Shown: positions 1 to 64,000 of the stretch, in pieces
Position numbering within the stretch: the stretch's first letter is position 1
How the letters are laid out: each line of letters begins with the position of its first letter
Assembly: GCA_945868845.1 (NCBI GenBank)
Contig: CAMBMS010000005.1
Coordinates: forward strand, 62,001 to 126,000
Source of the DNA: Asaia bogorensis
GTDB lineage: Bacteria > Pseudomonadota > Alphaproteobacteria > Acetobacterales > Acetobacteraceae
Direction: 5' to 3'
DNA: 64,000 nucleotides
Translations under genes and position numbers: made by a program
The notes under the pieces: model-generated
Databases searched by the model: none
What the model saw: the letters and a program-made list of their open reading frames with translations, nothing else
Told to the model about the DNA's origin: nothing

Positions 1-56
1 GTCAGGGCCTCGACGGTGCCAAGGGTTTGCTCGCTGATTTCATTCGGGGGGCACAT
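1..56 (-). CDS. sufB: Probable SufB start (Fe-S assembly), cut by window edge
   Basis: Only the first 18 codons are present, reading leftward off the window from ATG at 56-54 (MCPPNEISEQTLGTVEAL). The start lies 2 nt after the stop of the Rrf2 regulator, so the two genes are co-transcribed. In alphaproteobacteria an Rrf2 regulator commonly heads the suf operon, with sufB next. SufB is part of the SufBCD scaffold that builds iron-sulfur clusters in the cytosol. The call rests mainly on context, because the N-terminus of SufB is variable and no diagnostic motif is in view. Confidence 0.45.
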   Translation of the reverse strand, partial: MCPPNEISEQTLGTVEAL

Positions 57-58
57 GG

Positions 59-529
59 TTATTCGGCCGCGGCGATAGGTTGCGTGGGGTGTGGCAGGCG
101 GAAGGCGCGTGGGATGGCCGATTGCTGCATATCCGCCAGGGTGATAGCGCCCAGCGCCGATTGAATAGCTTCGTTCACCGGATCCCAACGGCCGGCGACG
201 GGGCAGAGGCTGGAAGTTTCGCAAGCGGTGGCCGCGCCGTCGACGCAGGCGGTGAGCGCGATCGGGCCGTCGATGGCGGCAATCACGTCGGAAACCGGAA
301 TCGCAGCGAGCGGGCGCATCAACCGGTAGCCGCCACGCGCGCCGCGCTGCGAGGCGACGAAACCGGCGCCGGCCAGGGCCTTCAGCACCTTCGCTACAGT
401 GGGCTCGGGAATGCCGATGGCGGCGGCGACGCCGGGGGAGGTCTGCACGGCCTTCCCGCTCGCGTTTGCATGGGAGAGGCGGACCAGCACCACCACGGCG
501 TAATCCGTCAGTTTGGACAGCCTGAGCAT
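59..529 (-). CDS. Rrf2-family Fe-S-responsive regulator of the SUF operon
   Basis: 156-residue cytosolic DNA-binding regulator. The N-terminus MLRLSKLTDYAVVVLVRL is the typical Rrf2 winged-helix opening, followed by the recognition region (GIPEPTVAKVLKALAGAGF) and the wing (RGARGGYRL). Three cysteines in the pattern C-x7-C-x5-C (TACVDGAATACETSSLCP) match the cluster-binding loop of IscR/Rrf2 proteins, so it probably senses Fe-S status. A longer reading frame runs upstream to 730, but family alignment supports the ATG at 529. The next gene starts 2 nt downstream and is probably sufB, so this protein likely controls its own suf operon. It could alternatively be another Rrf2 type such as a nitric-oxide or cysteine sensor. 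Confidence 0.85.
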   Translation of the reverse strand: MLRLSKLTDYAVVVLVRLSHANASGKAVQTSPGVAAAIGIPEPTVAKVLKALAGAGFVASQRGARGGYRLMRPLAAIPVSDVIAAIDGPIALTACVDGAATACETSSLCPVAGRWDPVNEAIQSALGAITLADMQQSAIPRAFRLPHPTQPIAAAE

Positions 530-547
530 GAGGGACCCCGAAATATC

Positions 548-562
548 GGACCTGGATGGTCC
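548..562. promoter_or_regulatory. Inverted repeat, possible autoregulatory operator
   Basis: GGACC-N5-GGTCC lies 19 nt upstream of the Rrf2 start codon. A second, weaker dyad CCT-N5-AGG follows at 561-571. The position fits an operator overlapping the promoter of the Rrf2/suf transcript. No known consensus is matched, so this is positional inference only. Confidence 0.3.
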
Positions 563-738
563 TATTTCAGGGAAATGGCGTGTCCCGCCTGCCTCGTCAA
601 GGGGTTGGCGTCGGGGGATTGATGTTAGCGGATGGCCCCGTAGGAGGAGGCGCCGAGGCCGGGGCAGGCGCAGCCGGAACCGACCCGGCAGGCGGCGGGC
701 AACTGGCAGGTATAATTTCCCGAATAGCACATATAGCG

Positions 739-1000
739 CTAGGGCACCGCGCCACGCAGCATCGGCACGCCGAGGGGGCCGTCGCGCGTGGGATCGTAGG
801 CGCGGTTGAGGTCGCGGTCCTTTGGCTGACGGTCAGCCACGAGGGCGAGGGCGTGGTAGCCGGGCGGTGGCTGCGGCGTGGTGGCAGCACCGGCCACCAC
901 GCCGCGCCCACCGCCGGCCAAGGTCATAGGGATTGGTGCAAGCCATCAGGCCAGAGGCGAAGGTAACCAGCACCGCGCCGACCATGAATGAACGCTTCAT
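739..1000 (-). pseudogene. Decayed glycine-zipper lipoprotein gene
   Basis: A good ribosome site (AGGAGA) precedes ATG at 1000 and a lipoprotein signal peptide, MKRSFMVGAVLVTFASGLMACTNPYDL, with the cleavable lipobox LMAC written in its last residues. After TNPYDL the reading continues only in a different frame as GGGRGVVAGAATTPQPPPGY and ends at a TAG at 741-739. Intact relatives in Acetobacteraceae carry a glycine-zipper hairpin between these two blocks. Here that hairpin is missing and the frame is shifted, so the gene looks deleted internally and non-functional. It could still encode a short lipoprotein with a scrambled tail. Confidence 0.5.
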
Positions 1001-1112
1001 CGTGCATCTCTCCTGTTTCCTGCGCGGTCGCCCCGCCTCGCCAGGGGGCACGGGGGAAAACAATAGATGTGAGCTGATACGTCCTAAGCGCAGAGTGCGG
1101 AAAAATGAGGAA

Positions 1113-1132
1113 AGACATGAAACAAAATGTCT
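1113..1132. repeat. AGACAT-N8-ATGTCT inverted repeat
   Basis: Perfect 6+6 dyad in the divergent gap between the decayed lipoprotein gene and the extradiol dioxygenase, about 70 nt before the dioxygenase start. It could be an operator for the catabolic gene or a chance dyad. No regulator gene adjoins it. Confidence 0.2.
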
Positions 1133-1201
1133 CAACCTCGGATGAGCGTGACCGCGCGGTCGTTCACCCTTATGTTAGCGCGGAAAGGGGGAGGCTCCGC
1201 C

Positions 1202-2203
1202 ATGTCCATCCAGGCTCTCGGCTACATCGCCATCGGCTCCGACCGGCTGGCCGACTGGTCCGACTACGCCACCGGCTTCCTCGGCATGCAGCAGGTGGAG
1301 CGCGGCAATGCGGCCGTGGCGTTCCGCATGGACGACCGCCAGCAGCGCCTGCTGGTGGATCGCGCGCTGGGCGAGGGCGCGCATGTGTTCGGCTGGGAAG
1401 TGGCGGACGCTGCGGCGCTGGACGCGCTGGCCGCGCGCCTGGAGGCCGCCGGCACAAAGGTCACGCGCGGAGATGCCGCACTATCCGGGCAACGCTGCGC
1501 TCGAGAAATAATCCGCTTCGCCGACCCGCTCGGCAACGCGCTGGAAGCGTTCTGGGGTGGTGCCGTCGATGACCGCCCCTTCACGCCAGGACGCACCATC
1601 TCCGGCTTTCGCACCGGCGCGCTGGGCATGGGCCACGCCGTCCTGATGGTGGAACGTCTGGACGGCGCCCTGCCCTTCTACCGCGACACGCTCGGCTTTC
1701 GGGTCAGCGACTACCTGACCCAACCCTTCCGCGGCTATTTCTTCCACGTCAACGCCCGCCACCATAGCTTCGCCATGCTGGAGACCGGCCGCAACGCCAT
1801 GCACCACATGATGGTGGAGCTCTACTCGCTCGACGATGTCGGCCAGGGCTACGATCTGGCACTCGGCCAGGAAGGCCGCGTCATGACCACGCTCGGCCGC
1901 CACCCGAACGATCTCGTCACCTCGTTCTACGCCAAGTCCCCCTCAGGCTTCATGGTCGAATATGGCTGGGGCGGACGAGAGGTGGACGACGCAACCTGGC
2001 AGGTCACCGAGGTCACCGTCGGCCCCAGCCTCTGGGGCCACGACCGAGTCTGGCTACCCGCCGACCAACGCGCGCAAGCCCGCGCCATGCGCCTGAAAGC
2101 CGCGCAGGATGGTCACCGCGCCCCTGTGCAGGTCATCCCCGGCAATTTCCAACCCATGTTCGGCGCCTGCCCCTGGTGGGACGCGCTGAAACAGCGGGAC
2201 TAA
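1202..2203 (+). CDS. Type I extradiol ring-cleavage dioxygenase (VOC fold)
   Basis: 333 residues, the usual length of two-domain enzymes such as BphC and HsaC, which cleave catechols next to the hydroxyls using Fe(II) or Mn(II). The second domain carries the metal triad: His145 (GMGHAVLM), His202 (MHHMMVE) and Glu253 (MVEYGWG). His187/188 in ARHHSF is the likely catalytic base region. Start chosen at 1202 because GGGGGAGG sits just upstream and MSIQALGYIAIG is the normal family opening; upstream in-frame codons are not conserved-looking. The gene stands alone with no ring hydroxylase or hydrolase beside it, so the substrate (2,3-dihydroxybiphenyl-like or steroid catechol) is unknown. Confidence 0.85.
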   Translation: MSIQALGYIAIGSDRLADWSDYATGFLGMQQVERGNAAVAFRMDDRQQRLLVDRALGEGAHVFGWEVADAAALDALAARLEAAGTKVTRGDAALSGQRCAREIIRFADPLGNALEAFWGGAVDDRPFTPGRTISGFRTGALGMGHAVLMVERLDGALPFYRDTLGFRVSDYLTQPFRGYFFHVNARHHSFAMLETGRNAMHHMMVELYSLDDVGQGYDLALGQEGRVMTTLGRHPNDLVTSFYAKSPSGFMVEYGWGGREVDDATWQVTEVTVGPSLWGHDRVWLPADQRAQARAMRLKAAQDGHRAPVQVIPGNFQPMFGACPWWDALKQRD

Positions 2204-2225
2204 CCACCCCGCGCGGCGGAAAGCT

Positions 2226-2420
2226 TCACGCGAAGCTTTCCTCAGGCCATGTCGCCACATTGAGATGTCTGCGGATCTTGTGCGCCCCCGTCCCGGAAAA
2301 CATGGCATTCGATGTGAACTTGGTGCCGTTCTCCGAGACGATTATCCTCGGCTTGCCGCGCCCCGATCGCCTGACATTTCATCGCGCAAGGCAAACCCAT
2401 GCAGAACGGCTGCGCAACAC
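2226..2420. mobile_element. Scrambled IS3-family transposase remnant
   Basis: Two pieces of the DDE domain of an IS3-type OrfB are visible in opposite orientations. On the minus strand, 2360-2301 reads RGKPRIIVSENGTKFTSNAM, matching the catalytic-Asp region usually written VSDNGTEFTSNA (the Asp is Glu here). This frame continues to a TGA at 2228-2226. On the plus strand, 2375-2410 reads HFIAQGKPMQNG, matching the motif that normally follows some 20-30 residues later in the same protein. An inversion or nested insertion plus decay would explain the arrangement. No terminal inverted repeats were recognised. This accounts for most of the 330-nt gap between the dioxygenase and the AI-2E-type permease. 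Confidence 0.6.
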
Positions 2421-2530
2421 TGACCAGCTCCGCTGATCGCATGTCGCTCAACCCGCGCCGAACGGCGAAAAACCCGCCGAAGCTCTAATCGACACTGGAT
2501 GAAAATTCAGGGGCAGGTCACCAGGCACCA

Positions 2531-3616
2531 TCACCCCTCGTTCGCTGGATCCTTCGCCGCATGCCATTCTGCGATCAGCGTATATCCGACAGCCAGTAGC
2601 ACGGGGCCTAGAAAAATACCGAGCAAGCCGAACGCCAGCGCCCCACCAAGTACACCAAGAACAGTAAGCAAATAGGGCAGATGGGCGCCGCGGGCGATGA
2701 ACCAGGGGCGAATAACGTTATCGGCGCCAGATATTCCGACCCCACCATAAACCGCAAGGAAAAGCCCCCAGCCAATCTGGTCGGAGCTGAACAGCCATAA
2801 GGTGGCGGGGATCCAGACCACGGGCGAACCGATGGGCAGGATGGAGAGAAAGCCAGCGACGGCACCGAGTAGCACTGGACGCGGCACCCCGGAAATCCAA
2901 AGCCCGATGGCAGTGAGGATACCTTGGACGATGGCGGTCCCAAGAATACCGTAGACCGTCCCACGCACGGTGGCACCAGTCACGACGATTAAACGTTCGG
3001 CGCGCGGGCCGGCGATATGGTGCAGCAGGGCGTTGATCCGCCCGGCGATCAGCTCGGCATGCAAATAGAAAAAAAACGCGATTAACAAGGAAAGTAGGAA
3101 CAGCAGAACGCCCTGCGCGATGCCTAGCAGCAGGCTGAACACGCCCTCCGCCAGGATACCGAAATAGGGGCGCAAGGTTTCCCCCAGGATTGCCAGATCT
3201 TCCGCCGAGCGGTTCCAGAGACTGGACAGCGTGGGGCCCACCACGGGCACATCGACCAGCCAGCCAGGGGCCTTTGGTAGGCCGCGCGCCATGGCCTCCT
3301 GCACGACATGGCGGAGATTATTGACCTCGTTCGCACCATCCGGCGCGACAAGGGCGAGCGGCAGGACGACGACGATGGCGGTCAGGCTCACCATCAACCC
3401 AGCAATCGCCCCACGCCGCCAGCGCAGATGGATACGCAACCATTCATGCACGGGCCAAGTGGCGAAGACGAGAATCGCCGACCAGAGAATAGCCGATAGA
3501 AAAGGGGCAAGGACCAGGAAGCAGCCTATGGCGACACCGCCGAGCAGCAAGCCCATCAGGATCCGTTCGGCAAGCATATGCAGGCGATCCTCACTTGTTT
3601 CTTTCACACCATCCAA
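2531..3616 (-). CDS. AI-2E family (PerM/YdiK-like) membrane permease
   Basis: 361-residue inner-membrane protein with about eight hydrophobic segments (around residues 18-38, 40-58, 68-90, 155-190, 215-240, 245-275, 280-300 and 310-350). The family signature regions are present: GAVAGFLSILPIGSPVVWIP in the middle and a C-terminal glycine-rich helix pair (LLTVLGVLGGALAFGLLGIF). Members export or exchange small molecules, with AI-2 and Na+/H+ roles reported, but substrates are mostly unknown. The gene is divergent from hydroxypyruvate isomerase with a 70-nt gap, so the two share a promoter region but need not be related in function. Confidence 0.88.
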   Translation of the reverse strand: MDGVKETSEDRLHMLAERILMGLLLGGVAIGCFLVLAPFLSAILWSAILVFATWPVHEWLRIHLRWRRGAIAGLMVSLTAIVVVLPLALVAPDGANEVNNLRHVVQEAMARGLPKAPGWLVDVPVVGPTLSSLWNRSAEDLAILGETLRPYFGILAEGVFSLLLGIAQGVLLFLLSLLIAFFFYLHAELIAGRINALLHHIAGPRAERLIVVTGATVRGTVYGILGTAIVQGILTAIGLWISGVPRPVLLGAVAGFLSILPIGSPVVWIPATLWLFSSDQIGWGLFLAVYGGVGISGADNVIRPWFIARGAHLPYLLTVLGVLGGALAFGLLGIFLGPVLLAVGYTLIAEWHAAKDPANEG

Positions 3617-3686
3617 CCGGCATACGCACTGGTCAATCCACCTACCCGCCTGTAGCCTCTATCAACCCTGGGGGAGGAGACCGCGC

Positions 3687-4466
3687 ATGCCACGCTTGGC
3701 AGCCAATCTGTCGATGATGTTCAACGAAGTTCCATTCCTGGATCGCTTCGTTGCCGCGCGTGCGGCCGGGTTCGATGCGGTGGAGTTCCTGGATCCTTAC
3801 GATTTCCCGGCCGCCGATTTGCGCCGCCGCCTCGATGACAACGGCCTGACCCAAGCTTTGTTCAACATGCCCCCCGGCAACTGGGCCAATGGCGAACGCG
3901 GCCTGGCCTCGCTGCCCGGACGGCAGGGCGAATTTCGCGACGGGGTAAAAAAGGCGCTGGATTACGCGGGCACACTGAACTGCCGGCTGATCCACTGCAT
4001 GGCCGGCATCCCCGATGCCGCGGTGACCCCCGGCACGGCAGCGGCGCTATACGCTGCGAACCTTGCCTGGGCCGCCGAACAGGCAGGGCCGGCCGGCGTC
4101 CGCCTCTGCATCGAACCGATCAATCATCGCGACATGCCCGGCTATCATTTGCACACGCAGGCACAGGGTGCGGCGGTGGTGGCGGCGCTGGGCACGGACC
4201 GGGTCGGCCTGCAATTCGATCTCTATCACTGCCAGATCACCGAAGGCGACGTGACCAAGCGGATGGAAAAATATCTTCCCATCATCGCGCATATGCAGAT
4301 CGCCGATGTGCCGGCGCGCCACGAACCGGGCACTGGCGAAATGGGCTGGGAGTTTATTTTCCGCCGCATGGATGAGCTTGGCTATACGGGCTATGTCGGC
4401 TGCGAATATCGCCCCGCCGGTGATACCGTCGCGGGCCTTATATGGCGCAAAAAATTCCGCGTTTGA
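3687..4466 (+). CDS. hyi: Hydroxypyruvate isomerase
   Basis: 259-residue TIM-barrel enzyme of the xylose-isomerase-like family. It interconverts hydroxypyruvate and tartronate semialdehyde. MPRLAANLSMMFNEVPFLDR is the standard N-terminus of Hyi, preceded by GGGGGAGGAG. The catalytic glutamates are in LCIEPINHRD and GCEYRPAG, with metal-binding His and Asp in FDLYHCQ. The frame is open far upstream but that part has no homology. Tartronate-semialdehyde reductase starts 13 nt downstream, so the pair forms the end of the glyoxylate-to-glycerate route; glyoxylate carboligase (gcl) is not in the window. Confidence 0.87.
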   Translation: MPRLAANLSMMFNEVPFLDRFVAARAAGFDAVEFLDPYDFPAADLRRRLDDNGLTQALFNMPPGNWANGERGLASLPGRQGEFRDGVKKALDYAGTLNCRLIHCMAGIPDAAVTPGTAAALYAANLAWAAEQAGPAGVRLCIEPINHRDMPGYHLHTQAQGAAVVAALGTDRVGLQFDLYHCQITEGDVTKRMEKYLPIIAHMQIADVPARHEPGTGEMGWEFIFRRMDELGYTGYVGCEYRPAGDTVAGLIWRKKFRV

Positions 4467-4479
4467 GAAGGATCGAAAA

Positions 4480-5364
4480 ATGAAAATTGGTTTTGTCGGC
4501 CTGGGCATCATGGGCCGCCCCATGGCCATCAACCTGAAGAATGGCGGGCACGACATCTTCGCCCCCGAGCGCAAAAGCCTGACCGAGGAGATGCGCGCCA
4601 ACGCGACCATCCTCACCGATGCCACCGCGGTGGCGCAGGCGTCGGAGGTGGTGATCCTGATGGTGCCTGACACCCCCGACGTGGAATTCGCACTGTTCGG
4701 CCCCGGAGGCGTCGCCGGCGGCCTAAACACGGGCAGCCTGGTCATCGACATGTCCTCAATCAGCCCGATGGACACCAAGCGCTTTGCGGAAAAAATCAAC
4801 GCGCTCGGCTGCGACTATGTCGATGCCCCGGTCTCCGGCGGCGAGGTCGGTGCCAAGGGCGCCACGCTCACCATCATGGCCGGCGGCACGGACACGGCCT
4901 TCGCCCGCGCCCAGCCGTTGTTTGAACTGATGGGGAAGAATATCACCCATGTCGGCCCCGTCGGCACCGGGCAGGTCTGCAAGGTGGCGAACCAGATTAT
5001 CGTCGCCCTGAACATCCAGGCGGTGGCAGAGGCCCTGGTCTTCGCCGCCCGTGCCGGCGCCGATCCGGCGAAGGTGCGCCAAGCAATCACCGGCGGCTTC
5101 GCCTCCTCGCGCGTGCTGGAACTGCACGCGGAACGGATGATCAACCGCACCTTCAACCCTGGCTTCCGCATCCGCCTGCACCAGAAGGATTTGAACCTCG
5201 CCCTGTCCTCTGCCCGCGAACTGGGCCTCGCGCTGCCCAACACGGCGATCGTGCAGCAGATGATGTCCTCGGTCGCCACGCATGGCGGGGCGGACCTCGA
5301 TCATTCGGCGCTGGTGCAAGCCATCGAGGGGCTGGGCGGCTTTGCCCTCCCGGATCGAAAATAA
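4480..5364 (+). CDS. glxR: 2-hydroxy-3-oxopropionate (tartronate semialdehyde) reductase
   Basis: 294-residue beta-hydroxyacid dehydrogenase reducing tartronate semialdehyde to D-glycerate with NAD(P)H. The Rossmann motif GLGIMGRPM is at residues 7-15, the substrate-binding motif DAPVSGGEVGA around 115-125, the catalytic lysine is Lys168 in GQVCKVANQ, and the C-terminal helix carries the conserved KDLNLAL. Start taken at ATG 4480 behind GAAGGA. It lies in an operon with hyi. Close paralogues (3-hydroxyisobutyrate dehydrogenase) share these motifs, and the hyi neighbour decides the call. The symbols garR and glxR are both in use for this enzyme. Confidence 0.88.
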   Translation: MKIGFVGLGIMGRPMAINLKNGGHDIFAPERKSLTEEMRANATILTDATAVAQASEVVILMVPDTPDVEFALFGPGGVAGGLNTGSLVIDMSSISPMDTKRFAEKINALGCDYVDAPVSGGEVGAKGATLTIMAGGTDTAFARAQPLFELMGKNITHVGPVGTGQVCKVANQIIVALNIQAVAEALVFAARAGADPAKVRQAITGGFASSRVLELHAERMINRTFNPGFRIRLHQKDLNLALSSARELGLALPNTAIVQQMMSSVATHGGADLDHSALVQAIEGLGGFALPDRK

Positions 5365-5572
5365 GGTAGTGAGGATAGGGGCCGGTGCCAGACTTAAATT
5401 GGCCCAAATAAAAAAAGCGCCCCTTATCTGAATTGGGAAGTTCGTCCCATTTGACGAGCGCTGACTGCATTTCGGAATGATTATGCCATAGGATAGGCGG
5501 AACCGATCGTAATTGGCCGGATTATTTTCGTGCTCTGGTTGCATTCATCTCCAAAAAGGATAGCGCGCCGTG

Positions 5573-6451
5573 ATGCAATTTTCCGAGATTGGCCAACAAT
5601 TGCGCGCCTATCGCCTGGAAGCCGGCTTGCGGGCCGAGGAGATCGCGGCCCGCCTCGGGGTCTCGCGTGCGGCGCTGTACCGCTACGAAAAAGGTGAGGT
5701 GATCAAGCTCGACACGATCAAGCGGCTGGCCGAACTGCTCAAAATCTCGCCGATGTCGCTGCTGGGGGTCGGCGTTAAATATTACACGCACCCAGTCAGT
5801 TTTTTTGAACGACTGCGCCAGGTGGAGGAAACCATCGATCAGGTGCTCCAGCTCGCGGGGCCCTTCTGCTACGTCACCGCCTCCGACTCGTTCGAAGTTG
5901 CCTTACAGGAAATGATGCAGGACATCGCCGAGCAGGCCGGGGTGGACAGGACGGCCATGTGGGCGGCGAATGAACAATTGCTCGGCATCCTGGCAGCACG
6001 GCGGCGTGTCTATGCCATGCGCCGGCCGAACATCATTGCGATGATCTCCACCGGCGCCGTGCAACGTTTTCTGGAATCCGGTATCGGCGGCGGGATCGGC
6101 ATGTCGGAACGGGTGCGCCAGCTTTGCCGCAACGCCGCGCAGCACGAAATCGAACATATTGCCAATCTAATGGAATCGGAGCCAATGGGCCTGCAATTCG
6201 GCCTGCTGACAGGGCAGGAGCCGACCTCTGGGTTCGAGATTCTGCGCTCGCGCGACCGCGCCAGCCTAGTGATCAATCCGTTCCGCGCCGACACCCACCC
6301 GAGCGGACAAACCGGCGTAGCAATGATCACCAGCGCCGAGGAAGCGATCAACGCCCACCAACGCGTCGCGGAAACCGCCTGGCGCAACGCCGTAAAGGGC
6401 CCGGCGGGCGCGGCCCGGCTGCGCCAACTAGTCGCAGTGGCCGGCGGGTAG
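5573..6451 (+). CDS. XRE-type helix-turn-helix regulator with large sensor domain
   Basis: 292 residues. Residues 1-60 form an XRE HTH (IGQQLRAYRLEAGLRAEEIA, then RLGVSRAALYRYEKGEVIKL). The remaining 230 residues form a C-terminal domain I cannot name, probably ligand-sensing. Tandem starts GTG 5570 and ATG 5573 follow AAGGA; I use the ATG. It lies 200 nt downstream of hyi/glxR in the same direction and could regulate them or the sulfur genes that follow. A 200-nt gap without recognisable genes precedes it. Confidence 0.8.
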   Translation: MQFSEIGQQLRAYRLEAGLRAEEIAARLGVSRAALYRYEKGEVIKLDTIKRLAELLKISPMSLLGVGVKYYTHPVSFFERLRQVEETIDQVLQLAGPFCYVTASDSFEVALQEMMQDIAEQAGVDRTAMWAANEQLLGILAARRRVYAMRRPNIIAMISTGAVQRFLESGIGGGIGMSERVRQLCRNAAQHEIEHIANLMESEPMGLQFGLLTGQEPTSGFEILRSRDRASLVINPFRADTHPSGQTGVAMITSAEEAINAHQRVAETAWRNAVKGPAGAARLRQLVAVAGG

Positions 6452-6473
6452 TGCCTCGGTCTATGCTGCGCGG

Positions 6474-7196
6474 ATGACCGAAGCCCTGTTTCTCGACCAG
6501 CCGGAATTACAACAAACCTCCGCCACGGTGATATCCGCTAATGCGACTGCGATCGTGCTGGATCGCACCGTTTTCTACGCCCGTTCCGGAGGCCAACCGG
6601 GCGATGCAGGGGCGCTCCGCTGGCACGGCGGAAAAACAATGATCGCCGACACGATCAAGGGTGCGGACGGGGAGATCCTGCATGTGCCGGGCCAGGGCAG
6701 CCCCCTCCCCCCCCCCGGTGCCGAGGTCACCGCGATCATCGACTGGGATCGCCGGCACCGATTAATGCGCATGCACACCGCTATGCATCTGCTGTGCAGC
6801 CTGATCAAGGGCTCCAAGGTGACGGGCGGAGCGGTCGGGTTGGACAAGTCTCGCCTCGATTTCGATCTACCCAACCCGCCGCCGAAGGAAGAGCTGGAGG
6901 AAAAACTTAATTCTCTGATCGCTGCCGACCTCCCGGTGCGATTCGAATGGGTGGATGAGGCGCGATTGGATGACGACCCCGGCCTGGTTCGTACCATGTC
7001 CGTGCAGCCGCCGCGCGGGGCCGGCCGGCTACGCCTGCTGCTTGTCGGCACGGCGGAAAATCTAGTTGATCTGCAACCCTGCGGCGGTACGCATGTGTCT
7101 CGTACGGGTGAGATTGGACCCATGCGCGTGATCAAGATCGAAAACAAGGGCCGGCAAAACCGGCGCATCATCATTGCATTCGCAGGAGAAAGTTAA
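6474..7196 (+). CDS. Alanyl-tRNA editing protein (AlaX type)
   Basis: 240 residues. Free-standing homologue of the AlaRS editing domain that hydrolyses mis-charged Ser- or Gly-tRNA(Ala). The four zinc ligands are visible: His101 and His105 in HTAMHLL, Cys203 and His207 in CGGTHV. The beta-barrel region FYARSGGQPGD near the N-terminus matches the AlaX/ThrRS second-domain fold. It lacks the long C-terminal extension of AlaX-L. It is followed 2 nt later by sseA, so the two are translationally coupled. There is no clear Shine-Dalgarno before its own ATG. Confidence 0.86.
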   Translation: MTEALFLDQPELQQTSATVISANATAIVLDRTVFYARSGGQPGDAGALRWHGGKTMIADTIKGADGEILHVPGQGSPLPPPGAEVTAIIDWDRRHRLMRMHTAMHLLCSLIKGSKVTGGAVGLDKSRLDFDLPNPPPKEELEEKLNSLIAADLPVRFEWVDEARLDDDPGLVRTMSVQPPRGAGRLRLLLVGTAENLVDLQPCGGTHVSRTGEIGPMRVIKIENKGRQNRRIIIAFAGES

Positions 7197-7198
7197 AG

Positions 7199-8050
7199 AT
7201 GGAACCACCAATGGGACCAATCATCAGCACGGCATGGCTTGCCACCGAATTAGGAAAATCCGACCTGATGCTATTCGATGCCACCAAATATCTACCCAAT
7301 GAAAACCGCGACGGCCGCGCCGAATTCCTCGCTGCGCATATCCCTGGCTCGCGCTATTTCGACATCGACGAATTCGCCGATCAGGATTCCGATCTCCCGC
7401 ACATGATCCCAACCGTCGGAAGGTTTGAAAAACTGACCTCCACATTGGGAATTACGAACACCACGCGCGTGGTGTTCTACGACCAGAAAGGCATCGCCAG
7501 TTCCGCCCGCGGCTGGTGGCTGATGGGTTTGTTCGGCCACGACAACGCCACCGTCCTGGATGGCGGATTGCCGAAATGGCGCAAGGAAGGCCGCGCGGTG
7601 GCAAGCGGAGCCCCCCTCGCAGCCCCGGCCAGCCATTACATCGCCGCCTTCCGGCCACAGCGTCTGCGCGGCGTCGGCGACGTGATGGGCAATCTCGCAA
7701 CGCAGACCGAATTGGTGCTGGACGCCCGCGCGGTGGGCCGCTTTACCGGCGCACAGAAAGAAATACGCCCGGGCGTCCGCTCCGGCCACATCCCCTACTC
7801 CGCCAACCTCCCCTACAACGAATTACTGTCCGCCGATGGCACGTTCCTCGCGCCGGATGCCTTGCGCACCCGCTTCGCGCAGGCCGGCGTTGACGGCAAG
7901 AAACCAGTCATCACCACCTGCGGATCCGGGGTTACCGCCTGTATCCTGACTATGGGCATGCAATTAGCCGGCCTGCCCGCCGCCGCCGTCTACGACGGGT
8001 CCTGGACCGAATGGGGCAGCCGCGCCGATACCCCGGTTGAGACACAGTAA
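7199..8050 (+). CDS. sseA: 3-mercaptopyruvate sulfurtransferase
   Basis: 283 residues with two rhodanese domains. The C-terminal domain has the active-site loop Cys241-GSGVTA, which is the mercaptopyruvate-type loop rather than the CRxGxR loop of thiosulfate sulfurtransferase. It transfers sulfur from 3-mercaptopyruvate to thiols or cyanide in the cytosol. AGGAGAAAG lies 9 nt before ATG 7199, deciding the start over the internal ATG four codons on. It sits directly upstream of metC, so the operon concentrates on cysteine and methionine sulfur. Confidence 0.9.
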   Translation: MEPPMGPIISTAWLATELGKSDLMLFDATKYLPNENRDGRAEFLAAHIPGSRYFDIDEFADQDSDLPHMIPTVGRFEKLTSTLGITNTTRVVFYDQKGIASSARGWWLMGLFGHDNATVLDGGLPKWRKEGRAVASGAPLAAPASHYIAAFRPQRLRGVGDVMGNLATQTELVLDARAVGRFTGAQKEIRPGVRSGHIPYSANLPYNELLSADGTFLAPDALRTRFAQAGVDGKKPVITTCGSGVTACILTMGMQLAGLPAAAVYDGSWTEWGSRADTPVETQ

Positions 8051-8055
8051 AAATC

Positions 8056-9249
8056 ATGACCGACAAAACGGATCCGTCAGACAAGACCCTGGGCTTCCGC
8101 ACCCGGTTGTCGCATGTGGGGCGAGCGGGGTCGCGCGCGCTCGGCTTTGTAAATCCGGCAGTACATCGCGGCTCCACTGTGCTGTTTCCCGATTTGCAGA
8201 CGCGCGCCGCGCACCGCGGGAAACGAACGGAGCAGGTTTTAACTTATGGCACCCAGGGGACACAGACCCATTGGGCGCTGGAGAACATGATCGCGGAGAT
8301 CGAAGGCGGCACCCGCTCCTTGATCGTTGGCACCGGTCTGGCAGCGGTCACCTTGCCGTTGATGGCCTATCTGCAAGGCGGAGATCACTGCCTGATGCTG
8401 GACTCTTGTTATGGCCCGGCGCGCAATTTCTGCGATCATTATCTAAAGCAAATGGGAGTGGAGACAACCTATTACGACCCGCACATTGATGAATCCGGCA
8501 TAGCCGATCTGATCCGTCCTAATACCAAGGTCGTGTACACGGAAAGCCCCGGCAGCCACACATTCGAGGTGCAGGATATTCCCGCCATCGCCCGCGCCGC
8601 GCATCTGCGCGGCGCCAAAGTACTGATGGACAATACCTGGGGCATCCATTTCTTTCAGCCTTTCACCCACGGCGTCGATGTCTCCATCCAGGCGCTAACG
8701 AAATATGTCGGCGGACATTCTGATATTTTGCTTGGCTCCGTCACGGTCAATAACGACGCGGACTGGCGGAAGATACGCGACATGGCCAGCCTGCACGGCC
8801 ATTACGCCAGCCCTGACGATTGCTGGCTCGCTTTGCGCGGCGCGCGCACCATCGCAGTGCGGCTAGAACGGCAGATGGAAGCGGGGATCGAGGTGGCGCT
8901 CTGGCTGTCGAAGCGCGCAGAAGTCAAACAGGTGCTGCACCCCGCGCTCAACGGCGCGCCGGGGCACGACCTGTGGCGGCGCGATTTCACCGGAGCCTCG
9001 TCGTTGTTCGGCGTGGTGTTCCAACCGGAAATCAATGCCGAAGCAGCCGGCAAATTCATCGATGCCCTGCAACTATTTGGTCTCGGCTCCTCCTGGGGTG
9101 GGTTTGAGAGCCTCGCTGTGCCGACCGAAGTCACCCGTACGGCGAGTGCCAGCAAATTCGGCGGCCAGATGGTACGCATCCATGTCGGACTGGAGGATGT
9201 GGTGGACCTGCTGGCGGATCTGCAACAGGCGCTGGCGGCGATGCGATGA
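8056..9249 (+). CDS. metC: Cystathionine beta-lyase
   Basis: 397-residue PLP enzyme of the Cys/Met-metabolism family, cleaving cystathionine to homocysteine, pyruvate and ammonia. The N-terminus has TLGFRTRLSHVGR, the cofactor phosphate region is TYGTQGTQTHWALE, and the PLP lysine is Lys216 in QALTKYVGGHSD. The C-terminal SWGGFESL is characteristic of MetC rather than MetB. The gap after sseA is 5 nt and the stop overlaps the next start by 4 nt (ATGA), so it is in the middle of a coupled operon. Confidence 0.9.
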   Translation: MTDKTDPSDKTLGFRTRLSHVGRAGSRALGFVNPAVHRGSTVLFPDLQTRAAHRGKRTEQVLTYGTQGTQTHWALENMIAEIEGGTRSLIVGTGLAAVTLPLMAYLQGGDHCLMLDSCYGPARNFCDHYLKQMGVETTYYDPHIDESGIADLIRPNTKVVYTESPGSHTFEVQDIPAIARAAHLRGAKVLMDNTWGIHFFQPFTHGVDVSIQALTKYVGGHSDILLGSVTVNNDADWRKIRDMASLHGHYASPDDCWLALRGARTIAVRLERQMEAGIEVALWLSKRAEVKQVLHPALNGAPGHDLWRRDFTGASSLFGVVFQPEINAEAAGKFIDALQLFGLGSSWGGFESLAVPTEVTRTASASKFGGQMVRIHVGLEDVVDLLADLQQALAAMR

Positions 9250-9953
9250 GTGCCACAAAAATCTACGCTAGCCTGGATGCGGCTGTAGCCGGAATCGAGG
9301 ATGGCGCGACCATCGGTATCGCCGGATTCGCCGGTGTCGGCTCGCCGTGCTTTCTGGTTGGCGCGCTGATCCGCCAGGGCGCCAAAGGCCTAACTTGCGT
9401 GGCCAATTCCACCAATCAGCGCGATATTCCACCGGGCGGCGCCGATATCGGCGGCGTGGTCAGCAACGGACAATTGGCGAAGGCGATCTGCGCCTTTACC
9501 GCGTCCACACGGCCGTCGCAGAAATTGCCCTTCACTGAATTTTATGAAGCTGGAAAAGTGGACGCCGAAACCGTCCCGCAAGGCACCCTCGCTGAGCGGT
9601 TGCGCGCGGCCGGTGCCGGCATCCCGGCGTTCTTCACCCCCGCTGGGGTCGGCACCGAAATCGCCGCGGGCAAGGAAACCCGCATCTTCGGCGGCCGTAC
9701 TTACCTGATGGAACACGCCTTGCCGCTGGATTATGCCTTCATCCGCGCCTGGAAAGCCGACACGCTCGGCAATCTGCAATTCCGCCTGACGCAACGAAAC
9801 TTCAATCCCGTCATGGCGATGGCTGCGCGCGTCACGATCGTGGAGGTAGAGGAAGATATTCTGCCCCCCGGCGCCATCGACCCCGACCGGGTGCATGTGC
9901 CCAGTATCTATGTCCATCGACTGGTAAAAATCGACCCAAAGGGAATGGCCTAA
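9246..9953 (+). CDS. 3-oxoacid CoA-transferase, subunit A
   Basis: 235 residues, alpha subunit of a family I CoA-transferase that moves CoA between succinyl-CoA or acetyl-CoA and a 3-oxoacid. The oxyanion-hole loop GIAGFAGVGSP and PAGVGTEIAAGKE are typical. It overlaps metC by 4 nt and subunit B by 1 nt. ScoA/AtoD and PcaI cannot be separated by eye. The company of sseA and metC suggests a role on 2- or 3-oxo acids from amino-acid breakdown rather than aromatic degradation. Confidence 0.85.
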   Translation: MSATKIYASLDAAVAGIEDGATIGIAGFAGVGSPCFLVGALIRQGAKGLTCVANSTNQRDIPPGGADIGGVVSNGQLAKAICAFTASTRPSQKLPFTEFYEAGKVDAETVPQGTLAERLRAAGAGIPAFFTPAGVGTEIAAGKETRIFGGRTYLMEHALPLDYAFIRAWKADTLGNLQFRLTQRNFNPVMAMAARVTIVEVEEDILPPGAIDPDRVHVPSIYVHRLVKIDPKGMA

Positions 9954-10621
9954 TGAGCGAGAAGAAAGGCCTGTCACACTACGCCATGTGCAATCTGCTG
10001 GCCGCCGAATTTCAGGATGGCTGGATCGTTAATCTTGGCGTCGGTATCCCCACTATGTGCTCCAACGCCGATTTCGGCGACCGGGTGATCACCTTGCATT
10101 CCGAAAACGGCGTCATCGGCTATGGTCCGATCGCGACAGCGGAGCAGGAAGACCGTCATCTGGTCAATGCCGGTGGGCAACATGTGACCGTCAATCCCGG
10201 TGCCTCCATCGTCCATCACGCCGATAGCTTTTCCCTGATCCGCGCCGGGAAAATCGATGTCACGGTTATGGGCGCCTATGAAGTTTCCGCGCGCGGTGAT
10301 TTCGCTAACTGGAAGTTGAAAGGTGCGAAGGGCGGCGGCATTGGTGGGGCCATGGATCTAGCGGCCTGCGCGCAACGAGTGTTCATTGTCATGGAACATG
10401 TCACCCGCACGGGCGCGCCGCGCATCGTCGAGCATTGTTCCCTGCCGATCACCGCGCCCGGCGTGGTTAAGAAACTGGCGACGAATTACGGCCTATTTTC
10501 AATTTCTTCCAGCGGCGTGACGATGGATGTGATCGCACCCGGAATCACCGTTGATGACGTGAAAATCGCCACTGGCTGCCCGTTACGCGTGGCAGAAAAT
10601 CTGCGCATGGCGCGAGTCTAG
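9953..10621 (+). CDS. 3-oxoacid CoA-transferase, subunit B
   Basis: 222-residue beta subunit. It carries the catalytic glutamate in the conserved SENGVIG motif, which forms the glutamyl-CoA thioester, after the NLGVGIPT loop. The GGIGGAMDL segment is also family-typical. TAATG overlaps the end of subunit A by 1 nt, ensuring equal synthesis. moeA follows after 6 nt. Confidence 0.85.
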   Translation: MSEKKGLSHYAMCNLLAAEFQDGWIVNLGVGIPTMCSNADFGDRVITLHSENGVIGYGPIATAEQEDRHLVNAGGQHVTVNPGASIVHHADSFSLIRAGKIDVTVMGAYEVSARGDFANWKLKGAKGGGIGGAMDLAACAQRVFIVMEHVTRTGAPRIVEHCSLPITAPGVVKKLATNYGLFSISSSGVTMDVIAPGITVDDVKIATGCPLRVAENLRMARV

Positions 10622-10627
10622 CAGCCG

Positions 10628-11845
10628 ATGTCCGACAGCATGATTTCAGTGGATGAAGCACGGGCACGTATCCTCGCGAGCCTGCGCCCGACACCAGAGG
10701 AAATCGTACCCTTGCCGGATGCCTGGGGCCGGGTCGCCGCGACAGACATTCGCGCCCGGCTGACACAGCCACCGCATGATGTCTCCGCCATGGATGGCTA
10801 TGCCCTGCGCGCCGCCGATGGCTTTGCTGGCGCGAAACTCCGCGTCATCGGTAGCGCACCGGCGGGTCATCCGTTCGATGGTGTCCTCGGCGCGGGAGAA
10901 ACGGTGCGCCTCTTTACCGGGAGCGTCGTGCCCGCGGGCGCCAATACGATCCTACTCCAGGAAGATACTACGCGCGACGGCGATATCGCGACGGTGAACG
11001 AGGCCGTCGCCGCCGGACGGCATATTCGCCGCGCCGGGCAGGATTTTGCCCAGGGCGATGTGCTGATCACGGCGGGACGAAAATTAACGGCGCGCGATAT
11101 CGGGCTGGCGGCGTCCGGCAACCACCCCTGGATCAGCGTACATCGCCGCCCGCGCATCGCCATCCTCGCCACCGGCGACGAGATCGCGCTGCCCGGCGAA
11201 CCCATCCCAAAAGGCGGCATCGTCAGTTCCAATTCGCACGCCCTGGCGGCACTGGTGCGCGCCTGCGGCGGCGCGCCGGTGGTCTTGCCCATTGCCGCCG
11301 ACACGACGGAGGCGATCGGCGCGGTGGCCGATGCCATCTCGGGGATGGACACGCTGGTGACCACCGGCGGCGCCAGCGTCGGCGACCATGATTTAGTCAT
11401 CGAGGGCCTCAGCCAGCGCGGCCTAATGGTAGATTTCTGGAAGATCGCCATGCGGCCCGGCCGGCCGTTGATGCATGGCGCGCTCGGCGCGGTGCCGGTG
11501 CTCGGCCTGCCGGGCAATCCGGTCTCTGCCCTGGTCTGCGCCATCCTATTCCTGCTACCCGCCCTGGCGCGCCTCAACGGCCGGCCGGCCGGACCCCCAC
11601 CGACCACCACGGCCGCGTTGGGCGCGGCGCTGGCTGCGAATGACTGGCGGGCGGATCATCTGCGCGCAACCCTGGCGAACGGCGCGGACGGACGGCTGAT
11701 CGCTACGGCCTTCGGGATGCAGGATTCGGCAATGCTACGCCGGCTGGCCTCGGCCGATGCGCTGATCCTGCGCGCGCCGCACGCGGCCGCCCTACCGGCG
11801 GGGGCGGAGGTGGAGATCATCCGCCTGGATACGCTCGGGATTTGA
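10628..11845 (+). CDS. moeA: Molybdopterin molybdenumtransferase
   Basis: 405-residue cytosolic enzyme that inserts molybdate into adenylated molybdopterin. The signature motifs are SAMDGYALRAAD near residue 55, the FTGSVVPAGANT stretch near 95, TGDEIALPGE near 185, TTGGASVGDHD near 245 and GLPGNPVSALV near 295. The C-terminal beta-barrel domain IV is complete. It is placed 6 nt after the CoA-transferase genes, so it probably belongs to the same transcript. lexA 400 nt downstream is a separate unit with its own promoter. Confidence 0.92.
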   Translation: MSDSMISVDEARARILASLRPTPEEIVPLPDAWGRVAATDIRARLTQPPHDVSAMDGYALRAADGFAGAKLRVIGSAPAGHPFDGVLGAGETVRLFTGSVVPAGANTILLQEDTTRDGDIATVNEAVAAGRHIRRAGQDFAQGDVLITAGRKLTARDIGLAASGNHPWISVHRRPRIAILATGDEIALPGEPIPKGGIVSSNSHALAALVRACGGAPVVLPIAADTTEAIGAVADAISGMDTLVTTGGASVGDHDLVIEGLSQRGLMVDFWKIAMRPGRPLMHGALGAVPVLGLPGNPVSALVCAILFLLPALARLNGRPAGPPPTTTAALGAALAANDWRADHLRATLANGADGRLIATAFGMQDSAMLRRLASADALILRAPHAAALPAGAEVEIIRLDTLGI

Positions 11846-11947
11846 ACCGCCCGGCCATGCGACCCGCCGGACGGGCTAACTATTGATTACTCCACGGCGT
11901 CGCAGGGCTTTTTTGGCCCGTTCAATCCGTAACAGGGAGCTCGGGCC

Positions 11948-12043
11948 ATGTCACTCAGGACCAGTTCCCAAGCGCCGAACTTTACCGCCGCGAACACCCA
12001 GGGAACGATCTATTTCCGTGACTGGATCGGCAATAGCTGGGCC
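11948..12043 (+). pseudogene. Truncated 1-Cys peroxiredoxin gene
   Basis: The first 32 codons (MSLRTSSQAPNFTAANTQGT, then IYFRDWIGNSWA) match the N-terminus of 1-Cys peroxiredoxins of the Prx6 group. They are preceded by AGGGAG. The family continues with a segment ending in the peroxidatic Cys (FTPVCTTE); here that is absent and the frame runs into unrelated sequence until 12211. The gene has therefore lost its active site by deletion and cannot make an active enzyme. Confidence 0.58.
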
Positions 12044-12199
12044 ACGGGTGCAAGACTGCGCTGGCGCCGGGGTAACGCTACCAAGCTGGAAGACGGCTCT
12101 GGCAGAGAACTGGATTGGCCAGTGGGCGATCAGTGGGCGATGACAATGAAGAAACAAAAACCACACCGCACCCGCGCGTTTTGCTTGACCGGCTTCGCG

Positions 12200-12214
12200 G
12201 AACCTATGTAGAAC
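12200..12214. promoter_or_regulatory. LexA (SOS) operator upstream of lexA
   Basis: GAACCTATGTAGAAC, that is GTTC-N7-GTTC on the minus strand, is the exact alphaproteobacterial LexA box. It ends 35 nt before the lexA start. It overlaps a possible -10 element (TATGTA, 12205-12210) that pairs with TTGCTT (12181-12186) at 18-nt spacing. This indicates ordinary negative autoregulation of lexA. Confidence 0.8.
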
Positions 12215-12249
12215 ACTGCCCGAGTTGCCTTTTTGTTCTGGGGTTTCGC

Positions 12250-12942
12250 ATGCTCACACGCAAACAGCACGAGCTTCTTCTTTTCGTCGACAAGCATCTA
12301 AAGCAAACGGGATTTTCCCCAAGCTTTGAGGAGATGAAGGAAGCGCTACACCTAAAATCGAAATCCGGCATCCATCGGCTGATCTCAGCGCTGGAGGAGC
12401 GTGGCTTCCTGCGCCGCCATCACCACCGCGCCCGCGCGCTAGAGGTAGTGAAGGTGCCGGGCGGGGAAACTCCGCAGGAAATTGGGGTGTTTTCGCCAAA
12501 TGTAATTCGCGGCGATTTTTCTGCCCGGCTGCCCGGCGTGCGGGCCGCGAATGAAGCCGGTGCGGTGCAGCTTCCCCTCTATGGCCGGATCGCAGCCGGC
12601 ATGCCGATAGAGGCCCTGCGCGACCAAGGGGCGCGGATCGAGGTACCGATGGCCTTGCTGGGTAACGGGGAACATTACGCGCTGGAGGTCGCTGGCGATT
12701 CGATGATCGAGGCGGGCATTCTGGATGGCGACACCGTGCTGATCCGCAAGGGCGAAACGGCGGAGAACGGCCAGATCGTCGTCGCCCTGGTCGATGAGAA
12801 CGAAGTGACCCTGAAACGGCTGCGCCGGCGCGGCAACTCAATCGCGCTGGAGCCCGCCAATACACGGCATCAAACCCGGGTGTTTCCGGCGGATCAGGTG
12901 AAGGTGCAGGGCCGGCTGGTCGGGCTATTGCGACGGTATTGA
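12250..12942 (+). CDS. lexA: SOS repressor LexA
   Basis: 230 residues. The N-terminal winged-helix [17 protein letters not shown] and [20 protein letters not shown] matches LexA. The self-cleavage site is Ala116-Gly117 (RIAAGMP). The catalytic Ser is 151 (GDSMIEAG) and Lys 189 (EVTLKRL), a normal Ser/Lys dyad. RecA filaments trigger cleavage and release the DNA-damage regulon. The upstream open frame from 12115 is not part of the protein. Its own SOS box lies at 12200-12214. Confidence 0.93.
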
Positions 12943-13037
12943 GCGTTTTCACGCAGACCGGCACGGCCCCGCGACATCCCCCGACCAGAACGCCCGGATT
13001 TGGCTGCGAACGATATCACGGTGGCCTCCAGCGGCTG

Positions 13038-13250
13038 TTAAGCCTGCGGCCCAGGGTCGGCAGGAAGGGCCGCGCCCTTACGGAAATACTGGACAATAAA
13101 GACACGGATCGCGCTGATACGCCCATCGGTATGGCCCCGCGTCTCACTCCGGCTCAAGAGCTCGCCCATACAAATATGCTCCCGCCGGCAGGTATCCGTC
13201 AGCGCATCCCACAGCTCTGGCGCCAGCGCAGCCGCAGCCAGCTGACGCAC
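13038..13250 (-). CDS. Small ribbon-helix-helix protein
   Basis: 70 residues if started at GTG 13250. LAPELWDALTDTCRREH followed by MGELL and ISAIRVFIVQYFRKG matches the ribbon-helix-helix family PF13467, where the WDAL and SAIRVFV segments are typical. Such proteins bind DNA as dimers. The frame continues upstream into decayed MFS sequence, so the longer 112-codon reading is an artefact. No good ribosome site was found, so it may itself be inactive. Confidence 0.45.
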   Translation of the reverse strand: MRQLAAAALAPELWDALTDTCRREHICMGELLSRSETRGHTDGRISAIRVFIVQYFRKGAALPADPGPQA

Positions 13251-13282
13251 ATGCCACCCCCACCGATGCGTCCTTCGCCTCG

Positions 13283-13595
13283 CTGCCGCCCGAACTAACG
13301 GCCAAGCCGCACACCACCAGCCCCATAAGATAGATTCGCCGATAGCCCCACCGATCCCCAACGCCGCCAATGGCAATAACCAGACGGCGACGCTCGGCTA
13401 ATACGCATTAACCACCCACACCGTGGCCGCGCAACTCACCCCCAGATCACACCCAATCGCCGGCAACGCGATGTTCGACAGAGACGTATCCAGCACCGTT
13501 ATCGCAACCGCCATCACCACACGCCACGCCGGTGGCGGCAATCCATCCGCCGGCGGCGTTCGATCTCACGCTTGCAGCCAGTCCAGCATGTCCAT
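13283..13595 (-). pseudogene. MFS drug-efflux (DHA2/EmrB-like) N-terminal remnant
   Basis: From ATG 13595 the minus strand reads MDMLDWLQA, a TGA, then DRTPPADGLPPPAWRVVMAV and ITVLDTSLSNIALPAIGCDL. It continues into VWVVNAY, a TAG (13400-13398) where relatives have Gln, then LLPLAALG. A shift of frame follows and DRWGYRRIYLMGLVVCGLAV appears. This is the first two to three membrane helices of a 14-TM efflux pump. Two stops, one frameshift and loss of the rest make it clearly dead. It fills most of the gap between lexA and the thioesterase gene. Confidence 0.65.
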
Positions 13596-13687
13596 CCATC
13601 ATCTTATTGCCCGCGCAGCTTGACCGTCCCGCGTAGGCCCAACAAGCTGCGCGCCAGGCAAACCAGAAACCTGGAATTTCTTACGTG

Positions 13688-14188
13688 ATGCAACCCATCG
13701 ACCCCACCATTGCCCTCGCGCCACATGTGCTGCGCGTCCGCCCAGAATGGATCGACTATAACGGTCATCTCAACCTGGCCTATTACATCGTCGCCTTCGA
13801 CCAGGGCGTCGACAAACTGTTCGAAATCATCGGTATCGGCCTGGACTATCGCAAGAACGATGAGCTCGGCACCTTCGCCGCCGAAACCCACACGCTCTAT
13901 GAACGCGAAGTAAAAGAAAACGATCCGCTGCGCATAGTCTGCCATATCCTCGCCGTGGACGACAAACGCATGCATATGTTCCTGGAAATGTTCCACGCTG
14001 AGGAAGGCTACCGCGCCGCCGCTCAGGAAATTCTGTACCTCCATGTCGACCTAAAAATTCGGCGCGTATCCCCCTGGCCCGCCCCTATCCGCGCCAGGAT
14101 CGCCAGCCTCGCCGCCCACTGCGCCACAATCCCCGTTCCCGCCGGTGTCGGGCGTAAAATCACCTTGCCCCCACCCAGGAAATCCTGA
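13688..14188 (+). CDS. Hotdog-fold acyl-CoA thioesterase
   Basis: 166 residues with the 4HBT hotdog opening VRPEWIDYNGHLNLAYYIVAFDQG, whose WIDYNGHLN loop carries the catalytic Asp region. The later THTLYEREVKENDPLRI strand is typical of the carnitinyl/betainyl-CoA thioesterase-like subgroup. Start may be GTG 13685 or ATG 13688. It lies between decayed genes, alone on the plus strand and convergent with the hopanoid operon. Substrate unknown. Confidence 0.78.
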   Translation: MQPIDPTIALAPHVLRVRPEWIDYNGHLNLAYYIVAFDQGVDKLFEIIGIGLDYRKNDELGTFAAETHTLYEREVKENDPLRIVCHILAVDDKRMHMFLEMFHAEEGYRAAAQEILYLHVDLKIRRVSPWPAPIRARIASLAAHCATIPVPAGVGRKITLPPPRKS

Positions 14189-14212
14189 CCTATGCAGTGC
14201 CCCCTCGACAAT

Positions 14213-14345
14213 AGAGGCCTAAAGGTTTTCCCTCCCTGCCTCGGCATCGTGATGTTCGGCGGCCTACCGACGAAGCTACATCGATCAAAATAATCACGGA
14301 TTCGTACGCCCGTGACATCAATTTCATCGACACCGCTGCCGGAGA
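14213..14345 (+). pseudogene. Aldo/keto reductase N-terminal remnant
   Basis: GLKVFPPCLGIVMFGG (from 14216) is followed after a one-base frame change by PTDEATSIKIITDSYARDIN and FIDTA. Together they match the N-terminal strand and NADPH-site region of aldo/keto reductases, where Asp in FIDTA is catalytic. The frame then ends and no further barrel sequence is found before hpnE at 14416. It is a short dead fragment. No other content was seen in this 227-nt gap. Confidence 0.6.
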
Positions 14346-14415
14346 TACTGGTAAAAGTTAAAAAAATAACCTATCGCAAGTGGCACGATTAAATCAGAGA
14401 TTCCAAAAATAAATG

Positions 14416-15675
14416 TCATTGCGAGGAGTGCATAGACGCGGCAACTCCCCGCCCATGGCACACCAAAAACTCCGCCGCTACGCGCCCGGACTGCACCGCC
14501 CCCTCGATCGTCCCCGGTAATCCCGTCGCCGTCCAATCCCCTGCCAGGGCAAGATTCTCCACCCCTAACAACACCCCCGGTCTCACCCTTTCCTGCGCTC
14601 CCGTCGCCGCGAACGTCGCGCGCCGTTCCTTCACCACCCGCCAAACCGGTATTTCGTTGGGTAAATCCAGGACGCGCCGCACATCCGCCCACACAGCAGC
14701 TGAGATATCTTCCGCCGCTTCATCCACAATGCGATTGGCGGCACTGATCGTCACCGAAACATGCCCCTGTTTAACGAATATCCATTCCGCCTTGCCCCCG
14801 ATCACCCCAGTAAATCCTGCCGCCCGCGCCGCGTCCAACTTAAAATGCACATTCACAATCGCCTGAAATTCCTTCGGCACGTTCAACTCCGGCAACAACG
14901 CTCCTGCAGCCCACGCCGGCACTGCCAGCACCACCCCCGCATCGTCGTCCACCACCACATCATCGAACCCGACTACCCGCGCCCCCTCCACATGCAGCGC
15001 TGTCACCCGATGATGAAAATTTATTTCACCGCCACGCGCGCGCAGCCAGTCCACGGCCGGATCAATAAACGTCTCATTCATCCCCACCGCCGGAAACCAC
15101 GGCACGCACGCCGCCCCGCCACGCCCCAGCGTTTTCCACACCACCGCCGCAAATACCTGCGCCAGGCCTTCCCCCGCTGGCGTATTTAACGCCGCGACCG
15201 CCAAGGGTTCCAGCAACCGCCGAAACAAAACCCCGTCGCCCGCCACGTCGGAGACAGTTACATCCCCCCGCGCCCGCCACAACTTAAGAAGCAAAAAATA
15301 ATCGCCCACCGATGTTCCCAGAACCCGCCGGGCGCGAGAAAAAATCCACCACGGCAGCCGTCCCGCATTCGGCCGCACCACCCATCGTTCGCCACTACCC
15401 ACGTCCATGAATGGAAACGCCGCCACGCCCGGCCCGATCAAACTCCCGCGCGACCCTATTATATCCAAGAATCCCATCGCCGCGCGGTTGCCCGACAAGA
15501 GTAGATGATTGCCATTATCCACCCGGCAACCCAGCACACGATCATAGTAAGACCGACACCGCCCCCCCGCCACCGGCCCCGCTTCGTACAGCCGAACCTT
15601 ACATCCCGCCTGCGCCAAAGCCACCGCGGCCGACAACCCGGCCAGCCCCGCGCCAATCACATGCACGCACTTCAT
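14416..15675 (-). CDS. hpnE: Hydroxysqualene dehydroxylase HpnE
   Basis: 419-residue FAD enzyme converting hydroxysqualene to squalene with reductant. The FAD motif HVIGAGLAGLSAAVAL is at the N-terminus, followed by YEAGPVAGGRCRS. The C-terminal LALAGDWTATGLPGTIEGAV is the amine-oxidase-like FAD clamp. Start at ATG 15675 overlaps the hpnD stop by 4 nt (ATGA), so the upstream extension of the frame is not coding. It is the last gene of the hpnA-E operon; squalene-hopene cyclase is not in the window. Confidence 0.92.
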   Translation of the reverse strand: MKCVHVIGAGLAGLSAAVALAQAGCKVRLYEAGPVAGGRCRSYYDRVLGCRVDNGNHLLLSGNRAAMGFLDIIGSRGSLIGPGVAAFPFMDVGSGERWVVRPNAGRLPWWIFSRARRVLGTSVGDYFLLLKLWRARGDVTVSDVAGDGVLFRRLLEPLAVAALNTPAGEGLAQVFAAVVWKTLGRGGAACVPWFPAVGMNETFIDPAVDWLRARGGEINFHHRVTALHVEGARVVGFDDVVVDDDAGVVLAVPAWAAGALLPELNVPKEFQAIVNVHFKLDAARAAGFTGVIGGKAEWIFVKQGHVSVTISAANRIVDEAAEDISAAVWADVRRVLDLPNEIPVWRVVKERRATFAATGAQERVRPGVLLGVENLALAGDWTATGLPGTIEGAVQSGRVAAEFLVCHGRGVAASMHSSQ

Positions 15676-16526
15676 AACAGTCCATGCCGAACGGCCAGGA
15701 GCAGCTTTTGCCATGTCGGCACGGAGACCGGCTGATCCAACCGCTCCCACCCCCGCCGCTCCAACGCGGACAGTACGGCCACATATGTCGCCCCCATCAA
15801 CCGCGCCGGCCTCATCGCGCGTCGCTCGCACCGCGCCATTGCCGCCCAGGCCGCCACGAAATGCCTACGCGCCAATCCCGCTACGCGCGCGCAGACCCGC
15901 GCCATTCCCGGCGCCGCCAACGCCGCCGGCACCGCCAACGGCACGCCATCCGCAACCAGGAATTCCCGCGGTAAATAAAGCCGACCAATCCGTGCATCCT
16001 CAGCCACGTCGCGCAGGATATTCGTCAGTTGTAACGCCTGCCCCAGATGCCACGCCACCTCATCCGCCGCCGCCGATGCATCGCCAAACACCCGCACGGA
16101 CAATCGCCCCACAGCCGAGGCCACTCGATCGCAATAAAGTTCTAACGTTAGAAAATCTGGCGCCACGATCGGATCTCCGGCATCCATCTGCATCCCGTCG
16201 ATCACATCCAAAAAATCCCCCTGCCGCAAATTGAACTTCTGCACCGCTCGCAGCAAAACGCGGCACACCGCATCCTCCGCCTCACCACGATACAACCCGG
16301 CAATCCGCTCCCGCCATTGCGCCAGCAGCGGCAATTTCGACGCAAATGTTTTAGGTTCATCGACAATATCATCGACGATGCGGCAGAACGCATACATCGC
16401 ATACATCGCAAACCGCTGATCCGGCGACAGCGTGCGCATGGCCTGGTAGAACGACGTTCCTGCCATCTTAACATTCGTCTCGACCGCGGCCAGGTCGCCG
16501 AGCGCCGCCCCCAACGGCGCGCTCAA
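15672..16526 (-). CDS. hpnD: Presqualene diphosphate synthase HpnD
   Basis: 284 residues, squalene/phytoene synthase fold. It condenses two farnesyl diphosphates to presqualene diphosphate. The first aspartate-rich motif is DDIVDE (FCRIVDDIVDEP) and the second is NILRDVAEDARIGRLYLP. It overlaps hpnC and hpnE by 4 nt on each side, so the three genes are translationally coupled. All catalytic motifs are intact. Confidence 0.93.
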   Translation of the reverse strand: MSAPLGAALGDLAAVETNVKMAGTSFYQAMRTLSPDQRFAMYAMYAFCRIVDDIVDEPKTFASKLPLLAQWRERIAGLYRGEAEDAVCRVLLRAVQKFNLRQGDFLDVIDGMQMDAGDPIVAPDFLTLELYCDRVASAVGRLSVRVFGDASAAADEVAWHLGQALQLTNILRDVAEDARIGRLYLPREFLVADGVPLAVPAALAAPGMARVCARVAGLARRHFVAAWAAMARCERRAMRPARLMGATYVAVLSALERRGWERLDQPVSVPTWQKLLLAVRHGLL

Positions 16527-17374
16527 AGCAAAAATCGCATCGCGGCGACCAAACTTCCCACGCCATCAAATCTGGTCAATTTCACTCGCCGCGCCACCGG
16601 ATCCTCTTCGTGCAACCGCCGCGCCAACCGTTGCGCTACCCCGCAGATCACCGCCGTTTCCAACCGCAACCGCCGATCGCGCACGCGCCGGGGTAAATCC
16701 GCCGCCACCTTATTCCATGCCGCCACCCGATCCAGCATGGTGCCAAACACCTCCCGCAACCCCGGGCTCTCCCGCACCCCGCGCACATCCTCCACCGCCG
16801 CCCCGCTGGGTGAAAGGAATTCCAGCGGCAAATAGCTCCGGTCCAGCTCCACCAAATCGCGCGCGCAATCCTGCACATGGTTCAACACCTGCAATGACGC
16901 GCACAACGCATCAGACGGCGCATAGGTTTCCCTCCCTTCGCCATGCAAATCCAGCACATGTCGCCCCACCGGCATCGCCGAGTATCGGCAATATTCTTCC
17001 AGTTCTTCCCAACTGGCATAACGCGTCTTTACCGCATCCTGGCGAAACGCCACCAGCAGATCGCAAGCATGCGTCGCCACCACCCCAGTGGCCGCCAAGG
17101 ACGCTCGCAACCCCAACGCAGTGGACGAGCCATCATCGCGCCGCCCCAGCAGCACACCCTCCATCACGTCCAACCGGAAAATCTTATCCTCAGCCGCCAA
17201 TACCGGAGAATCCGCGATATCATCCGCGTTGCGTGCAAAACTATAAAACGCATGCATATGCGTGCGCAGATCGCGCCGGATCAGCCATGATCCCACCGGA
17301 AAATTTTCGTGCCCCCGGCCCTTCCCCGACCATTCCTCGACCGAACTCACAACACCGGTCCAGTATAAACCCAT
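16523..17374 (-). CDS. hpnC: Hydroxysqualene synthase HpnC
   Basis: 283 residues, squalene synthase-like enzyme turning presqualene diphosphate into hydroxysqualene. The motifs HENFPVGSWLIRRDLRTHM, FARNADDIADSP and NHVQDCARDLVELDRSYLP are present. The proposed start ATG 17374 gives MGLYWTGVVSSVEEWSGKGR; the open frame further upstream overlaps the hpnB remnant and is ignored. The true start could be slightly downstream. The N-terminus overlaps the last 28 nt of decayed hpnB. Confidence 0.9.
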   Translation of the reverse strand: MGLYWTGVVSSVEEWSGKGRGHENFPVGSWLIRRDLRTHMHAFYSFARNADDIADSPVLAAEDKIFRLDVMEGVLLGRRDDGSSTALGLRASLAATGVVATHACDLLVAFRQDAVKTRYASWEELEEYCRYSAMPVGRHVLDLHGEGRETYAPSDALCASLQVLNHVQDCARDLVELDRSYLPLEFLSPSGAAVEDVRGVRESPGLREVFGTMLDRVAAWNKVAADLPRRVRDRRLRLETAVICGVAQRLARRLHEEDPVARRVKLTRFDGVGSLVAAMRFLL

Positions 17375-17988
17375 CTTTTCCGCACCATCGCGCACCCCAA
17401 CCCGGAGCCGATCGTCGCCGCGGCAAAAGACTCCGCCACCAAAGGTAATGCCACGACCCAGGCCGGCGACAAGCCAAACCACCGTAAATTCGGCCAACAC
17501 AATACCGCCATTTCCGCCGAGGCCCGCTCTGCGCGGCTTTCGCAGCGCAACACCACTATTTTGGAAACCGATTCGATCCCGCCCCGCTCCACCCACGTCA
17601 CCAGCGCCGATAAATACCCTCGTCCATGCGCGACGTCCGCATCCATCAGTAAATATAATTCCGTCGCATCATCCGGCGCCGCCACCCCCTACACCACCGC
17701 CCACAACTTCCTGATCCACCCCTCCGGCCGCGCCGCGCCGAAGATCATCGTCAACCGAGAATCCCCTAACACACGCGCGATATCGCCAGCACCATCCATG
17801 GATCCATCGTCAACCAAAATAGTGGGAAATTTCCCCGCATCACCCTGCACCAACAGCGACCGCAGCACCGCGCCCACATGCGCCGCCTCATCACGCGCCG
17901 GCACCACCATGCAAACCGAGGGCACCACCGCCAGCACGCCACCCACCAGAACCACCCATGTCAAGATAGTAAATAAATCTATGCCCAA
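17347..17988 (-). pseudogene. hpnB: Decayed hopanoid glycosyltransferase gene hpnB
   Basis: HpnB is a family-2 membrane glycosyltransferase. Here the GT-A start is clear: VVPARDEAAHVGAVLRSLL, ILVDDGSMDGAGDIARVLGD and RPEGWIRKLWAVV. An in-frame TAG (17691-17689) follows where homologues read Gln. The same frame then continues with LYLLMDADVAHGRGYLSALV. After that, most of the catalytic middle and several membrane helices are missing, and a tail-like segment SPAWVVALPLVAESFAAATI ends at 17347. The N-terminal membrane anchor is also shortened. Stop plus deletions mean loss of function, while flanking hpnA and hpnC stay intact. Confidence 0.8.
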
Positions 17989-18004
17989 AAGACCCGAAAC
18001 GCCG

Positions 18005-19009
18005 TCACGCGCGCAGTATTCCGTTGGCACGCATCCATGCCACCGCATCCACCACGGCCTCCCGCGCCGGGCGTGGCACGAATCCCAATTCTCGTCGCGC
18101 CTTATCAGACGAATAAAACATCTTCTTCCGCGCTATCCGCAAATGATCGCGCGTTACCATCGGCTCCACCCCGAACCAGCGCGCCATCGCCTCGGAGCCG
18201 ATCGCCAGCGGCCACAACGCCGCCCCCGGCAATTGCACGAACGGCCCGCGCTTACCCGCGACTTCGCAAATCATCCGCACCAGATCGCCGAGCAGAAAAT
18301 TCTGCCCCCCCAGGATATATTTCTCCCCGATCCGCCCGCGCTCCAGTGCCAGCGCATGGCCCTCCGCCACATCGTCCACATGCACGACATTCAACCCGGT
18401 ATCCAAATAGACCGGCATCCGCCCGGCCGCCGCCTCGCGAATCATCTTACCAGTCGGCGTGGGCTTGATATCGCGCGGCCCCACCGGTGCCGCCGGGTTT
18501 ACGATCACCACCGGCGCACCCTCATCACGCACCAGTTCCAACACCGCCTGCTCTGCGCGGTATTTCGACTGCCTGTAAACGCTGATCAGGTTGGCCTGGC
18601 TTGCCGGCGAGGTTTCATCTGCAATCCCCCCATCGCCCGGCGTCCCCAACGCGGCAACGGAGCTGCAATAGACCATCCGCTCTACACCCGCCGCGCGCCC
18701 CGCGCGCAGCATAGCGACTGACCCCGCCACATTCGCCGCCATCATCGCCTCGGGGTCCGGCACCCAGATGCGATAATCCGCCGCCACATGAAACACATAC
18801 CGACACCCCGAAGCGGCTCGCGCCAGCGATCCGGGATCGCTCAAATCCCCGATCACCATTTCGGCCTCCAGCCCCACAAGATTGCGCCGGTCGCTATTTG
18901 CCCGCGCCAGCACCCGCAACCGATGCCCGCGCGCCGCCAGCACCCTCGCCACGGCGGAGCCAACAAACCCCGTCGCCCCCGTTACCAAACTCAGTGGCCG
19001 ATCCAACAC
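18005..19009 (-). CDS. hpnA: Hopanoid-associated sugar epimerase HpnA
   Basis: 334-residue extended SDR. The NAD(P) motif is GATGFVGSAVA at residues 10-20 and the catalytic YxxxK is YRQSK, preceded by the catalytic Ser in MVYCSSVAALG. HpnA heads hopanoid operons in many Proteobacteria and is thought to act on side-chain sugar or the ribosyl intermediate. The promoter should lie in 19010-19060, just beside the copA remnant. It reads into decayed hpnB and then hpnC, D and E. Confidence 0.92.
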   Translation of the reverse strand: MLDRPLSLVTGATGFVGSAVARVLAARGHRLRVLARANSDRRNLVGLEAEMVIGDLSDPGSLARAASGCRYVFHVAADYRIWVPDPEAMMAANVAGSVAMLRAGRAAGVERMVYCSSVAALGTPGDGGIADETSPASQANLISVYRQSKYRAEQAVLELVRDEGAPVVIVNPAAPVGPRDIKPTPTGKMIREAAAGRMPVYLDTGLNVVHVDDVAEGHALALERGRIGEKYILGGQNFLLGDLVRMICEVAGKRGPFVQLPGAALWPLAIGSEAMARWFGVEPMVTRDHLRIARKKMFYSSDKARRELGFVPRPAREAVVDAVAWMRANGILRA

Positions 19010-19069
19010 CTTTATCCTATTTCATCTTCCGCTCTATAGCCCGTTCTCCCCGCTCTGGTGTAGAGCCGG

Positions 19070-19192
19070 GCCGGGGTGCTGTACCCAAGCTTGGGATTGC
19101 TCCTCAGCCCGATTGTCGCCGCGGCGGCGATGGTGCTCAGTTCGGTCTCGGTGATTGCAAACGCGCTGCGGCTGTGCCGCTTGCAGCTATGA
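19070..19192 (+). pseudogene. copA: 3-prime end of a copper P-type ATPase gene
   Basis: In one plus-strand frame 19070-19192 reads [20 protein letters not shown], then [20 protein letters not shown] and a TGA. This is the last transmembrane hairpin and C-terminus of CopA-type Cu(I) ATPases. A TAG at 19061-19063 and no further homology upstream show that only the last 40 codons remain. It sits directly against the hpnA promoter region and just before the metal-efflux genes, so it marks a recombination edge. Confidence 0.75.
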
Positions 19193-19262
19193 CGGCACAA
19201 GGCAGCCCATCCATTTATCTTTACCTCATGGACGAACTGCACTATGCGGCCATAGGACAGCC

Positions 19263-19703
19263 ATGAAGTTCCGTCGCCTCATCCCTCTGTGCCTTTGGCT
19301 ATCGACCATCATGCTGATGGCTGTGGGGATACTCGTGCCCGGGGCGGCGTCGGCTCATCAAGGGAATGGTGAGGAGCGCGGGGAGCGCGAACTCTCTGTT
19401 TTTCAGGCGCCTTTCGATGCTGCGCCGCTGATTATCCATGATGACCTGGCGAACACCTTGCTCCACGTCGGCGAGCCGCTGACCGCGTCTCAATCATTCC
19501 TCGTGACACAGCCGGATGGAGAACGCGGCTGCGACGGGGCCGCATGCTGTGGAACGGGCCACGGATGCTGTGTCGCCTACCTGACCAGCTGGGATGATCC
19601 CTCGCCGCCGCCTACGGGCAACCGACCTGCTATCGCCCTCGCCGGCGCCCCGCCAGGTCGTGATACGTCCGCACTGCCGGAACCGCCCAGACCCTTCCGC
19701 TGA
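19263..19703 (+). CDS. Exported Cys/His-rich protein of the metal-efflux operon
   Basis: 146 residues with a signal peptide (positively charged start, hydrophobic 8-28, AASA cleavage near residue 31). The middle has a tight cluster Cys90, Cys95, Cys96, His100, Cys102, Cys103 (CDGAACCGTGHGCC), which looks able to bind soft metals. The C-terminus is proline-rich. I do not recognise the family. It is the first gene of the block ending with the RND permease (64-nt gap to the adaptor), so a periplasmic metal-binding or sensing role is inferred. Confidence 0.65.
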   Translation: MKFRRLIPLCLWLSTIMLMAVGILVPGAASAHQGNGEERGERELSVFQAPFDAAPLIIHDDLANTLLHVGEPLTASQSFLVTQPDGERGCDGAACCGTGHGCCVAYLTSWDDPSPPPTGNRPAIALAGAPPGRDTSALPEPPRPFR

Positions 19704-19766
19704 TCCATTCACCGCGCCCTGACACGGTGCGGCGCCTTGCCTTGAACAGCTGGAAGAGGTTTCCAC

Positions 19767-21407
19767 ATGAGTCGCGGTTGTTTGCCGGCCCTCTGGGCTG
19801 CTCTGTTGCTCGCCACCGTCATTGCGCCAGCCGTGGCGCATGAGGGGCATGACCACGATGCCCCACCGGCGCCGCAGTCTACCGCTTCCGCACCACGCGC
19901 AGAGACACAGTCCAATACTGTCGAACTGGTGGTCATCGCCCGGGGGGCCGAGCTCGAACTTTATGTTGATGACTTCCGAACCAATGCCCCGATCGACAAT
20001 GCGGCGGTCGAGGTGGAGACCCCAGCAGGTCCTGGGGTAGCCAAGCCTGAATCCGGTCGCTCCTATCGTCTGACCGCCCCATGGGTGCTCAAGCCGGGAC
20101 GGCATGACCTTATCGTGACGGTCTTGGCCGGCACGACTCTGGAGGTGTTGCCGGTCACACTGACAATTCCTGAGCCGCCGCCGACGTCATCCCAGGCTGC
20201 GCCCGGTATCGTCAGTGCGGCGCAAGCTGCGGTGGGAGCGATGCAGGCTCACTTGCCGGGTGGGCCAGTCGGCATAGGCATCGGCTTTGGCGCGGGTGCG
20301 CTGGTGATGTGGCTCTTGCAGCGCCGCCGACGCCTGACCGTACCAGTTGTCGTTCTGGCGCTGTTTGCCACGGCGACGGCCGTCCAAGCCCAGGATGTAG
20401 CGAAGGTGGTGGTGCGCGACCAGGCCCAGCGCCTGCCGGACGGCAGCCTGTTCGTGCCCAAGGCCAGCCAGCGCATCCTTGCATTGCGCACTGAGATGGC
20501 CGGAGCGGCCCGGCATGCGCGAACCGTGGAACTTCCCGGGCGCATCATCCCTGACCCTAACGCCAGTGGCTATGTTCAGACGGCGATCAGTGGCCGTTTG
20601 GCGGCGCCGCCGGGCGGCTTTCCTCGGCTCGGCACCCAGGTGCGTGCCGGCGACGTCCTGGCGCTGGTCGCACCACCGTTCCAGGCGATCGATGCCTCGA
20701 ACATCCGCCAGCAAGCCAGCGAGATCGACCAGCAGATCGCCATTGTCGAGCGTCGGCTGGCACGCCTGCGTACCCTGCGCGAAATCGTGCCGCGCACCCA
20801 AGCGGAGGATGCGGAGACCGAGTTGCGCGGTCTGCGCGAACGACGCGCCAGCCTGGACCAGGTCCGCCGCGAGCCGGAGCCGCTGATCGCACCGATTGAC
20901 GGCGTGATCGCGACCAGCGCGGCTGCGGCGGGCCGTATCGCCGATCCCGGCATGGTGGTGTTCCAGATTGTCGATCCGAGGCAATTGTGGGTGGAGGCAC
21001 TGCAGTTCGAGGCCCTAGGTAAACCGCAACAGGCGAGCGCAGTCCTCCCGGATGGACGTATTGCGCCGCTGGCTTTCCGAGGTTCCGGCCTTGCCGGTCC
21101 AGGCCAAGCAATCCCGTTACATTTCGCGATCACCAGCGATTTGAGTGGGCTGCGCGTAGGCCAACTTGTGACCGTCCTGGCGGAAACAGAAGCGACACAC
21201 GAAGGTCTGGCTCTGCCGCGCTCCGCCGTGCTGCGTGGGTCGAGCGGGGTGGCTATCGTCTACGAGCACAGCGCCGCCGAGCTATTCCGCCCGCACGAGG
21301 TACGGACTGCGCCTATCAACGGCGATCGCGTGCTGGTGGTGGATGGGCTCAAACCGGGCCAGCGTATCGTGACGCAAGGTGCCGAATTGCTGAACCAGAT
21401 CCGCTGA
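19767..21407 (+). CDS. Fused periplasmic adaptor of a heavy-metal RND pump
   Basis: 546 residues. Residues 1-24 are a signal peptide followed at once by HEGHDHD (25-31), a likely metal site. A beta-rich domain of about 110 residues follows, then a membrane helix around 168-185 ending in RRRR. A second hydrophobic stretch (191-207) ends in AVQAQ, resembling another signal-peptidase site. The rest is a CzcB/CusB-type HlyD adaptor: barrel-sandwich halves around a coiled coil ([17 protein letters not shown]) and the [11 protein letters not shown] strand. The layout suggests fusion of a separate membrane-anchored metal protein to an adaptor with its own signal. Confidence 0.82.
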
Positions 21408-21417
21408 GGCACGGGCA

Positions 21418-24400
21418 ATGTTCACCTTTATGGTCACCCAGTCGCTTCGCAACCGCGTCCTGGTGCTGGCGATCGCCTTGGTTTTGCTGGGCTATGGCGG
21501 CTTCGTCGCCACCCGCCTACCCGTCGACGTCTTTCCCGACCTCAACCGACCCACTGTGACATTGATGACCGAGGCCGAAGGCCTTGCGCCGCCAGAGGTG
21601 GAGCAACTGGTCACCTATCCGATCGAGACTCAGATGAACGGCCTGCCAGGGGTGTCGCGCGTGCGCTCGGTGTCCGGCATCGGCCTGTCGATCGTCTATG
21701 TCGAATTCGACTGGGGCACGGACATATACCGCAACCGCCAGCAGATCGCCGAACGGCTGACCCTGGTGCGTGCCCAGTTACCGGCCACCGCCGTGCCGCA
21801 GATGGGTCCGATCTCGTCGATCATGGGCCAGATCGTGCTGGCCGCGGTGACCGCGCCGGAAGGCGTCTCGCCGATGGCGGTGCGCGAGGCCGCCGACTTC
21901 ATCATCCGTCCGCGCCTGCTCACCATTCCCGGCGTGGCTCAAGTGACCCCGATCGGCGGCGAGGTGCGCCAGTTCCGTGTCGCCCCCAACCCAGCCGCGA
22001 TGCGTGCGCTGGGTGTCACGCTGGAACAGGTTGAACGGGCCCTCGCCCAGTTCGGCACGAACTCAGGTGGGGGCTATGCCGACCAGCATGCCCGCGAATA
22101 CCTGATCCGCAATATCGGCCGCACCTTGAGCCTGGAGGCATTGCGCCAGCTCGTCGTGTCGAACACCGACGGCAGCCCGATCCACCTGCGCCAACTGGCG
22201 GATGTTTCCTACGCCGCGCGCTTCAAGCGCGGCGAGGCCGGCTATATGGGTAAGCCGTCGGTCCTCATCTCGGTCGAGAAGCAGCCGGACATCGACACGG
22301 TGCGCCTGACCCGGGAGGTCGAGACGGCGCTCGCCGAACTGTCACACACGCTTCCCTCGGGCATCCGGGCCGACAACATCCTGTTCCGCCAGGCCAACTT
22401 CATCGAGACCTCGATTGTCAACGTACGCACCGTTCTGCTGGAAGCGACGGCAGTGGTTGCGGTGGTCCTATTCGCCGTCCTGCTGAACGTCCGCACCACA
22501 GTCATCTCGCTGACCGCGATCCCAGTGTCGATCCTGACTGCGGCTATCGTCTTCCATTTTGCGGGCCTGTCGATCAACACCATGACGCTGGGCGGGCTGG
22601 CGATCGCCATCGGCGAACTGATCGACGACGCGGTGGTCGACGTGGAGAACATCTTCCGCCGCCTGCGCGAGAACCGTGCCTCGGCCGAGCCTTTGCCGGT
22701 GTTTGACGTGGTGGTGGCAGCCAGCCAGGAGGTCCGCTCCGGCATCGTCTATGCAACCATGATCATCGTGTTGGTCTTCGTCCCGCTGTTCGCGCTGACC
22801 GGCATCGAGGGCCGCCTATTTGCCCCTCTGGGACAGGCCTACATCATCTCGATCCTGGCTAGCCTGCTGGTGTCGATCACGCTGACGCCAGTCATGGCCT
22901 TTTACCTGCTGCCGTCCATGCGCCGGCTGGACCACCGCGAGGGCGCATTGGTGCGGGTGCTCAAGCGCGGCAATGCCGCAATGCTGCGCTGGGCCTTGCC
23001 GTGGCCGCGGCGCCTGCTGGCGTTGGCCGGCATCGCCGTGGTTGCCGCCGGAGTCGGTGCGAGCCAATTGCCGCGCGCCTTCCTTCCGCCGTTCAACGAG
23101 GGCACGTTGACCATCAACACTGTCTTCGATCCTGGAATCTCGCTGGCGGAGTCCAACCGCGTCGGCCTGATCGCCGAGCGGCTGATCATGCAGGTGCCGG
23201 AGGTCAAGGCGGTGGGCCGCCGCACCGGCCGTGCCGAGCTCGACGAGCACGCCGAAGGTGTTCACTCGTCGGAGATCGAGGTGGACCTGCATCGCGAGGG
23301 CCGGGGCAAGGATGCCATCATCGCTGACATCCGCGACCGGTTGGCAATCCTGCCAATGGCGGTGAATGTCGGCCAGCCGATCTCGCACCGCCTGGACCAC
23401 ATGCTGTCCGGCGTCCGCGCCCAGATCGCGGTCAAGATCTTCGGCGAGGATCTCGACACGTTGCGCAGTAGTGCAGAGGCGCTGCGCAAGCGGCTGGAAG
23501 CGATTCCGGGTGTGGTCGATCTCCAGGTCGAGAAGCAGGTGCGCATTCCGCAGCTCGAAATTAGCATCGACTACAACCGTGCCGCCCTTTACGGGGTGCA
23601 GCCGGCGATGATCACCGAGCAGCTGGAGCGCCTGTCGAACGGCCGTATCGTCTCGCGCTTACTGGACGGCAACCGGCGCTTCGATGTGGTGGTTCGCCTG
23701 CCAGATGCGGTGCGGACCACCGAAGGGCTGGCCAACCTGCTGATCGATACGCCGCATGGCTGGGTGCCGGTGCGGGCGATCGCCGATGTGCGTGAGACCG
23801 ATGGCCCCAACCAGATCCTGCGCGAGAACGGTAAGCGCCGCCTGGTGGTCTTCGCCAACGCTGCCGGCGGCAGCGACATGGCCGCGATCATCGCCACCAT
23901 CCGAGCGGAGTTGGTAGGCGTAGCTCTTCCCACGGGCGTGTTTGTCAGCCTGGAGGGCACGTTCCAGGCGCAGGAGGAGGCGAGCCGCACCATCGCCGCT
24001 CTGTCGGTCGTCTCGCTTCTGATGATGTTCGCGATCCTCTACAGCCGCTACCGCTCGGCCGTGCTGGCAATGATCATCATGGGCAGCGTGCCGCTTGCCC
24101 TCATTGGCAGCGTGGTCGCGCTTTGGCTGGCGGGGCAACCCCTGTCGGTCGCCTCCATGATCGGCTTCATCACGCTGACCGGCATCGCGGCGCGCAACGG
24201 CATCCTGAAGATCAGCCACTACATTAATCTGGCTGTGCACGAAGGAATGCCGTTCGGTCCCGACCTGGTCATCCGCGGCAGCCTGGAACGGATGACGCCG
24301 GTGCTGATGACGGCATTGTCAGCGGGCGTGGCCCTGGTGCCGTTGATGATTGACGCACACGCGCCGGGCAAGGAGATCCTCCACCCCGTGGCGGTGACGA

Positions 24401-24558
24401 TCTTTGGCGGCTTGGTCAGTGCCACACTGCTCGATGTCATTCTGACGCCAGCATTGTTCCTGCGATACGGGGAGCGCCCACTTCGCCGACTTGTCGCAGC
24501 ACGGCAAGAGTCCGGCACTTCGGTACCGGCCGCCAGCGCTCCGGCACCACTCTATTAA
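21418..24558 (+). CDS. CzcA/CusA-family heavy-metal efflux RND permease
   Basis: 1046 residues, full length for an HME-RND proton antiporter. TM1 is near residues 12-28, followed by the porter-domain start [15 protein letters not shown]. The TM4 relay motif reads [13 protein letters not shown] (around 400-412), with acidic residues used in proton transfer. It expels divalent or monovalent metal ions across both membranes with the adaptor encoded 10 nt upstream. No outer-membrane factor gene is present here. The metal cannot be told by eye; the flanking copA scrap and Cys/His-rich partner suit copper or silver. Confidence 0.9.
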
Positions 24559-24582
24559 CCTACCGAACCGAAAGGCCTTACC

Positions 24583-24948
24583 ATGAAACGACGTTTCTTA
24601 ATTGCCGCCGGGTCTCTGGTCCCATCATGGGCTCTCGCTCATGAGCCCAGGACGGGCCCCCATGGTGGGGTCCTCGTGGATGCACGCCCCTACCATGTCG
24701 AGGTGACCGTGAAAGGCACAACGGTGGATGTCTATGTCAGTGATGGGAGCGACAGGCCCTTGCCGGCCATAGGCTTCAAGGCGACCGCCATCCTCACGAT
24801 TGATGGCAAGGCGCAGCGCATTGTCCTCGTGCCAGTCGACAGCAACCGATTGACTGGCCAGTTGGCATTTGCGGCGCAAGGGGCTTTGAAGGGTGCAGTC
24901 CTGTTGACCGCCCCAGACGGGAAAACGACCCAGGCAAAGATCGATTGA
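24583..24948 (+). CDS. Small periplasmic protein of the metal-efflux operon
   Basis: 121 residues with a signal peptide (residues 1-19, ending ALA) and mature start HEPRTGPHGG, which offers two histidines and a free N-terminal His. The rest is a predicted beta-sandwich with no cysteines. A ribosome site (GAAAGG) precedes the ATG, 24 nt after the permease gene. The family is not named by me. The position at the end of the efflux operon suggests a periplasmic metal-binding helper. Confidence 0.7.
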   Translation: MKRRFLIAAGSLVPSWALAHEPRTGPHGGVLVDARPYHVEVTVKGTTVDVYVSDGSDRPLPAIGFKATAILTIDGKAQRIVLVPVDSNRLTGQLAFAAQGALKGAVLLTAPDGKTTQAKID

Positions 24949-25020
24949 TGTCGGCCGATCGAACTCGCCGCTGCGTGTTCGTGCGGCATCGTGTGGGCAG
25001 CCACTTAGATTCGGGAGATC

Positions 25021-25140
25021 ACCATTAAGTCTCTTTTTCCTTATATTTTTACCGCAGGATGAAGTTTAGCTTTCTAAATTTTCTAGATTGAGAAATTGAA
25101 GAATTTTTATAGAAGACGATCTTCTAGTAAAACCCCTTAC
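25021..25140. other. AT-rich spacer at right edge of metal-efflux block
   Basis: By hand count 36 of 120 bases are G or C (30 percent), against roughly 60 percent in the neighbourhood. No reading frame or gene was recognised. It contains several A/T runs and the hairpin described next. It lies between the last efflux gene and the convergent isocitrate dehydrogenase gene. It may be imported DNA or a promoter region for the transcript that ends at the terminator at 25273-25300. Confidence 0.6.
25110..25126. repeat. TAGAAGA-CGA-TCTTCTA hairpin
   Basis: Perfect 7+7 inverted repeat with a 3-base centre, inside the AT-rich spacer. It is followed by GTAAAA and not by a T-run, so it is not an obvious terminator. 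It could be an operator or an RNA hairpin. Confidence 0.4.
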
Positions 25141-25272
25141 AACCGCACGGTCAGGCACGAATGGCTAGACCGACACACCATTGAAACCATTGGGGAGGGA
25201 CAGGGCTAGGCCACACAATGGCTCTAGGTTTACAACAATGATCGCCCGAACATGGACATCGGCTGCATAACA

Positions 25273-25300
25273 CCCGCCCTGATAATCAAGGCGGGTTTTT
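25273..25300 (+). terminator. Rho-independent terminator
   Basis: CCCGCC (25273-25278) pairs with GGCGGG (25290-25295), with TGA/TCA pairs inside the loop, followed by TTTTT. It acts on plus-strand transcription. The last plus-strand gene ends 325 nt earlier at 24948, so it may end the efflux operon or an unannotated RNA starting in the AT-rich spacer. Confidence 0.75.
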
Positions 25301-25342
25301 ATTGAATATACGGAATTGCTCAGCCCACCGCCAAATGCCGTC

Positions 25343-27604
<2,262 letters not shown>

Positions 27605-27798
27605 CTAGAGTATACCCTGCCGCGCTGAACAATTCACGAATGCGGCGGCCTTGTCGCACCCGATGCCGGTAAGGGCAAGTTCTCCACCACCGCCCACCCG
27701 GCACCGCGTGCGCATCCCCGGGGCGAAACGCCGCCGCGCTTGAGGCTGCCGCGCATGGGATGGTGACACAGCGCGCCAGCACGGGTTGAATACACATC

Positions 27799-28692
27799 AT
27801 GGACCTGCCCGTCACCCAAGTCCCGATCGCCGCCTTCGCCGCTCCAGCCCCGTTCGTGCTGCGCGCGCCGGCAACGCGGAGCGCTCCACTGCTGTTCGCC
27901 TCGCCGCATTCCGGGCGCGACTACCCGCCCGATTTCATTGCCGCCGCCAGGCTGGACACCATCGGCCTGCGCCGCAGCGAAGACAGTTTCGTCGACGACC
28001 TGTTCGCCGCCGCCCCCGCCCATGGCGCGCCGCTGCTCGCCGCCTCGTTCCCGCGCGCCTATTGCGATGCCAACCGCGAAGCCTGGGAGCTCGACCCCGC
28101 CATGTTCGCCGAGCCCCTGCCCGACTGGGTGAACACTACCAGCCCGCGCGTCGGCGCCGGCCTCGGCACCATCGCCCGCGTGGTTTCCACCGGCGAGGTA
28201 ATCTATCGCGAAAAACTCCCCTTCGCCGAGGCGCAGCACCGCGTGCGTGCATGCTGGCAGCCCTTCCACGACGCGCTGGGCACGACCATCGCGGACACCA
28301 TCGCGCTTTTCGGCACCTGTTTGCTGATCGATTGCCATTCCATGCCCGCCCATGCCGGCACCTCGCGCCACGGCGCGGGTCCGGCTGATATCGTGCTGGG
28401 TGATGCCTATGGCACCGCCTGCGCGCCCGCCATCACCGCCCTGGTGGAACGCGAACTCCGCAGCCTCGGCTATGCGGTGCGGCGCAACGATCCCTATGCC
28501 GGCGGCTACATCACCCGCCATTACGGCCGCCCGCGCGACGGCGTGCATGTGCTACAACTGGAGCTTGCCCGCGGCCTTTATATGGACGAAGCGACGATCC
28601 AGCCCAGCAAACGCTTCCCCATCATGCGCCGCCACATGGAAAAACTGATTTCCGTCCTAGCTCGCGCCGCGCCCGCTCTGCTGGCGCGCTGA
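27799..28692 (+). CDS. N-formylglutamate amidohydrolase
   Basis: 297 residues. Family motifs are SPHSGRDYPPDF near residue 35, SEDSFVDDLF, ADAN-like FPRAYCDANREAWELDP, LIDCHSMPAH near 180 and GGYITRHYGRP near 235. It hydrolyses N-formylglutamate to formate and glutamate at the end of one histidine-degradation route, or acts on other N-formyl amino acids. No hut genes adjoin. It is divergent from the isocitrate dehydrogenase gene with a 230-nt gap that holds no other gene. Confidence 0.88.
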   Translation: MDLPVTQVPIAAFAAPAPFVLRAPATRSAPLLFASPHSGRDYPPDFIAAARLDTIGLRRSEDSFVDDLFAAAPAHGAPLLAASFPRAYCDANREAWELDPAMFAEPLPDWVNTTSPRVGAGLGTIARVVSTGEVIYREKLPFAEAQHRVRACWQPFHDALGTTIADTIALFGTCLLIDCHSMPAHAGTSRHGAGPADIVLGDAYGTACAPAITALVERELRSLGYAVRRNDPYAGGYITRHYGRPRDGVHVLQLELARGLYMDEATIQPSKRFPIMRRHMEKLISVLARAAPALLAR

Positions 28693-28821
28693 AGGCCTGT
28701 ATGAAAGTCCGGCACCTGCCCGCACCCTCACCCGGCCACCCGCAGCAGTGTATGCTGGTTGGGTGGTCAGGTGGGGCTGCGGGACTGGTGCCGGACTTTG
28801 TCTCTAACCAAGGAGCGCCCC

Positions 28822-29268
28822 ATGGAAGCCACAACATCGGGAAACTGCTTCCACCACGTTGCCATCCGTGCCGTTGATTTCGACGCGACGATAAAATTCT
28901 ACACCGACGGGCTGGGTTTCCGGTTGCAACTCCCCTTCGCCATCCCCGGCCGCATCGACCGCGCCGCTTTCCTCGATGCTGGCGACGGCCGATTCATCGA
29001 GGTGTTCGGCCAAGGCTCCAACGTCCAGTCTGAGGGCCGGCGCCGTACCGAAGGCGAGGATCGCACCGAAGGCGCAATGCTACATTTTTGTCTGCGCGCA
29101 GCCGACACGGATACGTCCTTTGCCCGCGCCCTAGCCGCCGGCGCCACCTCTCGTGTCGAGCCCGTCACGCGGCGCCTCAGCGAGAACCCGCTGGTCGAAG
29201 TCCGCATTGCGTTTGTGACCGGCCCGAACGGCGAAGTGATCGAATTCCTGCAAAGCCAGCAGATCTAA
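28822..29268 (+). CDS. VOC-family (glyoxalase/dioxygenase fold) protein
   Basis: 148 residues, one VOC module. FHHVAIRAVDFDATIKFYTDGLGF is the usual first metal-ligand strand (His at FHHV), and GPNGEVIEFLQ gives the distal Glu. AAGGAG at 28810 supports ATG 28822 over upstream codons. Substrate unknown; lyase, isomerase and resistance functions are all possible in this fold. Confidence 0.78.
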   Translation: MEATTSGNCFHHVAIRAVDFDATIKFYTDGLGFRLQLPFAIPGRIDRAAFLDAGDGRFIEVFGQGSNVQSEGRRRTEGEDRTEGAMLHFCLRAADTDTSFARALAAGATSRVEPVTRRLSENPLVEVRIAFVTGPNGEVIEFLQSQQI

Positions 29269-29289
29269 TAACCCTACCCCCCTGAAACC

Positions 29290-29317
29290 AAAAAAAAGGC
29301 GGTGCCGAAGCACCGCC
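29290..29317 (-). terminator. Strong intrinsic terminator of the PhyH/CoA-transferase/ECH operon
   Basis: On the minus strand GGCGGTGC-TTCG-GCACCGCC is followed by eight T. The 8-bp perfect stem, UUCG tetraloop and U-run make a textbook terminator, 186 nt after the enoyl-CoA hydratase stop. The 29318-29503 stretch between them holds nothing recognisable. Confidence 0.88.
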
Positions 29318-29503
29318 AAGTTTAGGGAGGAAACATCCAAGAAAGCAGCAAAACGGCAATAAATGGCCGCGTTGCTGCGATCCGGGATCTAGGGGGAACC
29401 GCCGCCCCGCGCAAGCGCACTTTTGCATTGCAGCATTGCCGCCAACCCATACCCCAAAGATAGGAGACCCAGGTCCGCTTTACCGGCACACCCCATTCAT
29501 CCT

Positions 29504-30283
29504 CTATCTATTCCGCCACTCCGGCTTCCGCTTCTCCGCAAACGCCTTCGGCCCCTCGATATAATCCGCGCTCTCCATATTCTCCCGCTGGGCCGGATAA
29601 ACCGTCCGCATCGCCGCTTCCAGGCTTGGCTCCGCCATGCCGCGATAAAACGCCTGCTTGCTGGCGCGCACCGCCTTAGGCGAGCACTCCAAAATTAATC
29701 CCGCCCAGCGTTTCGCCGCCGCCAACGCCTCGCCCTCCGCCACTTTCTCGGTCACAAATCCAAGGGTAAACCCTTCTGCCGCCCCGACCCGCCGTCCGGT
29801 CAGCATCATCCCCATCGCCTGCTTCTGCGAGATCATGCGCGGCAACCGATGCACCCCGCCCGCCCCGGCGATCAATCCCACCCGAGGCTCTGGCAAGGCA
29901 AACACCGCATTCTCGGCGGCGATAATGATGTCGCAGGCCAGCGCGATCTCAAACCCGCCGCCCATCGCCACCCCGTTCACCGCCGCGATCAGCGGTTTGT
30001 CGAGGTCGAACCGATTCGCGAGCCCGCCAAATCCCTGCGCCGGATTGGGCCGCCGCTTGCCAGAGGCCTGCACTTTCAAATCATTCCCCGCCGAGAACGC
30101 GCGCGGTCCCGCCCCTGTCACGATCCCCACCCACAAATCGTCACGCGCCGCGAATTCGTCCCAAACGGCCGCTAGTTCCTCATTCGCATCGGCATGCAGC
30201 GCGTTCAAAACCTCCGGCCGGTTCAGGGTGACAATGCGGACGCGCCCTTCATCCCGTACGATGCAAAATCTTTTCTCGTTCAT
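29504..30283 (-). CDS. Enoyl-CoA hydratase/isomerase (crotonase) family protein
   Basis: 259 residues. The oxyanion-hole motifs are AFSAGNDLK (residues around 63-71) and AVNGVAMGGGFEIALACDI. One catalytic glutamate is kept in LPEPRVGLIAGAGG. The second, which in rat enoyl-CoA hydratase lies in the AMEMVLTG segment, is Gly here (AMGMMLTG), so the chemistry may differ from simple hydration. It is the last gene of a three-gene minus-strand operon behind a CaiB-type CoA-transferase, 40 nt apart. Confidence 0.85.
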   Translation of the reverse strand: MNEKRFCIVRDEGRVRIVTLNRPEVLNALHADANEELAAVWDEFAARDDLWVGIVTGAGPRAFSAGNDLKVQASGKRRPNPAQGFGGLANRFDLDKPLIAAVNGVAMGGGFEIALACDIIIAAENAVFALPEPRVGLIAGAGGVHRLPRMISQKQAMGMMLTGRRVGAAEGFTLGFVTEKVAEGEALAAAKRWAGLILECSPKAVRASKQAFYRGMAEPSLEAAMRTVYPAQRENMESADYIEGPKAFAEKRKPEWRNR

Positions 30284-30323
30284 GGCTGTCCCCTTAATAT
30301 ATACTTAAAGCACCCGACGCGCA

Positions 30324-31478
30324 TCAGGCGATGGTCTTTGCCGCCCGTAGCGCTGCCAGCCGCGCACCATCGAACCCCAGAATTCCCCCCAGGACGGCAT
30401 CGGTATGCTGCCCCGGTGTCGGCACAGGACCGATACGACCCGGTGTTTGCGACATCTTCACCGCCACACCGGGCACGTATATTTCCCCGGCCAGCGCATC
30501 GTCCATTTTCACCAGCATCTCGCGTTCCCACAGATGCGCGTCCTTCGCCACTTCGGGAATGCTGCGCACGGGCGCCACCGGCACGCCAATACCCAGCAAC
30601 GCCTTAACGATATCGTCCACCTTACGCTCCGCGCACCAGGCATCTAGCATGCGGCGGCGCTCATCCGCACCGCCCATGCTGCTGTTCATCGGCGTCAAAT
30701 CGACACTGCTACCGCCGCCGGTAATCAGCGCCATTAACTTCCCCGCCATCTCCCGCCCAATGGCGGAGATCACCACATACCCATCCTTCGCCTTATAGGG
30801 CGGCCGGCCGCCTTCCCCACCTTCCACGCCGCTACCGAGATAATAGGAGATCGGAATTTCCACCATCGTAAGCGCCGAATCCAGCAGACAGCAATCCACC
30901 AACTGCCCCTCGCCGGTGCGATCCCGATGACGCAGCGCCGCTAGCGCGCCGATCGTCGCGTGCAAGGCCGTCGTCCGATCCACCAGTGAAAACGCCGTGC
31001 CCACCGGCTGCCCCACCGGCTGGCCGGTCAATGTCATTAACCCGCTCATAGCCTGGCCCAACGGATCGAACGCCGGGCGATCCCGATACGGCCCGTACTG
31101 CCCGAAGCCGGAGACCGAGATCAAAATAATTCCCTTGTTCAACGCTCGCAGCGCGTCATAACCGAAGCCCATGGCATCCATCGTGCCGGGCCGGAAATTC
31201 TCTAACACGATGTCGGATTTTTTCACCAATTCGGAAAAAATATCCTTGCCATCCTGACTCCGCATATCCAGGCAAACACTCTTCTTTCCGCGATTATAGA
31301 CAGTGAAATAAACGCTCTGTCCGCGCACAATCGGCGGATTCTGCCGCGTTTCCTCACCGCCGATGCGCTCAATCTTAATGACCTCCGCGCCAAGGTCAGA
31401 CAGCATCATCCCGCCGCGCGGCCCTGCCTGGAAGCGGGCCAGTTCCAGCACGCGCACACCTTCCAGGCTCATGCTCAT
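30324..31478 (-). CDS. Family III CoA-transferase (CaiB/BaiF)
   Basis: 384 residues. N-terminal VRVLELARFQAGPRGGMMLSD and LGAEVIKIE are diagnostic, and the catalytic Asp is expected in the VDCCLLDSALTM region that follows. Enzymes of this family move CoA between carboxylic acids. It lies between a PhyH-type dioxygenase (13 nt upstream) and a crotonase, suggesting activation and breakdown of a specific carboxylic acid as CoA ester. The acid is not identifiable. Confidence 0.88.
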   Translation of the reverse strand: MSMSLEGVRVLELARFQAGPRGGMMLSDLGAEVIKIERIGGEETRQNPPIVRGQSVYFTVYNRGKKSVCLDMRSQDGKDIFSELVKKSDIVLENFRPGTMDAMGFGYDALRALNKGIILISVSGFGQYGPYRDRPAFDPLGQAMSGLMTLTGQPVGQPVGTAFSLVDRTTALHATIGALAALRHRDRTGEGQLVDCCLLDSALTMVEIPISYYLGSGVEGGEGGRPPYKAKDGYVVISAIGREMAGKLMALITGGGSSVDLTPMNSSMGGADERRRMLDAWCAERKVDDIVKALLGIGVPVAPVRSIPEVAKDAHLWEREMLVKMDDALAGEIYVPGVAVKMSQTPGRIGPVPTPGQHTDAVLGGILGFDGARLAALRAAKTIA

Positions 31479-31491
31479 AATCGTCTACCTT

Positions 31492-32379
31492 TCACATTGT
31501 GGCGCGTTGCGCGACAAAAATCGAACCATATCCCTGCTGGCTCCAATCAGGCGGCACCGGACAGGGTGTGGAATCCAGATGCGCCACCGTTGCCGGTGTG
31601 CCGCGCACGATCTCACCGGTATGTTTTGTCGGCGTCGGCGCAGGCATCCAGGTAAATGCATCGGCCGAACTATAGACAAACAGCGCGCAAGGCCGCACCC
31701 GATCGGTTGCATTGGCGCGCGAAGCATGCAGGGTGCGGCAGTTAATCGCCACTACGGTACCCGCGGGTCCCACCAGATCATTCGCCTTCGCCATATCTAC
31801 GCCCGCCATGTCGCCATCACGGACAGACCCCGTCCACGCACCTGCATCGTCGCGATGAATAAAAATCGGCCCCGTGTGCGTGCCCGGAATGCACGTCAAC
31901 GGTCCCATCTCCGCCGGCGTGTCATCCAGGTAAACGCCCAACGTGACGGGCGAGTAATTGGTATGCGGCCAGGCCGGAATATCCTGATGCCATTTCACGA
32001 TCTCGCCCGACCCCGGCCATTTATAATTCAGCTTCGATGAATGAAATTTTACATCCGATCCCACCAGATCGGCGGCGATATCGGCCAGCACGGACTCGCT
32101 GGCGAACCGCCAGAAATCGGGATGCCGGTCCACCAGTGCGCGCAACCGGCGCACATACGGCGCCACCGCGCTATGGCTAGGTCCCAGATCGAACGCCTCG
32201 TCAGATTTTTCCCGCGTTCTGCTCATCTCAATGAACTCCGCCGACAACGCATTCAGCCGCCGCAGCCATTCCGCAGGGATCAGCCCCGGCGCGGCCAGAT
32301 AGCCCGTGGTAAAATACGCTTCCCGCTGCACTTGCGTCAGCGCGCGCGGGGGATGGGCAAGAATCGTCTCGGGGGTCAT
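31492..32379 (-). CDS. Phytanoyl-CoA dioxygenase family protein (PhyH)
   Basis: 295 residues, Fe(II)/2-oxoglutarate oxygenase. The iron motif HxD is in IVKWHQDIPAWPHTNY and the distal His in INCRTLHASRANATDRVR, where the Arg binds 2-oxoglutarate. Start at ATG 32379 follows AGGA; a longer TTG-started frame is not supported. First gene of an operon with CoA-transferase and crotonase, so hydroxylation of an acyl group or acyl-CoA is likely. Confidence 0.87.
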   Translation of the reverse strand: MTPETILAHPPRALTQVQREAYFTTGYLAAPGLIPAEWLRRLNALSAEFIEMSRTREKSDEAFDLGPSHSAVAPYVRRLRALVDRHPDFWRFASESVLADIAADLVGSDVKFHSSKLNYKWPGSGEIVKWHQDIPAWPHTNYSPVTLGVYLDDTPAEMGPLTCIPGTHTGPIFIHRDDAGAWTGSVRDGDMAGVDMAKANDLVGPAGTVVAINCRTLHASRANATDRVRPCALFVYSSADAFTWMPAPTPTKHTGEIVRGTPATVAHLDSTPCPVPPDWSQQGYGSIFVAQRATM

Positions 32380-32460
32380 GCCATGGAATCCTGATTGCCT
32401 CTGGTCGGGCGCGCCGCACGGCGGCAAGCTGTCCAAACAACTGTAGGAGCGGGCTTCCGC

Positions 32461-32938
32461 ATGACGCAAGCCAACAGCGCCCAAATGCTGCCCGAACTAC
32501 TGGAACACCAAGCCACCGGTGGGATCGTGGCGATCTATGAGGAAATCCGTCGCTTCTCCGGCGCACCCTATGACCCCTCCCTGCAACGCTATGTCACCAC
32601 CAAGCCGGGCGCGCTGAAATGGGCCTGAGCCGCCGTGCGCCCGGCGCAGGAAATCACCATCTCGCCGGCGCCAAAAATTTTTGCCGCGGCCCTGCGCGTC
32701 TGGGGCGTGGACACGGCCTCCCTCTCCTGGATCGCGACGGAGCTCGGCCTGCGCTTCACCACGCCGGAAACCAATGCCGCCCGCGACATCGTCGCCTGCC
32801 TACCTCCCTGCCCCCCGGCCCGACGCCCGACGCGCCGACAACCAGCGCCCTGCTGCGATCCACCGCTATGCCGGCACCAGCCCAGAAATGACCCTGTTCG
32901 GCCAGCTCGTACTCGACGCGATGCCCCGCGCGCAATGA
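32461..32938 (+). pseudogene. DehI-like 2-haloacid dehalogenase family remnant
   Basis: ATG 32461 opens MTQANSAQMLPELLEHQATG, then GIVAIYEEIRRFSGAPYDPS and RYVTTKPGALKWA, ending at TGA 32626-32628 where a Trp codon would be expected. The same frame then gives AAVRPAQEITISPAPKIFAA and RVWGVDTASL, and later pieces lie in other frames (HRYAGTSPEMTLFGQLVLDA). The first part resembles the DehI family (PF10778) with its ATG-IAAIY-IR pattern. A stop and later frameshifts make it non-functional. Family assignment is by eye. Confidence 0.5.
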
Positions 32939-32981
32939 ATACTCTGTCCTCGCTGCCGTCAGCCCGCACCGGCTGGTGAAC

Positions 32982-33824
32982 ATGCTGCCCGGCATCGTCG
33001 CAGCCCTGTCCTTCAGCGTCACCGATATCCTGCTGAAGCTCGTCTATGCCGATGGCATGGACGTGCTCAGCCTCGTCACCCTGCGCGGCGCGCTCGTGGT
33101 GGTACTATTCTGGCTCTGGATGAAACTACAGAAACCGCGCCACTGGCACCAACCGCGCCAGCGCAATATTGCCCTCGTGCTGGGCCTGCTGTTCGCCGCG
33201 GTAATGTTTGGCCTGCTGCTCTCGGTGTCGCTGCTCCCCGTCTCCATCGCCATCCTCGCCTATTTCGTCTACCCGCTACTCACAGGCATCGGCGCGGCCC
33301 TGACCGGCGTGGAAAAGCTGGGCTGGCGCGCCTTGCTCACGGCGTTCGCTGCGTTCGGCGGCCTCAGCCTAATGCTGGGTGTCGATCTTGCTTCCCTTTC
33401 CACGATGGGCCTCGCTTGCGCGTTTGGCGCCGCCCTGTGCCGCGTCGTCTCCCTCCTCGCGACCCGCGCCTATCTGGCCGGCACCGACGCGCGCGTGACA
33501 ACTTGGTATTCGCTCGTACCCTCCACTGCCCTGTTCATCGTAGCCTCCGCGTTGTTCGGCGTCTGGCACCTACCACAAACCCATATAGGCTGGCTCGCCT
33601 TCCTCGGAATCAGCTTCGGCAGCACGCTCTCCACCCTGCTGATCTATATCTCCACCAATCGCGTCGGCCCGTTCCGCACTGCCCTCGTGATGAACCTCGA
33701 ACCCCTCGTCACTGCCATCCTCAGCATGATCTTTCTAGGCGAAATCATGACTCCCACCCAGATGTTTGGCGGCGCCATCATGCTCTGCGCACTCTGCGTG
33801 TTCCAGTTTGTGCGGGGGAAGTAA
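32982..33824 (+). CDS. EamA/DMT-family transporter
   Basis: 280 residues with about ten hydrophobic segments arranged as two EamA repeats. The second repeat ends with ALVMNLEPLVTAILSMIFLG, the usual family signature, then GGAIMLCALCVFQFV. An inner-membrane exporter or importer of small metabolites; substrate unknown. Start is ATG 32982 or GTG 32976 and the ribosome site is weak. It abuts the end of the dehalogenase-like remnant. Confidence 0.82.
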   Translation: MLPGIVAALSFSVTDILLKLVYADGMDVLSLVTLRGALVVVLFWLWMKLQKPRHWHQPRQRNIALVLGLLFAAVMFGLLLSVSLLPVSIAILAYFVYPLLTGIGAALTGVEKLGWRALLTAFAAFGGLSLMLGVDLASLSTMGLACAFGAALCRVVSLLATRAYLAGTDARVTTWYSLVPSTALFIVASALFGVWHLPQTHIGWLAFLGISFGSTLSTLLIYISTNRVGPFRTALVMNLEPLVTAILSMIFLGEIMTPTQMFGGAIMLCALCVFQFVRGK

Positions 33825-33873
33825 AGGAAGGAACGAGATTTTTCGGATCAAGCCCAATCGGATTTTGTGGCGC

Positions 33874-34235
33874 TTAGCTCACCACGCGCTCCCACGCGAC
33901 CTCGGCGATCTTCAGGCGGTGACTGCCGTCGATGCAGCCGCCTAGAGTGTTAAGTTTTCCAATGCCGAGACGATCCATCAGCGCCAGATGATCGACGGCA
34001 TAAATGTGCCGGACACGATCCTCCTTGATATCTGTGCGAGAGGCCTCCGCATTGCGCTGCCCATGGCAATGATGCGATATTTATCGACGAGTGATTGTGT
34101 CCAACCGCACCAGGAGTTTGTCAGACTACCTCCGGGGGTATGCCACATCTCCATCCGCAAACTAAGCCCGCCGGGCACGAACCGCAAGATGGGAAAGCCG
34201 CCGCTGTATTCCTGATAATGGATCTCGCTATCCGG
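33874..34235 (-). pseudogene. Alpha/beta hydrolase remnant
   Basis: Minus-strand reading gives YSGGFPILRFVPGGLSLRME, then WHTPGGSLTNSWCGW and DKYRIIAMGS. After a frameshift it gives NAEASRTDIKEDRVRHIYAV and DHLALMDRLGIGKLNTLGGC, where homologues have the nucleophile elbow, then a TAA at 33876-33874. In place of the expected G-x-S-x-G the elbow region reads GGCIDGS. The lid and the His-bearing C-terminal part are missing. This explains the 440-nt gap between the EamA transporter and the phosphatase. Confidence 0.65.
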
Positions 34236-34265
34236 GCCGCCGCAGCAAGCGCATCTTGGACTCCG

Positions 34266-34892
34266 TCAGATCGCCGAATCGAAACCCAACGGTGCCATAC
34301 GCGGATCGGGATAGTCGATAATTTTGACCTCACCGCTGATTGCGTCCAGCACCGCGCAACTCAGTTGCCGGTTGTTCGACCGGTCCCGCCCATCGCCGGC
34401 CGATCCGGGATTAAGGACTAGCGTGCCGCCGAACTTGCGCGCCACCTGGGCGTGGGTGTGGCCATACATCACCACGTCTGCGTCTTCCTCAGCGAAGCGG
34501 GCCAGCGCAGAACTGTGCGGCGCGACATAGTTACCGCGCGGCTCCCACGACGTGGAATGCACCATCAGGATACGCATGCGCCCGAATTCCAGCCGTCGGC
34601 GCAACGGTTGGGCCGCCAGCCAGGCCAACAGATCCTTATTCACCTCGGGTCGTTCGCGTGCGCGGATCCCGGAGGGGGCCAGAAAACCTTCCTCATGATT
34701 GCCCTGGATGACATGCGCGCCACGCTCGCGCAGCCGGCCAATCACCGCGTTGGAAAAGCGATACTCATCGATCGAATCACCCAGGCAGAGCAATTCATCG
34801 ACATCGCCCATCAATGCCAACGCCTTGTCCAGCCCTGCGATATTGGCGTGGATATCCGAAACGATGCCAATTTTCACGCGTCTACTATCCAT
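34266..34892 (-). CDS. Calcineurin-like metallophosphatase (YfcE/MJ0936 group)
   Basis: 208 residues. The di-metal motifs are all present: D-x-H in IVSDIHANIAGL, GD in LCLGDSID, GNHE in VIQGNHEEGF, H in LMVHSTSW and GHTH in MYGHTHAQ. It probably hydrolyses phosphodiesters or monoesters in the cytosol. The start ATG is immediately next to the stop of the Bug-type binding protein gene, so it is the last gene of that minus-strand operon, though its role there is unclear. Confidence 0.86.
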   Translation of the reverse strand: MDSRRVKIGIVSDIHANIAGLDKALALMGDVDELLCLGDSIDEYRFSNAVIGRLRERGAHVIQGNHEEGFLAPSGIRARERPEVNKDLLAWLAAQPLRRRLEFGRMRILMVHSTSWEPRGNYVAPHSSALARFAEEDADVVMYGHTHAQVARKFGGTLVLNPGSAGDGRDRSNNRQLSCAVLDAISGEVKIIDYPDPRMAPLGFDSAI

Positions 34893-35852
34893 TCAATCAA
34901 TACTGATCTTCGCTTCCCGAATAATCTTCTTATACAGCAGGTCGTCATCGAGAAAGAATTTGCGCGATTCATCGGCGCTCATGGTCCGCGTGGCGAAACC
35001 CATAGTCAGCAGTTTCGCCTTCATCTCTGGGCGGGCAGAAATCTCATTCACCGCCTTGTTCAGCTTCTGGCGCACACCTTCTGGCAACCCTAACGGCGCA
35101 TAAAAACCCTGCCAGATCGGTGCGTTCACCTGCGCGAAGCCAAGTTCCCCGATGGTCGGCACATCGGGAAACTCCGGGTGCCGTTCATCGGCATAGAGCG
35201 CGATCATCCGCAGCTTGCCAGCCTTCACATGCGGAAAGCCGTTCAGCTCGATGATCGCGTCGATCACGCCGGAGAGCAGATCGTTCAGCGCCGGCGCATT
35301 ACCGCTGTAGGGTACGCTCACCATGTCCGTGCCGGTTAGGTTCGCTAGATATTTCATACGAAATTCCGTAGGGCTACCGACACCGGATCCGCCATACACC
35401 ACCTTGCCCGGATTTGCCTTCAAGTAGTCTATGAATTCCTTGAAGCTGGTAGCCGGGTTTTTCGGCCCCAGCATCAAGCCAGAGATATACATGGTGGTCA
35501 CCGCCACCACGTCCACATCATTCGCCGAATAGCTTACCTTACGCAGGTTGGAGACAGTGGAGACCACGGTGGAAGCACACATGCACAGCGTGTAGCCATC
35601 CGGCTTAGAGCGGATCAGCGACTCCATCCCCACCGCGCCACCAGCGCCACCGCGGTTTTCCACGATGAAAGGTTGGCCCAGCGACCGCGACAGCGCATCC
35701 GCATAGGGCCGCGCCACCGTGTCGTTGGCGCCACCGGGCGGAAACGGGACGATAACTTTCACCGGCCCTTTCGGCCAGTCGGTTTGCGCCTGGACGGCTG
35801 GCGCGATCGAGATAGCAGCAAACAACAGACACACAAGGGCAAGATGACGCAT
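34893..35852 (-). CDS. Bug-family tripartite tricarboxylate transporter binding protein
   Basis: 319 residues with a signal peptide (1-22, AVQAQ). The mature start WPKGPVKVIVPFPPGGANDT, the GGAGGAVGMESL segment and PDGYTL are diagnostic for the TctC/Bug family, which captures carboxylates in the periplasm. The TctA and TctB membrane genes are not in the window. It lies downstream of a FAH hydrolase, CoA-transferase and acyl-CoA dehydrogenase, so the carboxylate it binds may be the substrate of that pathway. Confidence 0.9.
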   Translation of the reverse strand: MRHLALVCLLFAAISIAPAVQAQTDWPKGPVKVIVPFPPGGANDTVARPYADALSRSLGQPFIVENRGGAGGAVGMESLIRSKPDGYTLCMCASTVVSTVSNLRKVSYSANDVDVVAVTTMYISGLMLGPKNPATSFKEFIDYLKANPGKVVYGGSGVGSPTEFRMKYLANLTGTDMVSVPYSGNAPALNDLLSGVIDAIIELNGFPHVKAGKLRMIALYADERHPEFPDVPTIGELGFAQVNAPIWQGFYAPLGLPEGVRQKLNKAVNEISARPEMKAKLLTMGFATRTMSADESRKFFLDDDLLYKKIIREAKISID

Positions 35853-35875
35853 GGTGACGCTCTCCCGTGACGCGA

Positions 35876-36817
35876 TCAGCTTTTGGCGGGCGCATATTTT
35901 CCAGAGAGTTGCGGCGTGGGTGTATCATGTCCCTGGCTCTGCCGGTCCAGCCGCGTCGCGCGCGACCAGGTGCGTTGGAGGTCGTCGCGCACGTTAAATT
36001 TAAGCTTCCCGAGCCCCCGGCATTCCAGCTCCACCACATCGCCATCCATAAACGACGACAGGCCACGGTGATTGGTTCCGGTGGCGAGAATATCGCCCGG
36101 TTCCAAGGTATGAATATGGCTCACCCATTCGATGCAGCGCGGAATCTTATGCGCCATGTCGTTGGTGTTGAAATCCTGCTTCAACGTGCCATTGACCCAG
36201 AGTTGAACCGGAAGATCGTGTGGGTCGGAGACTTCATCGGCGGTGACGATAAACGGCCCGATGGGCGCGAAGGTATCGCGCGACTTCATCTGGAAAAACA
36301 CATTTCCAGAAGGCGGTAGGCCGCGCGCCGATCCATCAATAAAATTAATATACCCAAACACATGGCGCATCGAGTCGGCCTGCGAAACCCGCGTCGCCCT
36401 CTTACCGATCACCACTGCCATTTCCGCTTCACCTTCGAAAATCGTGGCAGGTACGTCTGGCAGCACCATGGTATCGCCCTGGCCGATGATAGCGGTCGGA
36501 GCCTTGTGGAAAGCGTTCAGCGGCGCGGGGGCCGAACGCGTGCCGTCCTCCATATAGTTCACCGCCATACAGACGATATTACCCGGCTTCGGCAACGGCG
36601 GACATAGGCGCAGGTCAGAGAGTAGCCGGCCGGGCGCCTGTGCGGCGGCGGCTTCCAGTCGGTCGCGGTAATGATCAAAGCGGGCGATCAGATTGCTGAT
36701 CAGATCGTGTGGTCCAGTATGTGGGATGGCTTTCACCAGATCCATCACATCGACAACGACATCGCCGCTGCTTTTCAGTACGCCGAGCCGGAAATCATCA
36801 AAATAGCAGAGCTTCAT
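35876..36817 (-). CDS. Fumarylacetoacetate hydrolase family protein
   Basis: 313 residues. The FAH core is marked by PGNIVCMAVNYMEDG, the metal-binding E-x-E in IFEGEAEMAVVIG, the substrate-loop FINDGS-like INFIDGSARG and GDILATGTNHRGLS near the C-terminus. Members act as acylpyruvate hydrolases, oxaloacetate decarboxylases or 2-oxo-hept-3-ene-dioate hydratases. It is 15 nt downstream of a CaiB-type CoA-transferase in the same operon, so it probably cleaves a 1,3-dicarbonyl or 2-oxo acid in this pathway. Confidence 0.87.
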   Translation of the reverse strand: MKLCYFDDFRLGVLKSSGDVVVDVMDLVKAIPHTGPHDLISNLIARFDHYRDRLEAAAAQAPGRLLSDLRLCPPLPKPGNIVCMAVNYMEDGTRSAPAPLNAFHKAPTAIIGQGDTMVLPDVPATIFEGEAEMAVVIGKRATRVSQADSMRHVFGYINFIDGSARGLPPSGNVFFQMKSRDTFAPIGPFIVTADEVSDPHDLPVQLWVNGTLKQDFNTNDMAHKIPRCIEWVSHIHTLEPGDILATGTNHRGLSSFMDGDVVELECRGLGKLKFNVRDDLQRTWSRATRLDRQSQGHDTPTPQLSGKYAPAKS

Positions 36818-36832
36818 GGGGGGTCTCCTCTC

Positions 36833-38020
36833 CTAGATCACGCCTTTTGCTTTCAGCATCGAGATCCGCGTGGCATCGTAGCCCAGCTCGCCCAGCACCG
36901 CATCAGTGTCGGCGCCAAATTGCGGGGCCGGTTGGCGAGGCATCTCCTCGCCGGGAAAACGGAATGCGGGGGCAACCATGCGGAAATCTTCCCGCTCCGG
37001 GTGCGGATAGGTCCAGACGCGGGATTCGTCGCGCACAAAATCATTTTCCAGCGCCTGTGCCACGTCATAGACCGGCGCAGCAGGGACGGTACCGGCAAAC
37101 ACGGCCAGCCATTCCGCCGTGGTGCGCGTCGAAAAGGCTTCGTCCAGCATTCGCGTCAGTTCTGCACGATTAGCGAGACGGGTTTTGTAACTGTCAAAAC
37201 GCGGATCGGCGGCGATCTCCAGCCGGCCAAGTTTGCCGCACATCACTGGCCAAAATTTTTCCTTGTTCACCATGATGAAAATCCAACCATCCCTAGTTCG
37301 GTAAAGTTGACTAGGGGTAAGGGAAGGATGGCTGGAGCGCGGCTCCCGCCCCTGGGCATGGCCTTCATTGAGGTACCACGCGGCAAGGTAGTTCAGGTTG
37401 GACAATGCCGTATCAAACAGGCTGACATCCACATCGCGGCCGATGCCGGTGGCGCGGGCAGAAACAACACCGGACAGCAAGGCGGTGGCGGCATATAGCC
37501 CCGCCATCATGTCCACCACCGAAAGCCCGAATCGCGCCGGCGCGCCTTCCGGTTCGCCTGTTAGAGAAAGATAACCGGCCTCCGCCTGCATCAGATAATC
37601 GTAACCTGGCCAGTTGGTACGCGAACCCTCCCGCCCGTAAGCCGAAAGATGCGCGCAAACGATACGTGGATTGGTATCCTTCAACTGGCCATACGTCACG
37701 CCCAGCCGAGGCGCCTGGTCGCCGCGCAGATTATCCAGCACCGCGTCCGCTCCGGACACCAGATCTCGCAGAATTTCCTGCCCCTCCGGCTGACGTAAAT
37801 CGAGAGAGACAGACCGCTTGTTGCGGTTGAACGCCTGGAAGAAGTGGCTGTCGTTCTGCCCCAAATAGAACGGCCCCACTTTGCGGCTAACGTCGCCACC
37901 CTCCCCGGGGTTTTCGATCTTAATGATTTCCGCGCCCATATCCGCCAGCTGCATGGATCCAAACGGACCCGCGCCGTACTGCTCAACGGCAATGATCCGC
38001 ATACCCGCAAGCGGCAGCAT
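36833..38020 (-). CDS. Family III CoA-transferase (CaiB/BaiF)
   Basis: 395 residues. The N-terminus MRIIAVEQYGAGPFGSMQLA and MGAEIIKIENP, and the catalytic-Asp region VSLFDTALSNLNYLA, identify the family. Start overlaps the acyl-CoA dehydrogenase stop by 1 nt (TGATG), so the two are coupled. It presumably makes the acyl-CoA that the dehydrogenase oxidises. It is a different paralogue from the one at 30324-31478. Confidence 0.9.
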   Translation of the reverse strand: MLPLAGMRIIAVEQYGAGPFGSMQLADMGAEIIKIENPGEGGDVSRKVGPFYLGQNDSHFFQAFNRNKRSVSLDLRQPEGQEILRDLVSGADAVLDNLRGDQAPRLGVTYGQLKDTNPRIVCAHLSAYGREGSRTNWPGYDYLMQAEAGYLSLTGEPEGAPARFGLSVVDMMAGLYAATALLSGVVSARATGIGRDVDVSLFDTALSNLNYLAAWYLNEGHAQGREPRSSHPSLTPSQLYRTRDGWIFIMVNKEKFWPVMCGKLGRLEIAADPRFDSYKTRLANRAELTRMLDEAFSTRTTAEWLAVFAGTVPAAPVYDVAQALENDFVRDESRVWTYPHPEREDFRMVAPAFRFPGEEMPRQPAPQFGADTDAVLGELGYDATRISMLKAKGVI

Positions 38021-39177
38021 CAGACTAAATTCCGCTGCACGAGTTGCCGCGCGATGATAATGCGCTGTAATTCATTGGTGCCCTCACCAATCACCAGAAG
38101 CGGCGCATCGCGATACAGCCGTTCCACCGGGAACTCCGTGGAATAACCATACCCACCGTGCACGCGCATCGCCTCAGCCGCATTTTCCATCGCTGCCTCG
38201 GTGGCAAACAATTTCGCCATGCCCGCTTCCATGTCACAACGTTCGCCGCGATCATAGAACTCTGCCGCTCGATTCACCAGAAGCCGAGCTGCTTCGGTGC
38301 GCGTCGCCATATCCGCCAGCTTTAACTGGATCGCTTGATGCTGCGCGATCGGAACCCCAAAGGTTTTACGAAGCTGCGCGTAACGTACCGATTCATCCAG
38401 CGCCGCCTGCGCAATCCCCACGCCGCGCGCCGCGACATTGATGCGCCCAAGCTCAAGCCCACCGAGCGCATGTTTCAGCCCCTGACCCTCCACACCGCCG
38501 ATCAGTCGGTCCGCCGGAATACGATAATCGGTAAACACCAGTTCCGCGCTATCGATGCCCTTATAGCCCAGCTTCTCCAGCTTCCTGCTAACCGCAAACC
38601 CCGGCCCCTTCTCCGCGATAAACAGCGACATGCCTCGGTGCCGAGGTTGGGCCCCAAGGTCGGTCTTCACCAGAAGCGCAAAGCACGAGCCATAAATTCC
38701 GTTGCTGATCCAAGTTTTTGTACCGCTGATCAAATAATCATCGCCCTCGCGCTGCGCCACGCAGCGAATGGCCTGCAAATCCGTCCCGCAATCAGGCTCC
38801 GTCAGCGCCAGCCCGCCGCGCAATTCCCCGGTCGCAAAGCGCGGCAAAAACGTCCGCTTCTGCGCCTCGGTCCCGAATCGCTCCACGGCGGCCGACATAA
38901 TCAAATGCGAGTTGAAAATTCCCGTCACGGACATCCAGCAGCGGGCAATCCGCTCCACGATCTTTGCATATGTCTTGCAGCCCAGCCCCAGCCCGCCATA
39001 TTCCGTCGAGATGGTGGCGCCAAACAGCCCCATCTCCTTCATCCGCTCGACGATCGCCTCCGGATACGTGTCGGTTTTTTCCAGCGTGTGCACATAAGGT
39101 GCCACGTCACGCTGCACAAAGGCCTCGATGGTATCGAGGATCTGGTCCTCCGGGTCGTCCTGTTGAAGTGCGGGCAC
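38020..39177 (-). CDS. Acyl-CoA dehydrogenase
   Basis: 385 residues. ALTEPDCGTDLQAIRC and TKTWISNG are FAD and substrate signatures. RVHGGYGYSTEFPVERLYRD and the GEGTNELQRIIIARQL block contain the normal C-terminal FAD contacts, with the Glu of EGT in the usual catalytic position of several acyl-CoA dehydrogenases (glutaryl-, isovaleryl- and short-chain types differ here). It heads the minus-strand operon and is divergent from the MaoC hydratase gene by 71 nt, so both may share control. Confidence 0.9.
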   Translation of the reverse strand: MPALQQDDPEDQILDTIEAFVQRDVAPYVHTLEKTDTYPEAIVERMKEMGLFGATISTEYGGLGLGCKTYAKIVERIARCWMSVTGIFNSHLIMSAAVERFGTEAQKRTFLPRFATGELRGGLALTEPDCGTDLQAIRCVAQREGDDYLISGTKTWISNGIYGSCFALLVKTDLGAQPRHRGMSLFIAEKGPGFAVSRKLEKLGYKGIDSAELVFTDYRIPADRLIGGVEGQGLKHALGGLELGRINVAARGVGIAQAALDESVRYAQLRKTFGVPIAQHQAIQLKLADMATRTEAARLLVNRAAEFYDRGERCDMEAGMAKLFATEAAMENAAEAMRVHGGYGYSTEFPVERLYRDAPLLVIGEGTNELQRIIIARQLVQRNLV

Positions 39178-39248
39178 TTGGGCTCCTCAGTTCGCAATGT
39201 GGGCACAGTATGCGAAGCTACGGCGGTCTTCACAACAGGTGCCCCGCG

Positions 39249-40283
39249 ATGACCTTCTCCGCCTATTACCTGACCGGTGAGAAAATCTACCTGGAGCGCT
39301 TCGGCCTAGATTTTGAGGATTTTACCCCCGGCCAGCGCTTTCGCCACCGCCCCGGCATCACACTCTCCCAGCAGGATAATGTGATAGATTCTCTGGAGAC
39401 GATGAACGGCGCGCAGCTACATTACGATGCTGCCTATGCTGGCCAGACAGCTTGGAAACAGCCGCTGATGGTCAGCACCGTCACCTTGCAACGTGCAATT
39501 GGCATGACATCGAAAACATTCGGCCGGCGCAGCACCATTTCTGCCTTCGCTGAAATCGCCCTCACTGGCCCGCTCTTCGGCGGGGACACGATCTATGCTG
39601 AAAGTGAAATTTCTGTCGTCGATCCCTACCATCAGACCGTCACCGTGCGCACCTTCGCGATGAAGGCAGACAATACCCCGGTCGGCCATTTCACCTGGAC
39701 CGCCGCCATTCCCCGCCGCGGCGAGGGCGCAGACCCCATCGGCATTGCCGCACTCGCCGACCCCCGCTTCGCCCTCTATCACACCGACTCGAACGGCGTG
39801 ATGACCGAACAGACCGGCCTTTTCTTCGACGATATCTGCGCCGGTGAAACCTTTATTCACGCCCCCAGCCGCAGCTTCTTCACCGAAGATGCGGTCCGCC
39901 ATGCCTGGCAATCCATGGAAATTGCCCCCGCCTACCACGATCTTCAATTCGCCGAGCGTTATCGCGCCGGCAAACTCCGTGTCAGCGAAACCCTTGTGAT
40001 CAGCGCCGTCACCGCGCTGACGACACGCACCTTCGGCCGCGTGGTCGCCAATCTCGGCTGGAATGACGTGGAACTGCCAATCCCGGTGGAAGCCGGCGAC
40101 ACGATCTATGCCACCTCCACCATCCAGGAAACGCGGCGCTCGAAATCCCGCCCCAGCGAGGGGATCATCACCGTGCTCACCAACGCCTTTAACCAGAACG
40201 AGCAGAGAGTGCTGTCCTACCGCCGCAACCTTCTAGTCTACTGCCGGGATGCTGACACACCCTATGTCCGCGCTAGCTATTGA
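39249..40283 (+). CDS. Double-hotdog MaoC-type acyl-CoA hydratase
   Basis: 344 residues, two MaoC hotdog halves. The length and start (YLERFGLDFEDFTPGQRFRH) resemble the mesaconyl-CoA hydratase / beta-methylmalyl-CoA dehydratase group. Each half has a hydratase-like patch, FGGDTIYAESEI in the first and VEAGDTIYATSTI in the second. The proposed start is ATG 39249; the frame is open far upstream over the divergent gene and that part is ignored. With the acyl-CoA dehydrogenase and CoA-transferase next door it suggests breakdown of a branched dicarboxylic acid. Confidence 0.82.
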   Translation: MTFSAYYLTGEKIYLERFGLDFEDFTPGQRFRHRPGITLSQQDNVIDSLETMNGAQLHYDAAYAGQTAWKQPLMVSTVTLQRAIGMTSKTFGRRSTISAFAEIALTGPLFGGDTIYAESEISVVDPYHQTVTVRTFAMKADNTPVGHFTWTAAIPRRGEGADPIGIAALADPRFALYHTDSNGVMTEQTGLFFDDICAGETFIHAPSRSFFTEDAVRHAWQSMEIAPAYHDLQFAERYRAGKLRVSETLVISAVTALTTRTFGRVVANLGWNDVELPIPVEAGDTIYATSTIQETRRSKSRPSEGIITVLTNAFNQNEQRVLSYRRNLLVYCRDADTPYVRASY

Positions 40284-40600
40284 CCAGGACAGCAGCTTGT
40301 CGCAGCGTGGTCTGGCGCGTGTAATCGTCCGCGTGGCACCACCCGTGCGACGACGTAACTTCGTAATCCACGTCCAGATACCATTCCTCCTATCTGGTGA
40401 CACGCAGAAAACTCTTCGTGCCGGCGTGGAAGCCTGTAAATGTCCAGAGATAGACGACCTGATTCCCACCACAGCATAATCCGTCGTAGACAAGCTTGAG
40501 GTGCGGTACATCGGCGAAGAAATCGGCAGCCATGTCGGCTACGCGTACCCTCATATCCCACGGATTGCCACGATTAATCACAACCCAGCCACACGGCGCA
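40273..40600 (-). pseudogene. SnoaL/NTF2-like protein remnant
   Basis: Minus-strand frames show MRVRVADMAADFFADVPHLK, then LVYDGLCCGGNQVVYLWTFT and GFHAGTKSFLRVT, the central sheet of a SnoaL-like polyketide-cyclase fold. After a frameshift, EWYLDVDYEVTSSHGWCHAD and DYTRQTTLRQAAVLVNS end at TAG 40275-40273. The N-terminal helix is not clear. The frameshift makes it inactive. It overlaps the last 11 nt of the convergent MaoC gene and fills the gap up to the iron-alcohol dehydrogenase; 40601-40728 shows nothing else. Confidence 0.55.
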
Positions 40601-40728
40601 GAGAGTATCGTGACAGCTGCCGTTGAGCCGAAGTTGCAGGTATCGGTTTACGCCTGCGCCATTTCCCGGACCTTAGCTATTATCGATTTTCATTTCGTTC
40701 CCTTTATATCGGGCTGACCGATACGCCT

Positions 40729-41898
40729 TCACGCCGCCATATGCAGGATGTCAATAATGTCCTGTCTGCTGCGAATTTTACGGGGATTGGTATGCAAATA
40801 GTGATCCAGCAGCGCAGCATCAGCGATGGTGCCGAACTGCTCCGGCCCCACGCCCACCGCCGAAAGACTGCGTGGCAGGCCGAGGTCGGCGATAAAATCG
40901 CCTACCACATCGGCGGCGCGCGCGCCCGGTCGGCCCATGGCGACGGCGATCATCGCCTGGCGCTCGGCATTAACGTTTTCATTATAGCGCAGCACAGTCG
41001 GCAGCATAATGCAGGACGTATAGCCATGCGGCACGTCGCAGGTGCCACCGAGCACATGGCCGATCCCATGGCTGGCGCCCATGGAAATGCCCTGCCGATT
41101 ATGTTCCATCGATTGCCACACCGCCATCTGCGCGCGCAGTCGCGCTGTTAAATCCCCCGGATTCGCCTTCGTCGCCGGCAAGGCTTGCGCCAGCATACGC
41201 ACGGCGATCAGCGCCACCTCGCAAGCGAGTTCGTCGGCGTGCAAATTACAGACCGTCTCCACCGCATGATCGAAAGCGCGGATGCCGGTGGACAGAAACA
41301 GCCATTCCGGCGTGCGCGTGGTCATGACAGGATCTAGGATCACCACGCGCGGCACGATGAATTCGTGGCGATAAAGTTCCTTTAACTTTTTCCGCGTGTC
41401 CGTCACCCCGGCGGACCGATTGAACTCGCCGCCCGAAAGCGTGGTCGGGATAGCGATCATGCGAACATCTGGTCCGGCATAGTCCACCACCCGCCGCGCG
41501 CCATCCGGCCCCACTTTCATCACGAACGGATCGAAATCGTCATGGTGAGTGAAGTGATGCTTCAGTCCGATCTGCACCATTTTCGTCGCATCAGTGACGG
41601 ACCCGCCACCAAAACAGACTAGCAGGTCTGCCTCGACATTGCGCGCCGCCGCTGTCGCGTCCAGCACCGATTCGCGCGGGGTATGGCTGGGCACGCCATC
41701 GAAACTGCCGACATAGCGATTGCCGAGTGCTGCGCGCAGATCGTTTACCCAACTGGTTTCACGGTCCAAAGTGCGGCTGACGATCATGAACACGCGGCTA
41801 GCGCCAAGCCTTGTAGCCTCCGCCGCCAAAGTCGGCGCCGCCGGCTTGCCATAAAGCACACGTTCGGTGGCAAAGGTTTCGTAGGTGTCGCTAACCAT
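40729..41898 (-). CDS. Iron-containing alcohol dehydrogenase
   Basis: 389 residues, group III ADH. NAD binding is marked by CFGGGSVTDATKM near residue 100. Metal ligands lie in GIRAFDHAVETVCNLHADEL and SHGIGHVLGGTCDVPHGYTS. Start at ATG 41898 follows GGGAGGACA; upstream codons are ignored. The family includes lactaldehyde and maleylacetate reductases; the substrate here is not determined. It is divergent from an enolase-superfamily gene with an 80-nt gap. Confidence 0.88.
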   Translation of the reverse strand: MVSDTYETFATERVLYGKPAAPTLAAEATRLGASRVFMIVSRTLDRETSWVNDLRAALGNRYVGSFDGVPSHTPRESVLDATAAARNVEADLLVCFGGGSVTDATKMVQIGLKHHFTHHDDFDPFVMKVGPDGARRVVDYAGPDVRMIAIPTTLSGGEFNRSAGVTDTRKKLKELYRHEFIVPRVVILDPVMTTRTPEWLFLSTGIRAFDHAVETVCNLHADELACEVALIAVRMLAQALPATKANPGDLTARLRAQMAVWQSMEHNRQGISMGASHGIGHVLGGTCDVPHGYTSCIMLPTVLRYNENVNAERQAMIAVAMGRPGARAADVVGDFIADLGLPRSLSAVGVGPEQFGTIADAALLDHYLHTNPRKIRSRQDIIDILHMAA

Positions 41899-41978
41899 GG
41901 CTGTGTCCTCCCTGCCCCCAGGCTCGCGCATTCCGGCGCATCCGGCTAGCCTGGGCGCACGACAGGGGGAACCGCCCA

Positions 41979-43079
41979 ATGACCGACATGACCATCAAAG
42001 ATATCCATACCACCATGATCCGCATGCCCTGGCAGGACGATCCCTGGCTGGCGGGTAGCCCGTTCGGGCATATGCAGCGGGAAGTCCTGGTGGTAGGGGT
42101 GGAAACAGCCGGCGGCATCACCGGCATGGGCTATCTGCACCTACTCTCGCCCGGCATGCGCACGATCGAGTTGCATCTGCGCGAGGTCATCATCCCGCGC
42201 GTGCTCGGCAAGGATGCTACTTCGGTGGAGGCGATCTGGACGGATCTTTACCACGCCACCGCCACATCGGGCCGCGCCGGCATCGCGCTGATGTCGATCT
42301 CCGCCCTCGATATCGCGCTGTGGGATGCGGTGGGCAAACGCGCCAACCTACCGTTGCACCGGCTCTGGGGCCATTACCGGTCCGAAATCCCGATCTATGG
42401 CAGCGGCTGTTTCCGCGGCTCACTGGGAGAGGGGATGATCGCTAAGGCGAAGCATTTCGTCGGCCAAGGTTTTCGAGCGGTCAAGATGCAAGCCGCGCAT
42501 ATCGGCGACTGGCGCACCGACGTGCGCAATGTCCGCGCCATGCGCGACGCGCTGGGCCCGGATATCGAAATCATGATCGATATCAACATGGGCTGGACTG
42601 CCGATCAGGCTATCCTGGCCGGGCGGCAGTTCCAGGAGTACGACGTTTACTGGATGGAAGAACCCGTGGTGGCAGATGATTTCGCCGGCTACATGCGCGT
42701 GGCCGACAAGCTGGACATGCGCATCGTCGGGGGGGAGACGCATTTCACCCGCTTCGACCTGCGCCCCTTCCTGGAAAACCCTTGCCTACCGATGCTGCAA
42801 CCCGATCCGATGCGCGGCGGCTTCACCGAATTGCGCAAGATCGCAACCATCGCCGATACCTGGGGCATGACAATCGCGCCGCATCTGTTTCCGGAACTGA
42901 ATGTGCAACTCTTGGCCGCCATCCCCAACGCTGCCTGGGCGGAGCATATGGGGCTTCTGGACGATATCTGGGTCACCCCGCCGGATATCAAGGACGGCAT
43001 GATCCGCGCCCCCGAACGCCCCGGCCACGGCCTGACGTTCAAGCCGGAGGTGATAAAGGATTTTCGCCTGGCGCCATGA
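41979..43079 (+). CDS. Mandelate racemase/muconate lactonizing enzyme family (sugar-acid dehydratase-like)
   Basis: 366 residues, enolase superfamily. Mg ligands are Asp201 (MIDINMGW), Glu227/228 (MEEPV) and Glu253 (VGGETHF). His302 (IAPHLFPE) is the expected general acid/base. The strand that usually carries K-x-K reads Lys169-Met-Gln, so the second lysine (the S-specific base of mandelate racemase) is replaced by Gln. That is more like an acid-sugar dehydratase than a racemase. Neighbouring iron-ADH and a phosphotriesterase-like lactonase would suit sugar-acid catabolism. Confidence 0.86.
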   Translation: MTDMTIKDIHTTMIRMPWQDDPWLAGSPFGHMQREVLVVGVETAGGITGMGYLHLLSPGMRTIELHLREVIIPRVLGKDATSVEAIWTDLYHATATSGRAGIALMSISALDIALWDAVGKRANLPLHRLWGHYRSEIPIYGSGCFRGSLGEGMIAKAKHFVGQGFRAVKMQAAHIGDWRTDVRNVRAMRDALGPDIEIMIDINMGWTADQAILAGRQFQEYDVYWMEEPVVADDFAGYMRVADKLDMRIVGGETHFTRFDLRPFLENPCLPMLQPDPMRGGFTELRKIATIADTWGMTIAPHLFPELNVQLLAAIPNAAWAEHMGLLDDIWVTPPDIKDGMIRAPERPGHGLTFKPEVIKDFRLAP

Positions 43080-43096
43080 GGGCGAAAACTTAATCT

Positions 43097-43525
43097 TCAG
43101 GCTTCATCCAGTACACCCCAGGACGTGGCGCGTGTCACGCGAATAACGATGACGGGCAATTTCTCTAGCCGCATGACGCGGTATTGCGGATAGCGTTCGC
43201 GCAGCAAACCCTGCGCCAAGGCGTGCTCGGTGCCGTCGAGCAGAATCTCCGCCACCCCGCGCAGCATCACCCAGCCCAGGCGCGACCAGTCTTCGTTATA
43301 CCGATCCACCATCAGCGCCACCGCCGGGTTTTCGATAATATTGCGCACCCGCTTCATGCGCGAGACGTCACCCTGCTTCGGCTTTTCGTCGATGGTGATA
43401 TAGACGGCATTATCTGTCACCGCGTAGCAGACCGGCACGACATGCGGCACACCCTTAGCATTTGCCGTTGCCAGATGGCCGACGCGACGTGCGTCCAGAA
43501 ATCTTTTTTCCAGCGGCGCGATCAT
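43097..43525 (-). CDS. PPOX-class flavin/F420-type oxidoreductase
   Basis: 142 residues, split-barrel flavoprotein fold. MIAPLEKRFLDARRVGHLAT, then GVPHVVPVCYAV, and DEKPKQGDVSRMKRVRNI match the Rv0121-like PPOX family. In mycobacteria these bind F420; in Proteobacteria the cofactor may be FMN or F420. It is antiparallel between two plus-strand catabolic genes. Function unknown. Confidence 0.8.
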   Translation of the reverse strand: MIAPLEKRFLDARRVGHLATANAKGVPHVVPVCYAVTDNAVYITIDEKPKQGDVSRMKRVRNIIENPAVALMVDRYNEDWSRLGWVMLRGVAEILLDGTEHALAQGLLRERYPQYRVMRLEKLPVIVIRVTRATSWGVLDEA

Positions 43526-43598
43526 GGTTGTAGTCTATCGGCCCGCCGCGTCCCGGGCCATACTGAATCCCTCGACACTGCCAGAAGGGGGGATAAAA

Positions 43599-44594
43599 GT
43601 GAAAATCCAGACCGTGACCGGGCCCATCGGTCTCGACCAGCTCGGCCGCACCCTGATGCATGAGCATCTGTTCATCGCGTTCTCCGGCGCCGAGTTCGAC
43701 CCCGCCGCGATCTTCGACCGCCCCGCCTATATCGCGGAAGCGGTGAAGCGCCTGCGCCAGCTACGTGAGGTGCATGGCGTCAAAAGCTTCGTCGATCCCT
43801 GCCCGATCGAACTGGGCCGCGATGCCACAGTGATGCGAGAAATCGCTGAAAAATCCGAAATGCAGATCATCTGCACCACGGGATTTTACTTCGAGGCCAT
43901 GGGCCTACCTATCTACTGGCGCGCCCGTACCGAGGAAGAAATCGCGGAGCTTTACATCCGCGAAATCACCCACGGCATCGGCACCACCGGCATCCGCGCC
44001 GGCGCCATCAAGGTTGCCACCGGCGCGCCGTCCATCACTGCGCTGGAAATGAAGTTCCTGAATGCCGCCTGTATGGCGCAGCGCGCGACCGGGGTGCCGA
44101 TCATCACCCATACGCAGGACGGTTTCGCCGGACCGGACCAGCAGAAAGCCTTCGCTGCCGGTGGCGTCGCCGCGCATCGCTGCCTGATCGGCCATTGCTG
44201 CGGCAACCCCGATCCGGCTTATCACCGCCTGGTCGCGGATGGCGGTTCTTATATCGGCTTCGACCGTATCGGCCTGGAACGCTACCAGCCCGATACGTTG
44301 CGCGCCGATAACCTTGTGCGCCTGGTGCGCGACGGCTTCGGCGCCCAGGTAATGATGAGCCAGGACCGCCATTGTGGCTGGCTCGGTAAATTCGCCCGCC
44401 AGATCTCTCAACAGGAACAGGCCCATATCGACAGCCTGAAATCCCAGGGCAAATGGCCACCCGCCTATACCTACATCTTTACCGATTTCGTCCCGATGCT
44501 CCGCGCACGGGGGCTGAAGGAGGCCGAGATCTTCTCCATCCTGGACGAAAACCCGCGCCGCTTCTTCGCCGGGGAGCCGTTGCCAACGCGGTAA
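43599..44594 (+). CDS. Phosphotriesterase-like hydrolase/lactonase
   Basis: 331 residues, amidohydrolase-fold PTE family. Metal ligands are His21 and His23 (MHEHLF), bridging Lys138 (GAIKVATG, normally carbamylated), His171 (THTQ), His199 (IGHCCGNPD) and Asp256 (SQDRHC). GTG 43599 is used because AGAAGGGGGG precedes it; the frame is open further upstream without homology. Most members are lactonases, so it may open a sugar-acid lactone made by the neighbouring genes. Confidence 0.86.
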   Translation: MKIQTVTGPIGLDQLGRTLMHEHLFIAFSGAEFDPAAIFDRPAYIAEAVKRLRQLREVHGVKSFVDPCPIELGRDATVMREIAEKSEMQIICTTGFYFEAMGLPIYWRARTEEEIAELYIREITHGIGTTGIRAGAIKVATGAPSITALEMKFLNAACMAQRATGVPIITHTQDGFAGPDQQKAFAAGGVAAHRCLIGHCCGNPDPAYHRLVADGGSYIGFDRIGLERYQPDTLRADNLVRLVRDGFGAQVMMSQDRHCGWLGKFARQISQQEQAHIDSLKSQGKWPPAYTYIFTDFVPMLRARGLKEAEIFSILDENPRRFFAGEPLPTR

Positions 44595-44631
44595 ACGACT
44601 GATAATTCGACGGTCAGAAAGTTATATCAGG

Positions 44632-44650
44632 GGTCAGAAGCAATGACCCG
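44632..44650 (+). terminator. Weak hairpin after the phosphotriesterase-like gene
   Basis: GGGTCA pairs with TGACCC across a 7-nt loop, 37 nt after the stop. The following GTTTCTC is a poor U-run, so termination is possible but not assured. The remaining 110 nt up to argJ contains further copies of GGTCAGAA-like sequence of unknown meaning. Confidence 0.3.
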
Positions 44651-44760
44651 TTTCTCAATTCGTCGTACCGTTAAGGTCCACAAAGGCGGACTATCCGTGA
44701 TTTTTTGTCATACATTTCCAAAGTCAGGAAGCACCCTCTGACCTTCATTTTCTCCACTCC

Positions 44761-45990
44761 TCAGCTGCGATAGCTACCATTGATGTCAATATAGCCGTGC
44801 GTCAGATCGCAGGTCCAAACAGTGGACTTACCCGTGCCAAGGCCGATATCAACCTCGATATGAACTTCCTGGCCTTTCATATGCGCGACTACGGGGGCTT
44901 CGTCATAACCAGGCACTACGCCGCCCTTGCGGGCCATTTGCACACCGCCGACAGCGATGGCGAGCCTGTCACGATCGGCCGGTTCGCCCGCTTTGCCGAC
45001 GGCCATGACGATACGGCCCCAATTGGCGTCCTCGCCGGCGATGGCGGTTTTCACCAGCGGGGAATTCGCAATGGTCATGCCGATCTTCTTCGCCGATTTG
45101 GCGGAGACGGCGCCGGTGACTTCGATGCGCACCAGCTTCTGCGCACCCTCCCCATCACGGATCACTTGCAGCGCTAGATCGTGCAGCACCGCCGTCAGTG
45201 TGGCCGCGAAATCGCTAACGATCCGGCCGCCGGTGGGCGGCACCGCCGGGTGTTTGACCTGGCCCGTCGCGAACAGCAGGACGGTGTCGGACGTCGAGGT
45301 ATCGGAATCAACGGTGGTGCTGTTGAAGGTCGGCTCCACTCCCTTGCTGAGCATTTTTTGCAGCACGGGGGCAGGAATTTTCGCATCGGTAAAGATGAAG
45401 CATAGCATCGTCGCCATATCGGGAGCGATCATGCCGCTGCCTTTGGCGATACCGGTGATGCGCACATCAACCCCACCGATCTTCGCCACCCGCGTCACCG
45501 CCTTCGGGAAGGTATCAGTGGTCATGATGCCGCGCGCGGCAGCTTCCCAGTTGCTGGCAGAGAGCTTTTTGTACAAGCTTGGCAGCGCAGCAACCAATTT
45601 CGTGTGCGGCAAAACCTCACCAATCACGCCGGTGGAGGAAAGAAAGACCTGCTTAGCCGGGCAGCCGACCAGCTTTGCCGCAGCGGCGGCACTGGCTGCG
45701 CAGGCGTCGCGACCGGCCTTGCCGGTGAAGACATTGGCATTGCCGGCATTCACCACCACTATGCGTGCCTTGCCGCCCTTCAGCGCGGCCTGGCACCACA
45801 CCACCGGCGCGCCGGGGCATTTGGACTTGGTGAACACACCGGCAACCGTGGTGCCGGGTGCCAGTTCCACCATCACCACGTCCGTACGCCCCTTGTAGCG
45901 GATGCCCGCTTCGGCGGCGCCCAAGCGGACCCCGGCGAGCGGCGGCAATTTCGGTAATGCAACAGCAAGGGGGGAAATGGGTGTTACCAT
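44761..45990 (-). CDS. argJ: Glutamate N-acetyltransferase / amino-acid acetyltransferase
   Basis: 409 residues. ArgJ recycles the acetyl group from acetylornithine to glutamate in arginine synthesis. The precursor self-cleaves before Thr194 in DMATMLCFIF, with the oxyanion-hole glycines in the preceding KGSGMIAP. Other blocks are VVNAGNANVFTG and the GEDANWGRIVMAVG segment. Start at ATG 45990 is preceded by GGAGATAAC; the frame beyond is not homologous. A 19-bp tandem duplication covers this ribosome site. Follows the parvulin-type gene on the same strand. Confidence 0.92.
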   Translation of the reverse strand: MVTPISPLAVALPKLPPLAGVRLGAAEAGIRYKGRTDVVMVELAPGTTVAGVFTKSKCPGAPVVWCQAALKGGKARIVVVNAGNANVFTGKAGRDACAASAAAAAKLVGCPAKQVFLSSTGVIGEVLPHTKLVAALPSLYKKLSASNWEAAARGIMTTDTFPKAVTRVAKIGGVDVRITGIAKGSGMIAPDMATMLCFIFTDAKIPAPVLQKMLSKGVEPTFNSTTVDSDTSTSDTVLLFATGQVKHPAVPPTGGRIVSDFAATLTAVLHDLALQVIRDGEGAQKLVRIEVTGAVSAKSAKKIGMTIANSPLVKTAIAGEDANWGRIVMAVGKAGEPADRDRLAIAVGGVQMARKGGVVPGYDEAPVVAHMKGQEVHIEVDIGLGTGKSTVWTCDLTHGYIDINGSYRS

Positions 45991-45991
45991 G

Positions 45992-46029
45992 TTATCTCCG
46001 ATGGACTGGGTTATCTCCGATGGACTGGA
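45992..46029. repeat. 19-bp tandem duplication in the argJ leader
   Basis: TTATCTCCGATGGACTGGG at 45992-46010 is repeated at 46011-46029 with only the last base changed. On the coding (minus) strand each copy carries GGAGATAA, so argJ has two Shine-Dalgarno sequences 19 nt apart. Confidence 0.9.
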
Positions 46030-46060
46030 AGGCGGGGAGTTGGGACGCTCGACGTATGGA

Positions 46061-46960
46061 TTAGCGTGCGCGCGCGGGCGGCGGCTCCGCGTTGTCGGTG
46101 GGCCGCGGGACGGAGCCATCCATGTTGAACCGCTCCACCTTTGCCCCGGCCCGCGCGGCCTGGCTGAGAGTCTGGTAGGCGTCCTGGATCATTTTCTCGC
46201 GCAACTCCTCGCGCGAACTCTCAAAACTCTGCCCCGGGCCAGCGCGACGATCCTCTAGCTTGATAACATGAAAGCCGAACTGGGTTTTCACCGGGGTCTG
46301 GGTGATTTCGCCCGGTTTAAGCCCGAAGGCGACCGTAGAAAATTCTGGCACCATATCGTCGCGCTTGAAGAAACCGAGATCGCCGCCCTGCTGCGCACCG
46401 GGATCACTGCTGTGCTGTTTCGCCAGGGCGGCGAAATCACCGCCTTTTTTCAGCTCCTCGATGACTTTCCGGGCAATTTCCTCAGTCGCGACAAGGATAT
46501 GGCGCGCACGCACCTCCTCCGCTCCCGGCTTGCCGGCAATCTCGCGGTCATAACGCGCGCGCAGGGCGGCCTCGCTCACTAGTGGGCCGATCTCGCGGGA
46601 GACATAGGCCGATTGCAGCGCCCGCTCGGCGGCGGCTTCCATCTGGAGACGCACGTCGTCCTGCTTTTCCAGGCCCGATTTGCGCGCCTGCACGGCCAGC
46701 ACGCGGCGGTCGATCAGCTGGTCCAGCAGCATCGGGAACAGCATAGTCGGCGGCATGCCACGCATTTGTTCGGGCAATCCCTGCGCGGCCTCGGAGATAT
46801 CGCTCATGCGGATTTCCCGCCCCTCCACTCGGGCGACTACGGGGTTAGTCGACGCCGAAGTGGCGGCGGGGGCCGTCTGAGCCCAGACCTGAGCGGACGA
46901 TCCGGCAATGCCGGCGGTCAGCGCCAAAGCGCCGCCCAAGAGGTTGGAATAGCGAAACAT
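46061..46960 (-). CDS. Periplasmic parvulin-type peptidyl-prolyl isomerase
   Basis: 299 residues with a signal peptide (1-27, VWAQ). A SurA/PrsA-like N-terminal chaperone region (residues about 40-150) precedes one parvulin domain (about 150-245): VRARHILVATEE, GGDLGFFKRDDMVPEF and FGFHVIKLED. It helps exported proteins fold. The stop is 70 nt before the argJ start and secA is divergent 200 nt away, so foldase and translocase share an intergenic region. Confidence 0.88.
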   Translation of the reverse strand: MFRYSNLLGGALALTAGIAGSSAQVWAQTAPAATSASTNPVVARVEGREIRMSDISEAAQGLPEQMRGMPPTMLFPMLLDQLIDRRVLAVQARKSGLEKQDDVRLQMEAAAERALQSAYVSREIGPLVSEAALRARYDREIAGKPGAEEVRARHILVATEEIARKVIEELKKGGDFAALAKQHSSDPGAQQGGDLGFFKRDDMVPEFSTVAFGLKPGEITQTPVKTQFGFHVIKLEDRRAGPGQSFESSREELREKMIQDAYQTLSQAARAGAKVERFNMDGSVPRPTDNAEPPPARAR

Positions 46961-47161
46961 TGGGGTTCCTTCTGAAAAGCGGGCGGACTATGGCGGAAGC
47001 CCCCCCCGCTCACAAGAACCGGCATTATCGAGCAGTGCCTTAATTTTATTGGCCCCGGCTCGCACCCCAAATCGTTGACCCGGGCCGGCCTCGGTCCTAT
47101 CTGATGGCCCCGTTATCCTGCCCTGAGCAACGATCCGGCGGGACCGACCGGAAAGGCTGCC

Positions 47162-49912
47162 ATGTTCGCCCGCTTCGCCCGCGCCATCTTTGGCACCAGC
47201 AACGACCGTGTGCTCAAGGCATATCAGCACCGGGTGCCGCAGATCAATGCCCTGGAACCGACCATGCAGGCACTTTCCGACGCCGAGTTGGCGGGCAAGA
47301 CGGAGTCCTTCCGCACCCGCCTGACCGCCGGCGCGACCCTGAACGAGATCCTGCCGGAAGCCTTCGCCGTAGTGCGCGAGGCCTCCGTACGCACCCTCGG
47401 TCAGCGCCATTTCGACGTACAAATGATCGGCGGCATGGTGCTGCACGATGGCAAGATCGCAGAAATGAAAACGGGCGAGGGCAAGACCCTGGTCGCCACT
47501 CTGGCGGTCTACCTGAACGCGCTAGCGGGCAAGGGGGTACATGTCGTCACCGTCAACGACTATCTGGCGCAGCGCGACGCGGACTGGATGGGTCAGATCT
47601 ACAAGTTTCTCGGCATGTCCGTGGGTGTGATCGTGCATGGCCTGGAAGACGACCAGCGCCGCGGCCAGTACTCCGCCGACATCACCTATGGCACCAACAA
47701 CGAGTTCGGCTTCGACTATCTGCGCGACAACATGAAATACCGGCTGGAGGACATGGTCCAGCGTGATTTCTGCTTCGCCATCGTCGACGAGGTGGACTCG
47801 ATCCTGATAGACGAGGCGCGCACGCCGCTGATCATATCTGGCCCGGCCGAGGATTCTTCCGCCCTCTATATGCGCGTCGATGAAGTGGTGCGGGAATTCG
47901 TGAAAGATCCGTCCGTCTACGAGAAGGACGAGAAATTCAAGACCGTGTCGATGACCGAGGAAGGCTCGCAGCGCGTGGAAGACATGCTACGCACGGTCGG
48001 CATCATCACCGAGGGAAATCTCTACGATATTTTCAACGTCTCCGTCCTGCATCACGTGCACCAATCGGTGCGCGCGCACACCTTGTTCGCTCGCGATGTC
48101 GATTACATCGTCCGTCAGGATAAGGTGGTACTGATCGACGAATTCACTGGCCGCATGATGGAAGGCCGCCGCTATTCCGAGGGCCTACACCAGGCGCTGG
48201 AGGCGAAGGAAGGCGTGACGGTGCAGGCGGAAAACCAGACACTCGCCTCCATCACCTTCCAGAATTACTTCCGCCTGTTTCCGAAGCTTGCCGGCATGAC
48301 CGGAACGGCAATAACGGAAGCGGACGAATTCGCCGAAACTTACAAACTGGAGGTGGTGGAGGTTCCCACCAATGTCAATGTCACCCGTAATGACGAGGAT
48401 GACGAGGTTTATCGCAGCGCGACAGAGAAATACGAGGCGCTGGCGCTGCTAATCGAGGATAGCCGCAAGCGCGGCCAGCCGGTTCTGGTGGGCACGACAT
48501 CGATCGAGAAAAGCGAAACCCTGAGCGATATCCTGAAGCGTAAAAAAGTGCCGCATGCAGTTCTGAATGCGCGCTTCCATGAGCAGGAAGCAGAGATTGT
48601 CGCCCAGGCTGGCGCGCCTGGCGCCATCACCATCGCCACCAACATGGCCGGTCGCGGCACCGATATTAAACTTGGCGGCAACCTGGAAATGCAGTTGCAC
48701 AAGGCACTTTTCGACATCACCGATGAAAGCCTGCGCGCGGTGCGCGAGACCGAGATACGCGATGAGATCGCCGTCGCGCATCAGAAAGTAAAAGACGCCG
48801 GCGGGCTGTTCGTCATCGGCACGGAACGCCACGAATCCCGACGCATCGACAACCAGCTACGCGGCCGTTCCGGCCGGCAGGGTGATCCCGGGCGCTCCCG
48901 CTTCTTCCTGTCTCTGGAAGATGATCTGATGCGCATTTTCGGCTCAGACCGCATGGGCGGGATGCTGGCGCGACTGGGGCTGAAGGATGGCGAGGCGATC
49001 GTGCATCCCTGGATCAACAAGGCGCTGGAGAAGGCGCAGAAAAAAGTCGAGACGCGCAATTTCGACATGCGCAAAAACGTACTGCGCTATGACGACGTGA
49101 TGAACGACCAGCGCAAAGAGGTCTACACCCAGCGCAAGGAGCTCATGAAGGCCGACGATGTCACCGAAACCGTGGCAGCCATGCGCGACGAAATCGTCCA
49201 TAACTTGGTGGCCCTGCGCATTCCCGAAAAGGCCTTCGCCGAGCAATGGCAGCTGCCGGAACTGGCCGAGGATGCACGCCGTATCCTTAACCTCGATCTT
49301 CCCATCGAATCCTGGGGTCGCGAGGAAGGTATCGACGAAGAGCAGATCTGCGAACGCATCACCCGGGCCGGTGATTCCATGATGGCGGCGAAAGCAGCCA
49401 ATATTGGCCCCGAACTGATGCGCTTCGTAGAAAGATCCCTGCTTATCCAGGTGATGGACCAAGTGTGGAAGGAGCATCTGCTGGATCTGGACCATCTGCG
49501 CCAGGGCATCAGCCTCCGCGCCTATGGCCAACGCGATCCGCTTAACGAATATAAAAGTGAAGCCTTCACCCTGTTCAACGCCATGCTAAACGAGATGAAG
49601 GAACGGGTGACCAGCCTGCTCGCGCGCGTGGAACTCAATCCCAACCAGCCGACCGGACCAATGTTCGATCGCCCCGATCAAGCGATGTTCGAGCAGCACC
49701 CGGAACCAGAATCCCTGCTCGCCGGCTCGCCGGATGGAGAGGTGATGGAAATGAGTGCCGGGCTGCAGCCGATGGTAGTAACCGCCCAGCCATTGCGTAG
49801 CCAGGTGGTAAACTTCGACGACCCGAGCACCTGGCGTAATACCGGGCGCAACGCACCCTGCCCCTGCGGATCGGGACGAAAATTTAAGCAATGTCATGGT
49901 AAACTGGCCTGA
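47162..49912 (+). CDS. secA: Preprotein translocase ATPase SecA
   Basis: 916 residues, full length. Walker A is at residues 102-109 (MKTGEGKT), Walker B is in [20 protein letters not shown], and the motif-VI region reads [20 protein letters not shown]. The preprotein-binding, HSD and HWD regions are intact. The C-terminal zinc tail for SecB binding is [16 protein letters not shown]. It drives protein export through SecYEG. Preceded by a 200-nt divergent promoter region. Confidence 0.96.
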
Positions 49913-49932
49913 ATGGGGATGCGCCGCGTTGG

Positions 49933-50484
49933 GTGGCATCCGGCATAGGCTTTGTCGATCACCCGGTTCCCGACCTGAATCTGCTATGGACGGCTTGCTT
50001 CGATGCGCCTGAACATTTGCGCACCTTGGCCGGCAATAGGGCGATCAACGCGGCAGAAAGGCTCGATCTGCGGCACTTTATCAAGCAGGGCTGGCCGGTC
50101 TTGCGCAATGCGATCGAACCGGGGCTGATCGATCAATTCGTCAACGATACCCGCGCCCATCAGAAATATCCTAGTGAATTCCTGACAACCAAACATCGCC
50201 AGGGACAGTAGCGGATGAATTTTGCCGTCGATGACCAGCAAGCCTATACGCGGGGGCTGGAACAGACCCACGCCGAACGCGGCCGCGCCTATCGGAAATT
50301 CATGGCGAAGAAGGGCCATGCGTTTTTCTAGGCTGCCGATCTGGTATATCGCAGCCATCCGCACAGCCTGCCGAAAGACACCGCGCACCTGTCCTGCGTC
50401 ATGCATTATCGCCCGGCCATGACATCCCAGCTTTGGTTCCGCCACAACCTGGACGAGCACCATATTGCGGCCCACGGGCGCTAG
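49933..50484 (+). pseudogene. Phytanoyl-CoA dioxygenase-like gene remnant
   Basis: The first part reads LDLRHFIKQGWPVLRNAIEP and GLIDQFVNDT, the N-terminal helix of PhyH-like oxygenases, ending at TAG 50209-50211. In another frame from 50216, YTRGLEQTHAERGRAYRKFM and AKKGHAFF lead to TAG 50329-50331, then AADLVYRSHPHSLPKDTAHL and SCVMHYRP. The latter matches the family segment around the distal His (ADLVHGG-SP). The HxD iron motif is deleted. Two stops, a frameshift and a deletion show a dead gene. 50485-50625 contains nothing else clear. Confidence 0.6.
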
Positions 50485-50625
50485 GGGTCATATGTCAGCC
50501 TGCATTATAAATGACCAAAACCTGCGAGCACAGCCCCCGGAATCCCCCCTGGCCGATTAAGGAAAGGTTGTTGGTGGGTTCAGTGCGTGTCTAGAATTGG
50601 GAACGAAAATACGGAGGATCCCCGG

Positions 50626-51009
50626 ATGAGTGATGCGCCCGCCCGCCCCGCCTTTTCGCCCGCCCGCGTGCTGCCGTTGCCGGGCGGGGCTAAACTGATC
50701 TTCTGCTCGGGCGTAACCGCGCGTGGCTCCGCGGCCGAAGGCGGCACAGTGGAGGCGCAGACGGAGGAATGCCTGGCGCGGCTTGGTCGTGCGCTTGCTG
50801 CCGAGGGTGCGCTATTCTCCGATCTGCTGAAGATCAATACTTACCTCAGCGACATGCGCCATTACGCGGGCTTTGATGCCGTGCGCCGCAAAACCCTGTC
50901 CGTGCTACCGACACCACCGGCTAGCACCTGCGTCGGTGGGGCGCAGTTCACCACCACCACATGCTGTATCGAAATCGAAGGGATCGCGGTGGTGGCCGGG
51001 TCCGGATGA
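50626..51009 (+). CDS. RidA/YjgF-family deaminase
   Basis: 127 residues. The fold is marked by the early FCSGVTARG strand, LGRALAAEGALFSDLLKINT and YLSDMRHYAGFDAVR, where the family has the V-K-x-x-x-Y/F-L pattern. The canonical RidA catalytic Arg before the CIEIEGIAVV strand is not evident: the segment reads QFTTTTCCIEIEG, so it may not be a classical imine deaminase. GGAGG precedes ATG 50626. The stop overlaps the ferredoxin start by 4 nt, making it the first gene of a coupled operon. Confidence 0.8.
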   Translation: MSDAPARPAFSPARVLPLPGGAKLIFCSGVTARGSAAEGGTVEAQTEECLARLGRALAAEGALFSDLLKINTYLSDMRHYAGFDAVRRKTLSVLPTPPASTCVGGAQFTTTTCCIEIEGIAVVAGSG

Positions 51010-51425
51010 GCGCCGCAGAGCGCCATATCGCGCGCCTCCAAGCAGCATCCGCAGCGCTGGCGGATGTCTGCACCGCATGCGGGGCCTGTTATCGTGTCTG
51101 TCCTACAGCTGCGCAGATACCAACACTGGCTGAGGCCCTCGCGGAAAACGTAATGCAGGGCATTCGCGACATTCTTCGCGGTGGCGCGGGAAGCGAGGCC
51201 GCCATCGCTTTTGCTGGGGCCTGCAGCCGCAGCGGCGTTTGCACCGAAGCCTGCCCAGAAAAAATCGATGCGGCGTTCCTGATGCGGATCGCCTCCTTGC
51301 ACGTGCGTGGCGCATTGGGCGATGCGCCGCGCGTAAGCATGATGGCGGATCCAGGCTGGTCCGCACGAGTAAAAGCCTTTGCCCGACTGACCATGACCGA
51401 AGAGGAACAGGCGAAATGGCTGTGA
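51006..51425 (+). CDS. HdrC/GlpC-like dicluster 4Fe-4S protein
   Basis: 139 residues with two cluster-binding motifs: CTACGACYRVCP near residue 22 and CSRSGVCTEACP near residue 73. This spacing is that of the small electron-transfer subunit in HdrC or the N-terminal half of GlpC and GlcF. It overlaps RidA by 4 nt and the CCG-protein gene by 10 nt. The pair corresponds to a GlcF-type protein split in two. It likely carries electrons to or from the CCG partner. Confidence 0.84.
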   Translation: MSAAERHIARLQAASAALADVCTACGACYRVCPTAAQIPTLAEALAENVMQGIRDILRGGAGSEAAIAFAGACSRSGVCTEACPEKIDAAFLMRIASLHVRGALGDAPRVSMMADPGWSARVKAFARLTMTEEEQAKWL

Positions 51426-52261
51426 ACCCCGATACACGCGCGACCTTCTGGTATGGCTGCAACATGGCCCGTCATGGCGAGATCATTCGCCTGTGCACGC
51501 AAATCCTCGCAGCGGTTGGTGTGGATGCGGCGCCGGCCGGTGGGCCGGGGTATTGCTGCGGCTCCCCGCAGGAAAAAACCGCACGCATTGCCGCCGGCAT
51601 GGCGGAACGCACGGTAGAAAAATTCAACGACGCGGGGCGCGATCACGTGATTACCTGGTGTCCATCCTGCCATATGAACATGGACGATTTTATGGCCCCG
51701 GTGACCGAGGCAGCGTTCGAGACACAGCACATCACCGAATTACTACATGCACGACGCGAACGCCTGCGCCCGTTTCTGACCCAGCCCGTATCGGCGCGCG
51801 TTCTGGTGCATGCGCATCATGGGTTTAATGGCCGAGTGCCGGTAAATAAGGATGTGCCGGACTTACTGCGTATGATCCCTGCCATCACGGTTCTGGATCA
51901 CGCGTTGCGCGTGCCCGGCCATATGTGCAGCGCGCTGGCCAGCATTCCGGGCGGGCTGCCGGCGGCGCATCGCAATACCCTAGCAGCTATGGCTGAAATA
52001 GGCGCGGATACGCTGACCACCGTGTTTCATTCCTGCCACCGCGAGGCCGTGGCGCTGGAACGCGGGCGCAATATTCGGGTGGTGAACTGGATCCACCTAC
52101 TCGCGCAATCTATGGGCCTTGCACATGAGGATGAATACAAACTATGGCGCAATGCCGACGACCCGCGCGCCGTACTGGGGGAAGGCCGCATCGCCGCGCT
52201 TGGCGAAACGACGTTCGTGCGGCTGGTAGAACCGGAATTGCGAAAGCCGTCCGTGGTATAA
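51416..52261 (+). CDS. HdrB-like CCG-domain Fe-S oxidoreductase
   Basis: 281 residues. Cysteine-rich CCG modules are visible: FWYGCNMARHG and GPGYCCGSPQE with TWCPSCHMNM in the first half. The second repeat is weaker, with HMCSALASIPGG and FHSCHREAVA instead of a full CCG. Such subunits hold a noncubane or 4Fe-4S cluster that handles disulfide or hydroxyacid chemistry (HdrB, LutA, GlcF). Start at ATG 51416 lies inside the end of the ferredoxin gene. Its true substrate is unknown. Confidence 0.82.
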   Translation: MAVNPDTRATFWYGCNMARHGEIIRLCTQILAAVGVDAAPAGGPGYCCGSPQEKTARIAAGMAERTVEKFNDAGRDHVITWCPSCHMNMDDFMAPVTEAAFETQHITELLHARRERLRPFLTQPVSARVLVHAHHGFNGRVPVNKDVPDLLRMIPAITVLDHALRVPGHMCSALASIPGGLPAAHRNTLAAMAEIGADTLTTVFHSCHREAVALERGRNIRVVNWIHLLAQSMGLAHEDEYKLWRNADDPRAVLGEGRIAALGETTFVRLVEPELRKPSVV

Positions 52262-52363
52262 GCCACGCAGTGCGCGTGGCAGGGGAAGACTTGCCATCCT
52301 GTAACCTCGGTATCACAGTAACGGCCCGAATAGCTTCAGCCAAAATCAAGAGGAACCGCCCGG

Positions 52364-53419
52364 ATGCACCTGTTCAAGCAGAACGCCGTGAAGGGTGTCG
52401 AATCCACGGCCAACCAGATCCCTGTCATCGATTACGGCCCGTATTTCGCTGGCGTTCCAGGGGCGCTAGAAAGGATCGCAGCGGAAATAAAATATGCTAG
52501 CGAGAATATCGGCTTCTTCTACGCGCTGCACCACGGCATTCCCGAAAGCACGATCGATGCCGCCTTCGCTGCGTCGGAGCGGTTTCATGCGCTGCCGGAC
52601 GCAGAAAAACGAACCCTCAGCCTGAACGAGAATAACATTGGTTATCTGGCGCCCAACACCTCCGTGCAGGCAGCGTCGACCGTGCACAAGGCGACGCGGC
52701 CAAATTTCAACGAAAGTTTCTTCATCAGCCATGATCGCGGGGAGGATCACCCCGATGTGCTTGCGGGTATTCCGCTGCGTGGTCGCAATAAATGGCCGGA
52801 CAGCCTACCCGATATCCGCGCGCCGATGATGGATTATGTCCATGCCATGGATAATCTCTGCAACCGCATGCTGCCGCCTTTCGCGGTGGCCTTGGGGATG
52901 CCGGCACAAACCTTCGATCCGCTATTCACCAACGAAGCCCATGTCACCTGCCGCTTCCTCCATTATCCGCCACAGGATCCGACGGAAGAGAATTTATTCG
53001 GCCAGGCACCGCATACGGATAACAGTTTTATGACCGCGCTGGCGCGCACCGGTGTGCCGGGCCTGGCGGTGCGGCTGCCCTCGGGCGAATGGTTTCCACC
53101 GCCGATCATTCCTGGTACTTTCCTGATCAATCTCGGTAACATGATGCGGCGTTTTTCTAATGATCAGTTTCTTGCCACGCCGCATGGCGTACTGAATGAA
53201 AGTGGCAAGGATCGCTACTCTATCGCCTATTTCCATAGCCCCAATCCAACCGCCACCATCTCCCCCTTACCGAGCTGCGTGAGAGCCGAAAATCCCCCCC
53301 GCTATGAACCGACGATCTATCGTGACCTAATCATGGCGTTTTTCCGGGCCAATTATTTCCACCAGAAGGGTCACCGTTCCGATGCCGCGGCGCGGGTTGG
53401 CGATCCCGTGATGCCCTGA
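52364..53419 (+). CDS. Isopenicillin N synthase-like 2-oxoglutarate/Fe(II) oxygenase
   Basis: 351 residues. IPVIDYGPYFAG and GFFYALHHGIP are the DIOX-N and family N-terminal blocks. The iron motif HxD is in QAPHTDNSFMTAL, the distal His in FLATPHGVLN, and the R-x-S in KDRYSIAYFHSP. It sits 102 nt after the HdrB-like gene and 29 nt before an MFS gene. The family oxidises diverse small molecules and does not imply antibiotic synthesis. With RidA and Fe-S partners it suggests breakdown of a nitrogenous compound. Confidence 0.87.
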   Translation: MHLFKQNAVKGVESTANQIPVIDYGPYFAGVPGALERIAAEIKYASENIGFFYALHHGIPESTIDAAFAASERFHALPDAEKRTLSLNENNIGYLAPNTSVQAASTVHKATRPNFNESFFISHDRGEDHPDVLAGIPLRGRNKWPDSLPDIRAPMMDYVHAMDNLCNRMLPPFAVALGMPAQTFDPLFTNEAHVTCRFLHYPPQDPTEENLFGQAPHTDNSFMTALARTGVPGLAVRLPSGEWFPPPIIPGTFLINLGNMMRRFSNDQFLATPHGVLNESGKDRYSIAYFHSPNPTATISPLPSCVRAENPPRYEPTIYRDLIMAFFRANYFHQKGHRSDAAARVGDPVMP

Positions 53420-53448
53420 GCGCGCCGCCTAGCCCGACCTGGGCGGCA

Positions 53449-54627
53449 TTGCGCGAAGTGCCGTTCGCCCCGCTCGGGGTCACGCTCGCCATGCAGGCTT
53501 TGGCGACGATGGCGCTCTATTCGGTGCCGACCGTCGCGCCCGCCATGGCGCGCGATCTGGATGTGCCGGGGGAACTGAGCGGGACGTTTATCGCCTGTGC
53601 CTATGGGTTCGGCATTTTCTCGGCCTTAGCGTCTCCGGGGTTCGTGCATCGTTTCGGCGCGGTGCGCGCGGTGCAGCTGGTGATGGCCTGCACGGCGGCG
53701 ATGCTGCTGGCCTCGGCCATAGGCAGTATTTTTTCCCTTTTCATGGCGACGATGCTGCTGGGGGTCGGCTATGGCGCGGCGGCTCCGGCTAGCACGCATC
53801 TGCTAGCCCCGCGCACGCCGCGGCTGGTGTTCAACATGGTGATGTCGCTACGCCAGATCGGCGTGCCACTAGGCGGCGTGCTTGCGGCGCTGATCCTACC
53901 GCCGGTAGTGGTGCGCTTCGGCTGGCAAGCGGCGCTGCTGGCGGAGGTGCCGCTGTTACTGGCGATGATCCTGTTCTGCGAAATCCCGCGCCGGCGTTGG
54001 GATGATGGCCCGCCTTCGTCGCGCCCGATCCTGGGGCGGGAGCTGCTGGTGCCGTTTCAGCTGCTGCGCCAGGATCGACGTATTCTGACGCTCTCCGTCG
54101 CCAGTTTCCTGTTCTCCGGCATGTCCTTGTGTTTTGTGGCGTTTACCACGATGCAACTGACGACCCGGGCCGGGTTTGACTTGGTGGATGCGGGGCGCAT
54201 GCTGGCCGTCTATCAGATCTCTGGCACGATCAGTCGGCCGATCTGGGGATGGATGGCGGATCGCTTCCTGACGCCGTCGCACACCTTGGCGGTGCATGGC
54301 TTTGGCATGGCGGCGGCGGCGCTGCTAGCCGGGCAGATCGACACGGGATGGAGCGGGGGTGCGGTGTTCGCCCTGGCGATTTTTGCGGGGATCACAGCGG
54401 GCGGTTATACGGGCGTAGCCTATGCCGAATTCGTCAATCTTGGCGGCACGCGTCGCACGGAGGCGACCGGGCTCGGCACGGCGATGATGTTTTCTGGCGT
54501 GCTGATCATGCCGCCGATTTTTGGCGTGCTCGTCACCTTGACGGACGGCTATGCGATTTCATTCGCGATGATGGCGTTGCTGTCCGCGGTGGGGGCAACC
54601 TTGTTGTGCCGCCGCCCCTCCGTATAA
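53449..54627 (+). CDS. MFS transporter
   Basis: 392 residues with about 12 hydrophobic segments. The signature after TM2 is relaxed (SPGFVHRFGAVRAVQL) and GWMADRFL is in the second half. Start is taken at TTG 53449 because no ATG or GTG lies between the upstream stop and the first helix. It closes the RidA/Fe-S/oxygenase operon and probably imports its substrate. A terminator-like hairpin just downstream points the other way. Confidence 0.84.
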   Translation: MREVPFAPLGVTLAMQALATMALYSVPTVAPAMARDLDVPGELSGTFIACAYGFGIFSALASPGFVHRFGAVRAVQLVMACTAAMLLASAIGSIFSLFMATMLLGVGYGAAAPASTHLLAPRTPRLVFNMVMSLRQIGVPLGGVLAALILPPVVVRFGWQAALLAEVPLLLAMILFCEIPRRRWDDGPPSSRPILGRELLVPFQLLRQDRRILTLSVASFLFSGMSLCFVAFTTMQLTTRAGFDLVDAGRMLAVYQISGTISRPIWGWMADRFLTPSHTLAVHGFGMAAAALLAGQIDTGWSGGAVFALAIFAGITAGGYTGVAYAEFVNLGGTRRTEATGLGTAMMFSGVLIMPPIFGVLVTLTDGYAISFAMMALLSAVGATLLCRRPSV

Positions 54628-54656
54628 AGTAAAACGACCGGAGAGAGGCTCCGGCC
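54626..54656 (-). terminator. Terminator for minus-strand transcription
   Basis: On the minus strand CCGGAG-N5-CTCCGG is followed by TCGTTTTACTTT. It lies 26 nt past the stop of the FlgO-like pseudogene, convergent with the end of the MFS gene. Confidence 0.6.
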
Positions 54657-54681
54657 GCAATTCAGTTCGTGTGCAAGAGGT

Positions 54682-55110
54682 TCAGAAATCGCCCGCGACA
54701 CGTCGGCACAGCAGGCCCTCGACTTCGTTACCGAGCGGCACCGAATAATCGGCCCCGGCGAGGATGCGGCCATCGGCCGCGCCGACCATCTGCAGGCTAA
54801 CAAAGACACGATTATATCCGGCTGAACAGGTGCCGGTGACCACCACCGCCGCGTTCGCCGGGCGGATCAGGCTGCTGGTCTGGGGCGACAGCGCGATCCC
54901 GCCATTGCGGCGATCAACCTGGGCATTGCTGCGCAGCCGCATTTCGGAAACATTCGTGCCGCCCTAAACAAGGCGCGCGCTCACGAGGTCGGAGGCCATG
55001 TTGCCCATCGACGGGGCATATGCCGTTTGCGTCACCCTGTTCACCGTGGCGGCGCCCACATTGCCGGCCCCGTCATCAACGGTAAAGATATAGATCCTGT
55101 CAGGAATCAT
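54682..55110 (-). pseudogene. FlgO-domain lipoprotein gene with amber stop
   Basis: From ATG 55110 the minus strand reads MIPDRIYIFTVDDGAGNVGA, then TQTAYAPSMGNMASDLVSAR-LV and a TAG at 54966-54964, then in the same frame GGTNVSEMRLRSNAQVDRRN, AAVVVTGTCSAGYNRVFVSL and GADYSVPLGNEVEGLL. The part after the stop is the core of the FlgO domain (PF17680). Homologues read through this point without a stop. The signal peptide is not found either, so the gene is 5-prime-damaged and interrupted. Its terminator is still present downstream. Confidence 0.6.
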
Positions 55111-55272
55111 CCTATAGGGTGGTTTTCTTGTCGTCCGCGTTCATCAGGTATCCTCCAGGTGCCCGCTGTTTCTGACGGAGTTTAAGGGCCGAGGCCGGGT
55201 TACGTGAACAGGCCCTCTTGCCAGCATAGGAGGCGCGTTGGACGATACCGGTAGCAGAGGAGACACTCCGAC

Positions 55273-56847
55273 ATGCACTATACGATCGCACCGCACCGCA
55301 CCCAGCATTGGGACCTGAGCAAGCCATCCGCCAAGGGGCGGCGCGGCATGGTGGTGGCGCAGGCGAAATCCGCCGCCGAGGCCGGGGTAGCCGTGCTGGA
55401 CGATGGGGGCAACGCGGTGGACGCCGCCGTGGCCACGGCGCTGGCTCTGGCCACGGTGGAGCCATGGAATTCCGGCCTCGGCGGAATCGGTTTTGCCCTA
55501 GTACATCGCACCGGCGAAGCACGGGCCGATGTGGTAGATTTCGGGCCGATGGCGCCGCGCGCGCTGAACCCCCATAGTTTCAAACTCACCGGACGGCACA
55601 CACCCAACCAGTTCAACTGGCCGGAGGTGGAAGGCGATTCCAATATCCATGGGCCGCTCTCCCCAGCCATTCCTGCCGCCGTGGCGGGCTATGAGTTGAT
55701 GCATCGCCGTTGGGGCAAACTACCGGTCCGCGATGTAATAGCCCCGGCCGTTGCGCTGGCGCGGCGGGGGCTGCCAGCGGACTGGTTCACCACCTTAAAA
55801 ATCTCCAACGCGGCAGCGACCTTGCGGTGCTATCCGGAAAGCGCGCGCATCTATCTGCCGGATGGATTACCGCCGGCGGCACCCTATCAGGGTGTGCCTG
55901 GCTTCCTGCCCCAGGGCCAGTTGGCGGAAACGATGGCGCGGCTGCAACAGGCTGGGCTGCGTGATTTCTATGAGGGCGAGATTGCAGCCGCGATCGCCGC
56001 CGATATCGCAGGGATGGGCGGTGCGCTGTCAGCTTCGGATCTTGCCCAGTGCCAGGCGCGCACGATGAAGGCGACCGAGATCGTATGGCGCGGGCGCAGC
56101 CTGCAAATGGCCGGCGGGCTGACGGCATCGCCCACGATGGCCCGCGTATTAAGGCAACTGGCCTCAGCGCGGTTCGGCGCGGCACCGGATGCCGGCTGGT
56201 TCGTCTCGTTGGCCCGCGCCATGAAGCAGGCCTACGCTGAACGACTCGCCGGGCTGGGTGAGGCCGACCCGTTGGCGGCGGAGACCTGCACCACGCACCT
56301 AAGTGTGTGCGACGCGGAGGGCAACATGGTGGCGATGACCACCACGTTGATGTCCTCCATGGGTAGCCGGCTGGTGCTGCCGGGTTCCGGCGTGCTGATG
56401 AACAACGGCATGATCTGGTTTGACCCGCGCCCCGGTCAGCCCAATTCCATCGCGCCGGGCAAGCGGCCACTGACCAATATGTCGCCGATTATTCTGCAGG
56501 AGGGCGGGCGGCCATGGCTGGCGGCAGGGGCGTCCGGCGGGCGACGGATCATGGCCTCCGTCTTGCAGGTAATGAGTTTTGTTGCCGATTTCGCCATGAC
56601 ACCGGAGGAAGCGGCGCATTATCCGCGGATAGATGTATCCTCGCCCGACGCAGTGAGCGCCGATGCGCGCCTACCGGAAAATGTACTGGCGGCGCTGGCG
56701 GCAGATGGACCGACGGAGGTGGTGGAGCATTCCATACTACCGGTAAATTTCGCCTGCCCCAACATGATTGTACAAAACGCCGATGGCATGCGCATCGGCA
56801 TCAGCGATGTGGTATCTCCCTGGTCCGCCGCCGTCGCGCAAAAGTAA
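55273..56847 (+). CDS. Gamma-glutamyltransferase family protein
   Basis: 524 residues, Ntn-hydrolase of the GGT family. The precursor self-cleaves before Thr340 in ETCTTHLSVCDAEGN, giving large and small subunits. GNAVDAAVATALALATVEPW and the SGLGGIGFALVH loop contain the gamma-glutamyl-binding region. There is no signal peptide, unlike classical periplasmic GGT, so it may be a cytosolic GGT-like acylase. The MBL hydrolase starts 24 nt later. The gene is intact although flanked by pseudogenes on both sides of the cluster. Confidence 0.88.
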   Translation: MHYTIAPHRTQHWDLSKPSAKGRRGMVVAQAKSAAEAGVAVLDDGGNAVDAAVATALALATVEPWNSGLGGIGFALVHRTGEARADVVDFGPMAPRALNPHSFKLTGRHTPNQFNWPEVEGDSNIHGPLSPAIPAAVAGYELMHRRWGKLPVRDVIAPAVALARRGLPADWFTTLKISNAAATLRCYPESARIYLPDGLPPAAPYQGVPGFLPQGQLAETMARLQQAGLRDFYEGEIAAAIAADIAGMGGALSASDLAQCQARTMKATEIVWRGRSLQMAGGLTASPTMARVLRQLASARFGAAPDAGWFVSLARAMKQAYAERLAGLGEADPLAAETCTTHLSVCDAEGNMVAMTTTLMSSMGSRLVLPGSGVLMNNGMIWFDPRPGQPNSIAPGKRPLTNMSPIILQEGGRPWLAAGASGGRRIMASVLQVMSFVADFAMTPEEAAHYPRIDVSSPDAVSADARLPENVLAALAADGPTEVVEHSILPVNFACPNMIVQNADGMRIGISDVVSPWSAAVAQK

Positions 56848-56871
56848 TTACGTAAATTTACGGAGAAAATA

Positions 56872-57744
56872 ATGAAACCGACACAACAAATCTCCGGCGT
56901 TTACCATCGTAGAGTCGGAGATATCGTCGTCTCCTGTATTTCCGACGGTTATTTGGACGGCGTGATGAGCGTTGTGCAGGGTCTGGCGCCCGAGGAAAGC
57001 GCCCGCATTCTGGCGCAGAGCTACCGCCCGGCGCGGAGAACTTCTGTCAATTGCTTCATCATCCATTCCGCCGAGCGCGTGGCGTTGGTGGATAATGGCA
57101 GTGGCAACAAGATGCAGGTAAGTTGTGGCAAGCTGATGGCCAATCTCGCGGCGGCAGGCATCGCGGCCAAGGATGTAGATACGTTGATGCAGACCCATAT
57201 GCATCCCGACCATTCCAACGGATTAACCGACGATGCCGGACAGGCGGTATTTCCGAACGCCGAGATCGTGCTGCATGAAGACGAAATCAAGCACTGGCAC
57301 GACGATGGCGCGATGGCGCGCGTGGACCAAGCCTCGCGATTGCGCAATTTCCAGCATGCACGCGAGCAGTTTGCGCCATACCGGAACCGCATGAAGCCGT
57401 TCAATAAAAGCCAGGAAGTCTTTCCCGGCGTAACGGCGATGCCGATCCCCGGCCATACACCGGGCCATACAGGGTACATGATCGCCTCCGGCGGCGAGGC
57501 ACTGTTTATCTGGGGCGATATTATTCACGTACCGGAGATTCAGGTGCCGTTCCCGACCGTATCGATGGCGTTCGATGTCGATGCGGATCAGGCGCGGGCG
57601 ACGCGGTCGCGCGTGTTCGATATGGTGGCGACGGACAAATTACTGATCGGCGGCATGCATGTCCATTTCCCCGGCCTGGCACGTCTGGCGCGGCGAGAAA
57701 CCGGGTACCATCTGTTGAATGAGCCCTGGGTGCATTATTTTTGA
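56872..57744 (+). CDS. MBL-fold metallo-hydrolase
   Basis: 290 residues. The zinc motif is THMHPDHSNG (H-x-H-x-D-H), followed by the HTPGHTGYMI strand His and the MWGD-like IWGDIIHV Asp, then the final His in GGMHVHFPG. This group resembles lactonase-like hydrolases such as AiiA relatives. It lies 24 nt after the GGT-like gene and 9 nt before the amidase remnant, so the three once formed a hydrolase operon. Confidence 0.86.
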   Translation: MKPTQQISGVYHRRVGDIVVSCISDGYLDGVMSVVQGLAPEESARILAQSYRPARRTSVNCFIIHSAERVALVDNGSGNKMQVSCGKLMANLAAAGIAAKDVDTLMQTHMHPDHSNGLTDDAGQAVFPNAEIVLHEDEIKHWHDDGAMARVDQASRLRNFQHAREQFAPYRNRMKPFNKSQEVFPGVTAMPIPGHTPGHTGYMIASGGEALFIWGDIIHVPEIQVPFPTVSMAFDVDADQARATRSRVFDMVATDKLLIGGMHVHFPGLARLARRETGYHLLNEPWVHYF

Positions 57745-57753
57745 GACGTCGGT

Positions 57754-58799
57754 ATGATCGTTACCGATCCAGCCCTATTGTCCGCTGAGGAATTGGCCAA
57801 CCTTTATGCGACGCGCGCGTTACCGCCGGTAGAGGCCTTGCAAGCCGTCACACTGCGGATCGCGCGGCTTAACCCGGGGTTGAACGCGTTCATGGCGATG
57901 AACACGCATGCCATGGTGGTGGCCGGAAAGAGTGCGACGCGCTGGGTGGCCGGGTGGCCCTTGGGGTCGCCGGCTGGCGTGCCCAGCACAGTGAGGGGCC
58001 TAGTCGATGTCGCAAGCCTTCCAACGCGGCAGGGCAACTGGGCGAGCGATCCTTTGCCGGTGATCCAGGATGCGCCCGCCATGGTGGGGCTGAAGGCACC
58101 GAGAGCGGCGGGGCCGATAGTTCAGACTGTCCGGGACTCGGCGTTGGTGCTCTCCGCCATAGCGCGACACGACCTACGCGATCCGCATCTGCCTGCCCGA
58201 CGATCAGCACGGCTGCCGGGACGGGATCATAGACGGGGTGGCGGAGCTACGCGTGGTGATTCTGGCGCGCCCGGGGTTCGATCCGCCGGTGGATACAAAG
58301 AGCATCGCGGCGATGGAGCAGGCGGTGGCGTTGCTGGCCGCGGCCGGAGCCTATGCAGAGGAAGCCAGTTCGGATTTGCCCGATACAAGGCTAATTTTCC
58401 CCGTGGCTGGTCCGTGGCCTTGGCCCGGCTGGTGAAAACATTCCTGGCCGAAAAGCGGGCCGCGCTCAATCCTGGGCTACTGGCAGTGGCGGCGCCGGAC
58501 GGCGATGTCAGCTCGATGGAACTGCTGGATGCAGATGCGTTGCGCTTGCAGGCAGGCAGGGCAAGCGATGGCGCGATTTCATCAGCGCTACGATCTGGTG
58601 TCCTGCCCCACCGTGCCGAACCTGCCGATGCTAGCCGATGCGCCGCCGACTGACCCGATACAGGCGCCATGGATGCAATAGACGCCCTGGATTTTTACCT
58701 TTAACTTAACCCGTCAACCGGCGATCACGGTGCCGATGGGGCTGTGGGAGAACGGGCTGCCACGACCCGCACAGATCGCCGCGGCGTAATTCCACGATA
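57754..58799 (+). pseudogene. Amidase-signature family gene, heavily degraded
   Basis: The start LLSAEELANLYATRALPPVE is a normal amidase N-terminus, and GLVDVASLPTRQGNWASDPL is the region before the catalytic Lys. A large deletion then removes the Ser-cisSer-Lys core. GPIVQTVRDSALVLSAIARH continues in frame. Later parts are spread over frames: GVAELRVVILARPGFDPPVD, then ARLVKTFLAEKRAALNPGLL, then RYDLVSCPTVPNLPMLADAP with a TAG at WMQ-TPW, and FTFNLTRQPAITVPMGLWEN. At least three frameshifts, one stop and a core deletion; not functional. Confidence 0.82.
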
Positions 58800-58860
58800 A
58801 TCTGGTGTTTTGCGCCAGGCGCGCGATAAAGATGCAACAAGTTTTTTTGATGGTGACACT

Positions 58861-60033
58861 ATGAGAACGGAAGCGGCGATTACCGGATGGTTGGCCACGC
58901 AGCGTGACGCGATGGTGACGATGCTGCGCGAAATGGTGGACATCGACTCCGGCTCGTACAATAAGGCAGGCATCGATGCCGTAGGCGCGGTGGTGCAGAA
59001 ATTTTTCGCCGCTCACGATGTTCCTGTGGAAATCATACGCCAACAGAAGCACGGCGATACGCTACGCGCCACCCCGAAATGGGACGGCCCGCAAGGTAAC
59101 GCCGGTGGTAATATTGTCCTCATGGGCCATCGCGACACTGTGTTTCCCAATGGCGAGGCAGAACGTCGACCTTTTACCATTCGCGATGGCATCGCCTATG
59201 GCCCAGGCGTGGCCGATATGAAGGCAGGACTGGTAATGAATTGTTTCATCCTGGTCGCTTTCGCGAAATTCGGTGGCGCGCCGGCGCCGTTGGTGGGCCT
59301 CTTTACCGGTGATGAGGAAATCGGCTCCCCCGAGGGCCGCGCGGTGATCGAGACGGAGGCACGACGCGCGCGGGTGGTGTTCAACTCCGAACCTGGGCGA
59401 GTGTCCGGCAATGTAGTGACGGGGCGCAAGGGCGGCGTGTTCTCCGCCTTTCGTATCACCGGCAAGGCAGCGCATTCGGGTGGTGCGTTTACCGAAGGTA
59501 TTTCTGCCATTGAGGAATTGGCGCGGAAAATTCAGGCGATCCACGCACTGACTAATCTGGATCGTGGTATCACGCTGAATGTCGGTCTGGTCAGTGGCGG
59601 GCAGAGCGTGAACACTGTGGCGCCTTGGGCGGAAGCACAGATCGATCTGCGCTACGTTCACCCGGAAGATCGCGGTGATGTCATGGCGCGGGTGGGGACT
59701 ATTATCGAGCGCGCCTTCGTGCCGGGCACGCGCACCGAATGGCATGTGCGCGGCGAGTTCGTGCCACTGACGCAAACACCGGCGGCAAAAAAACTGTTCG
59801 ACATCTATGTCGATGCCGCCGCAGCGACCGGGTTCATCACGGGCGGGGAATTTTCCGGCGGTTGCGCCGATTCCGGGTTCGCTGCCGCGCTCGGCGCGCC
59901 GACGATTTGCGCCGTCGGCCCGGTGGGTGGGATGGCGCACAGCCCGGAGGAATTCATGCGTATTGATAGCTTGGTACCGCGCGCGCAGGCATGCGCTGGC
60001 GCGATATTGCGGCTGCAACAAGCCGGTTTATAG
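58861..60033 (+). CDS. M20-family metallopeptidase/carboxypeptidase
   Basis: 390 residues. Zinc and catalytic residues are His90 and Asp92 (MGHRDTVFPN), Asp119 (GVADMKAG) and Glu152/Glu153 (TGDEEIGS), with a dimerisation domain from about 185-290 and the final His in MAHSPEEFM. The group includes glutamate carboxypeptidase (carboxypeptidase G2-like). ATG 58861 is used; an in-frame ATG 17 codons upstream is possible. Last intact gene of the GGT/MBL/amidase group, so peptide or N-acyl-glutamate cleavage is plausible. Confidence 0.86.
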   Translation: MRTEAAITGWLATQRDAMVTMLREMVDIDSGSYNKAGIDAVGAVVQKFFAAHDVPVEIIRQQKHGDTLRATPKWDGPQGNAGGNIVLMGHRDTVFPNGEAERRPFTIRDGIAYGPGVADMKAGLVMNCFILVAFAKFGGAPAPLVGLFTGDEEIGSPEGRAVIETEARRARVVFNSEPGRVSGNVVTGRKGGVFSAFRITGKAAHSGGAFTEGISAIEELARKIQAIHALTNLDRGITLNVGLVSGGQSVNTVAPWAEAQIDLRYVHPEDRGDVMARVGTIIERAFVPGTRTEWHVRGEFVPLTQTPAAKKLFDIYVDAAAATGFITGGEFSGGCADSGFAAALGAPTICAVGPVGGMAHSPEEFMRIDSLVPRAQACAGAILRLQQAGL

Positions 60034-60083
60034 AGACCTCGCGCGACTAGCACTGGACCACACGAGCTGATGGATTTCCCCCG

Positions 60084-60581
60084 ATGACGCAGTTTTTTTT
60101 TCCGCCACGTCACGTGACATTGCTCGGCCTTGGCGCCATGGCGCTGCTGGTTACCGGCTGCCAGGAGCCGCGCGCGCCGCGCACGCCGCTCTACGCAGTG
60201 GATTTCACCGGCGGCGCGAAAACCTGCACGACAAGCGCGGTCGACCTTACCGGCGGGAAGTCTGCCGATGCCACGATGACGTTAGGCAATGATAGCGGCT
60301 GGTGCGCCATCACCGTCTGGCAGGCCAAGGCAGCGCAGCCGGGCGGCCTGTTGGGTAGGTCGGGGACAGTCGGGCACAAACCCTTCGCCGCCGGCCTGGT
60401 GCAAGCACGGCCGCAGCACGGGAACTTGCACATCCATTCGGTCGGGGATGACACGCGGGTGGACTACACGCCCGATCCGGGCTTCATCGGGACGGACCGC
60501 TTCGCCGTGCGCTTCCTGCCCGGCAACCAAGCATCGGGCGAGCCCGTTTTGACCGTAAGCGTGACGGTAACGGCGAAGTAG
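60084..60581 (+). CDS. Putative lipoprotein
   Basis: 165 residues. A signal sequence ends in the lipobox LVTGC (Cys near residue 26). The mature part has a paired GAKTCTT...SGWCAITV cysteine pattern and a C-terminal segment VDYTPDPGFIGTDRFAVRFL that looks like a cadherin/Ig-type beta strand set. No family named by me. It is convergent with the next gene, 3 nt apart. Confidence 0.65.
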   Translation: MTQFFFPPRHVTLLGLGAMALLVTGCQEPRAPRTPLYAVDFTGGAKTCTTSAVDLTGGKSADATMTLGNDSGWCAITVWQAKAAQPGGLLGRSGTVGHKPFAAGLVQARPQHGNLHIHSVGDDTRVDYTPDPGFIGTDRFAVRFLPGNQASGEPVLTVSVTVTAK

Positions 60582-60584
60582 TTA

Positions 60585-61118
60585 TTACTCCTCCGTGGAC
60601 GGGCGCGCAGCCGGTGTAGCGGCGCGCGCCGTGCGGGTGGTCGCGCGGGCGGGCGGCGCGCAGGTAGTGATGCTGGCGGGCAACAAATCTTTGCCGGCGG
60701 TATAGGCCGCGAGATCGGCTGGGCTAGACAGGGCCATCACCTCGGAAAACAGCACCATGTTGCGCGGGCAATGATCGCCACCGATCCGCGAGGCCATGGT
60801 GGAGCGCACATTCACCAGATCCGTCGCGAAATCATCCGCCGCCTTCCTCCATTGCCCGCCATGAGCGCGCTTGAAATGCGCGTTCATGTTCTTGTCGAGA
60901 TCGAGCAGGGCCGGGCGATAGCGCTGGACGAAGGCATTGTAGGAATCATTACGACGGCAGGCGATCGCGAGAACCAGCAACTCGCTTTTCAGGGCCGCAA
61001 GTTCGAACATGGCCTGTTCCGCCGGTATGGCACAGCGCGGCGCAGCCAGAACGGGCTGGGCGAGCAGGCTGGCGGCGGCCAGGGTGGCGAGCAGGACCTT
61101 GCTGGACAGACGGCGCAT
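60585..61118 (-). CDS. Exported protein of unknown function
   Basis: 177 residues. GGAGAAG precedes ATG 61118. A signal peptide (1-25, PVLAAP) precedes a helical domain with Cys in CAIPAEQAMFELAALKSELL and CRRNDSYNAFVQRYRPALL, then an Ala/Thr/Arg/Pro-rich tail. The helix pair with CRR-YN resembles a small alphaproteobacterial periplasmic family without assigned function. The stop is convergent with the lipoprotein gene. Confidence 0.7.
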   Translation of the reverse strand: MRRLSSKVLLATLAAASLLAQPVLAAPRCAIPAEQAMFELAALKSELLVLAIACRRNDSYNAFVQRYRPALLDLDKNMNAHFKRAHGGQWRKAADDFATDLVNVRSTMASRIGGDHCPRNMVLFSEVMALSSPADLAAYTAGKDLLPASITTCAPPARATTRTARAATPAARPSTEE

Positions 61119-61355
61119 GGACTTCTCCTGGTCATTGTCCGGATCGTAAATGTGTTGCCAAAACGCGTCCAGGGTGGGGGCGCGCACTAGCTTCTAGCAG
61201 GCGACGCGCCAACAGGAAACGCCACAGGCCTGTCGATCGTCGATAAATTGATCGTCCATCAGCCAATCGCTGACTCAAACTATCCATGACCGATCTTCAG
61301 TGGAAAACTATACGTCTGATCAATTGCCACCAAAGCTGTTATTATAATTTTGATA

Positions 61356-61625
61356 TTAGTGCCGATGACGATGACGGTGACGATAGCCGCCATCGCGGTA
61401 CCGCGGTGGCGCGTAAAATTTGACACTGGTTCCGCCATTTCCGCCACCGTAATAGTCGCCACCGTAATAGCCAGTACCGTAATAGCCGCCATCGTTATAG
61501 GCGACGCACCCGGTCAACATCACGCCGATCACGCAAACCGCGATAATGCCCCGAACCCAATCGCCGAAAATTTGGTTGCCTGGGAGCCATTTGTATTGAC
61601 GAGCTTTCACATCAGAGCCCTCCAT
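61356..61625 (-). CDS. Small Gly/Tyr-rich, His/Arg-tailed membrane or lipoprotein
   Basis: 89 residues from ATG 61625, preceded by GGAAG. A hydrophobic stretch GIIAVCVIGVMLTGC ends in a lipobox-like LTGC, then a Gly/Tyr repeat (DGGYYGTGYYGGDYYGGG) and a C-terminus of alternating Arg-His (RHRHRHRH). The cytosolic start before the hydrophobic part is unusually long for a lipoprotein. No family recognised. The 61626-61843 gap upstream and 61119-61355 downstream hold nothing recognisable. Confidence 0.45.
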   Translation of the reverse strand: MEGSDVKARQYKWLPGNQIFGDWVRGIIAVCVIGVMLTGCVAYNDGGYYGTGYYGGDYYGGGNGGTSVKFYAPPRYRDGGYRHRHRHRH

Positions 61626-61843
61626 AAGCTTCCACCAGGCCTGGCGGAATAATGGGACGATGGCCATTAATATGGGTAAACCTAAGGCATCGGTATGTTG
61701 GCAGTATGGTGTTTTCCCAGGTCCGGTTGATTCGATCCCCCACAGCAGCGCTGGCTGGCGGTCGATGACGACTGGCCTGATAGATGTTCTTTGCCGGAAG
61801 CAAGGTCGGAGGCGTTGCCCCGGAACCCCACCCAACCCGGTTG

Positions 61844-62461
61844 TCAATCCTGCCGTGGGCCCGCGGGGCCTTTGTAAAAATCGGGCCAGCGACGTTGGAC
61901 CAGGGGGCCGTCATCGGCGTAGGCTAGGCAGCTATTGAGCACGGCAGGTGGTCCGCCAAAATGTTCGGTCACGCGTGTGTCATAGCCATCGCCGGGAGGT
62001 AGCGATTTTTTCGCGGCCTCGGCTTCGCGGCGGACGCGGGTGGGGAACGTGGTCTGGAAGGCCGTAGTGGCCATTTGTTGCAGTAATTCCCGTAAATGGG
62101 TGCAACCAACGGTGCGCCCGACGCGTTCATTGGCCGCGCGAAGAAAGCCCTTGCCAATCTTCAGACCCTGGAGGCGGGCGAAATTTGGCGCGGCGGCGGG
62201 GCACATGCGATAGGGGCCGGCCTCTGTCACGGCTTCGGAGGTTACGATTTCCATATCGTCATTGATGGTCAGGCGAAGCCACATGTGGTGCAGCTTCTCG
62301 CCCGGCGCGATATAGCCGCGATGGTGATTGGGAAAGCCGTAAGTTTTGGTATCCACCAGTTCGGCCTCGATATCATATAGGCCATCCGCGCGCTGGTAGC
62401 CGTGGATCGTGATGGCGCGGGAGTGTTGCAATTCGCGCGGGGCCGGAGGGGAGAGGGGCAT
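61844..62461 (-). CDS. DUF2889 family protein
   Basis: 205 residues. The family pattern is clear: ITIHGYQRADGLYDIEAELV followed by DTKTYGF, HHMWLRLTINDDMEI, and VGCTHLRELLQQMATTAFQT with conserved Cys and His. Function is unknown. The start lies 3 nt after the aroKB stop, so it is co-transcribed with aroKB. DUF2889 genes also occur near aromatic or steroid catabolism in other bacteria, which is not informative here. Confidence 0.85.
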   Translation of the reverse strand: MPLSPPAPRELQHSRAITIHGYQRADGLYDIEAELVDTKTYGFPNHHRGYIAPGEKLHHMWLRLTINDDMEIVTSEAVTEAGPYRMCPAAAPNFARLQGLKIGKGFLRAANERVGRTVGCTHLRELLQQMATTAFQTTFPTRVRREAEAAKKSLPPGDGYDTRVTEHFGGPPAVLNSCLAYADDGPLVQRRWPDFYKGPAGPRQD

Positions 62462-62464
62462 AGG

Positions 62465-64000
62465 CTATGCCTCGCAGCCAGCGTCGCGCAGCAAGGATGT
62501 GACAGCCTCGATGCTGAGATCGCCGCTGGTAAAGGCCTGGCCGATGCCGCGAGCCAGGACGAATTTCAATGCGCCGTCGCGCACCTTCTTATCCTTGCGC
62601 ATATGCCCGATCAGGGTAGCGGCAGAAAAACGGCGGTTCAGCGTGGCAATCTCCGCCGGCAGGCCGACCTTGGCAACGTGGGACACGACACGGTCTGCAT
62701 CCGATTCCGCGCATATTCCCAGCCGCGCAGACAGCCGGAACGCGAGGCCCAATCCCACCGCCACGGCCTCCCCATGCAGTAATCCGCCGCCATAGGCGTA
62801 TTCCGCTTCCAGCGCATGCGCGAATGTGTGGCCCAGATTGAGCAGGGCGCGGCCATCGTTGGGTTTTTCTTCGCGCTCATCATCGCCGACCACCGCGGCC
62901 TTGAAGGCACAGGCGCGTAGGATTGCCTCGGCTTGCGCATCGCGATCGCCGGCAATCAGCCCCGCGCCATGCGCCTCGCACCAATCGAAGAACGCCGCGT
63001 CACCGATCAAGCCCGCCTTGGCGATTTCGGCATAGCCGGCGCGCAATTCTCGAATTGGCAGGCTAGCAAGGGTAGACGTGTCGGCCAGCACCATGTGGGG
63101 CTGATAGAATGCACCCACCAGATTTTTACCGCGCGCCGTGTTCACCCCGACCTTGCCGCCCACGGAACTATCGACCTGCGATAGCAACGTCGTCGGCACC
63201 TGCACAAAGGGCAATCCACGCAACGTCGTCGCCGCGGCAAAGCCCGCCAGATCACCCACCACGCCGCCGCCCAGCGCAATCACCGCAGTGCGCCGTTCCA
63301 CCCCGGCTGCCAGAAGCTGGTCAACGATACGGCCGTAATTCTCCAGCGACTTCGATGCCTCGCCCGGCGCCACTACGATGGATTGCGCCGCGATGCCCGT
63401 CTCCACCAGGCCCGCCATCAACGTCGCCAGATGCAGGTGCTCCACGTTGGCATCAGTGATCACCACCGCGCGCTTTTGCGGCAGAACCGAGGCCAGATAC
63501 GCCCCCGCGCGCGCCAGCAGCCCATCGCCGATCACCACGTCGTACTCGGTCGTGGACAGCGCCACGCGCAACCGTCGCGCCGGGCGCCAGTTCATCAGCG
63601 CGTCCAGCGCGATCGCCGTCGTTGCATCCTGAGAGTCATCGCCGCAATCAACGATCACGTCGGCCTCCGCATAGACCGGATAACGCGTATCCATCAGCCG
63701 CCGCATGATCTCAGCCGGGTCACCGCCATGCAGCATCGGCCGATTGTCGCGCAGCGCGACGCGCCGCAGCAGGGTCGGCAGTTGGCAGCGCAGCCACACG
63801 CACACGCCCTCGGCGCGGATCACAGCGCGCGTCTCGGCATCCATATAGGACCCGCCACCTGTCGCCAGGACGATGGGATCCTCCGAGAGTAGCCGCCGGA
63901 TCACCCGCCGTTCGCCGCCGCGGAATTCCTGCTCGCCATAACGGGCAAAGATTTCCGGGATAGTGCAGCCCGCCGCGAGTTCGATCTCGGTATCCGCGTC
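62465..64000 (-). CDS. aroKB: Bifunctional shikimate kinase / 3-dehydroquinate synthase, 5-prime end outside window
   Basis: 512 codons are visible, open at the window edge. The first about 140 residues are the C-terminal part of shikimate kinase: DADTEIE (substrate Asp and lid region), ERRVIRRLL, LATGGGSYM (shikimate-binding glycines) and RPML lid. Then an AroB domain of about 365 residues follows without a stop: PGEASKSLENYGRIVDQLL, GGGVVGDLAGFAA, LLSQVDSSVGGKVGVN and LLNLGHTFAHALE (metal His). Both act in the shikimate pathway. The fusion is known in Acetobacteraceae. The Walker A part of the kinase lies beyond 64000. Confidence 0.9.
   Translation of the reverse strand, partial: DADTEIELAAGCTIPEIFARYGEQEFRGGERRVIRRLLSEDPIVLATGGGSYMDAETRAVIRAEGVCVWLRCQLPTLLRRVALRDNRPMLHGGDPAEIMRRLMDTRYPVYAEADVIVDCGDDSQDATTAIALDALMNWRPARRLRVALSTTEYDVVIGDGLLARAGAYLASVLPQKRAVVITDANVEHLHLATLMAGLVETGIAAQSIVVAPGEASKSLENYGRIVDQLLAAGVERRTAVIALGGGVVGDLAGFAAATTLRGLPFVQVPTTLLSQVDSSVGGKVGVNTARGKNLVGAFYQPHMVLADTSTLASLPIRELRAGYAEIAKAGLIGDAAFFDWCEAHGAGLIAGDRDAQAEAILRACAFKAAVVGDDEREEKPNDGRALLNLGHTFAHALEAEYAYGGGLLHGEAVAVGLGLAFRLSARLGICAESDADRVVSHVAKVGLPAEIATLNRRFSAATLIGHMRKDKKVRDGALKFVLARGIGQAFTSGDLSIEAVTSLLRDAGCEA

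Follow-up and report, generated by a model that had tools for sequence, protein, structure and literature searches.

Five open reading frames lie on the plus strand at positions 50626-54627 of the window, the whole stretch of 64,000 nucleotides analysed here (C5:62001-126000 of a 3.2 Mb Acetobacteraceae genome in 49 contigs; Table 1). Open-frame analysis and Pfam searches agree with a first-pass annotation in which all five were described as intact and were assigned to the same families. RidA and HdrC overlap by 4 nt and HdrC and HdrB by 10 nt; HdrB and the oxygenase are separated by 102 nt, and the oxygenase and the MFS gene by 29 nt. A consensus scan, which says little, revealed no promoter-like or terminator-like site in the gap between HdrB and the oxygenase, and a search for plasmid sequences returned no match. 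The five genes had also been described as lying between decayed neighbours on both sides. This holds downstream, where the amidase frame at 57754-58653 is broken, because it matches only positions 5-116 of NF004815 and 188-217 of PF01425. It is not borne out upstream, where the stretch supposed to hold a relic gene (49903-50510) has no significant Pfam match and could be assigned to no family.

Table 1 Genes of the three-gene unit and its two downstream neighbours, in window coordinates
Feature	Coordinates	Strand	Basis
RidA-family protein, 127 aa	50626..51009	+	Pfam PF01042, 57 bits; Ser for canonical catalytic Arg (PPASTCVGG)
HdrC-like 4Fe-4S dicluster protein, 139 aa	51006..51425	+	Pfam Fer4_10/Fer4_17
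HdrB-like protein, 281 aa	51416..52261	+	Pfam CCG, 40 bits, single stretch
IPNS/EFE-like 2-oxoglutarate oxygenase	52364..53419	+	Pfam DIOX_N 78.7 bits, 2OG-FeII_Oxy 65.5 bits; solved relatives
MFS transporter	53449..54627	+	Pfam MFS_1; longest frame from TTG 53449

A recurring three-gene unit and a separate neighbour pair

RidA, HdrC and HdrB constitute a recurring three-gene unit, which spans 50626-52261 in the window. Among 397 Acetobacteraceae genomes, 67 carry a relative of HdrB (E-value threshold 1e-40); we counted the 62 with close relatives (at least 51% identity) as HdrB-positive and left out five with distant ones (34-36%). A phylum-wide draw contained HdrB in 1 of 398 genomes, which is the window's own. 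In addition, a scan of named genomes yielded 107 HdrB relatives, of which the best 80 loci were kept with flanks of up to 10 kb, many loci being shorter. More distant relatives (28-37% identity) were excluded from the family counts; the four such loci inspected encode HdrC-HdrB fusions of roughly 430 aa. Seventy of these best 80 loci, from Acetobacteraceae and unplaced alphaproteobacterial MAGs, group with the window. The other ten, from Beta-proteobacteria, Rhizobiales and one unplaced proteobacterium, form a separate branch under midpoint rooting and carry HdrCB with neither a Ser-type RidA (see below) nor the dehydratase described below close by. In this tree, built by a quick method with SH-aLRT support only and a midpoint root, the window HdrB pairs with locus L048 (support 89, not starred).

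HdrC lies directly 5′ of HdrB in 78 of the best 80 loci, and the contig ends there in the other two. The association of RidA with this split iron-sulfur pair, which the first-pass annotation had proposed, is found again in other genomes: RidA sits immediately before HdrC in 25 of the best 80 of 107 loci and roughly 10 kb off in four more, and it is directly 5′ in 23 of the 73 loci that have at least 500 nt there. At the level of whole genomes, a search with one query at E 1e-20 detected the Ser-type RidA in 26 of the 62 HdrB-positive genomes, compared with 0 of 62 HdrB-negative genomes tested. These controls (58 with the dehydratase and 4 without) were taken from 335 HdrB-negative genomes, and some of the controls hold a distant fused relative. 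By the listed positions, the RidA gene is within 2 kb of HdrB in 20 of the 26 genomes; four have it on the HdrB contig at a distance of about 10 kb, and in the remaining two it is on a different contig from HdrB, near the contig start. Thirty-six of the 62 HdrB-positive genomes carry no Ser-type RidA.

The earlier proposal of a five-gene operon, in which the iron-sulfur pair is tied to the 2-oxoglutarate oxygenase, does not survive this comparison. Neither the oxygenase nor the MFS gene was detected in the best 80 of 107 HdrB loci (E 1e-8, with flanks that reach 10 kb at most and are often shorter). Fifteen of the 397 genomes carry a member of the oxygenase ortholog group (identity of at least 59%), and HdrB is present in 3 of these 15 and in 59 of the 382 others, so the two genes are unlinked. 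In both non-window genomes that carry oxygenase and HdrB, the genes are on different contigs. Furthermore, a sister genome (85% complete) encodes the oxygenase and the MFS protein together (90% and 88% identity) with no RidA-HdrCB before them. The MFS gene directly adjoins the oxygenase only in the window's genus. Of 13 oxygenase genomes outside the genus, eight have an MFS relative (50-60% identity), always on a different contig from the oxygenase, and in five no relative reaches E 1e-60; G395 and G419, both among these five, show a weak MFS match (30-31%) that shares the strand of the oxygenase and lies some 3.6 kb from it. A gene for a TPP-dependent enzyme adjoins the oxygenase in 5 of the 14 non-window oxygenase loci.

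The oxygenase and the MFS transporter are neighbours of the conserved unit, forming a pair of their own outside it. Conservation of gene order, on which the first-pass reading had been made to depend, extends to the first three genes but not to all five in the genomes searched. We rejected the five-gene operon as a general unit, as no other searched genome has the five genes together.

Residue patterns and genomic partners

The window RidA matches the Pfam family Ribonuc_L-PSP at 57 bits (cut-off 27.3), whereas it scores 36.1 bits against NCBIfam TIGR00004 (cut-off 106.25). It reads PPASTCVGG where canonical proteins have P-A-R-S, and thus lacks the conserved catalytic arginine (Arg105 of TdcF), as the first-pass annotation had suspected. 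Indeed, Ser occupies this position in all 26 aligned RidA rows (25 loci and the window). This Ser type is a known minority form: about 10% of RidA proteins carry Ser at this position according to an excerpt of a 2015 BMC Genomics paper (PMC4433059). The same excerpt reports that changing the Arg to Ala almost abolishes imine hydrolysis, and so the Ser-type RidA may lack imine hydrolase activity.

The first 4Fe-4S motif of HdrC is normal, and the second, C-x2-S-x2-C-x3-C, is altered in that the middle Cys is missing; Ser or Thr takes its place in the printed alignment rows. Each of the seven HdrC Cys residues is found in 75-78 of the 79 rows; apart from one Ser, the exceptions are gaps. Of the two CCG motifs expected of HdrB, only the first is complete: C47, C48, C82 and C85 are invariant across the 81 rows, and C15 is present in 80 of them (one row is gapped). 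The second CCG domain is degenerate: H134, C171, H205 and C207 are kept in 81 of 81 rows, and only two Cys are retained there in every row. The predicted HdrB model (pLDDT 86.7) has an HdrB-type fold, matching HdrB (Z 20.1), LutA (17.9) and mycobacterial EtfD (15.9) over most of residues 6-246. The best match to this predicted model, 8rvu_B, aligns 235 residues (Z 20.1, rmsd 2.8). Both proteins score below the cut-offs of the related NCBIfam models: HdrB scores 20.4 bits against TIGR03288 (cut-off 345.15) and HdrC 19.8 bits against the LutB model TIGR00273 (444.8).

In GlcDEF, a GlcD-type FAD-oxidase_C protein is encoded next to the iron-sulfur subunit. In line with the first-pass annotation, which tied the window's pair to RidA and the oxygenase in place of a flavoprotein, a search of the best 80 of 107 loci with four queries, taken from the five FAD-oxidase_C proteins of the window genome, detected no GlcD-type flavoprotein near HdrB at E 1e-15. 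A partner could nevertheless act in trans, because those five FAD-oxidase_C genes lie elsewhere in the genome than the unit. Judged by neighbouring frames, one belongs to a GlcDEF-like set and others look orphan. FMN oxidoreductase genes occur within 4 kb of HdrB in five of the best 80 loci, and GMC genes in six.

In relatives, three genes on the same strand often precede the unit: a threonine-synthase-like PLP gene, the gene of an M81/MlrC protein and another PLP gene, with an ArgE-like M20 gene pointing away. Among the best 80 of 107 loci, many of them short, the number with a match at E 1e-8 anywhere in the locus is 40 for the second PLP gene (the dehydratase), 34 for the first, 32 for M20 and 29 for M81; a few weak paralogs of the first PLP gene are included. 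A C4-dicarboxylate transporter gene, dctA, whose product scores above its NCBIfam cut-off, is located between the dehydratase and RidA/HdrC in eight of the best 80 loci. In 11 of the best 80 loci, from Acetobacteraceae and Beta-proteobacteria, HpcH/HpaI aldolase genes are no more than 4 kb from HdrB, which hints a second time at hydroxy-acid or aldol-type substrates. This context points to catabolism of a nitrogen-containing compound, in keeping with the route suggested in the first-pass annotation. RidA genes are often clustered with those of PLP-dependent enzymes such as threonine dehydratase, according to the excerpt cited above (PMC4433059).

The best solved match of the linked PLP gene is D-threo-3-hydroxyaspartate dehydratase (E 5e-77), followed by D-serine dehydratase (3e-50) and by D-threonine aldolases and BhcC (about 1e-22); its only NCBIfam match is BhcC, at 110 bits against a cut-off of 690. 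On the E-values we set aside D-threonine aldolase and BhcC in favour of a hydroxyaspartate-dehydratase type, and D-serine dehydratase is a possible identity by the same sequence matches. A PNHxC motif is present in all 40 dehydratase loci (37 by pattern and 3 by printed ends) and, in the copy of the window genome, aligns with PNHAC of the Delftia enzyme; we take its HxC to be the metal site. The Delftia dehydratase acts on D-threo- and L-erythro-hydroxyaspartate, as stated in an excerpt of PMC8071972.

A dehydratase of this kind (E 1e-80) is encoded in 61 of the 62 HdrB-positive genomes and in 108 of the 335 HdrB-negative ones, in counts that ignore kinship, and in 40 of the 62 it is no further than 6 kb from HdrB. 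Of the other 22, 18 carry it elsewhere (some at contig breaks), one (88% complete) lacks it and three have its place unlisted. In genus g126 the dehydratase is present in both HdrB-positive and HdrB-negative genomes. The window genome carries an M81-dehydratase pair on contig C1, a different contig from the unit, and this dehydratase copy likewise matches D-threo-3-hydroxyaspartate dehydratase best (E 1e-76).

Proposed function and comparison with known systems

From the recurrence, adjacency, co-occurrence and residue patterns described above we infer all chemical steps and the substrate of the following scheme. Our preferred reading, which we hold tentatively, is that RidA-HdrCB is an add-on to the catabolism of β-hydroxy-α-amino acids, in which RidA would clear an imine and HdrCB would move electrons. 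The substrate of this pathway would most probably be a compound of the 3-hydroxyaspartate or D-serine type. In relatives, M81 and M20 hydrolases would free the amino acid and DctA could take up a dicarboxylate. The metal-dependent PLP dehydratase would then remove water to give an enamine or imine, which RidA would clear. The Ser-type RidA may be a dedicated partner of HdrCB, acting most simply as an imine/enamine (or related) hydrolase. The split HdrC/HdrB pair, an iron-sulfur member of the GlcF/LutA/EtfD/Hdr superfamily, would carry electrons for a linked oxidation or reduction.

HdrCB could instead be a general, split GlcF-like subunit for a flavoprotein dehydrogenase that is encoded elsewhere or varies between lineages (a GlcD/D-2-hydroxyacid, FMN or GMC type, or ETF), with RidA and the dehydratase as optional passengers. 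The five FAD-oxidase_C genes of the window genome, some of them orphan-like, would suit such a role, as would the FMN and GMC oxidoreductases near HdrB in a few loci. The fold match to EtfD points the same way, as EtfD receives electrons from ETF (excerpt of PMC13083937). However, none of the four FAD-oxidase_C queries found a match in the best 80 loci at E 1e-15, and a passenger RidA fits poorly with the absence of the Ser type from the 62 HdrCB-less genomes tested. We consider this reading doubtful. The add-on reading, which we rate somewhat higher, stays tentative because more than half of the HdrB-positive genomes (36 of 62) have no Ser-type RidA, 10 of the 80 loci, in a separate branch, have HdrCB in other contexts and the Ser type may be unable to hydrolyse imines.

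It is improbable that HdrCB performs Hdr-like thiol/disulfide chemistry at its first CCG cluster, for example on a thiol adduct of an imine or on a cysteine-derived substrate. The invariance of C47, C48, C82 and C85 (with C15 in 80 of 81 rows) and the fold, which is nearest to HdrB, are consistent with such chemistry, but the second CCG site keeps only two Cys, whereas Hdr uses a pair of CCG sites, as stated in an excerpt of PMC13083937. H205 could also cap the one cluster that is left, in the mirror image of what a His does in EtfD, since here it is the second site that has been lost and the first that is retained; a capped cluster would be non-catalytic. The same excerpt describes clusters at both sites of EtfD and homologs, FadF and DgcB, that appear to be without the first-site Cys residues (PMC13083937). 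Less probable again is a flavin-free imine oxidoreductase, in which RidA would hand a hydroxyaspartate-derived imine or enamine to the single non-cubane Fe-S cluster of HdrB (His205-capped, the mirror image of EtfD), which would oxidize or reduce it directly, with electrons leaving through the unusual second cluster of HdrC. We regard a single pathway operon of all five genes as the least probable of these readings: the common strand, the 102-nt and 29-nt gaps and the consensus scan of the first gap, of little weight, would allow it, but the five genes are combined in no other searched genome.

Among the matches listed for open-licence PMC papers, no title or start of an abstract describes RidA together with an Hdr-like pair or the present gene cluster. 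The add-on reading, together with the comparison that now tells the recurring three-gene unit of the window apart from its two neighbours, gives a testable context for two classes of protein that are little understood, RidA proteins that lack the catalytic Arg and Hdr/GlcF-like iron-sulfur pairs that have no adjacent flavoprotein. It also makes β-hydroxy-amino acids, probably hydroxyaspartates, candidate nutrients for members of the Acetobacteraceae, Roseicella, Siccirubricoccus and Roseococcus among them.

The components of this system resemble known proteins and differ from each in specific ways. The window RidA shares Pfam family and size with the RidA subfamily of the Rid (YjgF/YER057c/UK114) proteins, but it has Ser for Arg, falls far under the TIGR00004 cut-off and is tied to an Fe-S pair. 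The linked PLP gene has the D-threo-3-hydroxyaspartate dehydratase of Delftia sp. HT23 as its closest solved sequence, with the PNHxC motif in common, whereas it is set beside M81, RidA and HdrCB and its substrate is putative. In GlcF, a 4Fe-4S dicluster part precedes a CCG part. The HdrC-HdrB pair has the same order as GlcF of GlcDEF, but it is split into two genes, with Ser in the second 4Fe-4S motif and a degenerate second CCG domain. The window HdrB shares the HdrB-type fold with HdrB, LutA and EtfD and has a complete first CCG motif, yet it is only 16-17% identical to HdrB of heterodisulfide reductase and has one complete CCG site. Compared with the EtfD homologs FadF and DgcB, it is a mirror image, with its loss at the second site and not at the first.

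Hydrolase genes downstream of the oxygenase and transporter

Downstream of the oxygenase–MFS pair lies a series of hydrolase genes on the same strand, named here from profile matches (Table). Among the 80 HdrB loci examined (the best 80 of 107 relatives), the gamma-glutamyltranspeptidase-like and AidB-like lactonase genes were each found in none, and the M20 glutamate-carboxypeptidase-like query had a match in four.

Neighbours and upstream region of the oxygenase

A TPP-dependent gene adjoins the oxygenase ortholog in 5 of the 14 other loci (L161, L162, L163, L166 and L168), and the one such neighbour tested is acetolactate-synthase-like. A CoxG-like gene, named by eye, adjoins it in four of these 14. 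The sister genome has, upstream of the oxygenase, a short segment (L157:3466-3551) that resembles window 28706-28797 in both directions and is perhaps a mobile-element end.

Genes near HdrCB and fused homologues

HpcH/HpaI-family aldolase genes occur near HdrB in both Acetobacteraceae and Beta-proteobacteria. A few kilobases upstream of HdrCB, one proteobacterial MAG (L124:3229-7265) carries another RidA-family gene, together with genes for a UbiD decarboxylase and, as named by eye, a UbiX-like protein. Four fused HdrC-HdrB proteins (Table) likewise have Ser in place of Cys in their second 4Fe-4S motif.

Features in the window and in related loci
Feature	Location	Strand
Gamma-glutamyltranspeptidase-like gene	within window 55273-60033	same
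AidB-like lactonase (MBL) gene	within window 55273-60033	same
Amidase gene, broken	within window 55273-60033	same
M20 glutamate-carboxypeptidase-like gene	within window 55273-60033	same
HpcH/HpaI-family aldolase genes	≤4 kb from HdrB in L084, L086, L087, L090, L095, L099, L117, L119, L123, L108, L110	
Fused HdrC-HdrB protein, ~430 aa	L013:8581-9873	
Fused HdrC-HdrB protein, ~430 aa	L014:8312-9595	
Fused HdrC-HdrB protein, ~430 aa	L016:10697-12022	
Fused HdrC-HdrB protein, ~430 aa	L017:8422-9750
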